A stretch of DNA of 64,000 bases from Roseomonas sp. (GTDB lineage: Bacteria > Pseudomonadota > Alphaproteobacteria > Acetobacterales > Acetobacteraceae), in the NCBI GenBank assembly GCA_031180725.1, contig JAPSLO010000008.1, positions 191,471-255,470 of the forward strand, read 5' to 3'. The translations under genes were made by a program, and so were the position numbers. This document shows positions 1 through 64,000 of this stretch, one piece after another. Numbering within the stretch: position 1 is the first letter of the stretch; each line of letters begins with the position of its first letter. The notes below the pieces were generated by a model. That model had not been told where the DNA came from and did not search any database. It saw nothing but the letters and a program-made list of their open reading frames with translations.

Positions 1-13
1 ATCCTGGCTGGCG

Positions 14-745
14 GTGAGCCAGCCGATGCATGCCCTGGTTTCGGGCCAGATGCTGCGGGCCTGGGGGGCGCCCGGCTTCGCCATCCCCGAGCCCTTCGAG
101 GAAGTGGCCACCGCCTGCGCCCAGCACGATGTCGCCTGGCTGGGCTGGGAAGCCGCGCCCAGCTTCGATGCCGCCACCGGCCGGCCCACCCAGTTCCGCC
201 GGGTGGGCGCGCGGCTGCATGCGCCGATGTGGGCGGAAGGAGTGCGGCAGGCCAGCGCCGCCTGGGGCCCGCTGGTCGGGCTGCTGATCAGCCGGCATGG
301 CAGCCGGATCTATGGCGCCTATGGCGACCGCCACCGCACCGACCCGGCCGATGCCGCCGCCGCCGAAACCTATCGCCGCGAGCAGGCGGCGGTGCAGGCG
401 GAACTCGCCGCGCTCTCCGGCGCCAGCCAGGCGCAGATCGAGGTGGCTTCCGCCCTGGTCGCGGTGACGGATGCGCTGAGCCTGGCCGTCTGCGGAGGGA
501 TCGAGACACTGGGCGGCGCCGGCGAGGCGCCTATGGCCGACGGCAGCCTGCGTCCGCTGTCCTTCGAGGAGGACGACGGCGTCATGGCCATTGCCCCCTG
601 GCCCTTCGCCGCGCGGGAGGTGGAGTTGCGCTGGCGCGCGCGGCGCTTCGCCCCGGGCACGCGCTTCACCGACCAGGATACCATGCTGGCGGCGCTGCGC
701 GCGGCGCCGGTGGAGGTGGTAACCGCCCGGCTGATACCTGGCTGA
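14..745 (+). CDS. DUF3891 family protein
   Basis: The 243-residue product resembles the DUF3891 family: a family-like stretch with WEAAPSFDAATGRPTQF (about residues 45-62), a following LLISRHGSRI segment, and a C-terminal part rich in Trp, Arg and Phe. No signal peptide or membrane segment is visible, so it is probably cytoplasmic. The biochemical role of the family is not known to me. The start used is a GTG 13 bases from the window edge; an ATG lies 12 bases further in, and the true start could also be outside the window. It converges on the broken AapJ-like gene downstream. Confidence 0.7.
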   Translation: MSQPMHALVSGQMLRAWGAPGFAIPEPFEEVATACAQHDVAWLGWEAAPSFDAATGRPTQFRRVGARLHAPMWAEGVRQASAAWGPLVGLLISRHGSRIYGAYGDRHRTDPADAAAAETYRREQAAVQAELAALSGASQAQIEVASALVAVTDALSLAVCGGIETLGGAGEAPMADGSLRPLSFEEDDGVMAIAPWPFAAREVELRWRARRFAPGTRFTDQDTMLAALRAAPVEVVTARLIPG

Positions 746-784
746 GGCGTACCAAGGCGGTCGGCCGCCCCCCGGTCGCCGGCC

Positions 785-1840
785 TCAGCGCATCTGCGGC
801 GCGTATTGCAGCCCGCCCTGGGTCCAAAGGCGGTTGATGCCGCGCAGCAGGCCAAGCGGCGTGATGTGGCGTTCCCACAATTCGCCGAAATTGCCGAGGC
901 CGCGCACCACCCTGGCGGCGAAGTCGTTCTCCACGCCCAGCATGCGGCCCAGATCGCCGGTGCGGCCCAGGAAACGCTGCACATCCGGGTTGGTGCTGTT
1001 GGCGAAGCTGTCGATGTTGGACTGGGTGATGCCCAGCTCCTCCGCCGTGAGCGGGGCGAAGTGCACCCAGCGCACGATGTCGAAAAAGCGCCAGTCGCCC
1101 TTGCGCACTACCGGGCCCAGCGGCTCCTTCGAGAAGATCTCGGGCAGCAGCACATACTGGTCGGCCTGCGCCCCCTGGCCTGCGCGGAAGGCGGCGAGGG
1201 TGGAGGTGTCGGAGGCATAGGCGTCGCATTGCCCGGCGACGAAGCTGCCGCGGATCTCCTCGATATTGTCGAACAGCACAGGCTGGAGGCGCATGTTGTG
1301 GGCGCGGAAGTAGTCGGCCACGTTCAACTCCGTGGTGGAGCCCGATTGCAGGCAGACGCTGGCGCCGTCGAGTTGTCTGGCGCTGGTGACGCCCAGTGAG
1401 CGCCGTACCATGAAGCCGTTGCCGTCGTAGAAGTTGACGCCGCCGAAGACCAGGCCGAGCTGCGCCTCTCGCGAGAGGGTCCAGGTGGTGGCGCGCACCA
1501 GAAGATCCACCTCACCCGACTGCAGGGCGGTGAAGCGTTGCTGGGCGGAGAGCGGCACGAAGCGCAGGCGGTCGGCATCGCCCAGGATGGCGATGGCCAC
1601 GGCGCGGCAATAATCGGCGTCCAGCCCGCGGAAGACGCCGCGGCTGTCAGGCGTGACAAAGCCGATGGTGTTGGGCGTGACGCCGCAGGCGAGCTGGCCA
1701 CGCGCACGGATCGCGGCGAGTGTATCGGCAGGTAGCTGCGTTGCGGGCTGGGACTGGGCCTAGACCAAGGTTTGCCCCTGGGCCTGCCCCAGCCCCAGCA
1801 TGGCCAGCAGCGTGAGGGCGCCGGCCAGGAACTTCCTCAT
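785..1840 (-). pseudogene. AapJ-like amino-acid ABC receptor, broken by amber codon
   Basis: Reading from an ATG at 1840, the frame encodes a signal peptide (MRKFLAGALTLLAMLGLGQA) and then a complete family 3 amino-acid-binding protein closely related to its intact neighbour at 1920-2948. Codon 27 is TAG (1760-1762 on the plus strand), just where the signal peptide should be cut. A single C-to-T change from CAG would explain it. The open remainder can only restart at a GTG at 1600, which lacks the signal peptide and the first part of the mature domain, so it could not work as a periplasmic receptor. The rest of the frame is intact, which points to recent inactivation, a sequencing error, or amber read-through. 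Confidence 0.8.
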
Positions 1841-1867
1841 CCTCGGGCTCCCTCTGCATGGCGCAAC

Positions 1868-1889
1868 GGGCGGCGGCTGCCCGCCGCCC
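1868..1889 (-). terminator. GC hairpin between the two AapJ-like genes
   Basis: A perfect 9-bp inverted repeat (GGGCGGCGG / CCGCCGCCC, 4-base loop) begins about 30 bases after the stop of the intact receptor gene and before the start of the broken copy. There is no T run on the minus strand, so it may terminate only partly or protect the upstream mRNA. Confidence 0.45.
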
Positions 1890-1919
1890 CTTCCTTCTCG
1901 CGCGAAGCCGCGGCAGCGC

Positions 1920-2948
1920 TCAGCGCATCGGCGGGGCGTATTGCAGCCCGCCGCGGGTCCACAAATTGTTCACGCCGCGCGGGAAGCCGATGGGCGTCAT
2001 GTTGCGCTCCCACAGCTCGCCGTAATTGCCGACGGCGCGTACCACCTTCACGGCGAAGTCGTTGTCCAGCCCCAGCATGCGGCCGAGCTCGCCGGTGCGG
2101 CCCAGGAAACGCTGCACATCCGGGTTGGGGCTGTCGGCGAAGTTGCCGATGGTCTCCTGGGTGATACCTAGCTCTTCGGCCGTCACCAGGGCGAAATGCA
2201 CCCAGCGCACGATATCGAAGAAGCGCCAGTCGCCCTTGCGCACCACCGGGCCGAGCGGCTCCTTCGAGATGATCTCGGGCAGCAGCAGGTAGCGGCCTGC
2301 ATTCGGGCCCTGGCTGGCGGCGAAGGATGCCAGCGACGAGGCATCGTTGGTATAGGCGTCGCAGCGCCGGCTGATGAAGGCGTTGCGGACCTCCTCGATG
2401 TTCTCAATGACGACGGGCGTGTAGCGCAGGTTATGGGTGCGGAAGAAATCCGCCATGTTCAGCTCGGTCGTGGTGCCGGGCTGCACGCAGACCGTGGCGC
2501 CATCCAGTTGGCGGGCGGAAGTGACGCCGCTGTCGCGGTGCACCATGAAGCCCTGCCCGTCATAGACATTGATGCCCGCGAAGACCAGGCCGAGCGAGGC
2601 TTCCCGCGCCAGCGTCCAGGTGGTGCTGCGGATCAGCACGTCAATTTCGCCCGATTGCAGCATGGTGAAGCGCTGCTGGGTGGAGGAGGGCACGATGCGG
2701 ATGCGGTTGCCATCGCCCAGGATGGCGGCCGCAATGGCGCGGCAGTAGTCCACGTCGATGCCGCGCCAGATGCCGTGGCTGTCCGGCATGGCGAAGCCGA
2801 CGGTCGAGGGCGCGTGGGAGCAGACGAGCTGCCCACGCGCGCGGATGGCGGCGACCGTATCGGCGGCGGGCTGCGCGAGAGTCGGCGCAGCCAGGCCGGC
2901 CGCCATCAGCGCGGCGCCGAGGACGGCACCGAGTTTGGCCAGACGCAT
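1920..2948 (-). CDS. aapJ: general L-amino-acid ABC transporter receptor (AapJ/BztA type)
   Basis: This is a periplasmic substrate-binding protein of the family 3 type that captures L-amino acids for an Aap/Bzt ABC importer. The 342-residue product has a Sec signal peptide ending near residue 25 (PTLAQ). The mature domain contains RGQLVCSH, GFAMPDSHGIWRGIDVDYCR and the TTWTLARE region typical of AapJ. The ATG at 2948 was chosen over longer readings because GGGAGAAG lies just upstream and the signal peptide begins there. No aapQMP permease or ATPase genes are present in the window, so the partner must be encoded elsewhere. The downstream gene is a decayed paralog, which suggests a tandem duplication. 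Confidence 0.85.
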   Translation of the reverse strand: MRLAKLGAVLGAALMAAGLAAPTLAQPAADTVAAIRARGQLVCSHAPSTVGFAMPDSHGIWRGIDVDYCRAIAAAILGDGNRIRIVPSSTQQRFTMLQSGEIDVLIRSTTWTLAREASLGLVFAGINVYDGQGFMVHRDSGVTSARQLDGATVCVQPGTTTELNMADFFRTHNLRYTPVVIENIEEVRNAFISRRCDAYTNDASSLASFAASQGPNAGRYLLLPEIISKEPLGPVVRKGDWRFFDIVRWVHFALVTAEELGITQETIGNFADSPNPDVQRFLGRTGELGRMLGLDNDFAVKVVRAVGNYGELWERNMTPIGFPRGVNNLWTRGGLQYAPPMR

Positions 2949-3201
2949 GGAACTTCTCCCTGTTTTCTTCACGCGGTGGCCGCCCATTCGCGGGGCGGCA
3001 CGCCGCGAAGTCTCGAACGCGGCGTCCGGCGCGGCAAGTAGGGAGATGAGGGCTGGTGAGCGGCTTGTGCCGCGGAAGGCGCCATGCCGGCGGCGCCCTG
3101 CCCGGTCCATGGGCAGGCGGCTGCTCCATGACGCCCCAGCGACGGTGCGTAGCCGGTCGGCCACGCGCCAGAGCAAGGGCCAGCGAGGCGCTGGCGGGGG
3201 C

Positions 3202-3552
3202 CTAGCCCGGAAAGAGCGCGGCGTAGCGCTCGGGCGCGAAACCCAACACCAGCCTTCCATCCGCCTCCAGCAGCGGCCGCTTGATCAGGCTGGGCTGGGC
3301 CAGCATCAGGGCGATGGCGCGCGGCTCGTTCAGCCCCTCCTTCTCGGCCTCCGGCAGCTTGCGGAAAGTGGTGCCGGCGCGGTTCAGCAGCGCCTGCCAG
3401 CCGAGTTCGCGCACCCAGCTCTCCAGCATGGCGCGGTCCAGTCCATCCACCTTGTAGTCATGGAAGCGGTGCGCCACGCCATGTGCCTCCAGCCAGGCGC
3501 GCGCCTTCTTCATCGTGTCGCAGTTCCTGATGCCATGGATGGTGACGCTCAT
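3202..3552 (-). CDS. ArsC/Spx-family thioredoxin-fold protein (YffB-like)
   Basis: This 116-residue protein belongs to the arsenate-reductase-like ArsC/Spx/YffB family. It begins MSVTIHGIRNCDTMKKA, with the single family cysteine at residue 11 in the CDTMKKA motif, and has the C-terminal SLIKRPLLE segment typical of the family. The partner Arg-rich loop of true arsenate reductases is not clearly conserved, and no ars operon is nearby, so a YffB-like thiol-redox role is more likely than arsenate reduction. Its ATG overlaps the stop of tag in an ATGA junction, so the two are translationally coupled. Confidence 0.8.
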   Translation of the reverse strand: MSVTIHGIRNCDTMKKARAWLEAHGVAHRFHDYKVDGLDRAMLESWVRELGWQALLNRAGTTFRKLPEAEKEGLNEPRAIALMLAQPSLIKRPLLEADGRLVLGFAPERYAALFPG

Positions 3553-4112
3553 GCGGTTCCCCCCTGGTGACGGAAGCAATGCGGCGCATGGTCGTCCACG
3601 ATGCCGACCGCCTGGAGCCAGGCATACACGATGGTGGGACCGACGAATTTGAAGCCGCGGCGCTTCAGCTCCTTCGAGACCCTCTCGGACAGTGCGTTGG
3701 TGGTGGCCTTGCCATCGCCGCGCACCACCTGGCCCTCGGTGAAGGACCAGCAGAATGTGCCAAAATCCTCGCCGCGGTCCTGCATGGCGTTGAAAATGCG
3801 CGCACCGGCGATCGTCGCTTCGATCTTCGCGCGGGAACGGACAATCCCCGGATCCGCCAGCAGGCGGACGATATCGGCTTCCGTGAAGCCCGCCACTTGG
3901 CGGGGGTCGAAGCCGGCGAAGGCGGCACGAAAGGCCTCACGCTTGCGCAGGATGACCTGCCAGGAAAGACCCGCCTGGAAACCTTCCAGCATCAGGGTTT
4001 CCCACAGCATTCGCGAATCGCGGACCGGCACGCCCCATTCGGTGTCGTGGTACTGCCGCATCAGTGGGTCGCTCTCGGCCCAGGCGCAGCGGGTGAGCAG
4101 TTCGGCATTCAT
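3549..4112 (-). CDS. tag: DNA-3-methyladenine glycosylase I
   Basis: It removes 3-methyladenine from alkylated DNA as the first step of base excision repair in the cytoplasm. The 187-residue length matches the family. The zinc-site residues are at Cys9, His22, His175 and Cys179, which is the Tag pattern. The base pocket motif LEGFQAGLSW holds the conserved Glu43. It lies 51 bases behind the Bug receptor of the LysR-controlled operon, so it could be read through from that operon, though its function is unrelated. It is coupled to the ArsC-like gene by an ATGA overlap. Confidence 0.93.
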   Translation of the reverse strand: MNAELLTRCAWAESDPLMRQYHDTEWGVPVRDSRMLWETLMLEGFQAGLSWQVILRKREAFRAAFAGFDPRQVAGFTEADIVRLLADPGIVRSRAKIEATIAGARIFNAMQDRGEDFGTFCWSFTEGQVVRGDGKATTNALSERVSKELKRRGFKFVGPTIVYAWLQAVGIVDDHAPHCFRHQGGTA

Positions 4113-4163
4113 GGCGGGCGGGTCCCCGTTCCGGTCCCGCCCTGCATAGGGCGCCGTGCGCTT

Positions 4164-5129
4164 CTATTCCAGTCGCACGCCGGAGGCCTCCACCACCGGC
4201 AGCCAGAGGGCGAGTTGCGCCTGGAGGAAGCTGCGGAATTCATCGGCGGTGGTGCCGGCGGGCTCGGTGCCCGCCTCGCGCAGGCGCTGGGCGATGGCCG
4301 AGTTGGCCACCGCGCTGCGTGCCGCGCGTTCCAACCGCGCCACCAGTGGCGCGGGTGTGGCGGCATGGGCGAAGATGCCCATGAAGTTCATGATCTCGAA
4401 ATCGGCCAGGCCCTGTTCGATGGCCGTGGGCACCTCCGGGAGTTGCGGGTTGCGCGTGCGGGCCAGCACGGCGAGGGCACGCACCGTGCCGGCACGCACC
4501 TGCGGTGCCTGGCTTGCGATGCCTTCCACCAGCCAGTCCACATTCCCTGCCGCCATGTCGGCATAGACCATGCCTGCGCCGCGATAGGGCACGTGATCCG
4601 ACCGCGTGCCGGTGCGCATGTTGAACAGGTGGGCACCCAGGTGGTTGATGCTGCCGGTGCCAGAGGAGCCATAGCTGCTGCGCCCGTCGCGGCTATTCAG
4701 CCAAGCGATGAATTCCGGCAGGCTGCGGGCCGGCACATGATTGGCGACCGTCAGCACCATCGGCATGGTCACGCAGAGAGAGACCGGCGTGAAGGCGGTG
4801 CGGGGGTCCTGCCGCGGGTTCTTCACCAGCCCAGCATTGAGCACCGAGTTGGTGATGGTGAAGAGCGTGATGGTGTGGCCATCGGGTGGCGCGTTCAGCA
4901 CCGCCTCCGCCCCCAGCATTCCCGCCGCGCCGCCGCGGTTCTCCACCACCACTGCCGTGCCGCCGAAGGCTTCCTGCATGCCAGGCGCGACGATGCGCGC
5001 CACGATGTCGGTCGCGCCACCCGGGGCGAAGGGCACGATGAAGCGCACCGACTGGCGCGGAAATTCCTGCGCCAGTGCCGCGACGGGCGCGGCGCCGGCC
5101 AGGGCCGCAAAGGCGCGGCGGGTCAGCAT
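4164..5129 (-). CDS. Bug-family tripartite tricarboxylate receptor
   Basis: A periplasmic solute receptor of the TctC/Bug family, 321 residues. The N-terminus MLTRRAFAALAGAAPVAALAQ is a twin-arginine-like signal peptide. The mature part has the VPFAPGGATD ligand loop and the HVPYRGAG motif. The ATG at 5129 is preferred to the GTG at 5135 because GGGAGG is 9 bases upstream of the ATG but only 3 from the GTG. It starts 2 bases after the stop of the Ldh-type dehydrogenase and is the last catabolic gene of the leftward LysR-controlled operon. No TctA or TctB membrane protein accompanies it. The ligand is unknown; a carboxylic acid is likely from context. Confidence 0.88.
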   Translation of the reverse strand: MLTRRAFAALAGAAPVAALAQEFPRQSVRFIVPFAPGGATDIVARIVAPGMQEAFGGTAVVVENRGGAAGMLGAEAVLNAPPDGHTITLFTITNSVLNAGLVKNPRQDPRTAFTPVSLCVTMPMVLTVANHVPARSLPEFIAWLNSRDGRSSYGSSGTGSINHLGAHLFNMRTGTRSDHVPYRGAGMVYADMAAGNVDWLVEGIASQAPQVRAGTVRALAVLARTRNPQLPEVPTAIEQGLADFEIMNFMGIFAHAATPAPLVARLERAARSAVANSAIAQRLREAGTEPAGTTADEFRSFLQAQLALWLPVVEASGVRLE

Positions 5130-5131
5130 GG

Positions 5132-6238
5132 TCACGATCCTCCCTGCGGAATCAGGCAGGGCACCCCGGCGCGCTCGCAGACCCCCAGCAACTGCCGGGC
5201 GAGGCTGGGCGGGATGGGGATGCCCGCACGCAGCCGCTCCTCCCGCGAGGCCGCCTCGGGGTCGCCGGGCACCAGCACCGGCAGGGCGGGATCGGTGGGC
5301 GGGGTTGCGTGCAGCACGTCGATGACATCGTCCAGGTCGGCCTCGAATTCCCCTTCCTCGCGGAAGGCGGTGGGGTCGAGCGCCATGAAGAAGTGACCGA
5401 GATTGTCGGGGTCCTGCGGCCGCTGGCTGCGCACGCGGATCGGCGAGAAGGAGGCGCCGGAGAGCACGCCGCCGAGGATATGCACCATCATGCCCAGGCC
5501 GTAGCCCTTATGGCTGGACATCTCCGGCGTGCCGCCCACCGGCGTCAGCCCGCCCTGGGGCTGGTTCTTGATGACGTCGAAAGCGGCATTGCCATCCGTG
5601 ACCGGCTGCCCCTTGCCGTCCAGCACCCAGCCGGCGGGCAATGGCTTGCCCTGCAAGCCATAGACGCGGACCTTGTTGGCGGCGACGGTGCTGGTGGCCA
5701 TGTCCAGCCGGAAGGGCCGGTTGCGCTTGGCCGGCGCGGCGAAGGCGATGGGATTGGTGCCCAGCACCGGTACCGCCGCCCGCGTCGGCACCACGCCGAT
5801 GGTGCGCGTAGCGCTGGTCACCATGCCCACCAGCCCCGCCGCGGCGGCCATGGCCGCGTAGTAGCCGGCGGCGCCGAAATGGTGGGAGTTTCGCACCGCC
5901 ACCACGCCCACGCCCGCCGCCTTCGCCTTGCGGATTGCGATCTCCATGCCGAAGACGGCGGCCGGATGGCCAAGACCGGCATCGGCATCCACCAGCGCCG
6001 TCACGGGATTCTCCCGAATGATGCGCGGCTTCGCCTGGACGTTCAGCTTTCCCTTCCGGCGGCTGTCGTCGTAGTCCATGAGCATCGAGATGCCGTGGCT
6101 GTCCACGCCGGAGAGATCGGTTTCCACCATCACCTCCGCGGTGATGCGGGCCGTCTCTTCCGCCATGCCCCAGGCCTGCAGCACGGAGATGATCTGCGCC
6201 CGGCAGGTCTCGGCAGGGGCGCGCAGGAAAGCGGCCAT
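5132..6238 (-). CDS. Ldh-family (malate/L-lactate-type) NAD(P)-dependent dehydrogenase
   Basis: This 368-residue cytoplasmic oxidoreductase belongs to the Ldh_2 family, which includes YbiC, ureidoglycolate and 2,3-diketogulonate dehydrogenases. Visible family motifs are DLSGVDSHG near residues 41-49, the RNSHHFGAAGYY block, DMATS in the middle and SHKGYGLG toward the C-terminus. The substrate is probably a 2-hydroxy acid oxidised to a 2-oxo acid. It sits between a D-2-hydroxyacid dehydrogenase and a Bug receptor, so the operon carries two dehydrogenases of unrelated folds that may act on opposite stereoisomers or consecutive intermediates. Confidence 0.85.
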   Translation of the reverse strand: MAAFLRAPAETCRAQIISVLQAWGMAEETARITAEVMVETDLSGVDSHGISMLMDYDDSRRKGKLNVQAKPRIIRENPVTALVDADAGLGHPAAVFGMEIAIRKAKAAGVGVVAVRNSHHFGAAGYYAAMAAAAGLVGMVTSATRTIGVVPTRAAVPVLGTNPIAFAAPAKRNRPFRLDMATSTVAANKVRVYGLQGKPLPAGWVLDGKGQPVTDGNAAFDVIKNQPQGGLTPVGGTPEMSSHKGYGLGMMVHILGGVLSGASFSPIRVRSQRPQDPDNLGHFFMALDPTAFREEGEFEADLDDVIDVLHATPPTDPALPVLVPGDPEAASREERLRAGIPIPPSLARQLLGVCERAGVPCLIPQGGS

Positions 6239-6241
6239 GGT

Positions 6242-7186
6242 TCAGGCTACCCGGTTCTGCGGCGGGCGGCCCGCCAGGATGTCGATCAGGCTCTGCGCGG
6301 TGACTTCCGCGCTGCGCGCCTGCGTTTCCTCGGTGCCGGCGGCGGCATGCGGGGTGCAGACGACATTGGGCAGGGAGAGCAGCGGCGTGGTCTCCGTGGT
6401 CGGCGGCTCCACCTCGAACACGTCGAGGCCGGCGGCGAAGATGCGGCTATCGCGCAGCGCGTCGCACAGTGCGGCCTCGTCCACGATGCCGCCGCGCGCG
6501 GCATTCACCAGGATGGCGTGCGGCTGCATCAGCGCGAGTTCCGCCGCGCCGATCATGTGGCGCGTCTCCTCGGTCAGCGGGCAGTGGATGGTCAGGATGT
6601 CCGCTTCCCGCAGCAGTTCCGCCAAGCTGGCGGCGCGGCGGTGCGGGATGTCGGGCCAATGATCCGCGGGCACATAGGGGTCGTAGCCGATCAGCTCCGC
6701 CCCGAAGGCGGCGTGCCATTTGCGGGCGACGCGGGTGCCGATGTTCCCCATGCCGATGATGCCCACGCGGCGGCCGCCCGCCTCATGCCCCAGGAAGCGG
6801 TCGCGCTGCACCCGGCCGCCCTTACGCAGCTCCCGGTCCATTTCCGCCACGCGGCGCCCGGCGCAAAGGCCGAGCGTCAGCGCCATTTCCGCCACTGCCT
6901 CGCTGTTCACGCCGGGCGTATTGCAGACGATCACGCCGTGGCGCTTCGCGGCGGCCAGATCGATATTGTCCACGCCGACGCCCTGCTTCAGCACGGCCTT
7001 CAGCCGGCGGGCCGCGGCGAACTCAGCCTCGCCGAGGGTCGTCAGGCGCACCATCAGCCCGTCGGCGTCCTCGCGCCAGTTCGCCACGCGCGGGTCGTCC
7101 CAGCGGACCACATCCGCATGGCGTGCGATCAGCGCCATGCCGGCGGGGTGGTAGCTGTCCAGCACATAGACCTTGGGGCGGCTCAT
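6242..7186 (-). CDS. D-2-hydroxyacid dehydrogenase (SerA-like)
   Basis: A 314-residue NAD-dependent D-isomer-specific 2-hydroxyacid dehydrogenase. The nucleotide-binding site is GIIGMGNIGTRVAR. The catalytic Arg is in NAARGGIVDEAAL, the Glu in FEVEPP and the acid-base His in CTPHAAAGTEE. It lacks the regulatory ACT domain of full-length serine-pathway enzymes, so a catabolic role is likelier. The ATG at 7186 overlaps the stop of the aldolase gene (ATGA), which rules out the longer reading. The aldolase upstream and Ldh-type dehydrogenase downstream suggest interconversion of hydroxy and oxo acids in one pathway. Confidence 0.87.
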   Translation of the reverse strand: MSRPKVYVLDSYHPAGMALIARHADVVRWDDPRVANWREDADGLMVRLTTLGEAEFAAARRLKAVLKQGVGVDNIDLAAAKRHGVIVCNTPGVNSEAVAEMALTLGLCAGRRVAEMDRELRKGGRVQRDRFLGHEAGGRRVGIIGMGNIGTRVARKWHAAFGAELIGYDPYVPADHWPDIPHRRAASLAELLREADILTIHCPLTEETRHMIGAAELALMQPHAILVNAARGGIVDEAALCDALRDSRIFAAGLDVFEVEPPTTETTPLLSLPNVVCTPHAAAGTEETQARSAEVTAQSLIDILAGRPPQNRVA

Positions 7187-7977
7187 GCTTCCAGCGCCTT
7201 CTTCAGCCCGGCGGTCCATTGGCTGGCAGCGGCGGAGAGGAAGGCGAGGTCGGTCTGCGTGGTCAGGAAGCGCACGCCGCGCCTGATGCTTGCGGCCTGG
7301 CGCGCCACGTCGCGGTTGCCGCCGCAGCCGGCGAAGCCGCCATGCGCGGCTGTGGCTGCCACGGCACGGTCCATGGCCTGCACCACGATCGGGTCGTCGA
7401 ACTGGCCGGGCTTGCCCAAGGAGGTCAGCAGGTCGTTGGCGCCGACATGCACCACGTCCACGCCGGGGACGGCCGCAATGGCTTCCAGATTCTCCAGCCC
7501 CTCTGCCGTTTCCACCATGCAGACCACCAGCGTCGCCTCGTTCAGCGCGGCGCTGGCCTGGGCGATGGGGGTGCCGCGATAGTCGAATTGCGGATAGCCG
7601 CCCGAGACGGAGCGCCGGCCCTTCGGCGGAAACAGGCAGCGGTCCACGGCACGCTTCGCCTCGGCGGCGTTGTTCACATCGGGGAAGACGATGCCCCCTG
7701 CCCCGTTGTCCAGCAGCAGCGCGACGTCCGGATCCTCCACGCTGCGCACGCGCACCAGCGGCACCACGCCGATGCCCATGGCGGCGTGGCAGAGCGTGGC
7801 GATGGTTTCCGGATTGAAGACCGAGTGCTGGGCATCGATGAACAGGAAGTCGTGCCCGGTGCCACGCGCGATGCGGGCGATGTCCGGGCTGCGTGCCAGC
7901 CGCACGCTGAGGCCGAAGACGGCCTGGCCGGCGCGCATCTTCGCGCGCAGCGGATTCTCGGGGAGGGTTTGGCTCAT
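7183..7977 (-). CDS. HpcH/HpaI-family aldolase
   Basis: A class II (metal-dependent) pyruvate aldolase-like protein of 264 residues, in the family that cleaves 4-hydroxy-2-oxo acids to pyruvate or oxaloacetate plus an aldehyde or oxo acid. Family features are FIDAQHSVF near residues 45-53, the metal-ligand Glu in MVETAEGLENL and the Asp in VGANDLLTSLG. The usual glycine-rich GGIVFPDVNNAAEA stretch is present. Both ends overlap neighbours by ATGA, so it is tightly coupled to the upstream Bug receptor and the downstream dehydrogenase. The exact substrate cannot be read from sequence. Confidence 0.85.
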   Translation of the reverse strand: MSQTLPENPLRAKMRAGQAVFGLSVRLARSPDIARIARGTGHDFLFIDAQHSVFNPETIATLCHAAMGIGVVPLVRVRSVEDPDVALLLDNGAGGIVFPDVNNAAEAKRAVDRCLFPPKGRRSVSGGYPQFDYRGTPIAQASAALNEATLVVCMVETAEGLENLEAIAAVPGVDVVHVGANDLLTSLGKPGQFDDPIVVQAMDRAVAATAAHGGFAGCGGNRDVARQAASIRRGVRFLTTQTDLAFLSAAASQWTAGLKKALEA

Positions 7978-8966
7978 TCGGGTTTCAGTCCTGCGATCTC
8001 GACGCCGCGGCGGGCCTTGGCGATCTCGGCTTCCATGTAGCGGACCATGCCGGTGGGGGTCTGCTGGTCCTCCGTCGCCACCTCCCCGCCCAAGGCGCGC
8101 AGCCGCTCCTGCACGCGGGCATCGGCCATGACGGCGCGCAGCGCGGTGCCGATCTCTGCCAGCACGGGTTCGGGCGTGCCGGCGGGCGCGGAGAGGCCGA
8201 CGAAGGCTTCCGCGGTGAAGCCGGCCAGCCCGGCCTCGATGAAGGTGGGGATATCCGGTAGCATGTGGCTGCGCGCGGGGGCCGCCACGGCGATGATGCG
8301 CGCGCGGCCGGAGCGGTGCAGGTCCAGCACGCCCGAAAGCTCGGTCAGCGCGCCGGCGAGCGTGCCCGCCACCAGATCCGGAATGGCGGCGCCGCCGCCG
8401 CGATAGGGCACATGCAGAAGCTGCGCGCCGGAATCGGCGTTCAGCACCTCCAGTGGCAAATGGTTGGCTCCGCCGACGCCGGATGTGCCGATGCCGAGCT
8501 GCCCGGGCCGCTGCTTGGAAAGAGCGATCAGCTCAGGCAGGGTCCGCGCGGGGATGTTGTTGGCGACGATCATCACCATCGGCACCCGGGCGATCAGGCC
8601 GAGATGCGCGAAATCCCGCAAGGGGTGATAGCCGGGGTTTGCCTGCACCAGCGGGTTGACGATCAGCGCGCCTGCCGTGGCGCCCAGCAGGGTGTGCCCG
8701 TCCGGCCGGGCGCGCGCCACCTCGGCCGTTCCGATGGAGCCGGCGGCGCCGGCGCGGTTGTCCACCACCACCGCCTGGCCCAGCCGCTCAGCCATGCCGG
8801 AGGCGATGATGCGGATGGTCAGGTCGCCATTGCCGCCCGGAGCAAAGGGCATGACCATCCGCACCGGCCGGTCCGGCCAGGCGCGGGCGGCACCGGGCCG
8901 CAGCAGCGCGGGCGCAACCAGCGCGGTCGCGACCAGGCTGCGCACAAGGGCGCGGCGGTGGATCAT
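7974..8966 (-). CDS. Bug-family receptor, first gene of leftward LysR-controlled operon
   Basis: A 330-residue periplasmic receptor with an RR-containing signal peptide (MIHRRALVRSLVATALVAPA) and the Bug motifs MPFAPGGNGD and HVPYRGGG. ATG at 8966 is preceded by GGGGGAA and gives a clean signal peptide; longer readings do not. It opens the operon Bug, HpcH aldolase, D-hydroxyacid dehydrogenase, Ldh dehydrogenase, Bug. A palindromic LysR-type box lies 74-92 bases upstream of its start. Having a receptor at each end of one operon is unusual and may allow capture of two related substrates. Confidence 0.9.
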   Translation of the reverse strand: MIHRRALVRSLVATALVAPALLRPGAARAWPDRPVRMVMPFAPGGNGDLTIRIIASGMAERLGQAVVVDNRAGAAGSIGTAEVARARPDGHTLLGATAGALIVNPLVQANPGYHPLRDFAHLGLIARVPMVMIVANNIPARTLPELIALSKQRPGQLGIGTSGVGGANHLPLEVLNADSGAQLLHVPYRGGGAAIPDLVAGTLAGALTELSGVLDLHRSGRARIIAVAAPARSHMLPDIPTFIEAGLAGFTAEAFVGLSAPAGTPEPVLAEIGTALRAVMADARVQERLRALGGEVATEDQQTPTGMVRYMEAEIAKARRGVEIAGLKPE

Positions 8967-9039
8967 GGCGTTCCCCCGTATTCTTGCCGCGAGACTGCGG
9001 CCGGGCCCAGGGGCGGTCAAATAGGAAGGCTACTCGCCA

Positions 9040-9058
9040 CCATAGATGCGCCCTATGG
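9040..9058. promoter_or_regulatory. LysR-type operator box 1 (leftward operon)
   Basis: The sequence CCATA-N9-TATGG is a perfect 5-bp inverted repeat with the T-N11-A core of LysR-type operators. It overlaps the lysR stop codon and lies just upstream of the Bug-aldolase operon. Sixteen of 18 bases match the second box at 9972-9989, which makes chance very unlikely. Confidence 0.75.
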
Positions 9059-9946
9059 CCCCGGCAGGCGGGCAACGAAGCGGCGCAGCCAGGGCACGAA
9101 ATGCTGCATCACCGTCGAACGCGGCGCGGCGCGGGCGCGGATCATGAGCGTCCTCACCTCGATCGTCGGGCGCAGCGGGCGGGCGACCAGGCCGGGGATG
9201 GGCAGGCTGTGCAGCAGGAAGGGCTCAACCAGCGCCACGCCGGCCCGGTGATAGGCAAGCGCCATGCCGGTGAGGGAAAGGCTGACCTGCGCGCTGATGC
9301 GCGGCATCACCCCGGCATCGGACAGCGCGCGATCGACATGGGCCCGCAGCAGCGCCTGCGGAAGGTAGGTGATCACCGCATGGCCCTCCAACTCATGCAT
9401 CGCGACCTCCGCCTGGGCGGCCAGCGGGTGGTCATCCCGCATCACGCAGGCGACGCCGGAGCGTAGCAGCACCTCGCTCTCGATCTCCGGATGGGCGATG
9501 GGCTCGAAGACCACGCCGAGTTCCACCTCGCGGCTGACCACGCGATCCAGCACGCCGGGCGAGGTGAGGGATTGCAGCACCACGCGCATGGAGGGGCGTT
9601 CCGCCAGGAAATAGGCCACGGCCTCCGCCAGGAACCCATTGGCGATCGGGAAGGCGCCGGCGACAGACAATGTGCCGAGCCTGCCGCCCTTCAGATCCTG
9701 CAACTGGCGTCCCACCGCGTCCAGGCGGCTGAAGATCGCCTCGATATCGGGCAGGATGGCCTCGGCTTCCGGCGTGGGGTGCAGCCGGCCGCCGACGCGG
9801 CGGAACAGCGGGATGCGGAGCTGCGCCTCGCAATGCTTCAGCACCGCGCTGACCGAGGGCTGGGTCACGCCCAGCATCCGCGCGGCGCCGGTCACCGTGC
9901 CGGTGCGCATCACCGCGTGGAACACCTCGAGCTGGCGCAGATTCAT
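9053..9946 (-). CDS. LysR-family regulator of the catabolic island
   Basis: A 297-residue LysR-type transcription factor. The winged helix-turn-helix spans about residues 3-62 (FHAVMRTGTVTGAARMLGV, then TQPSVSAVLKHCE), followed by the periplasmic-binding-like effector domain. The ATG at 9946 has an excellent GGGAGGAGG Shine-Dalgarno; the much longer open frame upstream is not coding. It lies between two operons that it probably controls: the leftward one starting at 8966 and the rightward one at 10057. Boxes of the same sequence precede both and one also covers its own promoter, so autoregulation is likely. The inducer is unknown. Confidence 0.9.
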   Translation of the reverse strand: MNLRQLEVFHAVMRTGTVTGAARMLGVTQPSVSAVLKHCEAQLRIPLFRRVGGRLHPTPEAEAILPDIEAIFSRLDAVGRQLQDLKGGRLGTLSVAGAFPIANGFLAEAVAYFLAERPSMRVVLQSLTSPGVLDRVVSREVELGVVFEPIAHPEIESEVLLRSGVACVMRDDHPLAAQAEVAMHELEGHAVITYLPQALLRAHVDRALSDAGVMPRISAQVSLSLTGMALAYHRAGVALVEPFLLHSLPIPGLVARPLRPTIEVRTLMIRARAAPRSTVMQHFVPWLRRFVARLPGP

Positions 9947-9970
9947 GGGCGCCTCCTCCCTTTCGGCACA

Positions 9971-9989
9971 GCATAGATGCGCTTTATGG
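9971..9989. promoter_or_regulatory. LysR-type operator box 2 (lysR / amidohydrolase divergent promoter)
   Basis: CATA-N9-TATG inverted repeat with T-N11-A core, 25 bases upstream of the lysR start and 68 bases upstream of the amidohydrolase start. The 18-base stretch 9972-9989 is the same as box 1 except for two central bases (TT instead of CC). The position fits autoregulation of lysR and activation of the divergent operon. Confidence 0.75.
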
Positions 9990-10056
9990 GATCGGGCAGC
10001 CTGCGGGGCTGGACCGGTGGCTCGGGGGCGGGAAGGATGGCGGTGGAGGAAACCGC

Positions 10057-10962
10057 ATGACCACCACCCCGGTGCTGGGCGTGGCCCATTCGGCGCCGGG
10101 CTTCGCCATGCCGCGCGGAGCCTGCGACTGCCACACCCATGTCTTCGGCGACCCCGCCGCCTTTCCTTTCGACCCGGCCCGACTCTACACGCCCGGCGAA
10201 GCGCCGGTGGCGGCGCTGCTGGCGCATCAGGCGGCGCTGGGCCTGGAACGCGTGGTGGTGGTGCAGCCCAGCCCCTATGGCATCGACAATGCCTGCACCC
10301 TGGCGGCACTGCGGGCCCTGGGCCCGGCGCGGGCGCGCGGCGTGGCAGTGATCGGCCCGGACATAACGGATGCCGAGTTGGCGGAGATGCAGGCCGCCGG
10401 CGTGCGCGGCGTGCGGGTGAACCTGGAGACAGCCGGCGAAGCCGACCCGGAGCGCGCCGCCGCGGCGCTTTTCGCCGCGGCGCGTCGCGTGGCGCCACTC
10501 GGCTGGCATGTGCAGCTCTATGCGCGGCTGTCACTGATCGCGGCCCTGGAACGGATCCTGTTGGACTTCCCGGTGCCGCTGGTCATCGACCATTACGGGC
10601 GGGTGCGGGCCGAGGCGGGTCCCGGCCAGCCCGGCTTCGCGGCGCTCTGCGCGCTGCTGCGACAGGGCCCGGCCTATGTGAAGCTGTCCGCGCCGCACCG
10701 CATCTCCAGTCGCCCGGACCAGGCCGATGTCGGCTCCATCCTGCAAGCCCTGGCCGGGGCGAATCCGGACCGGCTGCTGTGGGGCAGCGACTGGCCGCAT
10801 CCGGGCGGACGGCCCGGTGTGCCGCGCCGGCCGGAGGTGATGGAGCCCTTCAACCCGGTGGATGACGGCGCCGCCCTGGCGCGGCTGGCCGGCTGGGCCG
10901 GCGATGCCGCGCTGCTGCGCCGCATCCTGGTGGACAACCCTGTCCGTCTCTATGGCTTCTGA
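10057..10962 (+). CDS. amidohydrolase, 2-pyrone-4,6-dicarboxylate hydrolase-like
   Basis: A 301-residue TIM-barrel metal-dependent hydrolase of the amidohydrolase_2 group that includes LigI and similar lactonases. The metal-binding motif DCHTHVF is at residues 24-30, a conserved VIDHYGR at mid-protein, and LLWGSDWPHP near residue 245 supplies the catalytic Asp. No signal peptide is present, so it acts in the cytoplasm. It is the first gene of the rightward operon, with GGTGGAGG before the ATG and a LysR box further upstream. With an HpcH aldolase in the other arm, a lactone or pyrone dicarboxylate is an attractive but unproven substrate. Confidence 0.82.
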   Translation: MTTTPVLGVAHSAPGFAMPRGACDCHTHVFGDPAAFPFDPARLYTPGEAPVAALLAHQAALGLERVVVVQPSPYGIDNACTLAALRALGPARARGVAVIGPDITDAELAEMQAAGVRGVRVNLETAGEADPERAAAALFAAARRVAPLGWHVQLYARLSLIAALERILLDFPVPLVIDHYGRVRAEAGPGQPGFAALCALLRQGPAYVKLSAPHRISSRPDQADVGSILQALAGANPDRLLWGSDWPHPGGRPGVPRRPEVMEPFNPVDDGAALARLAGWAGDAALLRRILVDNPVRLYGF

Positions 10963-10976
10963 AGGAAGAAACGGCC

Positions 10977-11735
10977 ATGCGCGTCTCCACCGGCGGATGG
11001 GATATCGATGTCATGGTCAGCGGCTATCCCGGCAAGTCCACCGTCTATGGCGGGCTGGGCTGGTCCACCATGGTTCTGTTGCGCGGCCATGGCCGCGCGG
11101 TGGTGCTGGATGGCGGCGGCTACGGCCAGCGCAACACGCTGCACGCCTTCCTGAAGGAGCGCGGCCTGACGACGCTTGACGTCACCGACCTTCTGCTGAG
11201 CCACGCGCACAACGACCATTGCGTGAACTGGCCGATGTTCCGCCATGCACGCATCTGGATCGGGCGCCTCGAACTCGGCTGGGCGCTGGGCGTGCCCTGG
11301 GGCGAGACGCCGGTGCCCGAGCATGTCGTCATGGCGCTGAGCACCTGGCCAACTCTGCGGCTGATGGAGGATGGCGAGACAGTGCTGCCCAACATCACGG
11401 CCCATCTCGCCCCCGGCCATACCCCCGGCCACCTGATCTTCGTCGTGCATGACGAGGAGCGCGACGTGATCCTGCTGCAGGACGCGGTGAAGAACCGCGC
11501 CGAGCTGATCAGCCGCGACACCGACATGACCTACGACCCAAAGGTCAGCGCCGCCACCATCGCCATGGTGTGGGAGATGGTCCGCAAGCGCCCCGGCAGC
11601 CTGCTGGTGCCTGGCCACGACCAGCCGCTGGTCGTGGAGAACGGCGTGCCCCGGGCCTTGGGCAAGCATACGGCCGGCATCCGCGCCTGGATGGGCGACG
11701 ACCTCACGACGGTCACGACTTTCCCACTGGCCTAG
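10977..11735 (+). CDS. metallo-beta-lactamase fold hydrolase
   Basis: A 252-residue MBL-fold protein. The zinc-binding signature is SHAHNDH with His76, His78, Asp80 and His81, followed by the third-site histidines in HLAPGHTPGHL and the C-terminal VPGHDQP. No signal peptide is visible. It follows the amidohydrolase by 14 bases and probably hydrolyses an ester, lactone or thioester intermediate of the same pathway. The family is broad, so no specific reaction is claimed. Confidence 0.83.
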   Translation: MRVSTGGWDIDVMVSGYPGKSTVYGGLGWSTMVLLRGHGRAVVLDGGGYGQRNTLHAFLKERGLTTLDVTDLLLSHAHNDHCVNWPMFRHARIWIGRLELGWALGVPWGETPVPEHVVMALSTWPTLRLMEDGETVLPNITAHLAPGHTPGHLIFVVHDEERDVILLQDAVKNRAELISRDTDMTYDPKVSAATIAMVWEMVRKRPGSLLVPGHDQPLVVENGVPRALGKHTAGIRAWMGDDLTTVTTFPLA

Positions 11736-11796
11736 GCGCGATGGGCACGGCCAACATCCGGGCCGACATTCAACAAGACACGAAAGGGAGGATACG

Positions 11797-12765
11797 ATGC
11801 TCAGGAGGGAACTGCTTCTCGGCACGGCCGGCTTCGCCGCCATGGCCGGAGCCACGCGCGCCCAGGATGCGGCCTGGCCGGTGCGCCAGGCGCGCATCAT
11901 CATTCCCTTCGCCGCCGGCGGCCCGCAGGACATCCCCTGCCGCATCATCGCGGACCGGCTGAGCCAGCGTCTGGGCGCCACCTTCGTGGTGGAGAACCGC
12001 GCCGGCGCAGGCGGCGGCATCGGCGCGCAGGCGGTGGCGCGATCGGCGCCGGATGGCGGAACGCTGCTCTTCATCTCCGCATCCATTTCCATCCTGCCAA
12101 CCCTGCAGCCGACACTGAACTTCGACCCCGTGCGCGACCTGGAGCCGCTGAGCATCGTCTGCGACCTGCCCGCCGGGCTGCTGGTGCGCGCTGACAGCCG
12201 ATTCCAGAAGGTCGAGGATCTGATCGCCTTCGCCCGCGCCAATCCGGGCAAGCTGACCTACGGCACGGGTGGAGTGGGCTCGGCCAACCACCTCACCACC
12301 GCGCTTTTCGCCTCCATGGCCGGCATCGAGCTGACGCATGTGCCCTATCGCGGCGTGGCGCCGGCGATGAATGCGATCATCGCCGGCGAGATCGACCTGG
12401 TCTTCGGCAGCTCCATCGAGGTGCTGCCGCATCACCAGCAGGGCCGCGCGCGGCTGCTGGGCGTGACGACAGAGCAGCGGCTGCCGGTGGTGCCGGATGT
12501 CCCGGCGATCGGCGAGGTGGTGCGGGGCTATGCCGCGCCCAACTTCTTCTCGATGTATACGCCAAAGGGCTTCCCGCCCGCGCTGCGCGACCGGCTGGTG
12601 GCGGAACTTGCCGCATTGAAGGACGACCCGCAGCTGAAGGAGCGGATCGACGCCGCCGCCGGCATCATCCGCCTCGACGGGCCAGAGGCGCTCGCCGCCC
12701 GCCTCAAGGACGAGATCAACAAGTGGCGGAGCCTGATCGACTCCGCCAACATCAAGCCAGACTGA
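11797..12765 (+). CDS. Bug-family receptor of rightward operon
   Basis: A 322-residue periplasmic receptor with signal peptide MLRRELLLGTAGFAAMAG and the Bug loops IPFAAGGPQD and HVPYRGVA. The start has a strong AGGGAGGA site. It follows the MBL hydrolase by 61 bases and precedes the class II aldolase by 8 bases. This is the third Bug receptor within 9 kb of the same LysR gene, and it probably delivers the substrate or co-inducer of the pathway. No TctAB pair is nearby. Confidence 0.88.
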   Translation: MLRRELLLGTAGFAAMAGATRAQDAAWPVRQARIIIPFAAGGPQDIPCRIIADRLSQRLGATFVVENRAGAGGGIGAQAVARSAPDGGTLLFISASISILPTLQPTLNFDPVRDLEPLSIVCDLPAGLLVRADSRFQKVEDLIAFARANPGKLTYGTGGVGSANHLTTALFASMAGIELTHVPYRGVAPAMNAIIAGEIDLVFGSSIEVLPHHQQGRARLLGVTTEQRLPVVPDVPAIGEVVRGYAAPNFFSMYTPKGFPPALRDRLVAELAALKDDPQLKERIDAAAGIIRLDGPEALAARLKDEINKWRSLIDSANIKPD

Positions 12766-12773
12766 GGAGAGCC

Positions 12774-13553
12774 ATGACCGTTACCTCAAGACTCGATATC
12801 GCCCCCATCCAGGGCTCGGTCAGCGAGGCCGAGTGGAATGCGCGCGTGGATCTCGCGGCCTGCTACCGGCTGTGCGATCGCTACGGCATGTCCGACATGA
12901 TCTACACCCACATCACTGCGCGGGTGCCGGGTACGACGGACCAATTCCTGATCAACCCGAACGGCATGCTGTTCAGCGAGATCACCGCTTCCTCGCTGCT
13001 GAAGGTCTCGATCGACGGCACGGTGCTGTACCGGCCGGAGACTCCCTACGGCCTGCATCCGGCGGGCTTCACCATCCACAGCGCAATCTACCGCGCGCGG
13101 CCGGATGCGGCGGCGATCATGCACACCCACACGGTCGCCGGTATGGCGGTCAGCGCGCTGAAATGCGGGTTGCTGCCGCTGACGCAGACAGCCACCCGCT
13201 TCTATGGCCGCATCGCCTATCACGACTTCCGCGGCCCGGAGCGCGACCCTTCGGAGCGCGACCTGCTGGCGCGCAGCATTGGCGATCGCAACTACTGCAT
13301 CCTGCGCAATCACGGCCTGCTGACCATCGGCGAGAGCGTGCCGGAAGCCTTCATCGCCATGTGGGGCATGGAACGCGCCTGCCAGGCGCAGCTTCAAGCC
13401 ATGGCCTGCAACACGCCGCTGGAAATTCCGAGCGACGAGGTGGTGGCGAAGTCCTGCGGCATGTACGAGAACAATTCGCGCCGCTACGGCCTGCTGGAAT
13501 GGCCGGGCCTGCTGCGCCAGCTCGACCGGACGGATCCGGACTTCCGGAACTGA
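12774..13553 (+). CDS. class II aldolase/adducin-family protein
   Basis: A 259-residue member of the class II aldolase/adducin family, which includes L-fuculose-phosphate aldolase and several decarboxylases. Zinc ligands are His117 and His119 in IMHTHTVAG and His180 in LRNHGLL. The start at 12774 is preceded by GAGGAGA. It closes the rightward operon. The family is broad; a retro-aldol cleavage or decarboxylation of the pathway intermediate is inferred from context, not shown. Confidence 0.85.
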   Translation: MTVTSRLDIAPIQGSVSEAEWNARVDLAACYRLCDRYGMSDMIYTHITARVPGTTDQFLINPNGMLFSEITASSLLKVSIDGTVLYRPETPYGLHPAGFTIHSAIYRARPDAAAIMHTHTVAGMAVSALKCGLLPLTQTATRFYGRIAYHDFRGPERDPSERDLLARSIGDRNYCILRNHGLLTIGESVPEAFIAMWGMERACQAQLQAMACNTPLEIPSDEVVAKSCGMYENNSRRYGLLEWPGLLRQLDRTDPDFRN

Positions 13554-13570
13554 GCAGGTAACGCCGCGCG

Positions 13571-14482
13571 TCAGGCGCCGGGATAGGGTCCCAGCGCCTG
13601 CGCGTAGCGACGCGCGCATTCCAGGCCGAAGGGCGTCGGCGCCAGGGCGGGCGCGCGTTCCACCACCTCGCCCAGCCCCATGCGCCAGGCGGTCACGCGC
13701 TTGCCGTAGCAGAGGAACATCGCCACCCCCTGCATGGCGAAGGCGATCAGCGGCAGGATGCGACGATACTCGGCCTCCGCGGCCTCCACATCGCCCGCCT
13801 TCATCAGGTCGTAGATGCGCGCCTGAACATCGGCGCATTCGGGGGCAGGGATCATGCCGGCGCAACCGGCGCGCAGACAGTCCGGCAGTTCCAACCCGGC
13901 GCGCCCGTTGAACACCGTCAGCCGCCCTCCCGCCGCTTCCACCAGGCGCTGCACATCCACCGCGCTGTCCTCGGCCTTCACCAGCGTGACATTCGGGTGG
14001 CGCTGCGCCAGCGCGACCACGCCAGCGGAAGACAGGCCGACGCCGATATAGGCGGCGGCATTCTGGATCCCGAGCGGGATGGCGCTGCGCCGCGCCACCA
14101 TCTCTGCCACCTGGCCATACCATGCGACATATTCGGCCTCCGGCAGGCCGCGCACCGGCGGCGGCTGCAGGATGCACCAACTCGCGCCCAGGGCTTCGGC
14201 ATCCAGCACGAATCGCGCGGCATCCTCTGCCGTCGCCTCGGCCACGGTGACGGCGAGCGGGACGCGGCCGGCGATCTCCTCCGCGCTCCAGCGCACGACG
14301 TCGCGCTTCTCCGCAGGGCTGAGCTTGTTCACCTCCGTCGCCAGGCCAAGCACCGCGAGCCCATGAGCGCCGCCGGCCAGGCAGAGCCGCACCTGCCGGC
14401 GCATGGCGGCCTCATCCAGCCGCCCATCCGCGCCAAAGAAGGCGTAGAGAATGGGATAGATGCCGTGGAAGGGCCTGGGCAT
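13571..14482 (-). CDS. dihydrodipicolinate synthase family aldolase
   Basis: A 303-residue TIM-barrel Schiff-base aldolase of the DapA/NanA/KDG-aldolase superfamily. The Schiff-base lysine is in VTLVKAEDSAVD and the substrate-site segment is GLATEVNKLSPAEK. It lacks the typical DapA YNxP signature, having QNAAAYIG instead, so lysine synthesis is unlikely. It starts at the stop of gluconokinase (TGATG overlap) and follows gnd, so a role in aldonic or 2-keto-3-deoxy sugar acid breakdown is likely. Confidence 0.83.
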   Translation of the reverse strand: MPRPFHGIYPILYAFFGADGRLDEAAMRRQVRLCLAGGAHGLAVLGLATEVNKLSPAEKRDVVRWSAEEIAGRVPLAVTVAEATAEDAARFVLDAEALGASWCILQPPPVRGLPEAEYVAWYGQVAEMVARRSAIPLGIQNAAAYIGVGLSSAGVVALAQRHPNVTLVKAEDSAVDVQRLVEAAGGRLTVFNGRAGLELPDCLRAGCAGMIPAPECADVQARIYDLMKAGDVEAAEAEYRRILPLIAFAMQGVAMFLCYGKRVTAWRMGLGEVVERAPALAPTPFGLECARRYAQALGPYPGA

Positions 14483-14985
14483 CAGGCGGGCCTCCGCAGC
14501 GCGCCGATGGCGGCTTCGGCCAGCGCCTCTGGCGTGGCGGTGACTTCCAGGGCGATGACGCCTTCCTCAGGGGCCGGCGCCTCCAGCGTGGCGAACTGGC
14601 TGGAGATCAGGCTGGCGGGCATGAAATGGCCCTGGCGGGCCGCCTGGCGGGAAGCGACCAGCGACACCTCGCCATACAGGAAGATGAAGCGCAGATCCGG
14701 CGCAGCGGCGCGCAGCCGGTCGCGATAGGCGCGCTTCAGCGCGGAGCAGGTCACGACGCAGCCACGCCCGCGATGCGCCGCCAGATGCGCGCCAATGGCG
14801 TCCAGCCAGGGCCAGCGATCCTCGTCCGTCAGTGGCTGGCCGCTGCTCATCTTCGCGATATTGGCGGGCGGGTGGAAGTCATCGGCATCGCGGAACGGCA
14901 GGTTGAGCTGCCGCGCGATCAGCGTGCCGACTGTGCTCTTGCCGGCGCCGGTCACGCCCATCAGGACGATCAGCGGCGCGCTCAT
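14482..14985 (-). CDS. gntK: gluconokinase
   Basis: It phosphorylates D-gluconate to 6-phosphogluconate with ATP in the cytoplasm. The 167-residue product has the P-loop GVTGAGKST at residues 10-18, the DADDFHPPANIAKM substrate block, PLTDEDRWPWL and CSALKRAYRDRLR, all diagnostic of GntK. The start overlaps the gnd stop (ATGA) and the stop overlaps the aldolase start (TGATG). Together with gnd this makes a short route from gluconate to ribulose-5-phosphate. Confidence 0.92.
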   Translation of the reverse strand: MSAPLIVLMGVTGAGKSTVGTLIARQLNLPFRDADDFHPPANIAKMSSGQPLTDEDRWPWLDAIGAHLAAHRGRGCVVTCSALKRAYRDRLRAAAPDLRFIFLYGEVSLVASRQAARQGHFMPASLISSQFATLEAPAPEEGVIALEVTATPEALAEAAIGALRRPA

Positions 14986-15959
14986 TTGGGCTCCAGATGC
15001 CCGCCGAAGGCGTTGCGCATCGCGCTCAGCGCGCGGTCGGCGAAGGGGCCGGACTGGCGGGAGCGGAAGCGCGCATAGAGCGCGGCGGAAAGCACCGGGG
15101 CGGGCACCGCGCTATCGATGGCCGCCTGCACCGCCCAGCGCCCTTCCCCGGAATCGCCAACCCGGCCGGAATAGCCGGACAATTCGCCATCCGCGGCCAG
15201 CGCCTGCGCGGTGAGGTCGAGCAGCCAGGAGGCCACAACCGAACCCCGGCGCCAGGCTTCGGTGATGTCCGGCACATTCAGTGGCAAGCGGTGGTCTTCC
15301 GGCAGGCGGTCGCTGTCGGCCTGCTCCAGCAGCTCCAGGCCCTCCGCCATGGCCTGCATCATCCCGTATTCGATGGCGTTGTGGACCATCTTCACGAAAT
15401 GGCCGGCGCCGTTCGGACCGCAGTGGATATAGCCCTGCGGCGGGCGTGGATCGGCCGAAGCGGAACGGCCAGGGGTGGGCGGCGCGGCGCCCTCGCCCGG
15501 CGCGAGGGCGCGGAAGATGGGGTCCAGCCGCACCACGGGCGCCTCCGGCCCGCCGATCATCAGGCAGTAGCCGCGCTTCAATCCCCAGACGCCGCCGGAC
15601 GTTCCGATGTCCAGGAAGTCGATGCCCTTGGCGCGCAGCAACCCGGCGCGGCGGATCGCGTCCTTCCACATGCCGTTGCCGCCGTCGATGGCGACATCGC
15701 CTGGGGAGAGCAGATCGGCGAGCTCGGCCAGCGCGCCTTCCGTAGCCTCGCCCGCCGGCAGCATCACCCAGACAGCGCGGGGCGCGGGCAGGCGGCGGAC
15801 CAGGTCGGCGAGGCCGGTTGCGGGCTCGGCGCCTTCCGCGGCCAGGGCGGATACCGCCGCGGGATCACTGTCATAGACCACCGCGCCGATGCCGGCAGCG
15901 GCCAGGCGCCGCACCAGATTGCCGCCCATACGGCCCAATCCAACCATGCCAAGACGCAT
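14982..15959 (-). CDS. gnd: 6-phosphogluconate dehydrogenase (decarboxylating), short form
   Basis: It oxidises and decarboxylates 6-phosphogluconate to ribulose-5-phosphate. The 325-residue product is the short, probably NAD-preferring type rather than the 470-residue type. The cofactor site is MVGLGRMGGNLVRRL at the N-terminus; IDGGNGMWKD near residue 91 and HCGPNGAGHFVKMVHNAIEY near residue 179 are the catalytic blocks. The Pro/Gly-rich stretch around 154-176 appears normal for this short group. ATG 15959 is supported by GGGAGGG. First gene of gnd-gntK-aldolase. Confidence 0.9.
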   Translation of the reverse strand: MRLGMVGLGRMGGNLVRRLAAAGIGAVVYDSDPAAVSALAAEGAEPATGLADLVRRLPAPRAVWVMLPAGEATEGALAELADLLSPGDVAIDGGNGMWKDAIRRAGLLRAKGIDFLDIGTSGGVWGLKRGYCLMIGGPEAPVVRLDPIFRALAPGEGAAPPTPGRSASADPRPPQGYIHCGPNGAGHFVKMVHNAIEYGMMQAMAEGLELLEQADSDRLPEDHRLPLNVPDITEAWRRGSVVASWLLDLTAQALAADGELSGYSGRVGDSGEGRWAVQAAIDSAVPAPVLSAALYARFRSRQSGPFADRALSAMRNAFGGHLEPK

Positions 15960-16001
15960 CGGCGGCCCTCCCTCAGGCGCCAATCTGCGTCGCGCGGGGC
16001 G

Positions 16002-16913
16002 TCAGGACAAGGCGGCGTCCGGGCGCTTCGGGGTGACCGGGATCTTCAGGTAGTGCACGCCGTTCGCCTCGGCCTTGGGGAAGCGGCCGGCGCGGATGTT
16101 CACCTGGATCGAAGGCAGCAACAGCGCGGGTGCGGAAAGCTGCGCATCACGCGTCGTACGGAAGGCGACGAATTCCTCCTCGGTCTTCCCGTCCCGCACA
16201 TGCGGGTTCAGCGCGCGCTGCTGCCCCACGGTGCTTTCCCAGGCGAACTGGTCACGGCCTGGCGCCTTGTAGTCGTGGCACATCCACAGCCGCGTCTCCG
16301 GTGGCAGGGACAGCAGTCGGCGGATGGAGCGGTACAGCGTGCGCGCGTCCCCGCCCGGGAAATCGGCGCGCGCCGTGCCGTAGTCATGCATGAAGATGGT
16401 GTCGCCGACGAAGACGTCGCCGGCGGCATCGGGCTGCGATTGCGGCGGCAGCACGTGATAGGCGGCGCAGGCCGGCGTATGGCCGGGCAGATGCATCACC
16501 TCCACATCCAGCGTGCCGATGCGGAAGCGTTCGCCATCGCGGAACAGGTGGTCGAAGTCGCCGCCTTCCGGTGCCAGGTCGTGCAGGCCGAAGACCGGGC
16601 GGAAGATGGTCTGCACACGCTTGACGCCTTCACCGATGCCGATCCGCGCACCGGTCTGTTGCTTGATCCAGGGCGCGGCGGTCAGGTGATCCGCATGGAC
16701 ATGGGTTTCCAGCACCCAATCCAGCGCAATGCCCTCGGCCCGCGCCGCCTCCAGCACCGTGGAGGCCGATTTCAGATCGGCCTCGCCGCTGCGGTTGTCC
16801 CAATCCAGCACCGGATCCACCACTGCGCCCCGCTTCGTGGCGGGATCCCAGACCAGATAGGTAACGGTGTTCGTCGCCTCGTCGAAGAAGGCGCGGATCG
16901 CGGGACCGCTCAT
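16002..16913 (-). CDS. ETHE1/Blh-like MBL-fold hydrolase
   Basis: A 303-residue MBL-fold protein of the glyoxalase II-like group related to persulfide dioxygenase and beta-lactamase hydrolase-like proteins. The metal motif THVHADHLTAA supplies His71, His73, Asp75 and His76, with HLPGHTPACAAYH and FVGDTIFMHDYG following. It is likely a cytoplasmic glutathione-persulfide or thioester-handling enzyme, but the exact reaction is uncertain. It lies 28 bases after the DUF2189 gene in the same direction as the xanthine dehydrogenase genes. Confidence 0.8.
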   Translation of the reverse strand: MSGPAIRAFFDEATNTVTYLVWDPATKRGAVVDPVLDWDNRSGEADLKSASTVLEAARAEGIALDWVLETHVHADHLTAAPWIKQQTGARIGIGEGVKRVQTIFRPVFGLHDLAPEGGDFDHLFRDGERFRIGTLDVEVMHLPGHTPACAAYHVLPPQSQPDAAGDVFVGDTIFMHDYGTARADFPGGDARTLYRSIRRLLSLPPETRLWMCHDYKAPGRDQFAWESTVGQQRALNPHVRDGKTEEEFVAFRTTRDAQLSAPALLLPSIQVNIRAGRFPKAEANGVHYLKIPVTPKRPDAALS

Positions 16914-16941
16914 GGCGCTGTTCTCCCCAGTGAGACAGGGA

Positions 16942-17727
16942 TCAGGCTACCACAAGCCGGTAGAGGTGCCATGTCGCATGGCCCAGCACCGGCAGCACCA
17001 CGGCCAGCCCAACGAAGAAGGGGATGGAGCCGAGCAGCAGCAGCACCGCGACGATCAGGCCCCAGCCCAGCATGGGCAGCGGGTTCACCATGAAGGCGCG
17101 CACCGAAGTGGCGATCGCCCGTCCCACCCCGCCACCGCGGTCGAGCAGCATGGGGAAGGACAGCGCCGTTAGCACCAGCACGAGCAGCGCGAAGCAGAAG
17201 CCCACGAGATTGCCGAGCCAGATCAGCCGCTGGCCTTCCGGCGTGCCGAACAGCGCCTCGCGCCACGGCATCTCCGCCGGCAGGCGGCCGACGGTGGCCG
17301 CATGGATCGCATCCGCCGCGGCCACCCAGGCAATGAGGATCGCCAGCAACAGCAGGCCCAGCGCGCAGATCGGGCCGATCGCCGGCGAGCGCAGGACGTC
17401 GAAGGCGTTCACCCAACTGACTGGTTGGCCCTTTTCGCGCCGACGGCTGATCTCATAGGTGCCGAGAGCCGCAACGGGCCCGACCAGCGCGAAGCCGGCG
17501 GCCAGCGGATAGACCAGGTGCATCACCTCCCGCCCCGCCGCCAGCGTCGCGGCGAAGAGGCCGATGATGGGATAGATCACGCTGAGGAAGACAAGTTGGG
17601 TCGGGATGGCCTGGAAATCCTGCCAGCCCCGCCGAAGCGCCAAGCCGAGTTCCGCGAAGCCGATGCGTTGCACCTCCGCCGGTTTGGCGGCGCTGGATGC
17701 GGTGCTGCTTGTCCATGTGCCGGACAT
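16942..17727 (-). CDS. DUF2189 integral membrane protein
   Basis: A 261-residue polytopic membrane protein. After a short Ser/Ala-rich cytoplasmic start come about six hydrophobic segments, including LVFLSVIYPIIGLFAATLA, AIGPICALGLLLLAILIAW and LVGFCFALLVLVLTALSFPM. The YEISRRREKGQPVSW loop is typical of DUF2189. The function of the family is unknown. ATG 17727 is preceded by GGAGGCG. It sits between xdhB and an MBL hydrolase, all on the minus strand, which may be an operon, although a 95-base gap separates it from xdhB. Confidence 0.82.
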   Translation of the reverse strand: MSGTWTSSTASSAAKPAEVQRIGFAELGLALRRGWQDFQAIPTQLVFLSVIYPIIGLFAATLAAGREVMHLVYPLAAGFALVGPVAALGTYEISRRREKGQPVSWVNAFDVLRSPAIGPICALGLLLLAILIAWVAAADAIHAATVGRLPAEMPWREALFGTPEGQRLIWLGNLVGFCFALLVLVLTALSFPMLLDRGGGVGRAIATSVRAFMVNPLPMLGWGLIVAVLLLLGSIPFFVGLAVVLPVLGHATWHLYRLVVA

Positions 17728-17822
17728 GCACGCCTCCTTCCTCTTCCGATGCGGGCGGCCTGCCGGTGGTGGCCGGCGGGCCCCCAGGGAAGGAGATTGC
17801 GCCCCGCCCGCGCGCCTGGCGC

Positions 17823-20135
17823 TCACACCTGCGGGAGGTCGCGCGCACGCAGCGCCATCAGCACCCGTTCGGGTGTCGCCGGCAGGTCCAGCACCGGCGT
17901 GCCGATGGCGTCCTTCAGCGCATTCCAGACCGCGATCGGCAGCAACAGCGGTGGTTCGCCCACCGCCTTGGAGCGGAAGATGGTCTCGACGCGCGCCGGC
18001 GCGCCTTCCAGCAGGCGCAGGTTGAACTGCGGCGGCACGTCGCGCGAGCCCGGGATCTTGTAGGTGGAAGGCCCGACGGTGCGCAGGCGGCCTGCGGCAT
18101 CCCACCACAGCTCCTCGCAGGTCAGCCAGCCCAGGCCCTGCACGAAGGCCCCTTCGATCTGGCCGCGGTCGACGGCGGGGTTCAGGCTGCGGCCGCAGTC
18201 CTGCACCAGGTCGGCGCGCAGGCAGCGATGCTCGCCGGTCAGCGTGTCCACGATCACCTCGGCCACGGCCGCGCCATAGGTGAAATAGAAGAAGGGATGG
18301 CCGCGCATCGCGACCGGGTCCCAGTGGATGTCGGGCGTCTTGTAGAAGCCGGTGGCGGAAAGGCTGACCCGTTCCAGGAAGCAGAGTTTCGCCAGCTCGC
18401 TGAAGTCGTAATAGCGATTGGCGCCGACGCGCTCGGCCCAGGCGCGGCCATCGGCGAAGACCACGGCTTCCGGCGCAATGCCCCATTTCGCCGCGGCCAC
18501 TTCCGCCATCCGGCCGCGGATGGCCATGGCAGCATTGTGCGCCGCCCAGCCATTCAGGTCGGAGCCGGTGGAGGCAGCGGTGGGGGCGGTGTTGGGCACT
18601 TCCGCCGTGTTGGTGGCGGTGATGGCGATGCGGTCTAGGTCCACGCCGAAGACATCGGCAACCACCTGAGCGATTTTGATGAACAGCCCCTGCCCCATCT
18701 CCGTCCCGCCATGGTTCAGGCGGATGGAGCCGTCGCTGTAGACATGCACCAGTGCGCCGCCCTGGTTCAGGTGCTGGACGCCGAAGGAGATGCCGAAGGC
18801 CAGCACCATGCTGCCCAGGCCGCGGCGCAGCGTGGGATGCGCGGCATTGAAGGCCGTGACCTCCGCGCGGCGACGATCCCATTCGGAATCGCGCTTCACT
18901 TCCGCCCAGACGCGAGTGATCAGACCGCCATCCAGCTTCTGGCCGTAAGGCGTGTCGTCGCTGTTGCCGCCAACGCCGCAGAAATTGCGTTCGCGAACCT
19001 GCTCGGGCAGCAAGCCGGTGGCGGCGGCGATGCGATGGACCACATCCTCGATCAGCAGCGCGCCCTGCGGGCCGCCGAAGCCGCGGAAGGCCGTGTTGGA
19101 GACGGTGTTGGTCTTCACCGCCTGCGCCGTCAGTTCCAGATCCGGCACGTCGCAGGGACCGAGCGCATGGGTGACGGCGCGGAAGATCACGCCGCCGGAC
19201 ATCTCCTTGCTCCAGCCGCCATCGGCAGCCAGCAGCGCCTTCAGGCCCAGGATGCGGCCGGTCTCGTCGAAGCCGGCGGTCCAGCGGTAGAGGAAGGGAT
19301 GGCGCTTGCCTGTGGCGGTCATGTCCACGCGGCGCGGCAGGCGCAGCTTCACGGGCCGGCCGGTACGCCGCGCGGCGAGCGCGGCGGCAGCGGCCACCCA
19401 GCTCGCATTGCTCTCCTTCCCGCCGAAGCCGCCGCCCATGCGGCGGCAGGTGACAGTGACGCGGTTGTAGTCGCAGCCCAGCACGCGGGCGACCATGTGC
19501 TGAACTTCGCTCGGGTGCTGGGTTGAGGAGGTGACGAGCATCTCGCCGCCCTCGGCGGGCGTGGCCAGCGCAATCTGTCCTTCCAGGTAGAAATGCTCCT
19601 GCCCGCCGGCGCGGAATTCGCCGGTGAGGCTGCGCGGCGCGGCGGCGATGGCGGCGGCGACATCGCCGCGGCGGATCACCTGCGGGGGAATCACATTCTG
19701 GCCGAGTTCCAGGGCGCGCTCGATGCTCAGCACGGGTTCCAGCGGCGCGATGGCAGGCTTCACCGCCTGCGCGGCGCGCAGCGCCTGGTCACGCGTGGCC
19801 GCGACCACGACGGCCAGTGGCATGCCCGCGAATTCCACCAGATCGGCTGCCAGCAACGGCTCTCCGGAGCCAGCCGGGGCGACGTCGTTCTCGCCTGGCA
19901 CATCCTGTGCGGTCAGCACGGCGACGACACCGGGCATGGCGCGCGCGGCTTCAGCATCCAGCCCAGTGAGCCGGCCATGCGGCACCGGCGAGAGCGCCAG
20001 CGCGGCATGCAGGGTGCCGGGCACTTCAGGGATGTCATCGGCGTAGCGTGCCTCGCCGGTGGTGTGCTTCAGCGCGCTGTCATGGCGCAGCGCGGCGCCG
20101 GCGCCCTTGCGTGGCAGGGTATTCGTGCCGTCCAT
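17823..20135 (-). CDS. xdhB: xanthine dehydrogenase, molybdenum-binding subunit
   Basis: The large molybdopterin subunit that hydroxylates hypoxanthine and xanthine to urate. The 770-residue product has GQEHFYLEGQ, MGGGFGGKESNA, AFRGFGGPQGA and GGTEMGQGLFIKIAQ, which line the molybdenum site, and the catalytic-base Glu in KAVGEPPLLL near residue 700. It starts 1 base after the xdhA stop (TGA then ATG), so the subunits are coupled. Related aldehyde oxidases share the fold, but the split-gene order and the GEPP motif favour xanthine dehydrogenase. The usual chaperone gene xdhC is not beside it. Confidence 0.92.
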   Translation of the reverse strand: MDGTNTLPRKGAGAALRHDSALKHTTGEARYADDIPEVPGTLHAALALSPVPHGRLTGLDAEAARAMPGVVAVLTAQDVPGENDVAPAGSGEPLLAADLVEFAGMPLAVVVAATRDQALRAAQAVKPAIAPLEPVLSIERALELGQNVIPPQVIRRGDVAAAIAAAPRSLTGEFRAGGQEHFYLEGQIALATPAEGGEMLVTSSTQHPSEVQHMVARVLGCDYNRVTVTCRRMGGGFGGKESNASWVAAAAALAARRTGRPVKLRLPRRVDMTATGKRHPFLYRWTAGFDETGRILGLKALLAADGGWSKEMSGGVIFRAVTHALGPCDVPDLELTAQAVKTNTVSNTAFRGFGGPQGALLIEDVVHRIAAATGLLPEQVRERNFCGVGGNSDDTPYGQKLDGGLITRVWAEVKRDSEWDRRRAEVTAFNAAHPTLRRGLGSMVLAFGISFGVQHLNQGGALVHVYSDGSIRLNHGGTEMGQGLFIKIAQVVADVFGVDLDRIAITATNTAEVPNTAPTAASTGSDLNGWAAHNAAMAIRGRMAEVAAAKWGIAPEAVVFADGRAWAERVGANRYYDFSELAKLCFLERVSLSATGFYKTPDIHWDPVAMRGHPFFYFTYGAAVAEVIVDTLTGEHRCLRADLVQDCGRSLNPAVDRGQIEGAFVQGLGWLTCEELWWDAAGRLRTVGPSTYKIPGSRDVPPQFNLRLLEGAPARVETIFRSKAVGEPPLLLPIAVWNALKDAIGTPVLDLPATPERVLMALRARDLPQV

Positions 20136-20136
20136 G

Positions 20137-21546
20137 TCACACCGTCTCCGCGAAGGCCGCGACCTCATGCGGCAGATCGGGCCGCGTGGCGCGCAGATGC
20201 AGGCGCCGCAGCAGGCCCTGCGCCACCGCGAGGCGATAGGCGGCGCTGCCACGCCAATCCGACAGCGGCGTGATATCCCCCGCCAGCGCCGCCACCGCCG
20301 CGTCCAGGCTGGCGGCATCGAAGGGTCGGCCCGTCAATGCGGCTTCCGCGCCGCGCGCACGGATCACGGTGGCGCCGACGCCGCCATAGGCCAGCCGCGC
20401 TTCCGCCACTACGCCATCGGCCAGGCGCAGCAGCAGCGCCGCGCCGACGGTGGAGATGTCCTGGTCGTGGCGCTTGCTGACCTTCTCGCAAGCCAGGGTC
20501 ACGCCCGGCGCCGGGCGGGGCAGGGTGACGGAGAGGATCACCTCATCCGCTGCCAGCGCGTTCTTGCGGTAGCCGGTGAGGAACTGCTCCACAGGCATCT
20601 CCCGCTCCCCGCGCTGCGACGCCACGCGCACAAGCGCGCCCAGCGCCACCAGCGGCGGCAGCGCATCGCCGATGGGCGAGGCCGTACCCAAATTGCCGCC
20701 CAGCGTGCCGAGGCCGCGGATCTGGCGCGAGCCCAGCCGCGCCAGCAGCGCGGCGAAGGGCGCGAAGCCGGCCTCGCGCCGGCACAGATCCAGCAGGCGG
20801 CCATAGGGAACGGCAGCGCCTACCAGCAATCCCTCCGGCCGCACCTCCACCCGCTGAAGGTCTGGCACGTTGAGCAGGCAGATCACCGCCGCGGGCACCT
20901 CGCGATGGTCGGAGACGCGGAGACCGAGATCGGTGCCGCCGGCCAGCAGCCAGGCCTCGGGATACGCGGCGCGCAGGGCGAGCAGTTCCGCCAGCGTGGC
21001 GGGTAGGTGGAAGACCTGGCCTGGCGCCTCGAAGCGCGCAGCACCGGTGGGCGGCAGGGCGGGCGCTGGAGCGGCATCGTCGGCCAGCTTCGCGAAGACT
21101 TCGACGATCGGACGATAGCCGGTGCAGCGGCACAGATTGCCAGCCAGGGCCTCATGCACCTCGCCGCCCTGGCGGGCATGCGCCCAGGCGGACATGACGA
21201 TGCCAGGCGTGCAGAAGCCGCATTGCGTGCCGTCGCTCTCGGCCATCGCCACCTGGATCGGGTGCGGCTTGCCATCTGGGGTGCAGAGCCCTTCCACGGT
21301 GCGCACCGCCCGGCCATGCACCTGACCCAGCAGGGTAAGACAGGCATTGATCGGCGTGCGGGTACCGTCCGCTTCCTCCAGCACCACGGTGCAGGCGCCG
21401 CAATCGCCTTCGGCACAGCCCTCCTTGGTGCCGGTCAGCCCGGCGGGGCCGCGCAGCCAGTCCAGCAGCGAGGTAGTGGGCGAGGTGTCGGGCGGCAGGG
21501 CGATTTGCCGCCCGTTCAGCAGGAAGGCGAGGGTGGAGCCGGTCAT
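20137..21546 (-). CDS. xdhA: xanthine dehydrogenase, FeS/FAD subunit
   Basis: The small subunit carries electrons from the molybdenum site through two 2Fe-2S clusters to FAD and NAD. The 469-residue product has cluster I ligands in CAEGDCGACTVV, cluster II ligands in TQCGFCTPGIVMSAW and GNLCRCTGYRPI, and then an FAD domain with LLAGGTDLGLRV and IRGLGTLGGNLGTASPIGD. Full length for the bacterial two-subunit enzyme. First gene of the xdh block; the 53 bases upstream separating it from the RTX gene show no clear promoter. Confidence 0.93.
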   Translation of the reverse strand: MTGSTLAFLLNGRQIALPPDTSPTTSLLDWLRGPAGLTGTKEGCAEGDCGACTVVLEEADGTRTPINACLTLLGQVHGRAVRTVEGLCTPDGKPHPIQVAMAESDGTQCGFCTPGIVMSAWAHARQGGEVHEALAGNLCRCTGYRPIVEVFAKLADDAAPAPALPPTGAARFEAPGQVFHLPATLAELLALRAAYPEAWLLAGGTDLGLRVSDHREVPAAVICLLNVPDLQRVEVRPEGLLVGAAVPYGRLLDLCRREAGFAPFAALLARLGSRQIRGLGTLGGNLGTASPIGDALPPLVALGALVRVASQRGEREMPVEQFLTGYRKNALAADEVILSVTLPRPAPGVTLACEKVSKRHDQDISTVGAALLLRLADGVVAEARLAYGGVGATVIRARGAEAALTGRPFDAASLDAAVAALAGDITPLSDWRGSAAYRLAVAQGLLRRLHLRATRPDLPHEVAAFAETV

Positions 21547-21599
21547 GCCCCCGAGTTAAGCAAAGGGCGGGCCGCGCTCCAATGTCAGCGTCGGACGCT

Positions 21600-23582
21600 T
21601 CAGCCCAGGATCAGGTCGCCCGCGCCGAGGCTTGCGGTCGCGCCAGCCAGAAAGACCTCGTCGTTGCCATAATGCAGGGCGATGCCGCTGTAGCTCCAGC
21701 GGGTCTCGAAGACCTGCGTCACTTCGGCCGCCGCCACGCCTTCCAGCCGCACCTTGTCGATGCCCGTCTGGAAATCCTCCACCCAGTCCTCACCATCGCC
21801 GCGCGCGAAGACGAAGAGGTCGGCGCCGCCGCTGCCGATCATGCCATCATCGCCGGTGCCGCCGCGGATCGTATCGTTGCCGCCCAGCCCGCGCAGGTCA
21901 TCCGCGCCGGCGCCGCCGGAGATGCTGTCCGCCCCCGCCGTGCCAGCCAGCGCGTCATTGCCCGCGGTGCCGACCACCTGGGTCGCGGTGGGCTCCGCAA
22001 ATTGGCCGGAAAGGCCGAGTTGCCGCGCCGTCGCCTGGCCCAGGCCTTGCAGGAACAGGCTGTCGCCGCCCGGCATCCGCAACAGCAGGCCGCTCACGCC
22101 GGCAATCGTCGCCAGCTCCGCGGTGACATCCCCTGTCGCGATGCCCACCAGTGACAGCCTGTCGGTGCCGATGAGGAAATCTGTGACGGTGTCCTGCCCG
22201 TCGCCGGCGGCGAAAGTGACGCGGTCAGCGCCGCTGCCGGTGGTGATGCGGTCATGGCCCTTGTCGCCGCGCAGCAGGTCCGCGCCCTCGTCGCCCAGTA
22301 GGCGGTCATCGCCCGCGCCGCCCCTCAGCGTGTCGCGTCCATCGCCGCCCAGCAGGGTATCGGCGCCGCCCGCGCCGAGCAGCGAATCGTTGCCGCCGGC
22401 GCCGGAGAGCGAATCCGCCCGCGCGCCACCGCGCAGCGTGTCCGGCCCCGTACCGCCGCTCAGCACCTTGCCGGCGGGCCCGCCGTCCGCCGTCACCCCC
22501 AGACCATCGGCCGAAACCCAGATGGGCAAGCCCTGGTCGTCGTAGATGGCATTGCCACGGCCGCTGCCATCGGCGCCGGCCAGGCGGCCATAGCCACGGC
22601 CATAGGTGAGGACGCCGCCTTCCGGAATGGCGCCGGAGAAGGTGACCAGCAGCGAATCCCTATCCAGGATCGAGACGCGAGTGCCCCAGACCGTGCCGCC
22701 GACGCCCGAGACCAGCCAGCCGATGCCCTGCGCGGCATCCGCGTCCAGCGCGCCGAAGCCGCCGGCGTGGTCGTGCCGCACATCCAGCCGCAACTGGTTC
22801 GGCGCGACGATGGCCGCGGTGACGACCTGCGGCCCTTCATCGGCGATATTGCCGCCAGCCTGCGCCACCGGGGAGCCGGGCTTGGCATAGGCCGCGAAAG
22901 CTTCCGCCACCGCGCGGGCGCTGCGCAGCACGGTCTGCATCGCGTCTTCGGCATCAATGTGGTTGCCGCCGTAGCTGCCCGCCTCGTCGCCATCGGCGTC
23001 GATGTCCAGCATGCGGGCGGCGATCTGGGCGTTGAAGGCCGGATCGCCGGCCAGCCATTCCATGCCGCGGCGGATCGCGTCGTGCCCGGCATCGGTGCTG
23101 GGAAAGGGCATGGCGGAGACGAAGAGATAGGGCGTGGTCGCCGCCCCCTGCCCGCCCAGCGCAGCGCGCACCTGCTGCGCATCGAAGCGCACGGCAGAAA
23201 TCCACTCCTCCGGCGTCAAGTCCGCCCGCCAGGCATCAAATTCGTTGTGCAGCCAGAGGACGGCCGTGGGGTCGTCACGCCGGCCAGCGGGCAGGTTGCC
23301 GATCTCGTTCAGCAGCGCCTGTTCCAGGCCCTGCACTGTCCAGCCCTGGTGCCAGTCGCCGTTGCGCGGCGCCAGCCAGTCGCCAATCAGCGCAGTGCCG
23401 GCGAAGCTGGTGCTGCCGTTGAGATCCTCGCTGTCATAAATCAGGCGGACGCGGTCATTTACGCCATCGAAACCCAGAAGGCGCTCGACTTCCCGCGTGA
23501 TGGCGGCGCGGCCGGCATTGTTGCCGGCCTCCATGAGCGCAATGGAGTTGGACTGGCCGCGCACCAGCAGGTTGAGATCCAT
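21600..23582 (-). CDS. RTX calcium-binding protein with GQSN-type SGNH esterase-like domain (copy 1)
   Basis: The 660-residue product has two halves. Residues 1-230 resemble the sialate O-acetylesterase/SGNH group: block I GQSN with Ser11, an LWLHNEFDAW segment and a conserved GGNHIDAEDAMQ that could hold the catalytic His. After a beta-rich linker, residues about 365-470 and 535-600 carry RTX nonapeptides of the GGxGxDxLx type, which bind calcium. There is no N-terminal signal peptide, so type I secretion from the C-terminus is expected; no secretion genes are near. ATG 23582 follows GGGAGGG. A close paralog lies directly upstream. The activity and target are unknown. Confidence 0.8.
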   Translation of the reverse strand: MDLNLLVRGQSNSIALMEAGNNAGRAAITREVERLLGFDGVNDRVRLIYDSEDLNGSTSFAGTALIGDWLAPRNGDWHQGWTVQGLEQALLNEIGNLPAGRRDDPTAVLWLHNEFDAWRADLTPEEWISAVRFDAQQVRAALGGQGAATTPYLFVSAMPFPSTDAGHDAIRRGMEWLAGDPAFNAQIAARMLDIDADGDEAGSYGGNHIDAEDAMQTVLRSARAVAEAFAAYAKPGSPVAQAGGNIADEGPQVVTAAIVAPNQLRLDVRHDHAGGFGALDADAAQGIGWLVSGVGGTVWGTRVSILDRDSLLVTFSGAIPEGGVLTYGRGYGRLAGADGSGRGNAIYDDQGLPIWVSADGLGVTADGGPAGKVLSGGTGPDTLRGGARADSLSGAGGNDSLLGAGGADTLLGGDGRDTLRGGAGDDRLLGDEGADLLRGDKGHDRITTGSGADRVTFAAGDGQDTVTDFLIGTDRLSLVGIATGDVTAELATIAGVSGLLLRMPGGDSLFLQGLGQATARQLGLSGQFAEPTATQVVGTAGNDALAGTAGADSISGGAGADDLRGLGGNDTIRGGTGDDGMIGSGGADLFVFARGDGEDWVEDFQTGIDKVRLEGVAAAEVTQVFETRWSYSGIALHYGNDEVFLAGATASLGAGDLILG

Positions 23583-23760
23583 CACGCCCTCCCGGAACCC
23601 TCGGGGGAGCCGCAGCCGGCCGGCAGGGCCGGGCTGCCGCGCGCCCGTCTTTCCGGTGATGGTCTAATTGTATTCCGCCCCTCAGGGCGAGAGGTCAGAT
23701 GTTCAACTTTCGGAACCCGCGCGTTCCGTTCCGGCCGGTAGCAGCGCCCCGCCGATAGCA

Positions 23761-23793
23761 GGGTCGCCGCGCGCAAGTTGCGCGCAGCGACCC
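23761..23793 (-). terminator. long hairpin after RTX copy 2
   Basis: A 15-bp stem with one mismatch (GGGTCGC plus GCGCGCAA paired with TTGCGCGC plus GCGACCC, single-base centre) starts 7 bases after the stop of the upstream RTX gene. There is no T tract, so it may be Rho-assisted or stabilise the mRNA 3' end. Confidence 0.5.
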
Positions 23794-23799
23794 GGGAAC

Positions 23800-25848
23800 T
23801 CAGGCGAAGACCATGTCGGTGGCGGCCAGCTTGGCGGTGGCGCCGGCGAGGAAGATCTCGTCCGAGCCGAAGTCCACCGCCACGCCGGTGTAGCCCCAGC
23901 GGGTTTCAATGGTCTGCGTCACCTCGGCAGCCGTGACGCCTTCCAGGCGCAGCTTGTCGAGGCCCAACTGGAAGTCCTCCACCCAGTCATGGCCGTCGCC
24001 CTTGGCGAAAACAAAGAGGTCGGCGCCAGCGCCACCGATCATCCCATCGTCGCCCCGGCCGCCATGCAGGGTGTCGTTGCCGGCCAGGCCCTGCAGGTCG
24101 TCCGCTCCGGCGCCGCCCGAGAGGCGGTCGTCGCCCGCCGTGCCCTTCAGCCAATCGTCCCCGGCCGTGCCGGTAACAGTGTTGACCGGCGTGCTGCCCC
24201 CGCCGCTGCCGCCGAACTTGCCGGACAGGCCGAGCTGCTTCGCCGTGACCTGGCCGAGCCCCTGCAGGAACAGGGTGGAACCGTCATCCAGCGTCAGCTC
24301 CAGCCCGCTCACGCCATCGACGGTCTCAACGCGGGCGGTGACATCGCCGGTGCTGACGCCGGCGAGCTGCAGCTTGTCCGTGCCCAGCGCGAAGTCGGTC
24401 ACCGTGTCATGCCCGGCGCCGCGGCCGAACTGCACGCGGTCCGCCCCCCCGCCGGTGGTGATCACGTCATCGCCGGCCTGGCCGCGCAGCAGGTCGTTGC
24501 CCGCGCCGCCCTGCAGGACGTCGCCGCCGCCACCGCCCAGCAGCGTATCGTGCCCATTGCCACCGATGAGCGTGTCGGTGCCGCCATAGCCCAGCACCTT
24601 GTCCTGCCCGCCAAGCCCAGACAGGCTGTCCGCCTTCGCGCCACCCTTCAGCACGTCATCACCCGCCGTGCCAGTCAGCACCTTCCCCGCACCAGGCTCC
24701 TGCGGCTCAGGCTCCTGAGGCTCCTGGCCGGGGTCGGGGCTGCCGACAGTGCCGACCTTCAGGCCCTCGGCCGCCACCCAGATCGGCATGCCCTGATTGT
24801 CATAGACGGCATTGCCGCGGCCGCTGCCATCCGCGCCGCCCAGCCGGCCGTAGCCATAGCCGTAGTACAGCGTGCCATCCGCCGCGACCGGGCCGGAGAA
24901 GGTGATCAGCAGCGTGTCGCCGTCCTGGATCTCCACCCTGGTGCCATCGACGCTGCCGCCGCCGGAGATCACGGTCCAACCCAGGCCGCCGGCCGCATCG
25001 GCATCCAGCGCCTTGAAAGAGGACGCCGCGCCGTCGTGGTCCACGTCGATGCGCAGCTGGTTGCTGCCGACGCGCACCGCGCTGATGACCTGCGGCCCCT
25101 CGTCGTCAATGTCGCCACCGGCCTGCGCCACGGGGGAGCCTGGGCGGGCATATTCGGCAAAGCTTTCCGCGATGGCGCGCGCCGCGCGCATCACGGTCTG
25201 CATCGCGTCCTCGGCATCGATATGCGGGCCGCCAAAGTCGTCGGTCGCCCCGTTGTTGTCGATGTTGTCGTTGTCGATATCGGTGTCCAGCATCCGCGCG
25301 GCGATGCCCGCATTGAAGCGCCCATCGGCGGCCAGCGCCTCCATCCCCTCGCGGATGGCGTTGTGGCCCTGGGTGGTGCCCCAATAAGGCATGGCAGAGA
25401 CGAAGAGGTACGGCGTCGTGTCCGCCCCCTGCCCCAGCGCGCTGCGCACCAGCGAGGCATCGTAGCGCACCGCCGACATCCACTCATCGGCGGTCAGCGA
25501 GCCGTTGGAGCTGTCGTATTCGCTGTGCATCCACAGCGTCGCGGTGGGATCGTCCTTCTGGCCGGCCGAGAGGCTGTTCAGCTTGTTCAGCAGCCCCTGC
25601 TCCAGCCCCGCGACCTGCCAGTTGCCAGGGCCGCCCGTCAGCCAGTCGCCAATAAGCGCGGTGCCGCCGGTGGCAGTGGCGGTGTTCGGGTCGTAACGCT
25701 CATAGACTAGGCTGACCGTGTTGTTCGTGCCGTCGAAGCCGAGCAGCCGCTCCACTTCCCGCTGCAGCGCGCCGTAACCAGCCCAGTTTCCGTTCTCCAT
25801 CATCAGGATGGCGTTGGACTGGCCACGCACAAGGACATTCAGATTCAT
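23800..25848 (-). CDS. RTX calcium-binding protein with GQSN-type SGNH esterase-like domain (copy 2)
   Basis: A 682-residue paralog of the protein at 21600-23582 with the same plan: GQSN block with Ser11, TLWMHSEYDSSNG, FGGPHIDAEDAMQ, a beta-rich middle, a Pro/Glu linker (GQEPQEPEPQEP) not present in copy 1, then RTX repeats such as GGNGHDTLLGGGGGD. The C-termini of both copies are nearly the same (DEIFLAGATAKL against DEVFLAGATASL), which probably marks a shared type I secretion signal. No signal peptide. The ATG at 25848 follows CAGGGAG. A double palindromic element lies about 100-137 bases upstream. Confidence 0.8.
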   Translation of the reverse strand: MNLNVLVRGQSNAILMMENGNWAGYGALQREVERLLGFDGTNNTVSLVYERYDPNTATATGGTALIGDWLTGGPGNWQVAGLEQGLLNKLNSLSAGQKDDPTATLWMHSEYDSSNGSLTADEWMSAVRYDASLVRSALGQGADTTPYLFVSAMPYWGTTQGHNAIREGMEALAADGRFNAGIAARMLDTDIDNDNIDNNGATDDFGGPHIDAEDAMQTVMRAARAIAESFAEYARPGSPVAQAGGDIDDEGPQVISAVRVGSNQLRIDVDHDGAASSFKALDADAAGGLGWTVISGGGSVDGTRVEIQDGDTLLITFSGPVAADGTLYYGYGYGRLGGADGSGRGNAVYDNQGMPIWVAAEGLKVGTVGSPDPGQEPQEPEPQEPGAGKVLTGTAGDDVLKGGAKADSLSGLGGQDKVLGYGGTDTLIGGNGHDTLLGGGGGDVLQGGAGNDLLRGQAGDDVITTGGGADRVQFGRGAGHDTVTDFALGTDKLQLAGVSTGDVTARVETVDGVSGLELTLDDGSTLFLQGLGQVTAKQLGLSGKFGGSGGGSTPVNTVTGTAGDDWLKGTAGDDRLSGGAGADDLQGLAGNDTLHGGRGDDGMIGGAGADLFVFAKGDGHDWVEDFQLGLDKLRLEGVTAAEVTQTIETRWGYTGVAVDFGSDEIFLAGATAKLAATDMVFA

Positions 25849-25950
25849 CGCCGGCTCCCTGGCCGAAAGGGGGTCAGGGACGCCGCGAGAAATCCGGGTG
25901 CGGCGCCCACCGCCCACCCCTGCGCATCACGCGCCGGTGAACGGCGGGAT

Positions 25951-25985
25951 CACGTCTACGTGTATACTTTAGTCACGTCAACGTG
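25951..25985. promoter_or_regulatory. paired CACGT-N2-ACGTG palindromes
   Basis: Two 12-base palindromes, CACGTctACGTG (25951-25962) and CACGTcaACGTG (25974-25985), are repeated 23 bases apart around an AT-rich core containing TATACTTTAGT, which stands out in this GC-rich region. The second overlaps the treS stop. They sit upstream of RTX copy 2 and look like an operator for a dimeric regulator bound on one DNA face. Confidence 0.6.
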
Positions 25986-28900
25986 AATCTTCATCCTCCA
26001 GTTGCGGGGTGTGGAGAAAGTTCGCCGACAACTCGACAAGCCCGCGCAGCGGCACGGAGAGCCAGGCCGGGCGCTGCGCGGCTTCCCGCACCACTTCCTG
26101 TGCCGCCTTGCCGAGCAGGAAGAGGTTGAGCGCCATGTCCGCACCGCGCGGCAGCGGCCCGGCCTCCTCCTCCCATGCGGCGCGGTAGGCGGCGAGAAAG
26201 GCGGTGGCCGCGGCCTTGCGCCAGGCGGTGATCAGCTCGGTCCGCCGCGGCGTGGACGCGGCGGTGGCGGCACCGCTCTCCTCCGTGGCGGCGGCCACGA
26301 CAGCGGCGTAGTGCAGGCTGCGCAGGAGTCCCGCCACGTCACGCCAGGCGGAGCCCTTGGCGCGGCGCGTTTCCATGGGTGCGAAGGAATCGCCCTCGAA
26401 GTCCAGGATGACCACATCGCCGGGTGAGACCAGCACCTGGCCCAGGTGGAAGTCGCCATGGCGGCGCGTGGCGAGCATCCCTTCCGGTGAAGGCGCCGCG
26501 GCGCGGATGGCGCCGAGCAGCGCCTCGCGCTGCGCGACCAGCGTGCGGGCGGCTTCGGCATCCGGGCCTTCCGGCAGCACGCCGTATTCCTCCAGCACAT
26601 CCAGCGCGCGCGCGACATCGCGCGCCACTTCCTCCGCCCAACCGCGCGTGCGCGCCTCATCCACCGGCTCGGGCGCGAAGGCCGGATCGTCGCTCGGCCG
26701 CGCCAGCAGGGCATGGAGCTGGGCAAGCCGCCGGCCGATCGCCTCGGCGAGCGGCAGGTAGCCCGCCATCGGGTCCTCCGGATCGGCCTCGGTCAGCGCG
26801 GCGTCGTCCACCGTGCGCGCGAGGAAATCCAGCGTCCAGGACCAAGCATCGCCCTGATTGCGGAAGAAGGCATGCAGCAGCGCCAAGGTGTGCGGCGTGC
26901 CATCCGGCCCGATGCGCACCACTTCGCCCAGCAGCTTCGGCGCGCCGGAATAGCCGATCGAGGTCAGGTGGCGCGCCATCTCCGCTTCCGGATGCACGCC
27001 GCCTAGGACGCGGCGAAACTGCTTCACCACGACCGCTTCCGCCACCAGAGAAGAGGCGTTCACGCCATCGCCGCCGAGGCGTCGCACTTCCGGTGCTTCC
27101 GGCAGGTCCAGCGCCGCCAGGGCGGGGCTGCCCAGGAAGCGGATCTCGCCTTCCGGCGTGGCGATGCGCTGCCCGGCCCGGCAGGCGGCCAGGATGGCGC
27201 GGGGGAAGACATCGGTGACGGTCGCATCCGTCAGCAGCGCCACCTGCGCCCCGGTGCGCAGTCGCGCCAGAGCGAGTTGGCCCGCGATGAGCGAGACTTC
27301 CTGCTCCTGCAGCCGTACCACGGGCACGGACCAACGGCCGCCGCCGGCCTCCACCTCCATCAGCACCAGCAATCCGCTGCCCGGCACGGGCAGCGGCGCG
27401 GTCAGTGCGAGGCGGGCGTTCCGCGCGCCCTCGGCACCGGGCAGGAACCAGGGCCGGCGCGGCAGCCAGGCGGGCAGCACCTCGCGTTCCAGCAGGTCGC
27501 GCGCAGCGGTGATCAACTGTTCCGCGCCAGGGCGCACCACCAGGGTGCGGAGTTCCGGCAGCGCCTCCGGCGGCGGCTCGTGCCAGGCCGGCATCGCCGC
27601 ACCCTGCGCCAGCAGGAACCAGTGGAAGGCATAGGGCGGCAGAGTCAGCAGGTAGGGCAACGCTCCGATCGGCGGGAAGGCCGTGCCGCCCAGCATCTCC
27701 ACCGGCACGCGGCCGGCCAACTCCGACAGGTCCAGCTCCACAGGTTGCGCCGCGCGGGAGAGGTTGAAGACGCAGAGCACCACGTCGCCATCATACTCGC
27801 GCAGATAGGCCAGCACCTTCCGGTTGCCCGGATAGAGCAGCCGCATCGCGCCGCGGCCGAAGGCCTTGGTGCGCTTGCGCACCGCCAGCATCCGGCGCGT
27901 CCAGTTCAGCAGGCTTGAAGGATCACGCAGCTGGCTTTCCACATTCACGGCCTGGTAGCCGTAGAGCGGGTCCTGGATCGGCGGCAGCACCAGCGCGGCG
28001 GGATCGGCCTTGCTGAAGCCGCCATTGCGGTCGGGCGACCACTGCATCGGCGTGCGCACCCCGTCGCGGTCGCGTAGATAGACATTGTCGCCCATGCCGA
28101 TCTCGTCACCGTAATAGATCACCGGCGTGCCGGGCATGGAGAGCAGCAGGCCGTTCATCAGCTCGATCCGCCGGTGGTCGCGTTCCATCAGCGGTGCGAG
28201 GCGGCGGCGAATGCCGAGGTTAATGCGCGCGCGCTTGTCCGCGGCGTAGATGTTCCACAGCGCGTCGCGCTCGCTGTCCGTCACCATCTCGAGCGTCAGC
28301 TCGTCGTGGTTGCGCAGGAAGATCGCCCACTGGCATCCTTCGGGGATGTCGGGCGTCTGGCGCAGGATGTCGGTGATCGGGAAGCGGTCCTCCTGCGCCA
28401 CGGCCATGTACATCCGCGGCATCAGGGGGAAGTGGAAGCACATGTGGCACTCGTCGCCCTGGCCGAAATACTGCTGCACGTCCTCGGGCCACATATTGGC
28501 CTCGGCCAGCAGCATCCGGTTGGGATAGCGGCGGTCGAGCTCCGTCCGGATGCGCTTCAGGATGGCGTGGGTTTCCGGCAGATTCTCGTTGGACGTGCCT
28601 TCGCGCTCGATCAGGTAGGGAACGGCATCCAGGCGCAGGCCGTCCACGCCCATGTCCAGCCAGAAGCGCATCACCCGCAGCACGGTGGCGACGACGCGCG
28701 GATTGTCGAAGTTCAGGTCGGGCTGGTGGCTGTAGAAGCGGTGCCAGTAATAGGCCTTGGCCACCGGATCCCAGGTCCAGTTCGAAGTCTCCGTATCGCA
28801 GAAGATGATCCGGGTGCCAGCATATTTCCGGTCGTCGTCGGACCACACATACATGTCGCGTGCCCGCGACCCGGGCGGCGCGCGCCGGGCTTCCTGGAAC

Positions 28901-29262
28901 CAGGGATGGTCGGAGCTGGTGTGGTTCACCACCAGCTCCGTGACGACCTTCAGCCCGCGGGCATGGGCTTCCGCCACGAAGCGGCGGAAGTCGGACAGCT
29001 TGCCGTAATCCGGGTTCACCCCGGTGTAGTCGCTGATGTCGTAGCCATCATCCCGTAGCGGTGAGGGATAGAAGGGCAGCAGCCACAGCACGTCGACGCC
29101 CAAGCTGGCGATGTAATCCAGCTTGGAGATCAGGCCGGGGAAGTCGCCGATCCCGTCATCGTTGGAATCCATGAACGACTTGGGATGGAGCTGGTAGATA
29201 ACGGCATCGCGCCACCACAGGGGCTCGCGCCCTGCCCCTTCCCCCCTTCGCCGGCCAGCCAT
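25978..29262 (-). CDS. treS: trehalose synthase-maltokinase fusion
   Basis: The 1094-residue product joins a GH13 trehalose synthase (about residues 13-560), which interconverts maltose and trehalose, to a C-terminal maltokinase (about 650-1090), which makes maltose-1-phosphate from maltose and ATP. Catalytic residues are Asp212 in [10 protein letters not shown], Glu254 in LLAEANMW and Asp320 in FLRNHDEL. The kinase part has [12 protein letters not shown] and VILDFEGD. Such fusions feed the GlgE alpha-glucan pathway, but glgE is not in the window. ATG 29262 follows AGGAG. An EcfG-type promoter lies 34-58 bases upstream, pointing to osmotic or general stress control. Confidence 0.93.
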
Positions 29263-29598
29263 GGCATCTCCTGGTTGCAATCGGATCGAGTACTGAACGC
29301 TGCGGGAGGACCGCCGTTCCGGTGCCAGTCCGCGACAGAGCACGACGGATCGCCCGTGCCGCCCGCACGCGGCCCGGTGGTGTGAGTCGCGCGGCGCTAT
29401 TTGCTCCGCGGCCCACAAGAAGGGAACCCAACGGGAAGCCACCCTTCGCCTCGGCGCCGGTCACGATGCGGCGCTTGGCCGCGAGCGGGCTACGGCCGGG
29501 CACCGTCGCCGCCTGCCTGGCGGCGCTGCCTTGACCCCCTCACCGGCACCCCGCAGCCTGTCACATTCGCCACCGTTACGGACGCCGCCGGACCGCCG
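29263..29598. other. divergent intergenic region between treS and glycosyltransferase
   Basis: This 336-base gap contains the treS ribosome site and an EcfG-type promoter on the minus strand near its left end. On the plus side, the open frame ahead of the glycosyltransferase start has no recognisable protein character, and no clear promoter or hairpin was found there. Confidence 0.6.
29296..29320 (-). promoter_or_regulatory. EcfG (general stress response) promoter of treS
   Basis: On the minus strand GGAAC (29320-29316) is followed after exactly 16 bases by CGTT (29299-29296). This equals the alphaproteobacterial EcfG consensus GGAAC-N16/17-CGTT. The -10 lies about 34 bases before the treS start, giving a short leader that includes the AGGAG site. 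Confidence 0.78.
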
Positions 29599-30873
29599 AT
29601 GCCCGACTTCACGCCCCGCCGCCCGCTGCGCGCCTTGTTTATCCATCAGAACTTCCCCGGCCAATGGGCGCATCTGGCGCCGGCCCTGGCGCAGCGCGCC
29701 GGCGTGCAGGTCTGGGGCGTGGGGGAGAAGGAAGGCTATGCCGCGCCCTGCGTGCGCTACATCCCCTATGGCCCCGCGCGCGGGGCGGGCGAGGCCACGC
29801 ATCGTTACATCCGCTCGCTGGAAGCCTCCATCCGGCGCGGCCAGGTGCTGGCGAACAAGCTGGTGCAGCTGCGCGACAAGGAAGGGCTCCGCCCCGACAT
29901 CATCGTCTGCCATCCCGGATGGGGCGAAGGGCTGTTCCTGAAGGATGTCTTCCCGCAGGCCCGCACGCTCTACTACTGGGAGTTCTACTACAACGCCTTC
30001 GGCCAGGACCTGGGCTTCGACCCGGCCCAGGCCGTCACGCTGGACGATGCGGCGCGCGTCAGGGTGCTGAACGCCACGCAGCTCATCTCCCTGCAGGCGG
30101 CCGACTGGGGGCTGAGCCCCACGCGCTGGCAGTGGAGCCGTTACCCGGACTGGGCACGCCGCCGTATCACCGTGCTGCATGAGGGGGTGGACACGGCGCG
30201 CTGCGCGCCGCGCAACGGCGCTGTCTTCCGCACCCCGGAAGGGCGGGAATTCCGCCAGGGCGATCCCGTCATCTCCTATGTGGCACGCAACCTGGAGCCC
30301 TATCGGGGCTTCCCGAGCTTCATGAAGGCGCTGGCCATCATGCAGAAGGCGCGGCCGGACCTGCATGCCGTGCTGGTCGGCGGCAACGAGGTTTCCTATG
30401 GCCGGCGGCCCGAGGGGGCGGAGAGCTGGAAGGCGAAGGTGCTGGCGGAGATGGAGGGACAGCTCGACCTCTCCCGCATCCACTTCACCGGCCGGGTGCC
30501 GCATGACGCGCTGCATGAGCTGTTCCGCGTGACGCAGGCGCATGTCTACCTCACCTATCCTTTCGTGCTCTCCTGGTCGATGCTGGAGGCGATGGCCTGT
30601 GGCGCGCCGGTAGTAGGCTCCGACACGCCGCCGGTGGCGGAGGTCATCGCCGACGGGGAGAACGGGCTGCTGGTGCCCTTCTTCGACCCCGAAGCCATCG
30701 CCGGGACGGTGCTGAGCCTGCTGGCCGACCCGCCCCGCCGCGCCGCCCTGGCCGCGGCAGGGCGGCAGAGCGTGATCGGCCGCTATGACCTGCGCACCCA
30801 TTGCCTGCCGCGCCAGCTCGACCTGGTAGAGCGCCTGGCCGCTGGCGAGGAGCCCGCCCCGCCCGAAGGCTGA
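29599..30873 (+). CDS. GT4-type glycosyltransferase
   Basis: A 424-residue cytoplasmic GT-B glycosyltransferase. The N-terminal half begins RALFIHQNFPGQWAHLAPAL, and the C-terminal half has the nucleotide-sugar region YVARNLEPYRGFPSF, IHFTGRVPHDAL and SWSMLEAMACGAPVVGSDTP with the E-x7-E-type motif and VAEVIADGENGLLV. The start is the first ATG that gives a conserved N-terminus, but its ribosome site is weak. It is divergent from treS. Sugar donor and acceptor are unknown; a link to alpha-glucan or surface polysaccharide synthesis is only suggested by the neighbour. Confidence 0.83.
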   Translation: MPDFTPRRPLRALFIHQNFPGQWAHLAPALAQRAGVQVWGVGEKEGYAAPCVRYIPYGPARGAGEATHRYIRSLEASIRRGQVLANKLVQLRDKEGLRPDIIVCHPGWGEGLFLKDVFPQARTLYYWEFYYNAFGQDLGFDPAQAVTLDDAARVRVLNATQLISLQAADWGLSPTRWQWSRYPDWARRRITVLHEGVDTARCAPRNGAVFRTPEGREFRQGDPVISYVARNLEPYRGFPSFMKALAIMQKARPDLHAVLVGGNEVSYGRRPEGAESWKAKVLAEMEGQLDLSRIHFTGRVPHDALHELFRVTQAHVYLTYPFVLSWSMLEAMACGAPVVGSDTPPVAEVIADGENGLLVPFFDPEAIAGTVLSLLADPPRRAALAAAGRQSVIGRYDLRTHCLPRQLDLVERLAAGEEPAPPEG

Positions 30874-30943
30874 ACCGCCAGCCGGTGCCTTCCGGCCGGC
30901 GGCAGCGCGGGTTATGCGCGCCTGGGCCATTGGGGACATTCGG

Positions 30944-32143
30944 ATGGAGCGGATCGCGATCGTGGGGGCTGGCCCGGTCGGGCTGGTGCTGGCGCTGCGC
31001 CTGGCGCAGCTCGGCATGCCCAGCACCGTGCTGGAGGCAGAAGCCGATATCAGCGAAGAATTGCGTGCCTCCACGTTCCACCCGCCGACGCTCGATATGC
31101 TGGATGGGCTGGGCGTGGGCGCGGCGCTGATCGCGCAGGGGCTGGTGACGCCCACCTGGCAGATCCGCCGGCACGAAGACGGCGCGCGGGCCGTCTTCGA
31201 CCTCTCCGTGCTGAAGGGGGATACGGCGCATCCATACCGGCTGCAGGCGGAGCAGTGGAAGCTTTCCCGGCTGCTTCTGGCGAAACTGGCGGCCGACCAC
31301 GCCGGCACCGTGGAGATCCGCTTCAATGCGCGGGTCGAGTCGGTGTCGCAGGACGAAGATGCGGTGACGCTGACCGGCACGGGTTTCGAGCCGCTGCGCG
31401 TGCCCTTCGTAGCCGGCTGCGACGGGGCGCGCAGCGTGGTGCGCCGCGCCATGGGCCTGGATTTCCCTGGCGACACCTACCCCGAGACCACCATCCTGGC
31501 GACGACGTCCTTTGACTTCTCCGCCGTCTTCGAGGGGCTGTCGAACGTCAACTACATCTGGACCCGGCACCCGGCCTTCAGCGGCACCTTCAGCCTGCTG
31601 CGGGTGCCCGGGAAGTGGCGGGCCAGCCTCTATCCCGCGCAGGGCGAAAGCGTGGAGGAGGCGCTGGCCCCCGCCGCCATAGAGCGCAAGCTGCAGGCCA
31701 TCCATCCTAAGGGGACGCCCTATGAGGTGCTGGATCTGCGCCCCTATCGCATCCACCAGCGCATCGTGAGGAGTTACAACAAGGGCCGCCTGACACTGGC
31801 CGGGGATGCGGCGCATCTGAACAGCCCCTCCGGCGGGATGGGCATGAATGGCGGCATCCATGACGCGATGGAGCTGGCCGCGACCTTCGCCGCCATCCTG
31901 CGCGGCGAAGGCGACCTGGCGCTTCTGGACCGCTACACGCGCCGGCGCCGGCCGGTGGCGGAGCGGGAGATCATCGCCCAGGCCGACCGCAACCGAGCCC
32001 GGATGCGGGAGACCGATCCGGAACGCCGCGCCGCCCTGCTGGCCGAGCTGCAGCGCACCGCCGAGGACCCGGTGAAATGCCGGGAGCACCTGCTGCGCTC
32101 CTCCATGATCACCGGGCTGCGGGCAGCGGCGGCCGTGACATGA
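30944..32143 (+). CDS. FAD-dependent aromatic monooxygenase-like protein
   Basis: A 399-residue class A flavoprotein monooxygenase. The FAD dinucleotide site is IVGAGPVGLVLALRLAQLG at residues 4-22, the DG motif is AGCDGARSVVRRAM and the second FAD motif is LAGDAAHLNSPSGGMGMNGG. It probably hydroxylates an aromatic or enolic substrate with NAD(P)H and oxygen. No ring-cleavage gene is adjacent, so the substrate cannot be named. It follows the glycosyltransferase by 70 bases but functional linkage is doubtful. Confidence 0.85.
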   Translation: MERIAIVGAGPVGLVLALRLAQLGMPSTVLEAEADISEELRASTFHPPTLDMLDGLGVGAALIAQGLVTPTWQIRRHEDGARAVFDLSVLKGDTAHPYRLQAEQWKLSRLLLAKLAADHAGTVEIRFNARVESVSQDEDAVTLTGTGFEPLRVPFVAGCDGARSVVRRAMGLDFPGDTYPETTILATTSFDFSAVFEGLSNVNYIWTRHPAFSGTFSLLRVPGKWRASLYPAQGESVEEALAPAAIERKLQAIHPKGTPYEVLDLRPYRIHQRIVRSYNKGRLTLAGDAAHLNSPSGGMGMNGGIHDAMELAATFAAILRGEGDLALLDRYTRRRRPVAEREIIAQADRNRARMRETDPERRAALLAELQRTAEDPVKCREHLLRSSMITGLRAAAAVT

Positions 32144-32183
32144 CCGGGTCCGGGCACGAAATGACCGAACCTCAACATCGGGT

Positions 32184-32212
32184 CTTTCATCGACCCGTCA
32201 TAAGATTGTAAG
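32184..32212 (+). promoter_or_regulatory. Pho box ahead of ugpB
   Basis: Three heptamers spaced by 4 bases, CTTTCAT, CCGTCAT and TTGTAAG, follow the 11-base period of PhoB boxes (CTGTCAT consensus: 6/7, 6/7 and about 4/7 matches). It ends 61 bases before the ugpB start. Control of ugp by phosphate through PhoB is known in other proteobacteria. Confidence 0.65.
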
Positions 32213-32273
32213 ACCAACGCAACACGGTGCCGATACCTGCCCGCGGCACCCCATGACAGGGAGAGGAAAGCCC

Positions 32274-33614
32274 ATGCATCGCCGCACACTGATGACCGGC
32301 GCCACGGCGCTCGGTTTGGCCGCCATCCGCCCGGCGGCCGCCCAGCAGCCGGTTGAGCTTCAGTTCTGGCACGGCCTGGCCCAGCCGCTCGGCGGGATCC
32401 TGGAGAAGGTGATTGCCGACTTCAACGCCAGCCAGAACCGCGTCCGCTTCGTGCCGAGCTACCGCGGTTCCTACCCTGAGACGATGGTGGCCGCGATCGC
32501 GGCCTTCCGGGCCGGGCAGGCCCCGCACGTCGTGCAGATGTTCGAGGTTGGCACCGGCACCATGATGAATGCCGGCCGCGCCGTCATCCCCGTGCACGAG
32601 CTGCTGGCCCGCACTGGCGTGAACATCGACTTCAACGACTTCCTGCCCGGTGTCCGCGGCTACTACGCCGCCGCCGACGGTAAGCAGATGTCGATGCCGT
32701 TCAACAGCTCGACCACGATCGTCTATTACAACAAGGATGCCTTCCGCACCGCCGGGCTGAACCCCGACCAGTTCCCCGCCACCTGGGACGGCGTGGAACG
32801 CGCGCTGCGCGCCCTGAAGGCGGCCGGCATTGCCGTGCCCTATTCCACCGCCTGGCCGACCTGGGTGCATATCGAGCAGCAGAGCGCGATCCACGACATC
32901 CCGCTGGCGACCCTGGGCAACGGCTTCGGCGGCATGAACACCGAGCTGACCATCAACAACCCGCTGATGCAGCGCCACCTGGGCAACCTGGTGAACTGGC
33001 AGAAGGAGGGGCTGTTCCGCTACGGCGGCCGCAACAGCACGGGCGAGGCCGCCTTCCCCCCGGGCGATTGTGCCATCCTGACCACATCCTCCGGCTTCCG
33101 CGCGCGGGTGCAGAACGAGGCGCGATTCAAGTGGGGCGTGGCGATGCTGCCCTACTATGAAGGCGTGCCCAACGCCCCGGCCAACAGCATCATCGGCGGC
33201 GCAAGCTTCTGGGTCATGCAGGGCGGCCCCAACAACCCGCGCAGCGAGGTGGAGCAGCGCGGCGTGGCGGAACTGTTTGCGTACTTGGCCAAGCCCGATG
33301 TCGCCGGGAAGTGGCACATGGACACCGGCTACCTGCCTATCACCAAGAGCGGCTTCGAATACGCCAAGAACACCGGCTTCTACGGTAAGCCCGAGAATGT
33401 CGGCGCGGAGGTGCCTATCGAGCAGATGCTGCGCGGCAAGAGCACGGACAACAACCGCGGCATCCGCCTGGGCGGCTTCGTGCAGATCCGCGACATCATG
33501 CAGGAAGAAATGGAGAAGGCCTTCCAGGGGCAGCAGACGGCGGAGCAGGCGCTCGCAGCCAGTGTGACCCGCGGCAATCAGGTGCTGCGCAACTTCGAAC
33601 GCGCGAACCGCTAA
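32274..33614 (+). CDS. ugpB: sn-glycerol-3-phosphate ABC transporter receptor
   Basis: The periplasmic receptor that binds glycerol-3-phosphate or its diesters for the Ugp importer. The 446-residue product has a signal peptide with MHRRTLMTG and a cut after AAAQ, then [14 protein letters not shown], the [16 protein letters not shown]-like block ([18 protein letters not shown]) and [14 protein letters not shown], diagnostic of UgpB. ATG 32274 follows GGGAGAGGAAAG. It leads the ugpB-A-E-C operon and is separated from ugpA by a strong hairpin, which would allow more receptor than permease. Confidence 0.93.
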
Positions 33615-33620
33615 TCCGCC

Positions 33621-33651
33621 GCCCGCCGCCCCGCGGGGCGGCGGGCCTTTT
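33621..33651 (+). terminator. hairpin between ugpB and ugpA
   Basis: A perfect 13-bp inverted repeat (GCCCGCCGCCCCG / CGGGGCGGCGGGC) with no spacer, folding as about 11 bp plus a tetraloop, is followed by CTTTT. It starts 6 bases after the ugpB stop. It looks like a partial terminator or mRNA stabiliser. Confidence 0.7.
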
Positions 33652-33672
33652 CCCGCCTGCCCGAGGGAGGCC

Positions 33673-34560
33673 GTGTTCTTGCGCAAGAAGGTGATCTTCA
33701 AGGGCACGGCCCTGCCCCTGCTGTTCCTGCTGCCGCAGCTTCTGATCACGGCCGTCTTCTTCTTCTGGCCCGCCGGCCAGGCGATCTACGGCTCCTTCCT
33801 GCGGGAGGACGCCTTTGGCTTGTCGCGCAACTTCGTCGGGCTGGAGAATTTCGCCGAGGTCGTTACCGACCCCAACTACATCCAGGTAGCCCAGAACACC
33901 GCCATCTTCTCCTCCGCGGTCGCGGCGCTGGCGCTGGGCGTGGCGCTGCTGCTGGCGGTGCAGGCGGACAAGGCGATCCGCGGGGCGAACACCTATAAGA
34001 CGCTGCTGATCTGGCCCTATGCGCTGGCGCCGGCGATCGCCGCCGTGCTGTGGATGTTCATGTTCCACCCGCAGATCGGCCTATTCGGCCGGCTGCTGAA
34101 CGGAATGGGGATTGCCTGGGACTACCGGCTGGATGGCGGCCAGGCGATGCTGCTCGTGATCCTGGCCGCAGCCTGGAAGCAGGTCAGCTACAACTTCATC
34201 TTCTTCCTGGCGGGGCTGCAATCCATTCCCCGCAGCGTGCTGGAAGCCGCCGCCATCGATGGCGCCCGCCCCACGCGCCGCTTCTGGACAGTGGTCTTCC
34301 CCCTCCTGGCACCGACCAGCTTCTTCCTGCTGGTGGTGAATGTCGTCTACGCCTTCTTCGACACCTTCGGCACAATCCACGCGCTGACCCATGGCGGCCC
34401 CGGCAAGTCCACCGAGACGCTGATCTACAAGGTCTATATCGATGGCGTGCAGAACCTGAATTTCGGCTCCTCCGCCGCGCAGAGCGTGATCTTGATGGCG
34501 ATCGTGGTGGCACTGACCGTCATCCAGTTCCGCTTCATCGAACGCAGGGTGCACTACTGA
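33673..34560 (+). CDS. ugpA: glycerol-3-phosphate ABC transporter permease UgpA
   Basis: An inner-membrane permease of the MalF/UgpA type, 295 residues with six membrane segments; examples are [20 protein letters not shown] and [20 protein letters not shown]. The ATPase-coupling loop is [17 protein letters not shown] (EAA motif). A GTG start at 33673 follows GAGGGAGG; the TTG six bases later is an alternative with better spacing. The stop overlaps the ugpE start as TGATG. Confidence 0.92.
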
Positions 34561-35488
34561 TGAGCACAGGCACCATTCCGCGCGGCAGCCTGGCGCAGGT
34601 GACCTCGGCCGAGGACGCCGCCCTGGCCCGTGCCACGGCGCGCCGCCAGGCGCGCGGGCGGCTGGTGGCCCATGCCGTGCTGATCATCGGCGTGCTGATC
34701 TTCGCCTTGCCGATCTGGCTGACGCTGGTGGGTTCCAGCCACGATGTCTCCACTGTGGGGCGAGGCGACGTGCCGCTGTGGTTCGGCAGCCATGCAGTGG
34801 AGAACTACCTGTCGGCCCTGCTCACCGGCGGCCAGTCGCGCGTCGCGCGCGGCGTGCCGGTCTGGGTCATGCTGTGGAACAGCATGATCGTGGCCATCTG
34901 CATCGCCGCAGGGAAGATCGCGATCTCGCTGCTCTCGGCCTATGCGGTGGTGTTCTTCAGCTTTCCCGGCCGCATGGTCTTCTTCTGGCTGATCTTCATC
35001 ACCCTGATGCTGCCGGTCGAGGTGCGCATCATCCCCACCTTCGAGGTGATGGTGAACCTCGGCCTGGTGAACACCATGCCCGGGCTGATCATCCCGCTGA
35101 TCGCCTCCGCCACCGCGACGCTGCTATTCCGCCAGTTCTTCCTGACCATCCCCGATGAATTCGTGGAGGCGGCGAAGATCGACGGCGCCGGGCCGCTGCG
35201 CTTCTTCCGCGACGTGGTGATCCCGCTCAGCGTGACCAACATCGCCGCACTGTTCGTCATCCTCTTCATCTATGGCTGGAACCAGTATCTCTGGCCTCTG
35301 CTGATCGTCACCGACAAGGACCTGGAGACGGTGGTGGTCGGCATGACCAAGATGATCGGCGGCGGCGATGCGCAGAACGAGTGGAACATCATCATGGCCA
35401 CCGCTGTGCTGGCCATGCTGCCGCCGGTAGCGGTGGTGATCCTGATGCAGCGCTGGTTCGTGAAGGGCCTGACGGAGACCGAGAAGTA

Positions 35489-35489
<1 letters not shown>
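34560..35489 (+). CDS. ugpE: glycerol-3-phosphate ABC transporter permease UgpE
   Basis: The second permease of the Ugp importer, 309 residues, MalG type. Six membrane segments are visible, starting with [20 protein letters not shown]. The EAA loop is [16 protein letters not shown]. It is coupled by one-base overlaps at both ends (TGATG with ugpA, TAATG with ugpC). Confidence 0.92.
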
Positions 35490-36565
<1,076 letters not shown>

Positions 36566-36653
36566 AGGTCCAGTGGCGCCCATGACGGCGCGCTGAGTCC
36601 CCGATCGCCTCCCTGACCCTCCCCTCGCGCGGAAGAGGGAGAAGGAAGGCGGT

Positions 36654-38105
36654 TCAGGCCCGCCAGGCGGCGGGGACGTGCCGGAAAGGCAGCGCGGCCA
36701 AGTCCAGCGCGGCCGGGCCGGGGCAGTCGCATTCGACAATGGCGCTGCACCGCTCCGCGAAGGCGGCGCGGAAGTGGTTCTTCGCCTTGTTGGCCAGCAG
36801 CCGCGTGGCCGCCAGGTCAATGCCATGCAGGCGGAAGAAGGCGGGGTCCACCGCCGCTTCCTTCCGGCTGGTGACAATGATGCGCAGCGCCCCAGCTCGC
36901 AGCACGCAGGTGGCGCCCAGATCCACGGGGCTGCCGCGCTCCATGGGGCCCTCATTCACGAAGCGTCCCTCGGTCAGCCGCTCCACCTCCGCCCGCAGCG
37001 GGATGGGCGGGCCGAAGGCGTCGGTGGTTCCGGCGCAGAGGGTGAAATCCGCCGCGCCGCCCTTGCCTGTCGCCTGGGCCAGAGCCACGGCCGCCGGGTC
37101 GTGCAGGAAGGCGAATACGGTCGGCACGGGCGGGCCGGCTTCCAGTAGCGCGCGCAGCAGACCGGGCGTATCCGCCACGCCGCCCGAAAGCGGGTTGTCC
37201 GCCGGATCCAGCAGCGCCACCAGCCCGGGCGGGCCGGCCAGGGCCTGCGCCAGCGCATCCTGCGGCGAGGGCAGGCTGACCGCGAATCGCGCGCGCCGCG
37301 CCCCGATGGCCGCGGCCACCTTCTCCGCTGCCGCCCGCGCCGCTTCCGGATCGGTTGCCCAGGCCATGCCGGTAGGGCCGGCATGGGGCGTGTCGCTCCA
37401 GGCGAAGCCGCCGAAGGGGGCGGCTTCCAGCACCGCGCCATCCTCCAGCGCGGCGGCCTCCGCCCAGACCTCGGCCATCGGCCCACCGGCCGAGCGCATG
37501 TGGAAGCTGTGCAGCACGAAGGGCTGCTTGACGATGGCGCCGTAGAGCCGCTGCCCACCCATCCGCCGCTCCAGCAGGTGAAGGGCGCGCAGCGCGGTCT
37601 CGGCCATGTCCACATGCGGATAGCTGCGGTAGACGCTGGCACCGTCCAGCAGCGTGGCGATCTCCCCGGCCATGTTGCCGTGGAAGTCGAAGCTGGCGAC
37701 CAGCGGCGTGGCGCCGATCACAGCGCGCACCCGGCGGATGATGGCCAGGTCCGCCGCGGGCTCCGACTCGGTGACGCAGGCGCCATGCAGCGACAGATAG
37801 ACCCCGTCCCAGGGCGCGCCGGCGGCAAGGCCGGCCTCCACCTCCGCCAGCCAGGCGGCGAAGGCGGCATCCGACATCGGCCCGCCGGGCTGGGCGGAGG
37901 TGGCGCGGATCAGCTCCGCCTGCCAGCCAGGGCGGCCCGCCAGGAAGGCGGCCAGCCCGCCCAGTTCGGTGGACGTTCCGACAAATCGCGCAATTCCTGC
38001 CTCACCCTTGACCCATTCGCGCGCGATAAAGGCTTCGAGACCTGTCGGAACGGGCGTGAACGAATTGCCTTCGAACCAAAGGCGAGCAACGGCGATGCGG
38101 GGCAT
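36654..38105 (-). CDS. M81 family metallopeptidase-like protein (MlrC)
   Basis: A 483-residue protein of the MlrC/M81 family, first known from microcystin breakdown but widespread in bacteria that lack microcystin contact. It starts MPRIAVARLWFEGNSFTP and contains YLSLHGACVTE, SFDFHGNMAGE and SYPHVDMAETA, which carry the likely zinc-ligand Asp/His residues, plus a C-terminal MlrC domain with the SRKEAAVDPAFF segment. The start was chosen at 38105 because family homology begins there. It is divergent from the Rrf2 regulator, 87 bases away. The substrate is unknown. Confidence 0.85.
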   Translation of the reverse strand: MPRIAVARLWFEGNSFTPVPTGLEAFIAREWVKGEAGIARFVGTSTELGGLAAFLAGRPGWQAELIRATSAQPGGPMSDAAFAAWLAEVEAGLAAGAPWDGVYLSLHGACVTESEPAADLAIIRRVRAVIGATPLVASFDFHGNMAGEIATLLDGASVYRSYPHVDMAETALRALHLLERRMGGQRLYGAIVKQPFVLHSFHMRSAGGPMAEVWAEAAALEDGAVLEAAPFGGFAWSDTPHAGPTGMAWATDPEAARAAAEKVAAAIGARRARFAVSLPSPQDALAQALAGPPGLVALLDPADNPLSGGVADTPGLLRALLEAGPPVPTVFAFLHDPAAVALAQATGKGGAADFTLCAGTTDAFGPPIPLRAEVERLTEGRFVNEGPMERGSPVDLGATCVLRAGALRIIVTSRKEAAVDPAFFRLHGIDLAATRLLANKAKNHFRAAFAERCSAIVECDCPGPAALDLAALPFRHVPAAWRA

Positions 38106-38192
38106 GGCAGGAATGCTACAGCCTTCTCGTAAGCCGCACAGCCGGGGGAACAAGGGGTATTCGTTACGTGGGCCCGGGAGTAAATCCTCGTC

Positions 38193-38672
38193 ATGTTGAC
38201 CCAGAAGGCAAAATATGGCTTGCGCGCCCTGGCCGTGCTGGCGGCCGAGCATGGGCAGCGCATGGCCATCCCGGCGGGCGAACTAGCCGACCGCGGGCAT
38301 GTGCCGCACAAGTTCCTGGAAGCCATCCTTCTGGATCTCCGCCGCCACGGCTTCGTGGACAGCCGCCGCGGCAAGGCCGGGGGCTATGCCCTGGCACGTG
38401 ACCCGGCCGAGATTCGTATCGGCGACATCATTCGCGCCATAGACGGGCCGCTGGCCCCGATTCCCTGCGCCAGCCTGACCGCATACCGCCCCTGTGCCGA
38501 CTGTGCCACGCCGCAGGCCTGTGCCATCCAGCGCCTGATGCGGCGTGTGCGCGATGCAACGGCAGAGGTGCTGGACGGCACCACCCTGGCGATGCTGGCC
38601 GCGCAGGGTGGCCTGAGCAGCCTGCAGGACTGCCTGTCCGCGGCCGCCGGCCGGGTACCGGCCGAGGCCTGA
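38193..38672 (+). CDS. Rrf2-family transcriptional regulator
   Basis: A 159-residue winged-helix regulator. The N-terminus MLTQKAKYGLRALAVLA and HVPHKFLEAILLDLRRHG are typical of Rrf2 proteins, followed by GKAGGYALARDPAEI. Four cysteines at 92, 101, 104 and 110 could bind an FeS cluster or sense thiols, though the spacing is not exactly that of IscR. It lies upstream of and parallel to the sulfate transport operon, so control of sulfur uptake is likely. The ribosome site is distant, but the conserved N-terminus fixes the start. Confidence 0.88.
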   Translation: MLTQKAKYGLRALAVLAAEHGQRMAIPAGELADRGHVPHKFLEAILLDLRRHGFVDSRRGKAGGYALARDPAEIRIGDIIRAIDGPLAPIPCASLTAYRPCADCATPQACAIQRLMRRVRDATAEVLDGTTLAMLAAQGGLSSLQDCLSAAAGRVPAEA

Positions 38673-38965
38673 TCTCACCCAATTGTGCTGTCTGGCCCGC
38701 GGCTTCCGCACCGGCGGAAGCCGAGCCAGCGGCTGCCTGCTGTGGAAGGCCCAAGTAGTTTCGGAGTGGCGGATCCCTCTGCGCGCGCCTGTCATCGGCC
38801 TGATCAGGTGTCCTGAGCCGGGCCCACTCCGATACCGGTTGCCGAATTCCCCCTTGTAGACCCGCAGCGCGCGCATAGCAGAAACCGCTTGATTAAATGT
38901 CTATCTTACCCATAGGATTTAATGGTCCGATAGGAATTATCCCGCAAGCCAGTCGGAGGTGGACT
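38673..38965 (+). other. intergenic control region of the sulfate operon
   Basis: No gene is seen in this 293-base gap. Its right-hand 80 bases turn AT-rich and hold a candidate promoter and repeated ATAG/CTAT half-sites; the left-hand part shows nothing distinctive. Confidence 0.5.
38889..38941 (+). promoter_or_regulatory. candidate promoter and operator of the cys operon
   Basis: TTGATT and TAGGAT, 18 bases apart, make a plausible sigma-70 promoter. Over it lie CTAT-N7-ATAG (38901-38915), a direct repeat ATAGGATTT / ATAGGAATT 18 bases apart, and GATA-N5-TATC (38929-38941). This arrangement suits a dimeric regulator, most simply the upstream Rrf2 protein. Confidence 0.5.
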
Positions 38966-39172
38966 ATGGACGAGACGAAGCACACGCCAAGCGTCAAGCG
39001 GCGGGCCGTGACCGTCTGGTGCGCCGCCAAGGAAAGCTGGGTTTCCGCCGGCCTTCCTTCCCTTCCCGAATCACCCGCGGCCAATGACAGCTCGCCTGAA
39101 CCGGTGCGGAGCACGGCGGCCCGCGCCGCTTCGTCGGGCTTTGTCGCCTCGCCCGGCGGCCGCAGCGACTGA
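38966..39172 (+). CDS. small unknown ORF leading the sulfate transport operon
   Basis: A 68-residue ORF beginning MDETKHTPSVKRRAVTVW, with one Cys in VWCAAKESWVSAGL and a Ser/Ala/Pro-rich tail. It has a textbook Shine-Dalgarno, GGAGG, 7 bases before the ATG, and ends 23 bases before cysP, whose own site is AGGAG. The strong initiation signal and position suggest that it is translated. It could be a regulatory leader peptide or a small protein; I recognise no family. It is too short and low in complexity to be sure. Confidence 0.5.
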   Translation: MDETKHTPSVKRRAVTVWCAAKESWVSAGLPSLPESPAANDSSPEPVRSTAARAASSGFVASPGGRSD

Positions 39173-39195
39173 CCACCCCTTAGGAGACGACACCA

Positions 39196-40227
39196 ATGGC
39201 AGACTGCCGGACCTCCCGCCGCGCCCTGCTTGCCGCCCCGGCCCTGTTGGCCCCTGCCCTGCTGGGGCTTCGTCCGGCGGAGGCGCAGCAATCGCTGAGC
39301 CTGCTGAACGTCTCCTACGATCCAACGCGCGAACTCTACCGCGACTACAACGCTGCCTTTGCCCGGACCTGGCAGCAGCGCAGCGGCCAGACCGTGCGGA
39401 TCAACACCTCGCATGGCGGCTCCGGCCGCCAAGCGCGGGCGGTGATCGACGGGCTGCCGGCCGATGTCGTCACCCTGGCGCTGGCCTTCGACGTGGATGA
39501 GGTCGCGACTCGCGGCCTCATCGCGCCGGACTGGATCAAGCGGCTGCCGAACAACAGCGCGCCCTATACCAGCACCATCGTCTTCCTGGTGCGCAAGGGG
39601 AATCCGAAGTCGATCCGCGACTGGGGCGACCTGCTGAAGCCCGGTGTCTCGGTCATTACGCCGAACCCCAAGACCTCGGGCGGCGCACGTTGGAACTACC
39701 TGGCCTTCTACGCTTGGGCGCGGAAGCAGCCCGGCGCCACTGAGGCGACGGCGGAGGAAGCACTGCGCCGGCTGTTCCGCAATGTGCCCGTGCTGGATAC
39801 CGGTGCCCGCGGTTCCACCACCACCTTCGCGCAGCGCGCCCAGGGCGACGTGCTGCTGGCGTGGGAGAACGAGGCCCATCTGGCTCTGCAGGAATTCGGC
39901 GCCGGCAATTTCGACATCGTCTATCCGCCGCTGTCGATCCTGGCGGAGCCCAGCGTGGCGGTGGTGGACCGCATCGTGGACCGCCGCGGCACGCGGGCCC
40001 TGGCGGAAGCCTACCTGCAGGGACTCTACACGCCGGAAGGCCAGGCGACGGCGGCGAAGCATTTCTACCGCCCGCGCGATGCCGCCTTGCTGGCGCAGCA
40101 TGCGGACCGCTTCCCACACATGGAGTTGGTGACGATCGACGATGCCTTCGGTGGCTGGGCGGAGGCGCAGCGCCGTCACTTCAACGATGGCGGCCTGTTC
40201 GACCGCATCTACCGGCCCGGCCGATGA
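39196..40227 (+). CDS. cysP: sulfate/thiosulfate ABC transporter receptor
   Basis: The periplasmic receptor for sulfate or thiosulfate, 343 residues. The signal peptide has [19 protein letters not shown] and ends at AEAQ. The mature part begins [17 protein letters not shown] and contains [35 protein letters not shown] and [15 protein letters not shown], diagnostic of Sbp/CysP. Sbp and CysP cannot be told apart safely here. The stop overlaps the cysT start (ATGA). Confidence 0.92.
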
Positions 40228-41087
40228 GCGGCGCCACATTGATGGCCGCGCCAGGGCCGGCGCGGCGTGCCAAGGTGGCAGCGATCCCGGGCTTCGGCCT
40301 GACCTTCGGCATCACCCTTGCCTGGCTCGGCACCATCGTGGTGATCCCACTCGCCGCGCTGGCGCTGCGGCCGTGGGAACTGGGCCTGTTCGGCCTGATC
40401 GACTCACTCAGCGATGCGCGGGTGCTGGCTTCGCTGCGGCTGTCCTTCGGCGCGGCACTGCTGGCCGCGCTGGTGGACCTGCCGCTGGGGCTGGCACTGG
40501 CCTGGGCGGTCGTGCGCATGAACTGGCCCGGACGTCGTCTGCTGGACGCACTGGTGGACATGCCCTTCGCGTTGCCCACCGCAGTGGCGGGCATCGCACT
40601 CACGGCGCTGTTTGCGCCGAATGGCTGGGTGGGCGCGCCCTTGGCGCAGCTCTTCGGCTGGAGCGTGGCCTTCACCCCGGCTGGCGTAGCGGTGGCGCTG
40701 ATGTTCGTCGGCCTGCCATTCATCGTGCGCACGGTGGAACCCGTGATGCGCGACCTGGCGAAGGATGCCGAGGAAGCGGCGGCGACACTCGGCGCCACGC
40801 GCAGCCAGACGCTGCGGCGCGTCGTGTTGCCTGCGCTGGCGCCGGCCCTGCTGACAGGCTTTGGCCTGGCTTTCGCCCGGGCGGTCGGCGAATACGGCAG
40901 CGTCATCTTCATCGCCGGCAACATGCCGATGGTCAGCGAGATCGCGCCGCTGCTGATCGTGATTCGGCTGGAACAGTTCGACTTCGCCGGCGCGGCCGCG
41001 GTCGGGCTGGCCATGCTGTCCTTGTCCTTTGGCATATTGCTGCTGCTGAACCTGGCGCAGCGCAGGCTGCGGAGGAGCCGGCGATGA
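40224..41087 (+). CDS. cysT: sulfate ABC transporter permease CysT
   Basis: Inner-membrane permease of the sulfate importer, 287 residues and about six membrane segments, such as [20 protein letters not shown]. Family signatures are [19 protein letters not shown] and the coupling loop [30 protein letters not shown] near the C-terminus is typical of CysT. Overlaps its neighbours by ATGA at both ends. Confidence 0.93.
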
Positions 41088-41926
41088 GCCAATTCCGTCC
41101 CGCCACCGCGGATCCGGCCTGGCTCCGCCTCAGCGTCGCCGGCGTCGCGTTGCTGACGGCCCTGGTGCTGCTGGTGCTGCCGCTGGCCGCGGTCTTCACC
41201 GAAGCGCTGCGTCGTGGCCTGCCCGCTGCCTGGGCGGCGATCGCGGAGCCCGACACGCTGGCCGCCATCCGCCTGACGCTGCTGGTGGCCGTGCTGACGG
41301 TGCCGGTGAACCTGGTGGGCGGCCTCGCCGCCGCCTGGTGCATCACCAAGTTCGACTTCCCGGGCAAGCGTGTGCTCGTGACGTTGATCGAGCTGCCCTT
41401 CAGCGTCTCCCCGGTGATCTCCGGCCTCACTTTCGTGTTGATCTTTGGCGCGCATGGCTGGCTGGGCGAATGGCTCCAGGCCCGCGACATCCAGGTGATC
41501 TTCGCCCTGCCGGGCCTGGTACTGGCCACGATCTTCGTCACCTTCCCCTTCGTCGCGCGCACCGTGATGCCGCTGATGCAGGAGCAGGGGCGCGAGGAGG
41601 AGGAAGCCGCAGCGACGCTGGGCGCGGGGGGCCTGTCCACCTTCCTGCGCGTCACCTTGCCCAATGTGAAATGGGCACTGCTGGCCGGCGTCCTGCTTTG
41701 CAATGCCCGCGCCATGGGCGAATTCGGCGCGGTCTCCGTCGTATCCGGCCATGTCCGAGGAGAGACGAACACCATGCCGCTGCATGTGGAGATCCTGTAT
41801 AATGAGTACCAGTTCTCCGGTGCCTTCGCCGTCGCTGCGCTGCTGGCGCTGCTCGGCCTGGTGACGCTGGGCGCGAAGGTGGTGCTGGAACGCCTGGCCG
41901 GCCGCCAGGCGGGAGGTGCGGCATGA
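41084..41926 (+). CDS. cysW: sulfate ABC transporter permease CysW
   Basis: Second permease of the sulfate importer, 280 residues. Signatures are [20 protein letters not shown], the [13 protein letters not shown] coupling loop and [20 protein letters not shown], which is characteristic of CysW. Coupled by ATGA overlaps to cysT and cysA. Confidence 0.93.
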
Positions 41927-42990
41927 CCGTCGAGGTACAGGGCATCGTCCGCCGCTTCGGCGGCATGGCGGCGCTGGATGGCGTTTCGCTGGAAGTGGCG
42001 GCGGGCGAGTTCGTCGCGCTACTCGGTCCCTCGGGCTCCGGCAAGACCACGCTGCTGCGCGTGCTGGCAGGGCTGGAAGGCAGCGATGCCGGCCGGGTGC
42101 GCATCGCGGGGCGCGACATGACCGGTGTGCCGGCACGCGAGAGGCGCATCGGCGTGGTGTTTCAGCACTACGCGCTGTTCCGCCATATGACGGTCTTCGA
42201 CAACATCGCCTTCGGCCTGTCGGTGCGCCCGCGGCGCGAGCGGCCGACGCGCGCCGAGACCGCGCGGCGGGTGCGGGAGCTGCTGGAACTGGTGCAGATC
42301 CCGGACCTGGAGAACCGCTATCCTCACCAGATCTCCGGTGGGCAGCGGCAGCGCGTAGCATTGGCCCGCGCGCTGGCGATCGAGCCGCGGCTGCTGCTGC
42401 TGGACGAGCCCTTCGGCGCACTGGATGCGCTGGTGCGCCGCGATGTCCGTCGCTGGGTACGCGACCTGCACGACAGGCTGGGCCTGGCCACCATCCTGGT
42501 CACGCATGACCAGGAGGAGGCGATGGAGATGGCCGACCGCATCGCGGTGATGGAGCGCGGCAGGATCGTGCAGTGCGACACGCCGACGGCGCTGCTGCGC
42601 GACCCGGCCACTGCATTCGTTGCCGGCTTCGTGGGTGGCGCGACGCGACTGACCTGCAACGTGCGCAGCGGCGTGGCGCATTTCGATCCCCTGCCCCTGC
42701 CGCCCGTGCGTGTCTCGCTGCCGGATGGCGAAGCGCAGGCCTTCCTGCGCCCGTCCGACATCCTTGCCCGCCGTGGCGCGAGCGGGGCGGCCACGGTGCG
42801 CCTGGTGCGGGAGGATGCGCATGGCCGCCCTGCCCTGGTGGTGGCGGCCGGCGACACGCTGCTGGACGCGACGGGCGAGTTCCTGGGCCGCGGCGATGCC
42901 TGCCGCCTGACACTACGTAGCGGGGTCGTGTTCGGCGCTGGTGGCGCGCGGGCGGAACTGGCGCCGCTGCAGGCGGCGGTCGCGGGGTAG
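41923..42990 (+). CDS. cysA: sulfate ABC transporter ATPase CysA
   Basis: ATP-hydrolysing subunit of the sulfate importer, 355 residues. Walker [10 protein letters not shown] near residue 36, Q loop [15 protein letters not shown], signature [16 protein letters not shown], Walker [13 protein letters not shown] and [14 protein letters not shown] are all present. The C-terminal [10 protein letters not shown] and FLRPSDIL match the CysA TOBE-like region. Last gene of the operon. Confidence 0.93.
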
Positions 42991-43072
42991 CGACCGGCTC
43001 GCGGGTGCTTCGAGCGAATTTCCGCGCCAAGCACCCCACTCCGACCCTGCCCGCGCGCGGAGGAAGTCGGGG

Positions 43073-43501
43073 CTACTCGCCCGGCTCGACCAGCAGCGTC
43101 ACGCCCTCCACCGCCACGATCCTCACCGCCGCGCCTTCCGCCAGCGGGCCGGCATGGGCGGCGGCGCGCGCGGGCCATTCGCTATCCCCGACGCGGATGC
43201 GCAGCATTGCGCCATCCACCGCCACCACGCGGCCAGCGCGCCCGGCAAGCCCCGCTTCCGGCGCATTGATGCGCGAGGCCGGCGTGGCGCGCCGCCAGCG
43301 CAGCAGGGCGAGTCCGACCGTCAGGATCAGCAGCGCGAGGAACAGAACGCAGCTTGCGACGAAGCCGAGGCCGAGGGCCCATGTCGCTGCCCCGGTCAGC
43401 ACGGCCGAAAGCCCGACCCAGACCAGGTAGACGCCCGGCAGGACCAGCTCCGCGGCCAGCGCCGCAAGACCGCCAAGGATCCAGAGCGTGGCGGCGATCA
43501 C
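43073..43501 (-). CDS. NfeD-like membrane protein
   Basis: A short 142-residue NfeD-type protein: two or three membrane segments (WILGGLAALAAELVLPGVYLV, FVASCVLFLALLILTVGLALL) followed by a soluble OB-fold domain with GRAGRVVAVDGAMLRIRVGD and WPARAA. It lacks the ClpP-like protease domain of long NfeD. The start is a GTG overlapping the stop of the SPFH gene (GTGA). Such pairs help organise membrane microdomains or membrane protein quality control. Confidence 0.85.
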   Translation of the reverse strand: MIAATLWILGGLAALAAELVLPGVYLVWVGLSAVLTGAATWALGLGFVASCVLFLALLILTVGLALLRWRRATPASRINAPEAGLAGRAGRVVAVDGAMLRIRVGDSEWPARAAAHAGPLAEGAAVRIVAVEGVTLLVEPGE

Positions 43502-44388
43502 GAAGGCGTCCCAGGTCCGGGCGCGCGCAGCAACTCCAGTGCCTGGGCGATGCCGCCGGCGAGCCCGGCGCTCTCCATCGGCACGATGACGAGACGGGAG
43601 GACGGGTTCGACGCCAGTGCCTGGAAGGCGCCGACGTATTTCTCGGCGATGAAGTAGCGCAGCGCGTCCGAACCGGCGCCGGAAGCGGCCTCCGCCACCA
43701 TCCTCGTCGCCGCTGCTTCCGCCTGGGCCAGCCGCTCGCGCGCCTCGGCATCGCGCATGGCGGAATCCCGGCGCCCTTCGGCGGCCAGCACCAGCGCCTG
43801 CTTCTCGCCCTCGGCGCGCGCCACCGCCGCCCGGCGCTCGCGCTCTGCCGTCATCTGCAGGTTCATCGCCTGGATCAGCGCCTGCGGCGGCTCGATCTTG
43901 CGCACCTCCACGCGGCTGACCTTCACGCCCCAGGGATCGGTCGCCCCGTCCAGGATCATCAGCAGGGAGCCGTTGATCTTCTCCCGGCCGGAGAGCGTCG
44001 CATCCAGCTCCATCTCGCCGATCACCGCGCGGATATTGGTCATCGCCAGCGAGGTCAGCGCCGCTTCCAGGTGCTGCACAGCATAGGCGGCGCGGGAAGG
44101 ATCGAGCACGCGGTAGTATACGACGCCATCCACGGTGACACTGGCATTGTCCTTGGTGATCACCGGTTGTTCGGGAATATCGAGTACGACTTCCTGCACA
44201 TTCATCCGCCGCCCGACCGTCTCGACGAAGGGGATGATGAGGTTCAGGCCGGGCTGCAGCAGGCGGGTGAAGGCGCCGAAGCGTTCGACTGTCCACACCT
44301 CGCCCTGCGGCACGGTCCGGATCCCGCGCGATAGCGCGAAGAGGACCACGAGGATGACGGCGATGAGGATGATGTAGAGCAGGTCCAC
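43498..44388 (-). CDS. SPFH/band 7 protein (QmcA/stomatin-like)
   Basis: A 296-residue membrane-anchored scaffold protein. One N-terminal membrane segment (residues 3-20) precedes an SPFH domain with VPQGEVWTVERFGAFTRLLQ and RMNVQEVVLDIPEQPVITKD, then an Ala/Glu-rich coiled coil around 170-240. A GTG start at 44388 is supported by GGAGGAAG. It is coupled to the NfeD gene, a classical partner. Confidence 0.9.
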   Translation of the reverse strand: MDLLYIILIAVILVVLFALSRGIRTVPQGEVWTVERFGAFTRLLQPGLNLIIPFVETVGRRMNVQEVVLDIPEQPVITKDNASVTVDGVVYYRVLDPSRAAYAVQHLEAALTSLAMTNIRAVIGEMELDATLSGREKINGSLLMILDGATDPWGVKVSRVEVRKIEPPQALIQAMNLQMTAERERRAAVARAEGEKQALVLAAEGRRDSAMRDAEARERLAQAEAAATRMVAEAASGAGSDALRYFIAEKYVGAFQALASNPSSRLVIVPMESAGLAGGIAQALELLRAPGPGTPS

Positions 44389-44466
44389 AGGCGCTTCCTC
44401 CGTGCGGGCGCAGTCCTTACGACCCCCGACTATAGGGCAAGCTGCCGGCGGCCCCGAAGGGCGGGC

Positions 44467-45390
44467 TCAGGCCAGCGCCTGGCCGATGGATTCCGTGACC
44501 GCCGGCGCCAAACCCCGGAATTCGGCCGCGCGCGCACTTTTCGGCCGCCAAGCCAGGGCCAGCATCCGCCCGGGTGTCGCTGCGCCCTCCAGCGGCCGTA
44601 CCTCGACAGGCGCGCCGGCCAGCACCCCGGACTTCACCGCCAGCCGCGGCAGCAGTGTCACGCCGAGGCCGCCCGCCACCATCTGCACCAGGGTGTGCAG
44701 ACTGGTCGCCGCGAAACTCTCCTCCCCGCCCGGCGCCATGCCCCGCGGCAGTCCACAGGCGGCTTCCGCATGGGCGCGCAGGCAGTGCCCATCCTCCATG
44801 AGCAGCATCCGCTCCCCGGCCAGCGCGCCGACCGGCACGCGGTCCTTCGCTGCCAGGTGGTGACCGCGGGGCACCGCCACCTCGAAGGGGTCTTCCGCCA
44901 GCGGCAGGGTATCCATGTTGCCGCTCGCCGGCAGCGCCAGCAGCAGCAGGTCCAGCCGCCCGGCCTCCAGCCCCGCCACCAGGCGCTCGGTCATGTCCTC
45001 CCGCAGCCACAGGCGCAGTCGCGGGAAGGCTTGGCGCAGCACCGGCATCAGTCGCGGCAACAGGAAGGGGCCGATGGTCGGGATCACGCCCAGCCGCAGC
45101 GGCCCGGCCAGTGGGTCGCGTGCGGCGGCTGCCGTCTCCGCCACAGCTTCCAGCGCTGCCAGCGCGGCACGGGCGCGCGCCACCAGCTCCAGCCCCAAGG
45201 GTGTGAAGATCGGCCGCTTGGTCGGCGTGCCGCGTTCCAGGATGGCGCTGTCCAACGAGCGCTCCAGCGCGATCAGTCCGGCCGAAAGGGTGGATTGCGT
45301 GACGGCGCAGGCCTCGGCCGCCCGGCCGAAATGGCCATGGTCGGCCAGCGCGGTGAGGTAGCGGAGTTGTTGTGGGCTGGGCAGGAACAT
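44467..45390 (-). CDS. oxyR: hydrogen-peroxide-sensing regulator OxyR
   Basis: A 307-residue LysR-family regulator with the OxyR redox pair: Cys203 and Cys212 in LLMEDGHCLRAHAEAAC, spaced as in E. coli Cys199/Cys208. The HTH includes HFGRAAEACAVTQSTLSAGL. It activates peroxide defence genes when the pair forms a disulfide. It is divergent from the manganese catalase gene, with 114 bases between, making the catalase its most likely target; ahpC and ahpD lie just beyond. Confidence 0.92.
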   Translation of the reverse strand: MFLPSPQQLRYLTALADHGHFGRAAEACAVTQSTLSAGLIALERSLDSAILERGTPTKRPIFTPLGLELVARARAALAALEAVAETAAAARDPLAGPLRLGVIPTIGPFLLPRLMPVLRQAFPRLRLWLREDMTERLVAGLEAGRLDLLLLALPASGNMDTLPLAEDPFEVAVPRGHHLAAKDRVPVGALAGERMLLMEDGHCLRAHAEAACGLPRGMAPGGEESFAATSLHTLVQMVAGGLGVTLLPRLAVKSGVLAGAPVEVRPLEGAATPGRMLALAWRPKSARAAEFRGLAPAVTESIGQALA

Positions 45391-45391
45391 C

Positions 45392-45438
45392 GATTTTTTC
45401 GATCCTTCCAGCCTTTATAATTCGTTGGCACGAATATC
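45392..45438. promoter_or_regulatory. candidate OxyR operator region
   Basis: The oxyR-catalase divergent region has an AT-rich stretch holding GAT-N7-ATC (45392-45404) and ATTCG-N6-CGAAT (45420-45435). Both are inverted repeats, and extended sites of this kind fit LysR tetramers. It is not an exact match to the ATAG-N7-CTAT consensus of E. coli OxyR. Confidence 0.4.
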
Positions 45439-45504
45439 CAAGCGGGGTCAGCCTTCTCCTCGCCCCCGCTCTGTCGGCGGGGCGACACTGCAAGGAGGGA
45501 TGCC

Positions 45505-46416
45505 GTGTTCCTACGCATTGACCGGCTGCAGGTTGAAATGCCGCTTCCGAAGGAAGCCGACCCGGTCGCCGCCGCAGCAGTCCAGGAATTGATGGGCGGG
45601 CGATTCGGCGAGATGACCACCCTGAACACCTATATGTACCAGAGCTTCAACTTCCGGCAGCGAGAGAAGCTCCGGCCGTACTACGCGCTGATCGCCAACA
45701 TCGCGACCGAGGAACTCGGCCACATCGAGCTCGTCGCGGCGGCGGTGAACGGCCTGATGAACGGGGCCGAGCCGAAGGGCAGCACGAGCAACGGCGATGC
45801 GGTGTTCCAGGGGCACTTCGTGCCCGGCGCCATGATGAAGGCGCATGTCGCGCCTGGCCCCTTCTCCGGCATCATGGCAGCCGACAGCCTCGGCCGGCCC
45901 TGGCAGGGCGACTACATCTTCAATTCGGGCAACCTCATCCTCGACCTGCTGCACAACTTCTTCCTGGAGAACGGCGCCCGCACCGCCAAGCTGCGCGCCT
46001 ATCAGCTCACTACCAACCCGGCGGCGCGGCGGATGCTCGGCTATCTCTTCACGCGGGGCGGCGTGCATGCCCATGCCTATGCGCTCGCACTCGAACAGCT
46101 GACCGGCGTGGACATGAAGAAGATGCTGCCCATTCCGAACCTGCAGCCCGAGCAGATCCCGGAAAGCCGCCCCTTCCTCGAGGAAGGCTGGCACCGCCGG
46201 CTCTATCGCTTCTCGACCAGCGACTACGACGAGGTCCGGATGATCTGGCAGGGTGACGCCCTTGACGGCTCTGGCCCGCTGGAGGTGCGTGATGGCCCGC
46301 CTGAGGGTGGTCCGCAATTCGACCTCGATGCCGCGCCCGAGGCCTTCATTCCGGACTATCACCCGCAGGAAATCCTGGAGATGGCCCAAAAGCTCTACCA
46401 GAAGGCGAAGGGCTGA
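45505..46416 (+). CDS. manganese catalase
   Basis: It converts hydrogen peroxide to water and oxygen with a di-manganese centre held by a ferritin-like four-helix bundle. The 303-residue product begins MFLRIDRLQVEMPLPKEADP and has MTTLNTYMYQSFNFR, IATEELGHIELVAAAVN and GVHAHAYALALEQLTG, which supply the Glu and His metal ligands. The GTG start has an excellent AAGGAGGG site. It lies opposite OxyR. Confidence 0.93.
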   Translation: MFLRIDRLQVEMPLPKEADPVAAAAVQELMGGRFGEMTTLNTYMYQSFNFRQREKLRPYYALIANIATEELGHIELVAAAVNGLMNGAEPKGSTSNGDAVFQGHFVPGAMMKAHVAPGPFSGIMAADSLGRPWQGDYIFNSGNLILDLLHNFFLENGARTAKLRAYQLTTNPAARRMLGYLFTRGGVHAHAYALALEQLTGVDMKKMLPIPNLQPEQIPESRPFLEEGWHRRLYRFSTSDYDEVRMIWQGDALDGSGPLEVRDGPPEGGPQFDLDAAPEAFIPDYHPQEILEMAQKLYQKAKG

Positions 46417-46423
46417 TCCGCGG

Positions 46424-46455
46424 CCCCGTCGCCCGCGATCCTGCGGGCGGCGGGG
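46424..46455 (+). terminator. hairpin after manganese catalase
   Basis: A 13-bp stem (46424-46436 with 46443-46455, one G-T wobble) and 6-base loop starts 7 bases after the catalase stop. No long T run follows, only TCGTTC, so termination may need help. Confidence 0.6.
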
Positions 46456-46662
46456 TCGTTCACGAATGGGCGCGGAGCAGGCGTGGCGGTGGGGTGCCGC
46501 CGCGCAGACAATCGGCGCCGCCGATCATTCTGAACAAAACCTCTCATTTGATTCTCACATACTGCGGTGCGAAAAGCCACCGCGAGGTTGGCCGGCGCCC
46601 GTGGGCGCTCTGGTCGCCTCTGGATCCTGCCCGCAAGGGCAATGCGTGGGAGATCGCATCGC

Positions 46663-47238
46663 ATGCTGACCGTCGGCGACAAGTTTCCGTCCTTCAAGCT
46701 GACCGCCGTGAAGGCCGGCGCCGAGGGCCTGGGCGGCCCGGGTAAGTCCTTTACCGAGATCACCGACAGCACCGACGCCGGGAAGTGGAAGATCGTCTTC
46801 TTCTGGCCGAAGGACTTCACCTTCATCTGCCCGACCGAAATCGCGGCCTTCGGCAAGCTGGCCGGCGAGTTCGCGGACCGTGACGCGGTGCTCTACGGCG
46901 TCTCCACCGACAGCGAGTTCGTGCACCTCAACTGGCGCGTCTACAACGAGGACATCCGCAACCTCGAGATCCCGATGCTGGCCGATGTAAAGCGCGAGCT
47001 GTCCACGGCGCTGGGCATCCTGGACAAGGAGGCCGGCGTACCGCTGCGCGCCACCTTCATTGTCGACCCCGACAACACCATCCAGTGGGTCGGCGTGAAC
47101 GGCCTGAATGTCGGCCGCAACCCGCAGGAAGTGCTCCGCGTCCTCGACGCGCTGCAGACGGACGAGCTCTGCCCCTGCAACTGGGAGAAGGGCAAGGACG
47201 TGCTGAAGCCGCAGGAGCTGTTCGAGAAGGCCGCCTGA
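46663..47238 (+). CDS. ahpC: alkyl hydroperoxide reductase, AhpC of mycobacterial type
   Basis: A 191-residue peroxiredoxin that reduces peroxides and peroxynitrite. The peroxidatic cysteine is Cys56 in DFTFICPTE, and the C-terminus carries two cysteines in ELCPCNW (170 and 172), the arrangement of Mycobacterium tuberculosis AhpC (61, 174, 176) that is recycled by AhpD instead of AhpF. The ATG at 46663 is the start of family homology. ahpD lies next downstream. Confidence 0.92.
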   Translation: MLTVGDKFPSFKLTAVKAGAEGLGGPGKSFTEITDSTDAGKWKIVFFWPKDFTFICPTEIAAFGKLAGEFADRDAVLYGVSTDSEFVHLNWRVYNEDIRNLEIPMLADVKRELSTALGILDKEAGVPLRATFIVDPDNTIQWVGVNGLNVGRNPQEVLRVLDALQTDELCPCNWEKGKDVLKPQELFEKAA

Positions 47239-47287
47239 CGGCGGCGACCGCGCCGCGGTAGCGGCTCCCCACCCTACCGCCGACGCG

Positions 47288-47310
47288 AAGGGGGGCGTTC
47301 CGCCCCCCTT
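47288..47310 (+). terminator. hairpin between ahpC and ahpD
   Basis: A perfect 10-bp stem (AAGGGGGGCG / CGCCCCCCTT, 3-base loop) 50 bases after the ahpC stop. It may terminate part of the transcripts, so that AhpC is made in excess of AhpD. Confidence 0.55.
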
Positions 47311-47369
47311 ACCCCCCTTGCTTTGCCCGCGCGCGAGCGCAGGCCAAGGCTGTCGTGCCGGAGACTGAC

Positions 47370-47921
47370 ATGTCCCTCGAAGCCATCCGCAACCGCCTAC
47401 CGGAATATGCCAAGGATCTGAAGCTGAACCTGGGCTCGCTCGCCACCGAGCCGACGCTGACGGTCCAGCAACGCGCCGGCACATTCGTTGCCTCGGCCAT
47501 CGCCAGCCGCAACGAGGAGCTGACCCGCGCCCTGGTCGCCGAATTCGGCGCACAGCTCAGCCCGGAAGCCCTGACCGCCGCCAAGGCCGCGGCCGCCATC
47601 ATGGGCATGAATAATGTCTACTACCGCTTTACCCACCTGGTCGGCGGCGACTACGCCTCCATGCCCGCCAAGCTGCGCATGAACGTCATGGCCAAGCCCG
47701 GCGTGGACAAGGTGGACTTCGAGCTGTGGTCGCTCGCCGTCTCCGCCATCAATGGCTGCGGCATGTGCATGGAAGCGCATGAGAAGGTCGTGCTGCATGG
47801 CGGGCTGGGCAAGGAACAGGTCCAGGCGGCTGTCCGCATCGCGGCCGTGGTGCATGCCGTTGCCGGCGTGCTGGAAGCCGAAGCCGCGCTGGCCAGCGGC
47901 ATGCAGGCCGCCGCGGCCTGA
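47370..47921 (+). CDS. ahpD: alkylhydroperoxidase AhpD
   Basis: A 183-residue AhpD/carboxymuconolactone-decarboxylase-fold protein that reduces oxidised AhpC, drawing electrons through lipoyl proteins. The CxxC is Cys130/Cys133 in [11 protein letters not shown], with Glu118 and His137 at the positions of the mycobacterial proton relay; residue 132 is Met where the mycobacterial protein has His. ATG 47370 follows GGAG; the GTG five codons earlier has poorer support. Confidence 0.9.
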
Positions 47922-47962
47922 GTGATCGCCGGGCGGGGCAGCGCTCCGCCGGCAACACTGCC

Positions 47963-48002
47963 GCGAAAGCGTGACGGGGCCGGCACTGCCTCACGCTTTC
48001 GC
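47963..48002 (+). terminator. inverted repeat between ahpD and the EAL gene
   Basis: A perfect 12-bp inverted repeat (GCGAAAGCGTGA / TCACGCTTTCGC) with a 16-base loop starts 41 bases after ahpD. It ends 26 bases before the EAL start. No T tract follows, so it could be a terminator or an operator. Confidence 0.45.
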
Positions 48003-48028
48003 AACCTTCGCCAGCCCAGGCTGCGGCC

Positions 48029-49576
48029 ATGCAGCCCTTCCCAGCGCGGCCCCTCGGGGACCGCGAACGCTTCGTCGCCTTCGCCTTCGCGGCCGCCGAG
48101 CTGCTGGTAGAGCTCGATGCGGCGGGTCGCATCGCCTTCGCCGCCGGCGCCTTCCGCGCCCGGCTCGGTCGCGCCCCGGAAAGCCTGCTTGGCTGTTCTC
48201 CCGCTGAACTTCTGGCCGCCGAGGACCGCGGCGCCTTCGCCACCGCCCTGGCCCTGCTGCCGGCCCGGGGCCGGATGCCCCATACCGCCTTCCGCCTGGC
48301 CGATTCGGCCCGCTCGCCGGTATCTGTCTCCGGCCTGCAGCTCAGCATGCCGGGGGAGGCGCCACATGTCTGCCTGGCCTTCGCCCCCCTGCCCACCCCG
48401 CCACTCCTCCGCCTGGCGGAAGGCAGCGTGCTGCTGCGGGAGGGCGAGCAACGCCTGCTGTCCGGCGCCACCGCCGCGCTCGGCCTGATCGAACTGTCAG
48501 GCACGCCGGATGACGCGCTGGCGCTGCGCCTGGATCAGCTCCTGGCGGAGGCCGTGACGCCCGGGACGCTCGCGGCCCAGATGGCGCCCGGCCGCTACGG
48601 GCTGCTCAGCGGCCCCGGCGGGGCACTGCCAAACCTCTCCTCCCTCGCCAGCCGACTGGAGGATGCGCTGGGTGAGGCGCGGGAGGGCCTGCAGGTTAGC
48701 ACCACCACCCTGCCGCTGGCGGCGGAAGGGCTTTCCCCCGAACAGGCGGCACGCGCCCTGCGCCATGGACTCGGCGCCTTCGCCCGCCGGGGCGCGGCGG
48801 GGCTGCGAGAAGCCGGATTCGAGGGCGGGCTGCGTGGGGTGATGGCCAATATCACCCGACGCGCCGCCGGACTGCGCCGCGCCATCCTGGACCGCCGCTT
48901 CCGCCTGGAGTTCCAGCCCATCGTGGACCTCGATTCGCGCGCCGTGCACCACCACGAAGCGCTGCTGCGCGTCGAACCCGGCCTGCTGGCGGCAGGCGAG
49001 GGCCCGCAGGATTTCGTAACCTTGGCCGAGACGATCGGCGCGACGGAGGAGCTGGACCTGGCGGTGGCCACCTTGGCATTGAGCGCCACGCCCGCGCTGC
49101 GGCCCGGCCAGCGCATTGCCTTCAACATTTCCGGCCTCTCCGCCCAGTCAGCGAGCTTCCGCCGCCGCCTGCTGGAGCTGCTGGACCGCAATCCGCGCAG
49201 CGCTGGGCGAGTGATGGTGGAGCTGACGGAGAGCGCCGAGGTGGAGGACGAGGCCGGCGCGGCGGAGACGCTGCGCGCACTGCGCCGGCGCGACGTGCCT
49301 GTCTGCATCGACGATTTCGGCGCCGGCGCTGCCGCCTTCCGCTACCTGAACGCCTTCCCCGTGGACTATGTGAAGGTGGACGGTACCTATGTGACGGCCG
49401 CCGTGGCCAATGAGCGCGGTCGCAGCTTCGTCGCCGCCATGGTGGACCTGTCCCTGGCCGTCGGCGCGAAGGTGGTGGCGGAGCGTGTGGAAACCGAGGA
49501 AGCGGCCTGCATCATGCGCTCGCTCGGCGTGCATTACGGCCAGGGCTGGCATTTCGGCCGGCCCGGGCCGTTGTAG
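48029..49576 (+). CDS. EAL-domain cyclic-di-GMP phosphodiesterase
   Basis: A 515-residue protein with a C-terminal EAL domain (about 285-510) that hydrolyses cyclic di-GMP. Key elements are HHEALLRV (Glu310), FNISG, MVELTES, CIDDFGAG, DYVKVDG, VVAERVETEE and QGWHFGRP, so the metal and catalytic residues seem intact. The first 280 residues show a possible PAS-like segment at about 14-120, then a region I cannot assign, which lacks a GGDEF motif. No membrane segment. It may sense an intracellular signal. Confidence 0.85.
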   Translation: MQPFPARPLGDRERFVAFAFAAAELLVELDAAGRIAFAAGAFRARLGRAPESLLGCSPAELLAAEDRGAFATALALLPARGRMPHTAFRLADSARSPVSVSGLQLSMPGEAPHVCLAFAPLPTPPLLRLAEGSVLLREGEQRLLSGATAALGLIELSGTPDDALALRLDQLLAEAVTPGTLAAQMAPGRYGLLSGPGGALPNLSSLASRLEDALGEAREGLQVSTTTLPLAAEGLSPEQAARALRHGLGAFARRGAAGLREAGFEGGLRGVMANITRRAAGLRRAILDRRFRLEFQPIVDLDSRAVHHHEALLRVEPGLLAAGEGPQDFVTLAETIGATEELDLAVATLALSATPALRPGQRIAFNISGLSAQSASFRRRLLELLDRNPRSAGRVMVELTESAEVEDEAGAAETLRALRRRDVPVCIDDFGAGAAAFRYLNAFPVDYVKVDGTYVTAAVANERGRSFVAAMVDLSLAVGAKVVAERVETEEAACIMRSLGVHYGQGWHFGRPGPL

Positions 49577-49588
49577 GGATCCGAAGTC

Positions 49589-50587
49589 TCAGTTCGCCTG
49601 GATATTGGCGGCGCGCACCAGCGGCTCCCACACGCCGATCTCGCTGCGTAGGTACTCCGCCGCATGGGTGGGCGTGCTTTCCGGAACCACCTGCATTGCC
49701 AACTCGGTGAGCTTCGCGCGCACATGCGGCAGGCTGACCGCGGCGGCGACGGCACGGTTGATCGCCTCCACCACCGGTGCCGGGGTGCCGCTGCGCACCA
49801 TCACCATGTGCCAAGTATAGGCTTCGTAGCCGGCAATGCCCTGCTCGATGAAGGTTGGGATCTCCGGCGCCAGGGGCGAACGCTCCTTCGTGCTGATCGC
49901 CAGCGCGCGCAATTCGCCGCTGCGGGCATAGGGCAGCGCGGAAGCCGCAATGTCGAAAATGAAGGGAATGCGCCCCGACAGTATCTCCGGCATGGCGGCG
50001 GAGGAGCCGCGGAAGGGGATGTGGTTGGCGCGCAGCCCGCCGGCCGCATGCAGGAACAGCTCTGTCGCCAGATGGACCGCGCCGCCATTGCCGGAGGAGG
50101 CATAGTCGTAGCGGCCGGGATTGGCGCGCAGCACCTGCACGAATTCCTGGATGTTGCGCGCCGGGAAGTTCGGGTTGACCAGCAGGATTACCGGTACCTG
50201 GCCCACCAGCGACACCGGCGTGAAGTCTGCGATGGGGTCGAAGGGCAGGCGCGGGAACATGGCACGTGTCACCGCATGGGCGACGGTGGTGTAGAGCACC
50301 ACGCTGCCATCCTGCGGGCCCTTGGCCACCATGTCCGTACCGATGACCACGCCGGAGCCGGTGCGGTTCTCCACCAGCACGCGCTGCGGCAGGGCCTTCG
50401 ACATCTCGTCGGCCAACAGGCGAGCGGGGATGTCGGTGGGCCCGCCGGCGGCGAAGGGCACGATCATGCGCACCGGCTGCGTCGGCCAGGCGGCATTCTG
50501 GGCCAGGGCGGGGCGCAGGGCAGGCGCGGCCAACGCGCCGGCGCCGAGGGCCAGCATCTGGCGGCGCCGGAAGGGCGTGATGGGCAT
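49589..50587 (-). CDS. Bug-family tripartite tricarboxylate receptor
   Basis: A 332-residue periplasmic receptor with an RR-type signal peptide (PFRRRQMLALGAGALAAPAL) and the Bug loops VPFAAGGPTD and NHIPFRGSSA. ATG 50587 was chosen because signal-peptide character begins there. It is closely similar to the next gene (50733-51704): both have VPFAAGGPTDIPARL, and the pair probably arose by duplication. Confidence 0.88.
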   Translation of the reverse strand: MPITPFRRRQMLALGAGALAAPALRPALAQNAAWPTQPVRMIVPFAAGGPTDIPARLLADEMSKALPQRVLVENRTGSGVVIGTDMVAKGPQDGSVVLYTTVAHAVTRAMFPRLPFDPIADFTPVSLVGQVPVILLVNPNFPARNIQEFVQVLRANPGRYDYASSGNGGAVHLATELFLHAAGGLRANHIPFRGSSAAMPEILSGRIPFIFDIAASALPYARSGELRALAISTKERSPLAPEIPTFIEQGIAGYEAYTWHMVMVRSGTPAPVVEAINRAVAAAVSLPHVRAKLTELAMQVVPESTPTHAAEYLRSEIGVWEPLVRAANIQAN

Positions 50588-50732
50588 GATCGATACTCCC
50601 TGTGGTGCTGCCGGGCCTGTCCCGTGCGGCCCTTTCGCTTCCTTAGACGCCTCAGCGTCAGGGAGACCGGTCAATGCTGTCAATCGGAAGCGGATGCGGC
50701 GGCCCGGGGGCCGCCGCACCTGCCGTCCGGCT

Positions 50733-51704
50733 TCAGTCCACGCGGATATTCGCCTCGCGGATCAGCCCTTCCCACTTCGTCGTCTCCTCGCGCAGCCAGT
50801 TGGCGGAGGAGGTGGGCGTGCTGTCGCTGATCAAGCGCATTGCGAGATCGCCAAGGCGCTGCTGCACCACATCCTGCGCCGCGGCGCGGTTGAAGGCGGC
50901 GTTGGCGGCCTGGATCACCTCGGCCGGCGTGCCGGCGGGCGCCAGCACCATGTGCCAGGTATAGGCGATCAGGTCGCTGAAGCCGGCCTCGGCCGTGGTC
51001 GGCACGTCGGGCAGCTGCGGCAGGCGCCGGTCGTCCATCACTGCCAGGGCCCGCGTCTCGCCGCGCTTGATGAAGGGCACTGCGGAGGTCGCGACATCCA
51101 CGATGATCGGGATGGTGCCGTTCAGAACATCCGGCATCGCCGCCGCCGTGCCGCGATAGGGCACGTGGTTGCCGCGCGCCCCCATCCGCCGCAGCATCAG
51201 TTCCGTCGCCAGATGCAGCGCGCCGCCATTCCCGGAGGAAGCGTAGTCGAGCCCGCCGCTGCTCTCCTTGAGCCGCGCCTGCAGTTCCTGCAGGTTCTGC
51301 GCCGCGAAATCTTTGTTCACGGTGATGATCATCGGGATCACGCCGACCAGCGCGACGGGCGTGAAATCCGCCACCGGGTCGAAGGGCAGGCGCGGGAAGA
51401 GCGGCCGCAGCGAGGCATGGGCGACCGTGGTGTAGAGCAGGGTCAGCCCGTCCTTGGGCGCCTTCGCCACTACGTCGGTGCCTACCACCACGCCGGCGCC
51501 GGTGCGATTTTCCACCACCACCCTGTTCGGCAGGAATTCGCCCATGCGTTCGGCGAAAAGACGGGCGGGAATATCAGTGGGGCCGCCGGCGGCGAAGGGC
51601 ACGATCAGGCGTAAGGGCTGGCTCGGCCAGGAGCCCTGCGCCCGGGCAATGGCCGGCAGGGCAAGCGCAACGGCGCCGGCGCCGAGAAGCTGGCGACGGA
51701 ACAT
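50733..51704 (-). CDS. Bug-family tripartite tricarboxylate receptor
   Basis: A 323-residue receptor with signal peptide MFRRQLLGAGAVALALPAIA and the loops VPFAAGGPTD and HVPYRGTAAA. The ATG follows GGGAG. It starts 138 bases after the ammonia-lyase-like gene on the same strand and is followed by its paralog, so the two receptors may serve that enzyme's substrate, though a separate promoter is possible. Confidence 0.88.
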   Translation of the reverse strand: MFRRQLLGAGAVALALPAIARAQGSWPSQPLRLIVPFAAGGPTDIPARLFAERMGEFLPNRVVVENRTGAGVVVGTDVVAKAPKDGLTLLYTTVAHASLRPLFPRLPFDPVADFTPVALVGVIPMIITVNKDFAAQNLQELQARLKESSGGLDYASSGNGGALHLATELMLRRMGARGNHVPYRGTAAAMPDVLNGTIPIIVDVATSAVPFIKRGETRALAVMDDRRLPQLPDVPTTAEAGFSDLIAYTWHMVLAPAGTPAEVIQAANAAFNRAAAQDVVQQRLGDLAMRLISDSTPTSSANWLREETTKWEGLIREANIRVD

Positions 51705-51842
51705 GGTTGGAGATCTCCCTATTTGGGACACGCAAGCGCGTCAGTAATGCCCCGGTTGCTCCTCGGCCTTCCTTGCGTCAACAGCGCCCGGGGAATGGCT
51801 GAAGTGCCCCACGGCGCATGACATCGCAACGGTGGCTCAGGG

Positions 51843-53000
51843 TCAGGCCGTCAGCCGTGCATAGGCCTCCGGATCGGTCGCGCCTTCGGTGCCGAAGAGC
51901 AGCACGCGGCTCTCTGTGCCGAGGCCCAGCATGGCGCGCGAGAGCGGGTCCGCCGCGGCCAGCAGCAGCGCCGCCAGCCCTGCCACGGCGCTTTCCCCGG
52001 CCACCACCTTCGGATCTCGCCGTGCCAGCAGACGCATCGTGTCCACCGCGCTATCGTCCGTGATGGCCATGAAGGCGAAGGCGCCGCGATCCAACTCCTG
52101 CCAGGCCAGCAGGCTGGGCTCGCCACAGGCGAGGCCCGCCATCAGCGTATCCAACTCGCCCTCCACCGACACCGCCTCCCCGGCCTCGGCCGAGGCCAGC
52201 AGGCAGGCCGCCTTCTCCGGCTCCACCACGATCACCTTCACGTCAGCGCCATAGCGCGCACGGAGGTGCACCGAGACTGCGGCCGCCACGCCGCCAACAC
52301 CGCCCTGCACGAAGGCATGGGTCGGCGGCGAGTCGAGCTGCTCGCAGGCTTCCTCCGCCATCAGGCGGTAGCCCTGCATCACGTCGCGCGGCGTTTCCGT
52401 GTAGCCTTCCCAGGATGTGTCGGAGACGACGAACCAGTTCTGGCGTGCGGCCTCCTCCCGGCAGGCGCGTACGGCGTCGTCATAGGTGCCGGGCACCACG
52501 CGGATCTCCGCACCATGGGCGGCGATGGCATCGCGCCGGCCCTGGCTCACGCCTTCGTGCACGAAGATCACGCAGCGGCAGCCGAAGCGCCGCGCCCCCC
52601 AGGCGACCGAGCGCCCATGATTGCCGTCGGTGGCGCAGGTGACGGTGACGCGCTGCGTCGCCTCCCGATGCGCGCCGGCCTCCAGTTCCGCCGTGCCGGC
52701 ATTCGCCGCGGCCCCCTGCCGGGCGAGTTCCGCCACCAGCAGCCGCGCCACGGCATAGGCGCCGCCCAGCGCCTTGAAGGACCCGAGGCCGAAGCGCGCG
52801 CCCTCGTCCTTCCAGTGCACGGCGGCCAGGCGCACGGCAGCGGCGACATCGGCCAGCGGCAGCAGCGGCGTCGGCGCATAACCGGGCCAGGAGGTGATCT
52901 CGGCCTTTGCCCGGCGGAAGCCGCCATCCGGCAGCACCACAACGCCGGGCGTGCCATGGCGGCGGTTGACGATCAGGCGGTAGGGGCGCGTCGGAATCAT
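51843..53000 (-). CDS. diaminopropionate ammonia-lyase-like PLP enzyme
   Basis: A 385-residue fold-type II PLP enzyme similar to 2,3-diaminopropionate ammonia-lyase, which makes pyruvate and ammonia. The PLP lysine lies in FGLGSFKALGGAYAV, and CATDGNHGRSVAWGARRFG, TSWEGYTETPRDVMQGY and VQGGVGGVAAAVS match the family. Threonine dehydratase-like activity is an alternative. The ATG at 53000 is where homology begins; the very long frame upstream is non-coding. It is divergent from a Bug receptor gene. Confidence 0.86.
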   Translation of the reverse strand: MIPTRPYRLIVNRRHGTPGVVVLPDGGFRRAKAEITSWPGYAPTPLLPLADVAAAVRLAAVHWKDEGARFGLGSFKALGGAYAVARLLVAELARQGAAANAGTAELEAGAHREATQRVTVTCATDGNHGRSVAWGARRFGCRCVIFVHEGVSQGRRDAIAAHGAEIRVVPGTYDDAVRACREEAARQNWFVVSDTSWEGYTETPRDVMQGYRLMAEEACEQLDSPPTHAFVQGGVGGVAAAVSVHLRARYGADVKVIVVEPEKAACLLASAEAGEAVSVEGELDTLMAGLACGEPSLLAWQELDRGAFAFMAITDDSAVDTMRLLARRDPKVVAGESAVAGLAALLLAAADPLSRAMLGLGTESRVLLFGTEGATDPEAYARLTA

Positions 53001-53114
53001 CGAGGGCGCAGATTGCCCCGCGCCGCTGCGGCTTGGAAGCGCGCTGCGCTGTGGTTGCGGCGGGGAGCGCGGCGATGTCATCGTGCCGACAAGAAGACTG
53101 GGAGGAAGCGCCGC

Positions 53115-54080
53115 ATGAGCCCGCGCCGTCCACTGCTGGCCGCCATGGCCGGCCTGCTTGCTGCGCCACGCCTGGCGCACGCCGCCTGGCCGGCCGACCG
53201 GCCGATCGAGATGATCGTGCCCTTCCCGCCCGGCGGCGGCGTGGACAACATGGTCCGTGCCATTGTCCACCATGTCACGCCGCGCCTGCCGGGGGCGCGG
53301 TTCGCCGTGGTGAACCGGCCCGGCGCGGCCGGCCAGATCGGTTTCGAGGCCATCTTCAACGCGGCGCCGGATGGCTACACGCTCGGTGCGGTCACCAACA
53401 CCGCCATGCACGCCGTGGCGATCGAGCGCCGCCCGCGCTACCGGCCGGAGGACTTCACCTACATCGCCAATGTGGTGGACGACCCCGGCGGCTTCTGGGT
53501 GCGCGCGGACAGCCCGATGCGCAGCCTGGCCGATCTGCGCGATGCGGCCCGGCGGGCGCCGGAGACGATCGGCGTGGGCACCGCCGGCATCGGCAGCGAC
53601 GACCACATGCTGCAACTGGCCTTCGAGGAAGCCGCGGGCGTTCGGCTGATGCATGTGCCCTACAACGGCACCGCGCCGGTGATCCAGGACGTGCTGGGCG
53701 GATCCCTGCCGATCGGCAGCCTGAACATGAGCGAGGGCCTGCCGCAGCTGCGAGAGGGCCGGCTGCGCTGTCTGGCCCAGGGCGGGCCGCAGCGCTGGGC
53801 GCCAACCGGCCAGGTGCCCACCTTCCGCGAGCAGGGTTTCGACGTGTTGGGGGGCTCCGCCCGCGGCGTCGCCGGGCCGCCGGGCATGCCGGCCGAAGTG
53901 GTGGGGCAACTGCGGCAGGCCTTCCGCGAGGCGCTGGCCGATCCGGCGATGATCGCAGATGCGGAGCGCACCGGCATGCCGCTGCGTCCGCTGGTGGGCG
54001 ATGAGTACCGCACGATGATGCGGGAGGATTACGAGGGCCTGCAGAACCTCTGGCGCCGTCGCCCCTGGCGCCAGGGTTGA
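53115..54080 (+). CDS. Bug-family tripartite tricarboxylate receptor
   Basis: A 321-residue receptor with signal peptide MSPRRPLLAAMAGLLAAPRLAHA and Bug motifs VPFPPGGGVDN and HVPYNGTAP. GGGAGGAAG lies upstream of the ATG. It differs from the others in having Asn in the YNG loop, which may change ligand choice. Divergent from the ammonia-lyase-like gene by 114 bases, so both may share control. Confidence 0.87.
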   Translation: MSPRRPLLAAMAGLLAAPRLAHAAWPADRPIEMIVPFPPGGGVDNMVRAIVHHVTPRLPGARFAVVNRPGAAGQIGFEAIFNAAPDGYTLGAVTNTAMHAVAIERRPRYRPEDFTYIANVVDDPGGFWVRADSPMRSLADLRDAARRAPETIGVGTAGIGSDDHMLQLAFEEAAGVRLMHVPYNGTAPVIQDVLGGSLPIGSLNMSEGLPQLREGRLRCLAQGGPQRWAPTGQVPTFREQGFDVLGGSARGVAGPPGMPAEVVGQLRQAFREALADPAMIADAERTGMPLRPLVGDEYRTMMREDYEGLQNLWRRRPWRQG

Positions 54081-54147
54081 GCGCATAGGGCCAGGCCAAC
54101 GGAGGGTCCGGCCGGGGCGGTTGCGCCATGCCGCCCGGCATCCCACC

Positions 54148-54768
54148 ATGCTGCGCATGGCAGGGCGTATGCTCCCCCGGATCCTGGCGGTACTGGTGCT
54201 GGCGGGCTGCGCCCCCACTGTCGCTCCGCCAGCGGGAAGAGTGGTGGAGGAACGGGCGCAAGCAGCCGAGGCCAATCTGCGCCAGGTCGCCCTGCAGGGC
54301 GCGCGGGCACTGGGCTGCCCCGATGCCGTGGCGCTGGAGCCGGAGCCGCCCCGCCCCTGGCGGCCCCGGGGCGTCACTTTCACCAGCGGCGGGCGGCCGG
54401 TGTCGCTGGCCTGGTTGCAGGCGGTGCCGCTGTCATTCTGCCCGGTGACGCGGCGGGTGGTGGTGCTGGCCAGCCAACCGGCGGGCGCGCCGCTGCAACT
54501 CGGTGTGGCTCAGGTGGGCGACACCCTGACGGATCCGCAATTGCAGGGACAGGTGGTGGAGTCCGGGCTGCGCCCGCTTCTGGCGGAGAGCTTCGCCGAT
54601 TGCGGCCAGGCACGGGTGGTGGACACCACCGTGCTGCAAGCGCCCGGAACCATGACGACCGCCTGGATGGAAAGCTGGACCGTGGCCGGCTGCGACCGGC
54701 GGATGCAGGTGGAGGTCACCTTCCGCCCCGGCCCAACCGGCACCGCCTTCAGCCTGCGCAGCGGCTGA
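54148..54768 (+). CDS. small lipoprotein of unknown function
   Basis: A 206-residue predicted lipoprotein. The signal MLPRILAVLVLAGC has a lipobox LAGC, so it is probably anchored in the outer or inner membrane. The mature part has four further cysteines and no family I recognise. The start is uncertain: ATGs at 54148, 54157 and 54169 all lead into the signal peptide and none has a strong ribosome site. It converges on minE. Confidence 0.68.
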   Translation: MLRMAGRMLPRILAVLVLAGCAPTVAPPAGRVVEERAQAAEANLRQVALQGARALGCPDAVALEPEPPRPWRPRGVTFTSGGRPVSLAWLQAVPLSFCPVTRRVVVLASQPAGAPLQLGVAQVGDTLTDPQLQGQVVESGLRPLLAESFADCGQARVVDTTVLQAPGTMTTAWMESWTVAGCDRRMQVEVTFRPGPTGTAFSLRSG

Positions 54769-54815
54769 GGCTGCCGGCCGGCGCGGCGGCCCACAAGGGG
54801 CCGCCGGCGGCAATG

Positions 54816-55106
54816 TCAGGCATGGCCCGGGCGCGGGCCGGCACCCTTGGGTCCTGGCAGCTCGATCTCCACTGCCAGGGTGGACATGTCCCCGCCGCGA
54901 TCCAGCGAGACATTCACCCGGCCCGGATCGATCGCGACATAGCGCGCCACCACGGCCACGATCTCCTGCTGGAGCTTCGGCAGGAAATCCTCCCGCGTGC
55001 GGCCGATGCGCTCATGCGCCAGCACGATCTGCAGGCGCTCCTTCGCCTGGGACGCCGAAGCCGGCTCCGGCTTCCGCTGCTTGAAGAGGTCCGCAAGCCA
55101 GCTCAT
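54816..55106 (-). CDS. minE: cell division topological factor MinE
   Basis: MinE drives MinD off the membrane and creates the pole-to-pole oscillation. The 96-residue product starts with the membrane-targeting MSWLADLFKQRK, then SQAKERLQIVLAHERI, the MinD-contact helix, and the dimerising C-terminal domain. Its ATG overlaps the minD stop (TGATG). Confidence 0.94.
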   Translation of the reverse strand: MSWLADLFKQRKPEPASASQAKERLQIVLAHERIGRTREDFLPKLQQEIVAVVARYVAIDPGRVNVSLDRGGDMSTLAVEIELPGPKGAGPRPGHA

Positions 55107-55924
55107 CAGGCTGCCCTCCCCCCGAAGAGGCGCGAGAACAGGCCCTTCTTCTGCGCCTCGAGGAAGCGATGCTCGATCTTCTCGCCGAGGAAGCGCCCGA
55201 CCGCGTCCTTATAGGCTTGGCCGGCGATGCTTTCGGCATCCATCACCACCGGCGTGCCGGTGTTGGACGCGCGCAGCACGCTCTCGCTTTCCGGAATCAC
55301 CCCCAGCAGTGGGATCGCCAGGATCTCGCGGATGTCGTCCAGCTTCAGCATCTCGCCCCTGTTGACCCGGTCCGGGTCGTAGCGCGTGACCAGAAGGTGC
55401 TCCTTCACCGGTTCCTTCTTCTCTTCCGCGCGGCGCGACTTGGATTGCAGCACGCCGAGGATCCGGTCGCTGTCGCGCACCGAGGAGACTTCCGGATTGG
55501 TGACGACCACCGCCTGGTCGGCGAAATACAGCGCCAGCAGCGCCCCCTTCTCGATGCCGGCAGGGCTGTCGCAGAGGATATAGTCGTTGTCCTTGGACAG
55601 TTCCTCGATGATCCTGCCGACGCCTTCCCTGGTCAGTGCGTCCTTGTCGCGCGTCTGGCTGGCCGGGAGGATCTGCAGCGTGTCCACGCGCTTGTCGCGG
55701 ATCAGCGCCTGATTCAGCCGCGCTTCACCCTGGATGACATTGACGATGTCGAACACCACGCGCCGCTCGACCCCCATGATGAGGTCCAGGTTGCGCAGGC
55801 CGACATCGAAATCGATGACGACGACCTTCTTGCCGCGTTGCGCCAGACCCGTGGCGAAGGCGGCAGACGTCGTGGTCTTGCCCACGCCTCCCTTGCCCGA
55901 CGTGACGACGATGACTTCCGCCAT
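55106..55924 (-). CDS. minD: septum site-determining ATPase MinD
   Basis: A 272-residue membrane-cycling ATPase that recruits MinC. The deviant Walker A is SGKGGVGKTT at residues 9-18, with DFDVGLRNLDLIMG and CDSPAGIE further on. The C-terminal amphipathic membrane helix ends GLFSRLFGG. ATG 55924 fits the conserved MAEVIVVTSG start. Gene order is minC-minD-minE. Confidence 0.96.
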   Translation of the reverse strand: MAEVIVVTSGKGGVGKTTTSAAFATGLAQRGKKVVVIDFDVGLRNLDLIMGVERRVVFDIVNVIQGEARLNQALIRDKRVDTLQILPASQTRDKDALTREGVGRIIEELSKDNDYILCDSPAGIEKGALLALYFADQAVVVTNPEVSSVRDSDRILGVLQSKSRRAEEKKEPVKEHLLVTRYDPDRVNRGEMLKLDDIREILAIPLLGVIPESESVLRASNTGTPVVMDAESIAGQAYKDAVGRFLGEKIEHRFLEAQKKGLFSRLFGGRAA

Positions 55925-55995
55925 GGAGTAAACCCCCTGCCCCTGTGCCGCGCCCGGCGCACCGGCGCGCGGTCTCACCGTTGACCTTGCCGCTC

Positions 55996-56775
55996 TCAGC
56001 CGAGCGGGTCGAACCTCATATGCTCGCCTTCCAGCCGGGCCATCACGGCGCGGCCGATCGGCGCTTCCCCTAGACCTTCCCGCACCGCGTAGTAGCCGGC
56101 GATGGAGACCAGTTCCGGATCGAAATGCATGGCGAAGACGCGGGCATCCATGTCGGATTGCCCGCCGGCAATGGCGCGGCCCAGCAGCCGGCCATAGACA
56201 TGGATGTTACCATCCGCGATCACCTCAGCGCCGCGATTAACGGTGCCCACCACAACCAGGTCGCCGCCCTGGGCCCAGATACGGGTGCCGGCGCGCACCG
56301 GCTGATCCACGAGCATCGTCGGGCGCGCGGTGCCAGCCGGCTGTGGCAGCGGCTCCGGCGGCGGCGGGGCGGCGGCGGGCGCGGCAGCCGGGGCGGGCTC
56401 GGGCAGCGGAATATCGGCTTCCTTCCCGCCCGCCATGCGCAGCGGCGGCAGGCCGGCCGCCATGGCGGCGTGCCGCAGTTCCGGCGTGCCGCCCGTGGTG
56501 CCCACCGGCACGATCTCGATCGCGCGCAGGCTGGCCACCAGATTGGCGAAGTCCACCTCCTCGGCCCGCACCGCCAGGTCGTCCAGGCCGATCACGATGG
56601 GGGCGAAGCGCAGGAAACCGGGGGCGCGCCGGAATTGGTCGCCCAGCGCCGGCACCACCGCCTCCGCCCGATGGTCCAGCAGGCGCAGGACCAGCAGGTT
56701 GAAATTCGCCCCTCGCAGGCGGAAGGGCTCGAGGCGTGAAGCGGGCGGGCCGTTGGGCCAGGACGCGGCGGACAT
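55996..56775 (-). CDS. minC: septum site-determining protein MinC
   Basis: The FtsZ-polymer antagonist. The 259-residue product has an N-terminal inhibitory domain, an Ala/Pro-rich linker (about 125-150) and a C-terminal beta-helical MinD-binding domain with VRAGTRIWAQGGDLVVVGTV and GNIHVYGRLLGRAIAG. It starts the min operon; 71 bases separate it from minD. Confidence 0.93.
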   Translation of the reverse strand: MSAASWPNGPPASRLEPFRLRGANFNLLVLRLLDHRAEAVVPALGDQFRRAPGFLRFAPIVIGLDDLAVRAEEVDFANLVASLRAIEIVPVGTTGGTPELRHAAMAAGLPPLRMAGGKEADIPLPEPAPAAAPAAAPPPPEPLPQPAGTARPTMLVDQPVRAGTRIWAQGGDLVVVGTVNRGAEVIADGNIHVYGRLLGRAIAGGQSDMDARVFAMHFDPELVSIAGYYAVREGLGEAPIGRAVMARLEGEHMRFDPLG

Positions 56776-56963
56776 CGCGCGGGTGCGATCTCACTCTTCG
56801 GGGGGACTTGCCGCACCCATAGCAGCGTGCGAGGCCAGGGCGAAGGCCGCAGATGCCTTCGTTCCGAAACAGAATGACTTGGGCGGGAGAGCTGAGGCGC
56901 GGAGGGAAGCGCGACTCGGCCCGTCCCGCTAGCCTCCCCAGGTTCCCGGAGGCCGCATTGACC

Positions 56964-57431
56964 ATGCCGAAGACCCTGCCCAGCCGCGCCGATTACCGCT
57001 TCTTCCTGGAAATCCCGACCCGCTGGATGGACAACGATGTCTACCGGCACGTCAACAACGTCACCTACTATTCCTGGTTCGACACCATCGTCGCCCGCTT
57101 CCTGTTGGGATCGGGCGCCATCGACATGCGGGCGAGCCCGGTGGTCGGCGTGGTGGTGGAGACGATGTGCCGCTACCACGCCCCGGTCGCCTTCCCGGAG
57201 ACCGTCACGGCCGGGCTGCGGGTGGAACGGCTGGGCAACACCTCGATCCGCTATGGCATCGCCATCTTCCGGGAACAGGAGGAGATTGCGAGCGCCGAAG
57301 GGCACTTCGTCCATGTCTATGTGGACCGTGCCACCCTGATGCGCCCCACCCCGCTGCCGGAGGCGCTTCGCCAGGCCGCGGCGGCGCTGGTTGTGGACCT
57401 GACCGACGGCGGGCGACCGGGCGCCGATTGA
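56964..57431 (+). CDS. hotdog-fold acyl-CoA thioesterase (4HBT type)
   Basis: A 155-residue 4-hydroxybenzoyl-CoA thioesterase-like protein. The motif TRWMDNDVYRHVNNVTYYSW near residue 19 carries the catalytic Asp, and the rest follows the single hotdog fold, active as a multimer. ATG 56964 opens the conserved region. It precedes the hydroxyacid dehydrogenase by 51 bases; the substrate is unknown. Confidence 0.85.
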   Translation: MPKTLPSRADYRFFLEIPTRWMDNDVYRHVNNVTYYSWFDTIVARFLLGSGAIDMRASPVVGVVVETMCRYHAPVAFPETVTAGLRVERLGNTSIRYGIAIFREQEEIASAEGHFVHVYVDRATLMRPTPLPEALRQAAAALVVDLTDGGRPGAD

Positions 57432-57482
57432 CGGCGCGCGCCGCGCGTCGCATCCCTGCCGCAAGCGGAAGGGGAAACGACA

Positions 57483-58448
57483 ATGGCGACCCAGGGCTTG
57501 AAGCGTCTGGCGATTCTCGACGACTACCAGGGCGTCACCCTCTCCATGGGTCCCTGGTCGCGCCTGCCCTCCGGGCTGGACGTCACGGTGTTCCGCGACA
57601 CGCTGAAGGACCAGGAGGCCCTGGCCGCGCGGCTGCACCCCTTCGATGCCATCCTGGCGATGCGCGAACGCACCCCCTTCCCCGCCAGCCTGCTGGAGAA
57701 GCTGCCGAACCTGCGGCTGCTGATCACCACTGGCGAGAAGAACCGCAGCTTTGACATCGCCGCCGCCAAGGCCAAAGGCATCACGGTCTGCGGCACCCCC
57801 TCGGTCGGCGCGCCGACTGTGGACATCACCTGGGCGCTGATCCTGAACCTGCTGCGCTATGTGCCGGAGGAAATGGCCAGCCTCCGCGCCGGCACCTGGC
57901 AGACGCATCTCGGCACCGCGGCCGGCGGGCTGACGCTGGGCGTGGTAGGGCTGGGCAAGCTGGGCAGCCGTGTGGCGAAGGTCGGCGCCGCCCTCGGCAT
58001 GAAGGTCATCGCCTGGAGCCAGAACCTGACCGCCGAGAAGGCCGCCGCCGGGGGCGCCGAGCTGGTGGACAAGGCGACGCTCTTCGCGCGCGCCGATGTG
58101 GTGACGCTGCACCTGGTTCTGTCGGAGCGCAGCCGCGGCATCGTCGGCGCGCCGGAGCTGCAGGCGATGAAGCCAGGCGCCATCCTGGTGAATACCAGTC
58201 GCGGCCCGCTGGTGGACCAGGCCGCGCTGGTCGCTGCGCTGCAGGCCGGCCGGATCCGCGCCGGGCTGGATGTGTTCGACGAGGAGCCGCTGCCGGCGGA
58301 CCACCCGCTGCTGTCCTGCCCCGGCGCGCTGCTGACGCCGCATCTGGGCTATGCGACGACGCAGAACTACACCGCCTACTTCCAGGGCGCGGTCGAAGCC
58401 ATCGAGGCCTATCTGGCCGGCTCTCCCATCCGGGTGATCGAGCCATGA
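57483..58448 (+). CDS. D-2-hydroxyacid dehydrogenase
   Basis: A 321-residue NAD(P)-dependent D-2-hydroxyacid dehydrogenase. The cofactor site is GVVGLGKLGSRVAKVG; catalytic residues lie in NTSRGPLVD (Arg), FDEEPL (Glu) and LTPHLGYATTQNY (His). It is unlike the paralog at 6242-7186 and has the longer C-terminal loop of the glycerate/phosphoglycerate-like group. ATGA overlap with the following hydrolase suggests joint function. Confidence 0.87.
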   Translation: MATQGLKRLAILDDYQGVTLSMGPWSRLPSGLDVTVFRDTLKDQEALAARLHPFDAILAMRERTPFPASLLEKLPNLRLLITTGEKNRSFDIAAAKAKGITVCGTPSVGAPTVDITWALILNLLRYVPEEMASLRAGTWQTHLGTAAGGLTLGVVGLGKLGSRVAKVGAALGMKVIAWSQNLTAEKAAAGGAELVDKATLFARADVVTLHLVLSERSRGIVGAPELQAMKPGAILVNTSRGPLVDQAALVAALQAGRIRAGLDVFDEEPLPADHPLLSCPGALLTPHLGYATTQNYTAYFQGAVEAIEAYLAGSPIRVIEP

Positions 58449-59275
58449 GCCACCTGCCCGCCTTCTGGCCCGACGCCAGCCAGGCGGATCGCGACGCCGC
58501 CTATAACAACACGGCGGCGGTCGCCGACAGCGCGCAATGGCTGGCGGAACGCGATGCCGCCGCCGCTGCCTTCCGCGCCGCCCATCCAGGGCATCTGGAC
58601 CTGAAATATGGTGATGGCGAGCGGGAGGCCTGGGACCTCTTTCCCGGCCGCAACCCGGAAGCGCCTTGCCTGGTCTTCATCCATGGCGGCTACTGGCAGC
58701 GCAACCGGCGCGAGGATTTCGTGCACCTGGCCGAGGGCGCGCTGGCCATGGGCTGGTCCGCCGCCTTCTGCGGCTACAGCCTGGCGCCCGAAGCCTCCCT
58801 GACGCGCATCGCCTGGCAGGTGCAGGCGGCGCTGGACTGGCTTTCCGCCCAGGGCCCCGCGCATGGCATGGTGGGGCCGATCATAGCCTCCGGCTGGTCG
58901 GCGGGTGGGCATTTGACGGCACTGGCACTGGAACATCCGGCGGTGACGGCGGGGCTCGCCATCTCCGGCATCTTCGAGCTGGCGCCGATCCGCGACACCT
59001 ATCTCAACGCAGCGCTGAAACTGACCGAGGACGAGATCGCGGAGCTTTCGCCCATGCGGCGGCCGGTAACGCACAAGCCGCTGGCCATCGCCTATGGCAC
59101 GGCGGAACTGCCGGAGCTGGTGCGGCATTCCCGCGACTTCCACGCGCTCCGCAGCGCCGCCCATGCGCCGGGGCCGCTGGTGCCGGTGCCCGGCGCTGAC
59201 CATTTCCGCGTGCTGGAGGCGCTGCGGGTGCCGGATGGCAGCCTGCTGCGCGTGGCGGCGACGCTGCTGAGCTGA
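58445..59275 (+). CDS. alpha/beta hydrolase, arylformamidase-like
   Basis: A 276-residue hydrolase of the carboxylesterase/kynurenine formamidase-like group. The oxyanion motif is HGGYW, the nucleophile Ser is in SGWSAGGH, and the C-terminal His is in PGADHFR. No signal peptide. It overlaps the dehydrogenase stop by ATGA. Hydrolysis of an N-formyl or ester compound is likely, but the tryptophan pathway genes that would support KynB are not here. Confidence 0.82.
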   Translation: MSHLPAFWPDASQADRDAAYNNTAAVADSAQWLAERDAAAAAFRAAHPGHLDLKYGDGEREAWDLFPGRNPEAPCLVFIHGGYWQRNRREDFVHLAEGALAMGWSAAFCGYSLAPEASLTRIAWQVQAALDWLSAQGPAHGMVGPIIASGWSAGGHLTALALEHPAVTAGLAISGIFELAPIRDTYLNAALKLTEDEIAELSPMRRPVTHKPLAIAYGTAELPELVRHSRDFHALRSAAHAPGPLVPVPGADHFRVLEALRVPDGSLLRVAATLLS

Positions 59276-59291
59276 GTATATTTGCCCTAGT

Positions 59292-59330
59292 CGCAGGCGC
59301 CGCCTCCGGCGGCTTGGCTGCGCGCCTGCG
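59292..59330 (+). terminator. nested inverted repeat after the hydrolase
   Basis: Outer 9-bp arms CGCAGGCGC / GCGCCTGCG enclose an inner GCCGCC-TCC-GGCGGC hairpin, 17 bases after the hydrolase stop. Likely a transcript end in this convergent gap. Confidence 0.5.
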
Positions 59331-59367
59331 CACTGTGGTTCGGGGCCAGGCGGTTACCCTGCGCGCG

Positions 59368-59384
59368 GGCGCCCTGCGGGCGCC
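59368..59384 (-). terminator. hairpin after rraA-like gene
   Basis: GGCGCCC-TGC-GGGCGCC, a perfect 7-bp stem, lies 28 bases after the stop of the minus-strand RraA-like gene. No T tract is present. Confidence 0.4.
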
Positions 59385-59411
59385 AAAGGAGCGCGCCCCG
59401 GCCCAGGACTA

Positions 59412-60086
59412 CTACAGCCCCTCGCAGCCCAGCCTGTGCAGTGCGGCATCCACCCAGCCGGCGTCATAGGTGCCGTCCTGGATCTGCGCCATCTGCTTCG
59501 CCTCGGCCGCGGCCTTGGCTTCCGTGGCGGTCAGCACGCTCTCCACATGGTCGAAGGGCACGGCGACCAGACCGTCCTCGTCGCCCAGCACCAGATCGCC
59601 GGGCTCGATCAGCATGCCGTCCAGGGCGATCGGCACGTTGATCTCACCGGGGCCGTCCTTGTAGGGGCCGCGATGGGTGACGCCGGCCGCGTATACCGGG
59701 AAGGGCTGCGCGGCCAAGGCCCCGCTGTCGCGAATAGCGCCGTTGATGACGATGCCGGCCAGCTTGCGGTGGACCATCTGCGCCAGCATCAGCTCTCCGA
59801 TGATGGCATTGGTCAGATCGCCGCCGGCATCCACCACGATGACATCGCCTTCCTGGGCGAGTTGGATGGCCTTGTGGACCATGAGGTTGTCGCCGGGGCG
59901 CGTGCGCACGGTCAAGGCGGGGCCGGCCAGCACGCCGCCGCCATGCATCGGGCGCAGCCGCGGGCCAGCAGCGGACATGCGCGACATGCAGTCGCTGACA
60001 TTCGCGGCAGGCAGCTTGCGGGCGCGGGCCACCACCTCCGGGCTCACCTGCCGCTTACGGGGCAGGATCCTGAATCCGTGGGCCAT
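59412..60086 (-). CDS. RraA-like / HMG aldolase family protein
   Basis: A 224-residue protein of the RraA-like family, which includes 4-hydroxy-4-methyl-2-oxoglutarate/4-carboxy-4-hydroxy-2-oxoadipate aldolases. The metal-binding pattern GEL-x20-RxD is present in NAIIGELMLAQMV and INGAIRDSGAL. That favours an aldolase over an RNase E inhibitor. ATG 60086 follows AGAGGAG. If it is a CHA aldolase, it could complete the pyrone-dicarboxylate route suggested by the amidohydrolase at 10057, although it is 50 kb away. Confidence 0.84.
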   Translation of the reverse strand: MAHGFRILPRKRQVSPEVVARARKLPAANVSDCMSRMSAAGPRLRPMHGGGVLAGPALTVRTRPGDNLMVHKAIQLAQEGDVIVVDAGGDLTNAIIGELMLAQMVHRKLAGIVINGAIRDSGALAAQPFPVYAAGVTHRGPYKDGPGEINVPIALDGMLIEPGDLVLGDEDGLVAVPFDHVESVLTATEAKAAAEAKQMAQIQDGTYDAGWVDAALHRLGCEGL

Positions 60087-60151
60087 GGCAGTCTCCTCTG
60101 CGTTGTCGCCGCCACCGCTATCCGGCGCAGGTCCGAAGCGCAAGGCAGCCG

Positions 60152-60955
60152 TCAGGCCCTGCCACGCACCATCCAGGCGCGCGCGGACAAAGGGATGCTG
60201 CCACCGGGTGCGATGGGCAAGCTGGCGCGCAACCTCTCGCGCAGCGCGGCGCGGCGCGGTTCGTCAAGCGCCGCGCAGTAGGCCGGCGCCGGCGCCCCAC
60301 CGGCCAGGAAGGGCGTCCAGTAATCGTCGAAATCATGGAAGACCGTCGGCACCTCGATGGCCGAGATCTCCACCTGGTCAAGGCCGGCCCCAGCGAAGAG
60401 TGCGTGCAGCGGCTCGGGCCGGCAGAGCGGGAAGCGCAGCGATTCATCCCGGCCACCGGCGCCATCGGGGTCCAGTGCCGCCGCCGCGTCCCAGAAGTAG
60501 CGCATCATCTGCATGCCTTCGGCATAGTCCCAGACATAGGCCGCCACCGTCGCGCCCGGTCGCGCGGCGCGGCGCAATTCGGCTACGGCCTTCGCCTGGT
60601 CAGGCACGAAGTTCAGCACCAGACCGCTGACCACCGCATCGAAGGTGTCATCGGGCACGGGCAGCGCCTGTGCGTCACCGGTGCGGAAGCTGGCACGCGG
60701 ATCCACAACACGCTGCCGCGCGTAGGCAAGGAACGCCTCGGAGGGATCAATGCCGAGCACAGCGGCCGGGGCACAGGTGGCCAGGATCGTCTCGCTCAGC
60801 GCGCCGGTGCCGCAGCCCACATCCAGCCAATCCCCGCCGGGCGCGATGCCAAGCCGGCGCAGGAATTGCGGGGCAACCTTGCGGCTCCAGCGGCCGACAT
60901 AGGGTTCATAGACTTCCCCCGCCGCCCAGAGCCGGCTCGTGCTGGCCGATGCCAT
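60152..60955 (-). CDS. class I SAM-dependent methyltransferase
   Basis: A 267-residue cytoplasmic methyltransferase. The SAM-binding motif is LDVGCGTGALSETIL, motif II includes GIDPSEAFLAYAR, and FDAVVSGLVLNFVPD follows. The ATG at 60955 has a GGAGGAGGG site. It resembles the UbiE/phosphatidylethanolamine N-methyltransferase-like group, but the acceptor cannot be told. It shares strand with the RraA-like gene, 65 bases apart. Confidence 0.85.
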   Translation of the reverse strand: MASASTSRLWAAGEVYEPYVGRWSRKVAPQFLRRLGIAPGGDWLDVGCGTGALSETILATCAPAAVLGIDPSEAFLAYARQRVVDPRASFRTGDAQALPVPDDTFDAVVSGLVLNFVPDQAKAVAELRRAARPGATVAAYVWDYAEGMQMMRYFWDAAAALDPDGAGGRDESLRFPLCRPEPLHALFAGAGLDQVEISAIEVPTVFHDFDDYWTPFLAGGAPAPAYCAALDEPRRAALRERLRASLPIAPGGSIPLSARAWMVRGRA

Positions 60956-61055
60956 CCGCGCCCTCCTCCCGCCAGAGCCGGAAGGCTGCGCGGCGCTCCT
61001 GCCTGCCGCAAGCGGAAAAAGCGGGGCGGCGCGCATATGCCTGTTAAGGCGCAGG

Positions 61056-61778
61056 TCACAGTCCGCTGAATCCAGCCCGCGTCAGCCAGTAGTCCCAGGC
61101 ACGCGCAAGCGGCATATCCGAGAGCAGCATGGCAGCCGTCTTCTCGGTCTCACCCGGCGTCAGATAGGTGATCGGCGCATGCGGCAAGCTGGCCAGCACC
61201 ATCTCGGCATTCGCCTTCATGTAGACGGCGGTGAAGACCGCCGCGCGCAGACTGGTGCCAACATTGCAGGCGCCGTGGCGCGCCAGCAGCACGCTGCGGT
61301 TGTTCCCAAGCGCCTTCGCCAGGGAATGGCCCTTGGCCAGATCATCCACCAGCATATTGGTGTCGCCGAACTCGTCCTGACTATCCCACAGCGGCACGGT
61401 GGCGCCCATCACGCTGCCCATGTGGAAGATCGGCCGCAACTGCAGCTTCGTGACCGTGAAAGGCAGCACGGGGCGCGCATGGTGGTGGATCACCGACATC
61501 ACATCGGGCCGCGCCATGTAGATCGCGCCATGGATGGCGCGTTCAGAATACATGCGCCGGCCACGCTGGTCGATCGGATCGCCTTCCAGCGTGAATTCCA
61601 TGATGTCGTCCGCTGTCACCGCCACGGGGCTACGGCTGCGGCTGAGGAAGTAGCGGCTGGGATTCGTCGGATGGCGCAGGGAGACATGGCCGAAATCGTC
61701 GATCACGTCCTCCCTGGCCAGGATGCGGTTGGCCAGCACCAGTTCGCGAATCGCGTGCTGCACGGCGTCGTCGGACAT
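61056..61778 (-). CDS. class II aldolase/adducin-family protein
   Basis: A 240-residue protein with zinc-ligand histidines in SVIHHHARPVLPF and LLARHGACNVG. It follows the FAD monooxygenase by 31 bases in the Bug-monooxygenase-aldolase operon. It is a different branch from the class II aldolase at 12774. The reaction could be a decarboxylation or an aldol cleavage after ring hydroxylation. Confidence 0.84.
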   Translation of the reverse strand: MSDDAVQHAIRELVLANRILAREDVIDDFGHVSLRHPTNPSRYFLSRSRSPVAVTADDIMEFTLEGDPIDQRGRRMYSERAIHGAIYMARPDVMSVIHHHARPVLPFTVTKLQLRPIFHMGSVMGATVPLWDSQDEFGDTNMLVDDLAKGHSLAKALGNNRSVLLARHGACNVGTSLRAAVFTAVYMKANAEMVLASLPHAPITYLTPGETEKTAAMLLSDMPLARAWDYWLTRAGFSGL

Positions 61779-61809
61779 GCGGTGTTCCCCCAGGGTGTCG
61801 TGCTGTGCG

Positions 61810-63027
61810 TCAGGCTGCCGGCCGACCTGCGGTGGCAGCGCTGCTTTCCAGGCCAGTGCTGCCATAGATCCAGGCGATGGTGTCGTACCACTCCTCCTGC
61901 GACTTCGCTCGCATGATGGCGTTGCGCAGCGCGGCATGGGCGCCGGCAGGGTGGTAGATGTGCTCGCCGATGGCGCGCGATTGCAGCTGTACCCGTGCGG
62001 TGCGCAGGCAGCGCTGGCGGTTGTAGGCGAGAAGCGCGGCTTCCATCGCCTCGTGCCGCTCCATCATATGCGCCAGGCAGACCGCATCCTCCATCGCCAT
62101 GCAGGCGCCCTGGGCGAAATACTGCAGCATCGGATGCGCGGCATCGCCCAGCAGCGCCACGCGGCCATCGACCCAGTTCTCCACTGGCTCGCGATCGCAC
62201 AGCACCCACAGTTTCCAGTCGCGGCCGTGGCGGATGATGGATTGCGCCAGCGGATGCACATGGTGGAAGCCCTTGAAGACTTCCTCCTGGTCCACCGGCT
62301 TGCCGGCCACCGGTTCCGGCGCGTCATTGTGGTAGGTGACGACCAGGTTGAAGGCCTTCCAGCCCTGCAGGGGATAGTGGACGATGTGGCACTTCGGCCC
62401 GGCCCAGAGCGTGGCCGCGTTCCAGCGGAGCTGCTCCGGCATCTGCTCCACCGGAATCACGCTGCGATAGGTGGTGTGACCGGAGACGCGCGGCGGACCA
62501 TTCGCCAGCAACTGCTTGCGGACATTCGACCATAGACCGTCCGCGCCGATCAGCGCTTGGCCGCGTACGCGCCCGCCATCCGCCAGAATGGCCGTCACGC
62601 CGCTGCCATCCTGCTCGTAACCCACCACTTCCGATTTCGTGCGCAGTTCTACCTGCGGGCTGGCCTCGCAGGCCTTCAGGAAGACGCCATGCAGGTCGCC
62701 GCGATGGATCACCGCGTAGGGGTTGCCGAAGCGCGCGCGGAAATTGGGGCCAAGGTCGATGTGGCAGATCTCCTCGGCGGTTAGCGCGTCCATCAGGCGC
62801 AGCTGGTCCACATAGATCGCCATGGCGCGTGCCGTGTCGCCCACGCCCAGATAGTCGAAGGCATGGAAGGCATTGGGGCCGAGCTGGATGCCGGCGCCGA
62901 CCTCGCCGAAGCGGCTGGCGCGTTCCAGCACCAGCACGCGCCGGCCCTTCTGCGAAAGCCCCAAGGCGGTGGCCAGGCCGCCGATGCCGCCGCCAGCCAC
63001 CAGGATGGGAAGCGCCTCGGTGCCCAT
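61810..63027 (-). CDS. FAD monooxygenase, 3-hydroxybenzoate 6-hydroxylase-like
   Basis: A 405-residue class A flavin monooxygenase. The FAD site is LVAGGGIGGLATALGLSQKG at residues 9-28, the DG motif LIGADGLWSNVRKQL, and the second FAD motif ALLGDAAHPMLQYFAQGACM. These resemble salicylate and 3-hydroxybenzoate hydroxylases, so aromatic ring hydroxylation is likely. ATG 63027 follows AAGGAG, 10 bases after the Bug receptor stop. No gentisate dioxygenase is nearby. Confidence 0.87.
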   Translation of the reverse strand: MGTEALPILVAGGGIGGLATALGLSQKGRRVLVLERASRFGEVGAGIQLGPNAFHAFDYLGVGDTARAMAIYVDQLRLMDALTAEEICHIDLGPNFRARFGNPYAVIHRGDLHGVFLKACEASPQVELRTKSEVVGYEQDGSGVTAILADGGRVRGQALIGADGLWSNVRKQLLANGPPRVSGHTTYRSVIPVEQMPEQLRWNAATLWAGPKCHIVHYPLQGWKAFNLVVTYHNDAPEPVAGKPVDQEEVFKGFHHVHPLAQSIIRHGRDWKLWVLCDREPVENWVDGRVALLGDAAHPMLQYFAQGACMAMEDAVCLAHMMERHEAMEAALLAYNRQRCLRTARVQLQSRAIGEHIYHPAGAHAALRNAIMRAKSQEEWYDTIAWIYGSTGLESSAATAGRPAA

Positions 63028-63037
63028 CTGTCGCTCC

Positions 63038-64000
63038 TTATTCGGGCTCGATCCCGGCCTCGTCAGCGATCGCGCCATTCTTACGGTTCTCCTCCGCCAG
63101 GAAGGCGGCGAAGCTTGCCGGCGTGTCGGCCGTGTAGGGATCGGCGCCGATACCGGCCAGGCGCTGCGCAATCTCCGCCTCCTGCCCAATCTCGCGGATC
63201 TGCTGCGACACGCGCTCGGTCACCGGCGCGGGCAGGCCTTTCGGGCCCCAAACCGCGTACCACAAGGTGAAATGCAGGCCGGGGAAGCCGGCCTCGTCCA
63301 CCGTCGGCACATCCGGCGCCGCCGGGCTGCGCTGTGGCGAGGTGACGGCCAGCGCGCGCAGCCGGCCGGATTCCACCAAGGGCTTGGCCGATAGCAGCGG
63401 CGCGGCCATCAGCGTCACCACGCCCGCCACCACATCGTTGATGGCCGGCGCCGTGCCGCGGTAGTTCGCCACCAGCGCCTCCGGTGCGCCGAAGCGACGC
63501 TTGATGCCTTCCGCGGCCAGATGCGCCATGGAGCCGCCGCCAGAGGTGGAGAAGGAGAAGCGCCGCGGTTCGCGCTTCATGGCCTCAGCCAGTTCCGCCA
63601 GGTTGCGGGCGCGCACCGCATCGGGGTTCGCCACAATCAGCAGGGGCGCGGTGGCCTGACGGCCGATCGGGGTGAAGTCCTCCATCGGGTCGTAGGTCAG
63701 GCCGCGCACGGTGCGCTTCGCCATCAGGTGGATATCGGCATTGGCCAGGAAGGTCAGGCCATCCGGCGCGCTGCGCGCCACTTCCGCCGCGCCCACCGTG
63801 TTGTTGCCGCCGGCGCGGTTCTCCACCACCCATGTCTGGCCCAGCCGCGCGGCCATGCGCTGCGCATAGAGCCGGCCGATCACGTCGATGGCGCCGCCTG
63901 GCGGGGCCGGCACGACCAGCCGCACGGGGCGCCCCTGCGCCGCCGCGCGCGCCAGGGGGGCCGCCGTCAGCGCTGCCGCCAGCAATGTCCTGCGCTGCAT
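63038..64000 (-). CDS. Bug-family receptor, first gene of monooxygenase operon
   Basis: A 320-residue receptor starting right at the window edge, with signal peptide MQRRTLLAAALTAAPLARA and the loops VPAPPGGAID and NYRGTAPAIND. The usual VPF is VPA and the HVPYRG loop is VANYRG here, so its ligand pocket differs from the other Bug proteins in the window. It likely captures the aromatic acid used by the following monooxygenase. Confidence 0.85.
   Translation of the reverse strand: MQRRTLLAAALTAAPLARAAAQGRPVRLVVPAPPGGAIDVIGRLYAQRMAARLGQTWVVENRAGGNNTVGAAEVARSAPDGLTFLANADIHLMAKRTVRGLTYDPMEDFTPIGRQATAPLLIVANPDAVRARNLAELAEAMKREPRRFSFSTSGGGSMAHLAAEGIKRRFGAPEALVANYRGTAPAINDVVAGVVTLMAAPLLSAKPLVESGRLRALAVTSPQRSPAAPDVPTVDEAGFPGLHFTLWYAVWGPKGLPAPVTERVSQQIREIGQEAEIAQRLAGIGADPYTADTPASFAAFLAEENRKNGAIADEAGIEPE

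Follow-up and report, generated by a model that had tools for sequence, protein, structure and literature searches.

Candidate LysR-type operators at both ends of a lysR gene face two operons in a Roseomonas genome

In the 64,000-nucleotide stretch of Roseomonas sp. DNA analyzed here (the window), a lysR gene carries a palindromic box at each end, and each box faces an operon encoding Bug/TctC proteins and enzymes. The best-supported reading of the sequence is that each box is a LysR-type operator for the operon it faces, because their position, spacing and promoter elements are conserved and the same operator precedes an unlinked orthologous operon. We consider it very probable that LysR binds both copies, one per gene end, and activates both operons in an inducer-dependent manner. 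The boxes, their fixed spacing, the -35/-10 pattern, the conservation and the co-occurrence with target operons were computed. The features of the locus, with their strand and evidence, are:

4164..5135, strand -, second Bug/TctC protein (Pfam 1.4e-54)
5132..6238, strand -, Ldh_2 (malate/L-lactate/sulfolactate type) dehydrogenase (Pfam 2.5e-113; PDB relatives)
6242..7219, strand -, D-2-hydroxyacid dehydrogenase (Pfam 7.5e-59)
7183..7977, strand -, HpcH/HpaI-family aldolase (Pfam 2e-27)
7974..8966, strand -, Bug/TctC periplasmic binding protein, first gene of the box 1 operon (Pfam TctC 1.6e-56)
8992..8997, strand -, putative -10 element CAGTCT, 18 nt after the -35 (NANNNT pattern; predicted transcription start near 8985)
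9016..9021, strand -, putative -35 element TTTGAC, 19 nt after box 1 (conserved fixed spacing)
9041..9057, strand -, box 1, candidate LysR recognition site facing the Bug-aldolase operon (sequence, conservation, profile)
9053..9946, strand -, lysR, LysR-type transcriptional regulator (LTTR), 297 aa (Pfam HTH_1 3e-19, LysR_substrate 5e-33)
9972..9988, strand +, box 2, candidate LysR recognition site facing the amidohydrolase operon (sequence, conservation, profile)
10009..10014, strand +, putative -35 element CTGGAC, 20 nt after box 2 (conserved fixed spacing)
10033..10038, strand +, putative -10 element AAGGAT, 18 nt after the -35 (NANNNT pattern; predicted transcription start near 10045)
10057..10962, strand +, Amidohydro_2 enzyme, first gene of the box 2 operon (Pfam 1.9e-45; PDB 4d8l 1.3e-42)
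10977..11735, strand +, metallo-beta-lactamase-fold hydrolase (Pfam 1.6e-12)
11797..12765, strand +, third Bug/TctC protein (Pfam 2.3e-63)
12723..13553, strand +, class II aldolase/adducin-family protein, start codon uncertain, overlapping the preceding frame (Pfam 9.7e-49)

Box 1 (CATAGATGCGCCCTATG, 9041-9057, strand -) and box 2 (CATAGATGCGCTTTATG, 9972-9988, strand +) are the only two copies of CATA-N9-TATG in the window, where 0.07 would be expected (mean of 100 dinucleotide shuffles, none of which reached two copies). Both lie where an earlier note on this DNA had placed them, and both contain the T-N11-A palindrome of LTTR recognition sites, as that note had also said. It was right that the boxes are nearly identical, but its count of 16 matches in 18 bases was not: 16 of 19 bases agree between 9040-9058 and 9971-9989, and 15 of 17 over the 17-bp cores. 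The box centers are 931 bp apart, at opposite ends of lysR. The placement relative to the genes was also described correctly. Box 1 lies ahead of the Bug-aldolase operon and encloses the lysR stop codon (TAG, complement of 9053-9055); box 2 lies between lysR and the amidohydrolase operon, which it faces, 25 nt upstream of the lysR start codon. The amidohydrolase operon is divergent from lysR, and the Bug operon is co-directional with it.

The window LysR has an N-terminal HTH_1 domain and a C-terminal LysR substrate-binding domain, both above the Pfam cut-off. None of the best 25 of its 51 NCBIfam matches, which cover named LTTR subfamilies (Nac, CynR, GltC, PRK11013 and others), reached its cut-off; the highest score among these 25 was that of PRK11013.1 (139 bits against a cut-off of 288). 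Nac sites have the form ATA-N9-TAT, with the same core spacing as the window boxes, but the window LysR scores 47.9 bits with the NCBIfam NAC model, whose cut-off is 309, and so is not Nac. Among the enzymes, the amidohydrolase has 2-pyrone-4,6-dicarboxylate hydrolase as its closest solved structure (PDB 4d8l, 1.3e-42). A sulfolactate pathway was considered for the two dehydrogenases and rejected; the L-sulfolactate dehydrogenase model scored 232 against a cut-off of 500, so we do not claim membership of that pathway.

LysR orthologues are rare. At E<=1e-60 they occur in 4 of 150 family genomes and 4 of 15 genus genomes (own genome included), and at E<=1e-58 in 15 of 397 family genomes. In named genomes, a scan returned 34 relatives, with those of Neoroseomonas (also Acetobacteraceae), Roseomonas sp. 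HF4 and Plastoroseomonas 67-76% identical. We compared 17 loci, window included, and set aside other distant relatives among the 34. Alignment of the lysR flanks of these relatives brought out a composite element: a T-N11-A box, 19-20 bp, YTGGAC (-35), 18-19 bp and NANNNT (-10). In an offset scan, box and YTGGAC stand 19 nt apart at 7/7 co-directional lysR 3' ends, and 19 nt (8/17) or 20 nt (4/17) apart in the lysR 5' regions. The remaining offsets mostly gave 0 or 1 locus, with a maximum of 4 (offset 39, 5' set), and dinucleotide shuffles predict 0.12 loci for the 3' set and 0.20 for the 5' set. The hexamer and thresholds were set after viewing the alignments, so these offset counts characterize the pattern but do not amount to a blind test; the relatives, moreover, are not independent. 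NANNNT follows the -35 with a spacer of 18 in 13 of 20 sites and of 19 in 5, and with any other spacer from 12 to 28 in none; the shuffle control, which covered spacers 17/18, gave a mean of 0.87 against the 13 observed, and 0 of 3000 shuffles reached 13. Across the 20 sites the invariant part of the box is CAT...AT. A canonical LTTR promoter also has a secondary (activation) site that extends to the -35; here the spacer adjoining the -35 is partly conserved (for instance, C-T-A in many 3' sites), with no separate palindrome standing out.

Calculated from the conserved -35 and -10 elements, the predicted center of box 1 is at about -64 and that of box 2 at about -65, which is where LysR sites usually lie. 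A simple sigma-70 scan found no promoter-like site here; both promoters are probably weak, as is the -10 (NANNNT). The earlier note held that the operator can be written from sequence alone. It is better written with the -35 and -10 than as CCATA-N9-TATGG, the scan pattern proposed there, which would miss box 2 because that box begins GCATA.

In every locus that combines a LysR of 63% or higher identity with a Bug or class II aldolase gene immediately after lysR, the composite is found at the lysR 3' end (7/7). This becomes 7/8 if L031 (38% LysR) is counted; there a co-directional TctC gene follows lysR, yet the 3' end has no composite. In L076 and L077 (49% LysR) a T-N11-A box close to the lysR 3' end precedes an HpcH gene, but YTGGAC is missing. 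At the 3' end of L033, a relaxed match (5 of 8 in the box) looks fortuitous and is not reported by the profile R1 described below. The stop codon of lysR falls within the box in 5/7 loci (window, L029, L072, L074 and L075). In L073 (7209-8219) the lysR frame extends over the box beyond the usual stop position, and the box is kept. A stop codon inside a box is unusual and is most simply explained by compact packing.

Loci with an unrelated neighbor serve as natural controls. In the Neoroseomonas loci L026, L027 and L028, lysR is not directly followed by a co-directional operon, and its 3' end is free of the composite. They retain the composite on the lysR 5' side, where the divergent genes are unlike those of the window. 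For instance, those of L027 encode a CMD-family protein, a 3-hydroxyisobutyrate-dehydrogenase-like protein and an NADH:flavin oxidoreductase; the same regulator and operator with a different target operon suggests target exchange. The 5' composite is absent from 5 of the 17 lysR 5' regions (L033, L029, L076, L077 and L078), and in L029, another locus with an unrelated neighbor, the divergent gene is kdpA. Two betaproteobacterial loci, L031 and L032 (38-39% LysR), carry CATC...GATA-19-TTGGAT/TTGGAA about 60 nt upstream of lysR; their sites belonged to the R1 training set, and since they keep the spacing, it may be old.

The composite stands ahead of the orthologous Bug-aldolase operon even when the latter lies about 24 kb from lysR, as in Plastoroseomonas hellenica (a five-gene operon whose proteins are 69-81% identical to their orthologues), or is inverted, as in G398. 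The earlier note had made conservation upstream of orthologous operons a test of the motif, and the composite is indeed kept there, including at operons that do not adjoin lysR. Its recurrence in related bacteria makes the switch look real.

This bears on whether box 1 is needed at all. If only box 2 worked, transcription of the Bug-aldolase operon would depend on read-through from lysR, leaving box 1 as a chance or relic copy. The window allows for this, since lysR and the Bug gene lie on one strand with a gap of about 86 bp in which a simple scan found no terminator-like site. However, the lysR 3' composite is kept in all seven co-directional loci, and the orthologous operon bears the composite where no lysR precedes it (L111 and L072). 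We therefore regard read-through with a single working box as highly improbable and retain the reading of two operators.

The bare box does not define the operator sufficiently. CATA-N9-TATG is only mildly enriched in the 5.69 Mb genome, with 12 sites where the backward-read control has 5, and we rejected it as a definition in its own right. The exact CATAGATGCGC-NN-TATG occurs only at the places of box 1 and box 2. Four bare-box sites (L003, L006, L010 and L012) are the 17-mer CATAACGTTATCGTATG, possibly part of a mobile or repeated element. We inspected the six remaining sites (L001, L002, L004, L005, L009 and L011), and only L001 is a lysR/tctC intergenic region. It (C6:148444-148460, own genome) belongs to a second divergent lysR/tctC pair, with the bare CATA-N9-TATG at the lysR start.

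We then built R1 from 16 relatives' sites, none of them from the window. At E<=10 it has exactly two matches in the own genome, box 1 and box 2 (150 of 785 first-look candidates scored). Singly, the two scores are weak (E 0.285 and 0.74 per genome), and the match to box 1 ends at position 40 of 44. A second profile, R2, includes the window sites and gave nine matches at E<=10, with the window boxes at 25.1 and 22.7 bits. Its next-best match (16.0 bits) is partial, lies inside a tctC reading frame and was rejected; one other match is box 2 on the opposite strand, and the R2 scan of the own genome gave no convincing third operator. The expectation that the motif is not scattered through the genome thus holds for the composite, for which R1 reports the two window boxes only (E<=10, 150 of 785 candidates scored), but not cleanly for the bare box, which has ten other sites.

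R1 further matched several sites on which it had not been trained: the 3' end of lysR in L073 (24.6 bits); L072 203-245 (20.0 bits), before an inverted TctC-HpcH-Ldh2-TctC operon near lysR; the region upstream of lysR in G300 (23.9 bits), a sequence distinct from that of L026; G180:C9:61584 in Plastoroseomonas hellenica (22.8 bits), before the orthologous five-gene Bug-aldolase operon; and G387:C1:4745 (17.7 bits), which precedes a second aldolase-Bug operon, located on a different contig. The small self-contained regulon described in the earlier note is therefore upheld for the own genome within the reach of our scans, but not for relatives, where the operator is also found at unlinked operons.

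These results bear on the possibility that the boxes have no regulatory function and are either a local duplication or palindromes present by chance. In favor of it, the inner bases of the window boxes are nearly alike (the 15 of 17 above), and the box pairs of relatives differ. However, the spacing to the -35 and -10 is conserved, it is kept in relatives, and a window-free profile retrieves both boxes. Conservation largely refutes this explanation, and we consider it extremely unlikely.

Across the family, R1 matches at E<=0.1 occur in 20 of 397 genomes: 10/15 with a lysR orthologue and 10/382 without, a ratio that is not independent because, of the 10 matching genomes with an orthologue, 9 had supplied sites for training. 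The five orthologue-bearing genomes without a match at this threshold are the own genome, which fell below it under the stricter filters of that scan, and G095, G010, G092 and G247. Among the ten positive genomes without an orthologue we inspected G145, G214, G137 and G276, leaving out G065, G122, G185, G220, G239 and G350. The matches in G214 and G276 are one chance match within a conserved reading frame, and that in G137 has no related genes nearby. In G145 (L112, G145:C470, 1397-3178), a LysR about 30% identical to that of the window is divergent from a PhyH-family gene, with the composite CATAGCATACATGTATG-19-TTGGAC. Since this composite accompanies a different LysR, the architecture is wider than the window regulator.

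A close HpcH relative is present in 25 of 397 genomes, 21 of which have no lysR orthologue. In 20 of these 21 (G144 left out), R1 found no match near the HpcH relative (0/20), and a looser string test gave partial matches in 5/20; this control is weak because none of the 20 shows two adjacent dehydrogenases, so the operons may differ.

The boxes and promoters could also be real but read by a different LysR encoded in this genome, or by several LysR proteins with a common motif. The genome does have further LysR genes, and the one at L001 (about 26% identical over the aligned part) has a bare box before a Bug gene; in addition, the distant LysR of G145 has the same composite. Against this, the boxes abut the window lysR, and the composite tracks its orthologue in the family scan, with the reservation about training sites given there. 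We judge another reader very unlikely and continue with the window LysR as the protein that probably binds both boxes.

Much of this agrees with what is described for other LTTRs in PMC4834489 and PMC5002191, and the window boxes fit both descriptions. In the canonical arrangement, a T-N11-A site centered near -65 overlaps the divergent promoter of the regulator (PMC4834489). The window shares the T-N11-A, the predicted center at -64/-65 and a box upstream of lysR that faces a divergent operon; it differs in having a second complete candidate operator at the lysR 3' end, which encloses the stop codon and would drive the operon on that side. The general LTTR motif CTATA-n9-TATAG, from Gammaproteobacteria (PMC5002191), has the ATA-N9-TAT core and two-fold symmetry of the window boxes, but the outer pairs in the window are C/G (CATA...TATG), and the part invariant over our 20 sites is CAT...AT, not the full ATA...TAT. 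ThnR of Sphingopyxis granuli (PMC4834489) regulates a pair of divergent promoters as well as further operons. As proposed for the window, a single LTTR acts on more than one promoter, and every promoter has a primary site of its own; in contrast, the window promoters lie at opposite ends of lysR. Within the open-licence papers and the terms that our literature search covered, we found none that dealt with the window regulator or described a LysR operator placed at the regulator's stop codon.

From the computed pattern we infer binding by the window LysR, activation rather than repression, autoregulation and the kind of ligand. LysR would bind box 1 and box 2, one operator at each end of its gene. 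The inducer would be a small molecule, probably an organic acid handled by the operon enzymes and Bug proteins. On sensing it, LysR would recruit RNA polymerase to both weak promoters, so that the Bug-HpcH-dehydrogenase operon would be transcribed leftward and the amidohydrolase-MBL-Bug-aldolase operon rightward. LysR on box 2 probably also represses lysR. The locus is a typical LysR-type regulon, of a well-known design, and the interpretation given in the earlier note is largely borne out. A bolder version, which we think rather unlikely, is that the lysR 3' end is a conserved promoter switch, that tetramers may bridge the 931 bp and loop both operons and lysR into one unit, and that the operator, not gene order, holds the regulon together, since in relatives the composite accompanies target operons to unlinked positions.

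The general picture of LysR regulation is unchanged by these results. What they provide is a step from a repeat found by eye to a testable regulon in Acetobacteraceae, with its operator written as box, spacing, -35 and -10. The regulon concerns a Bug/aldolase/amidohydrolase pathway, and because the operator ties operons that stand apart in other genomes to one regulator, it helps to assign the members of that pathway.
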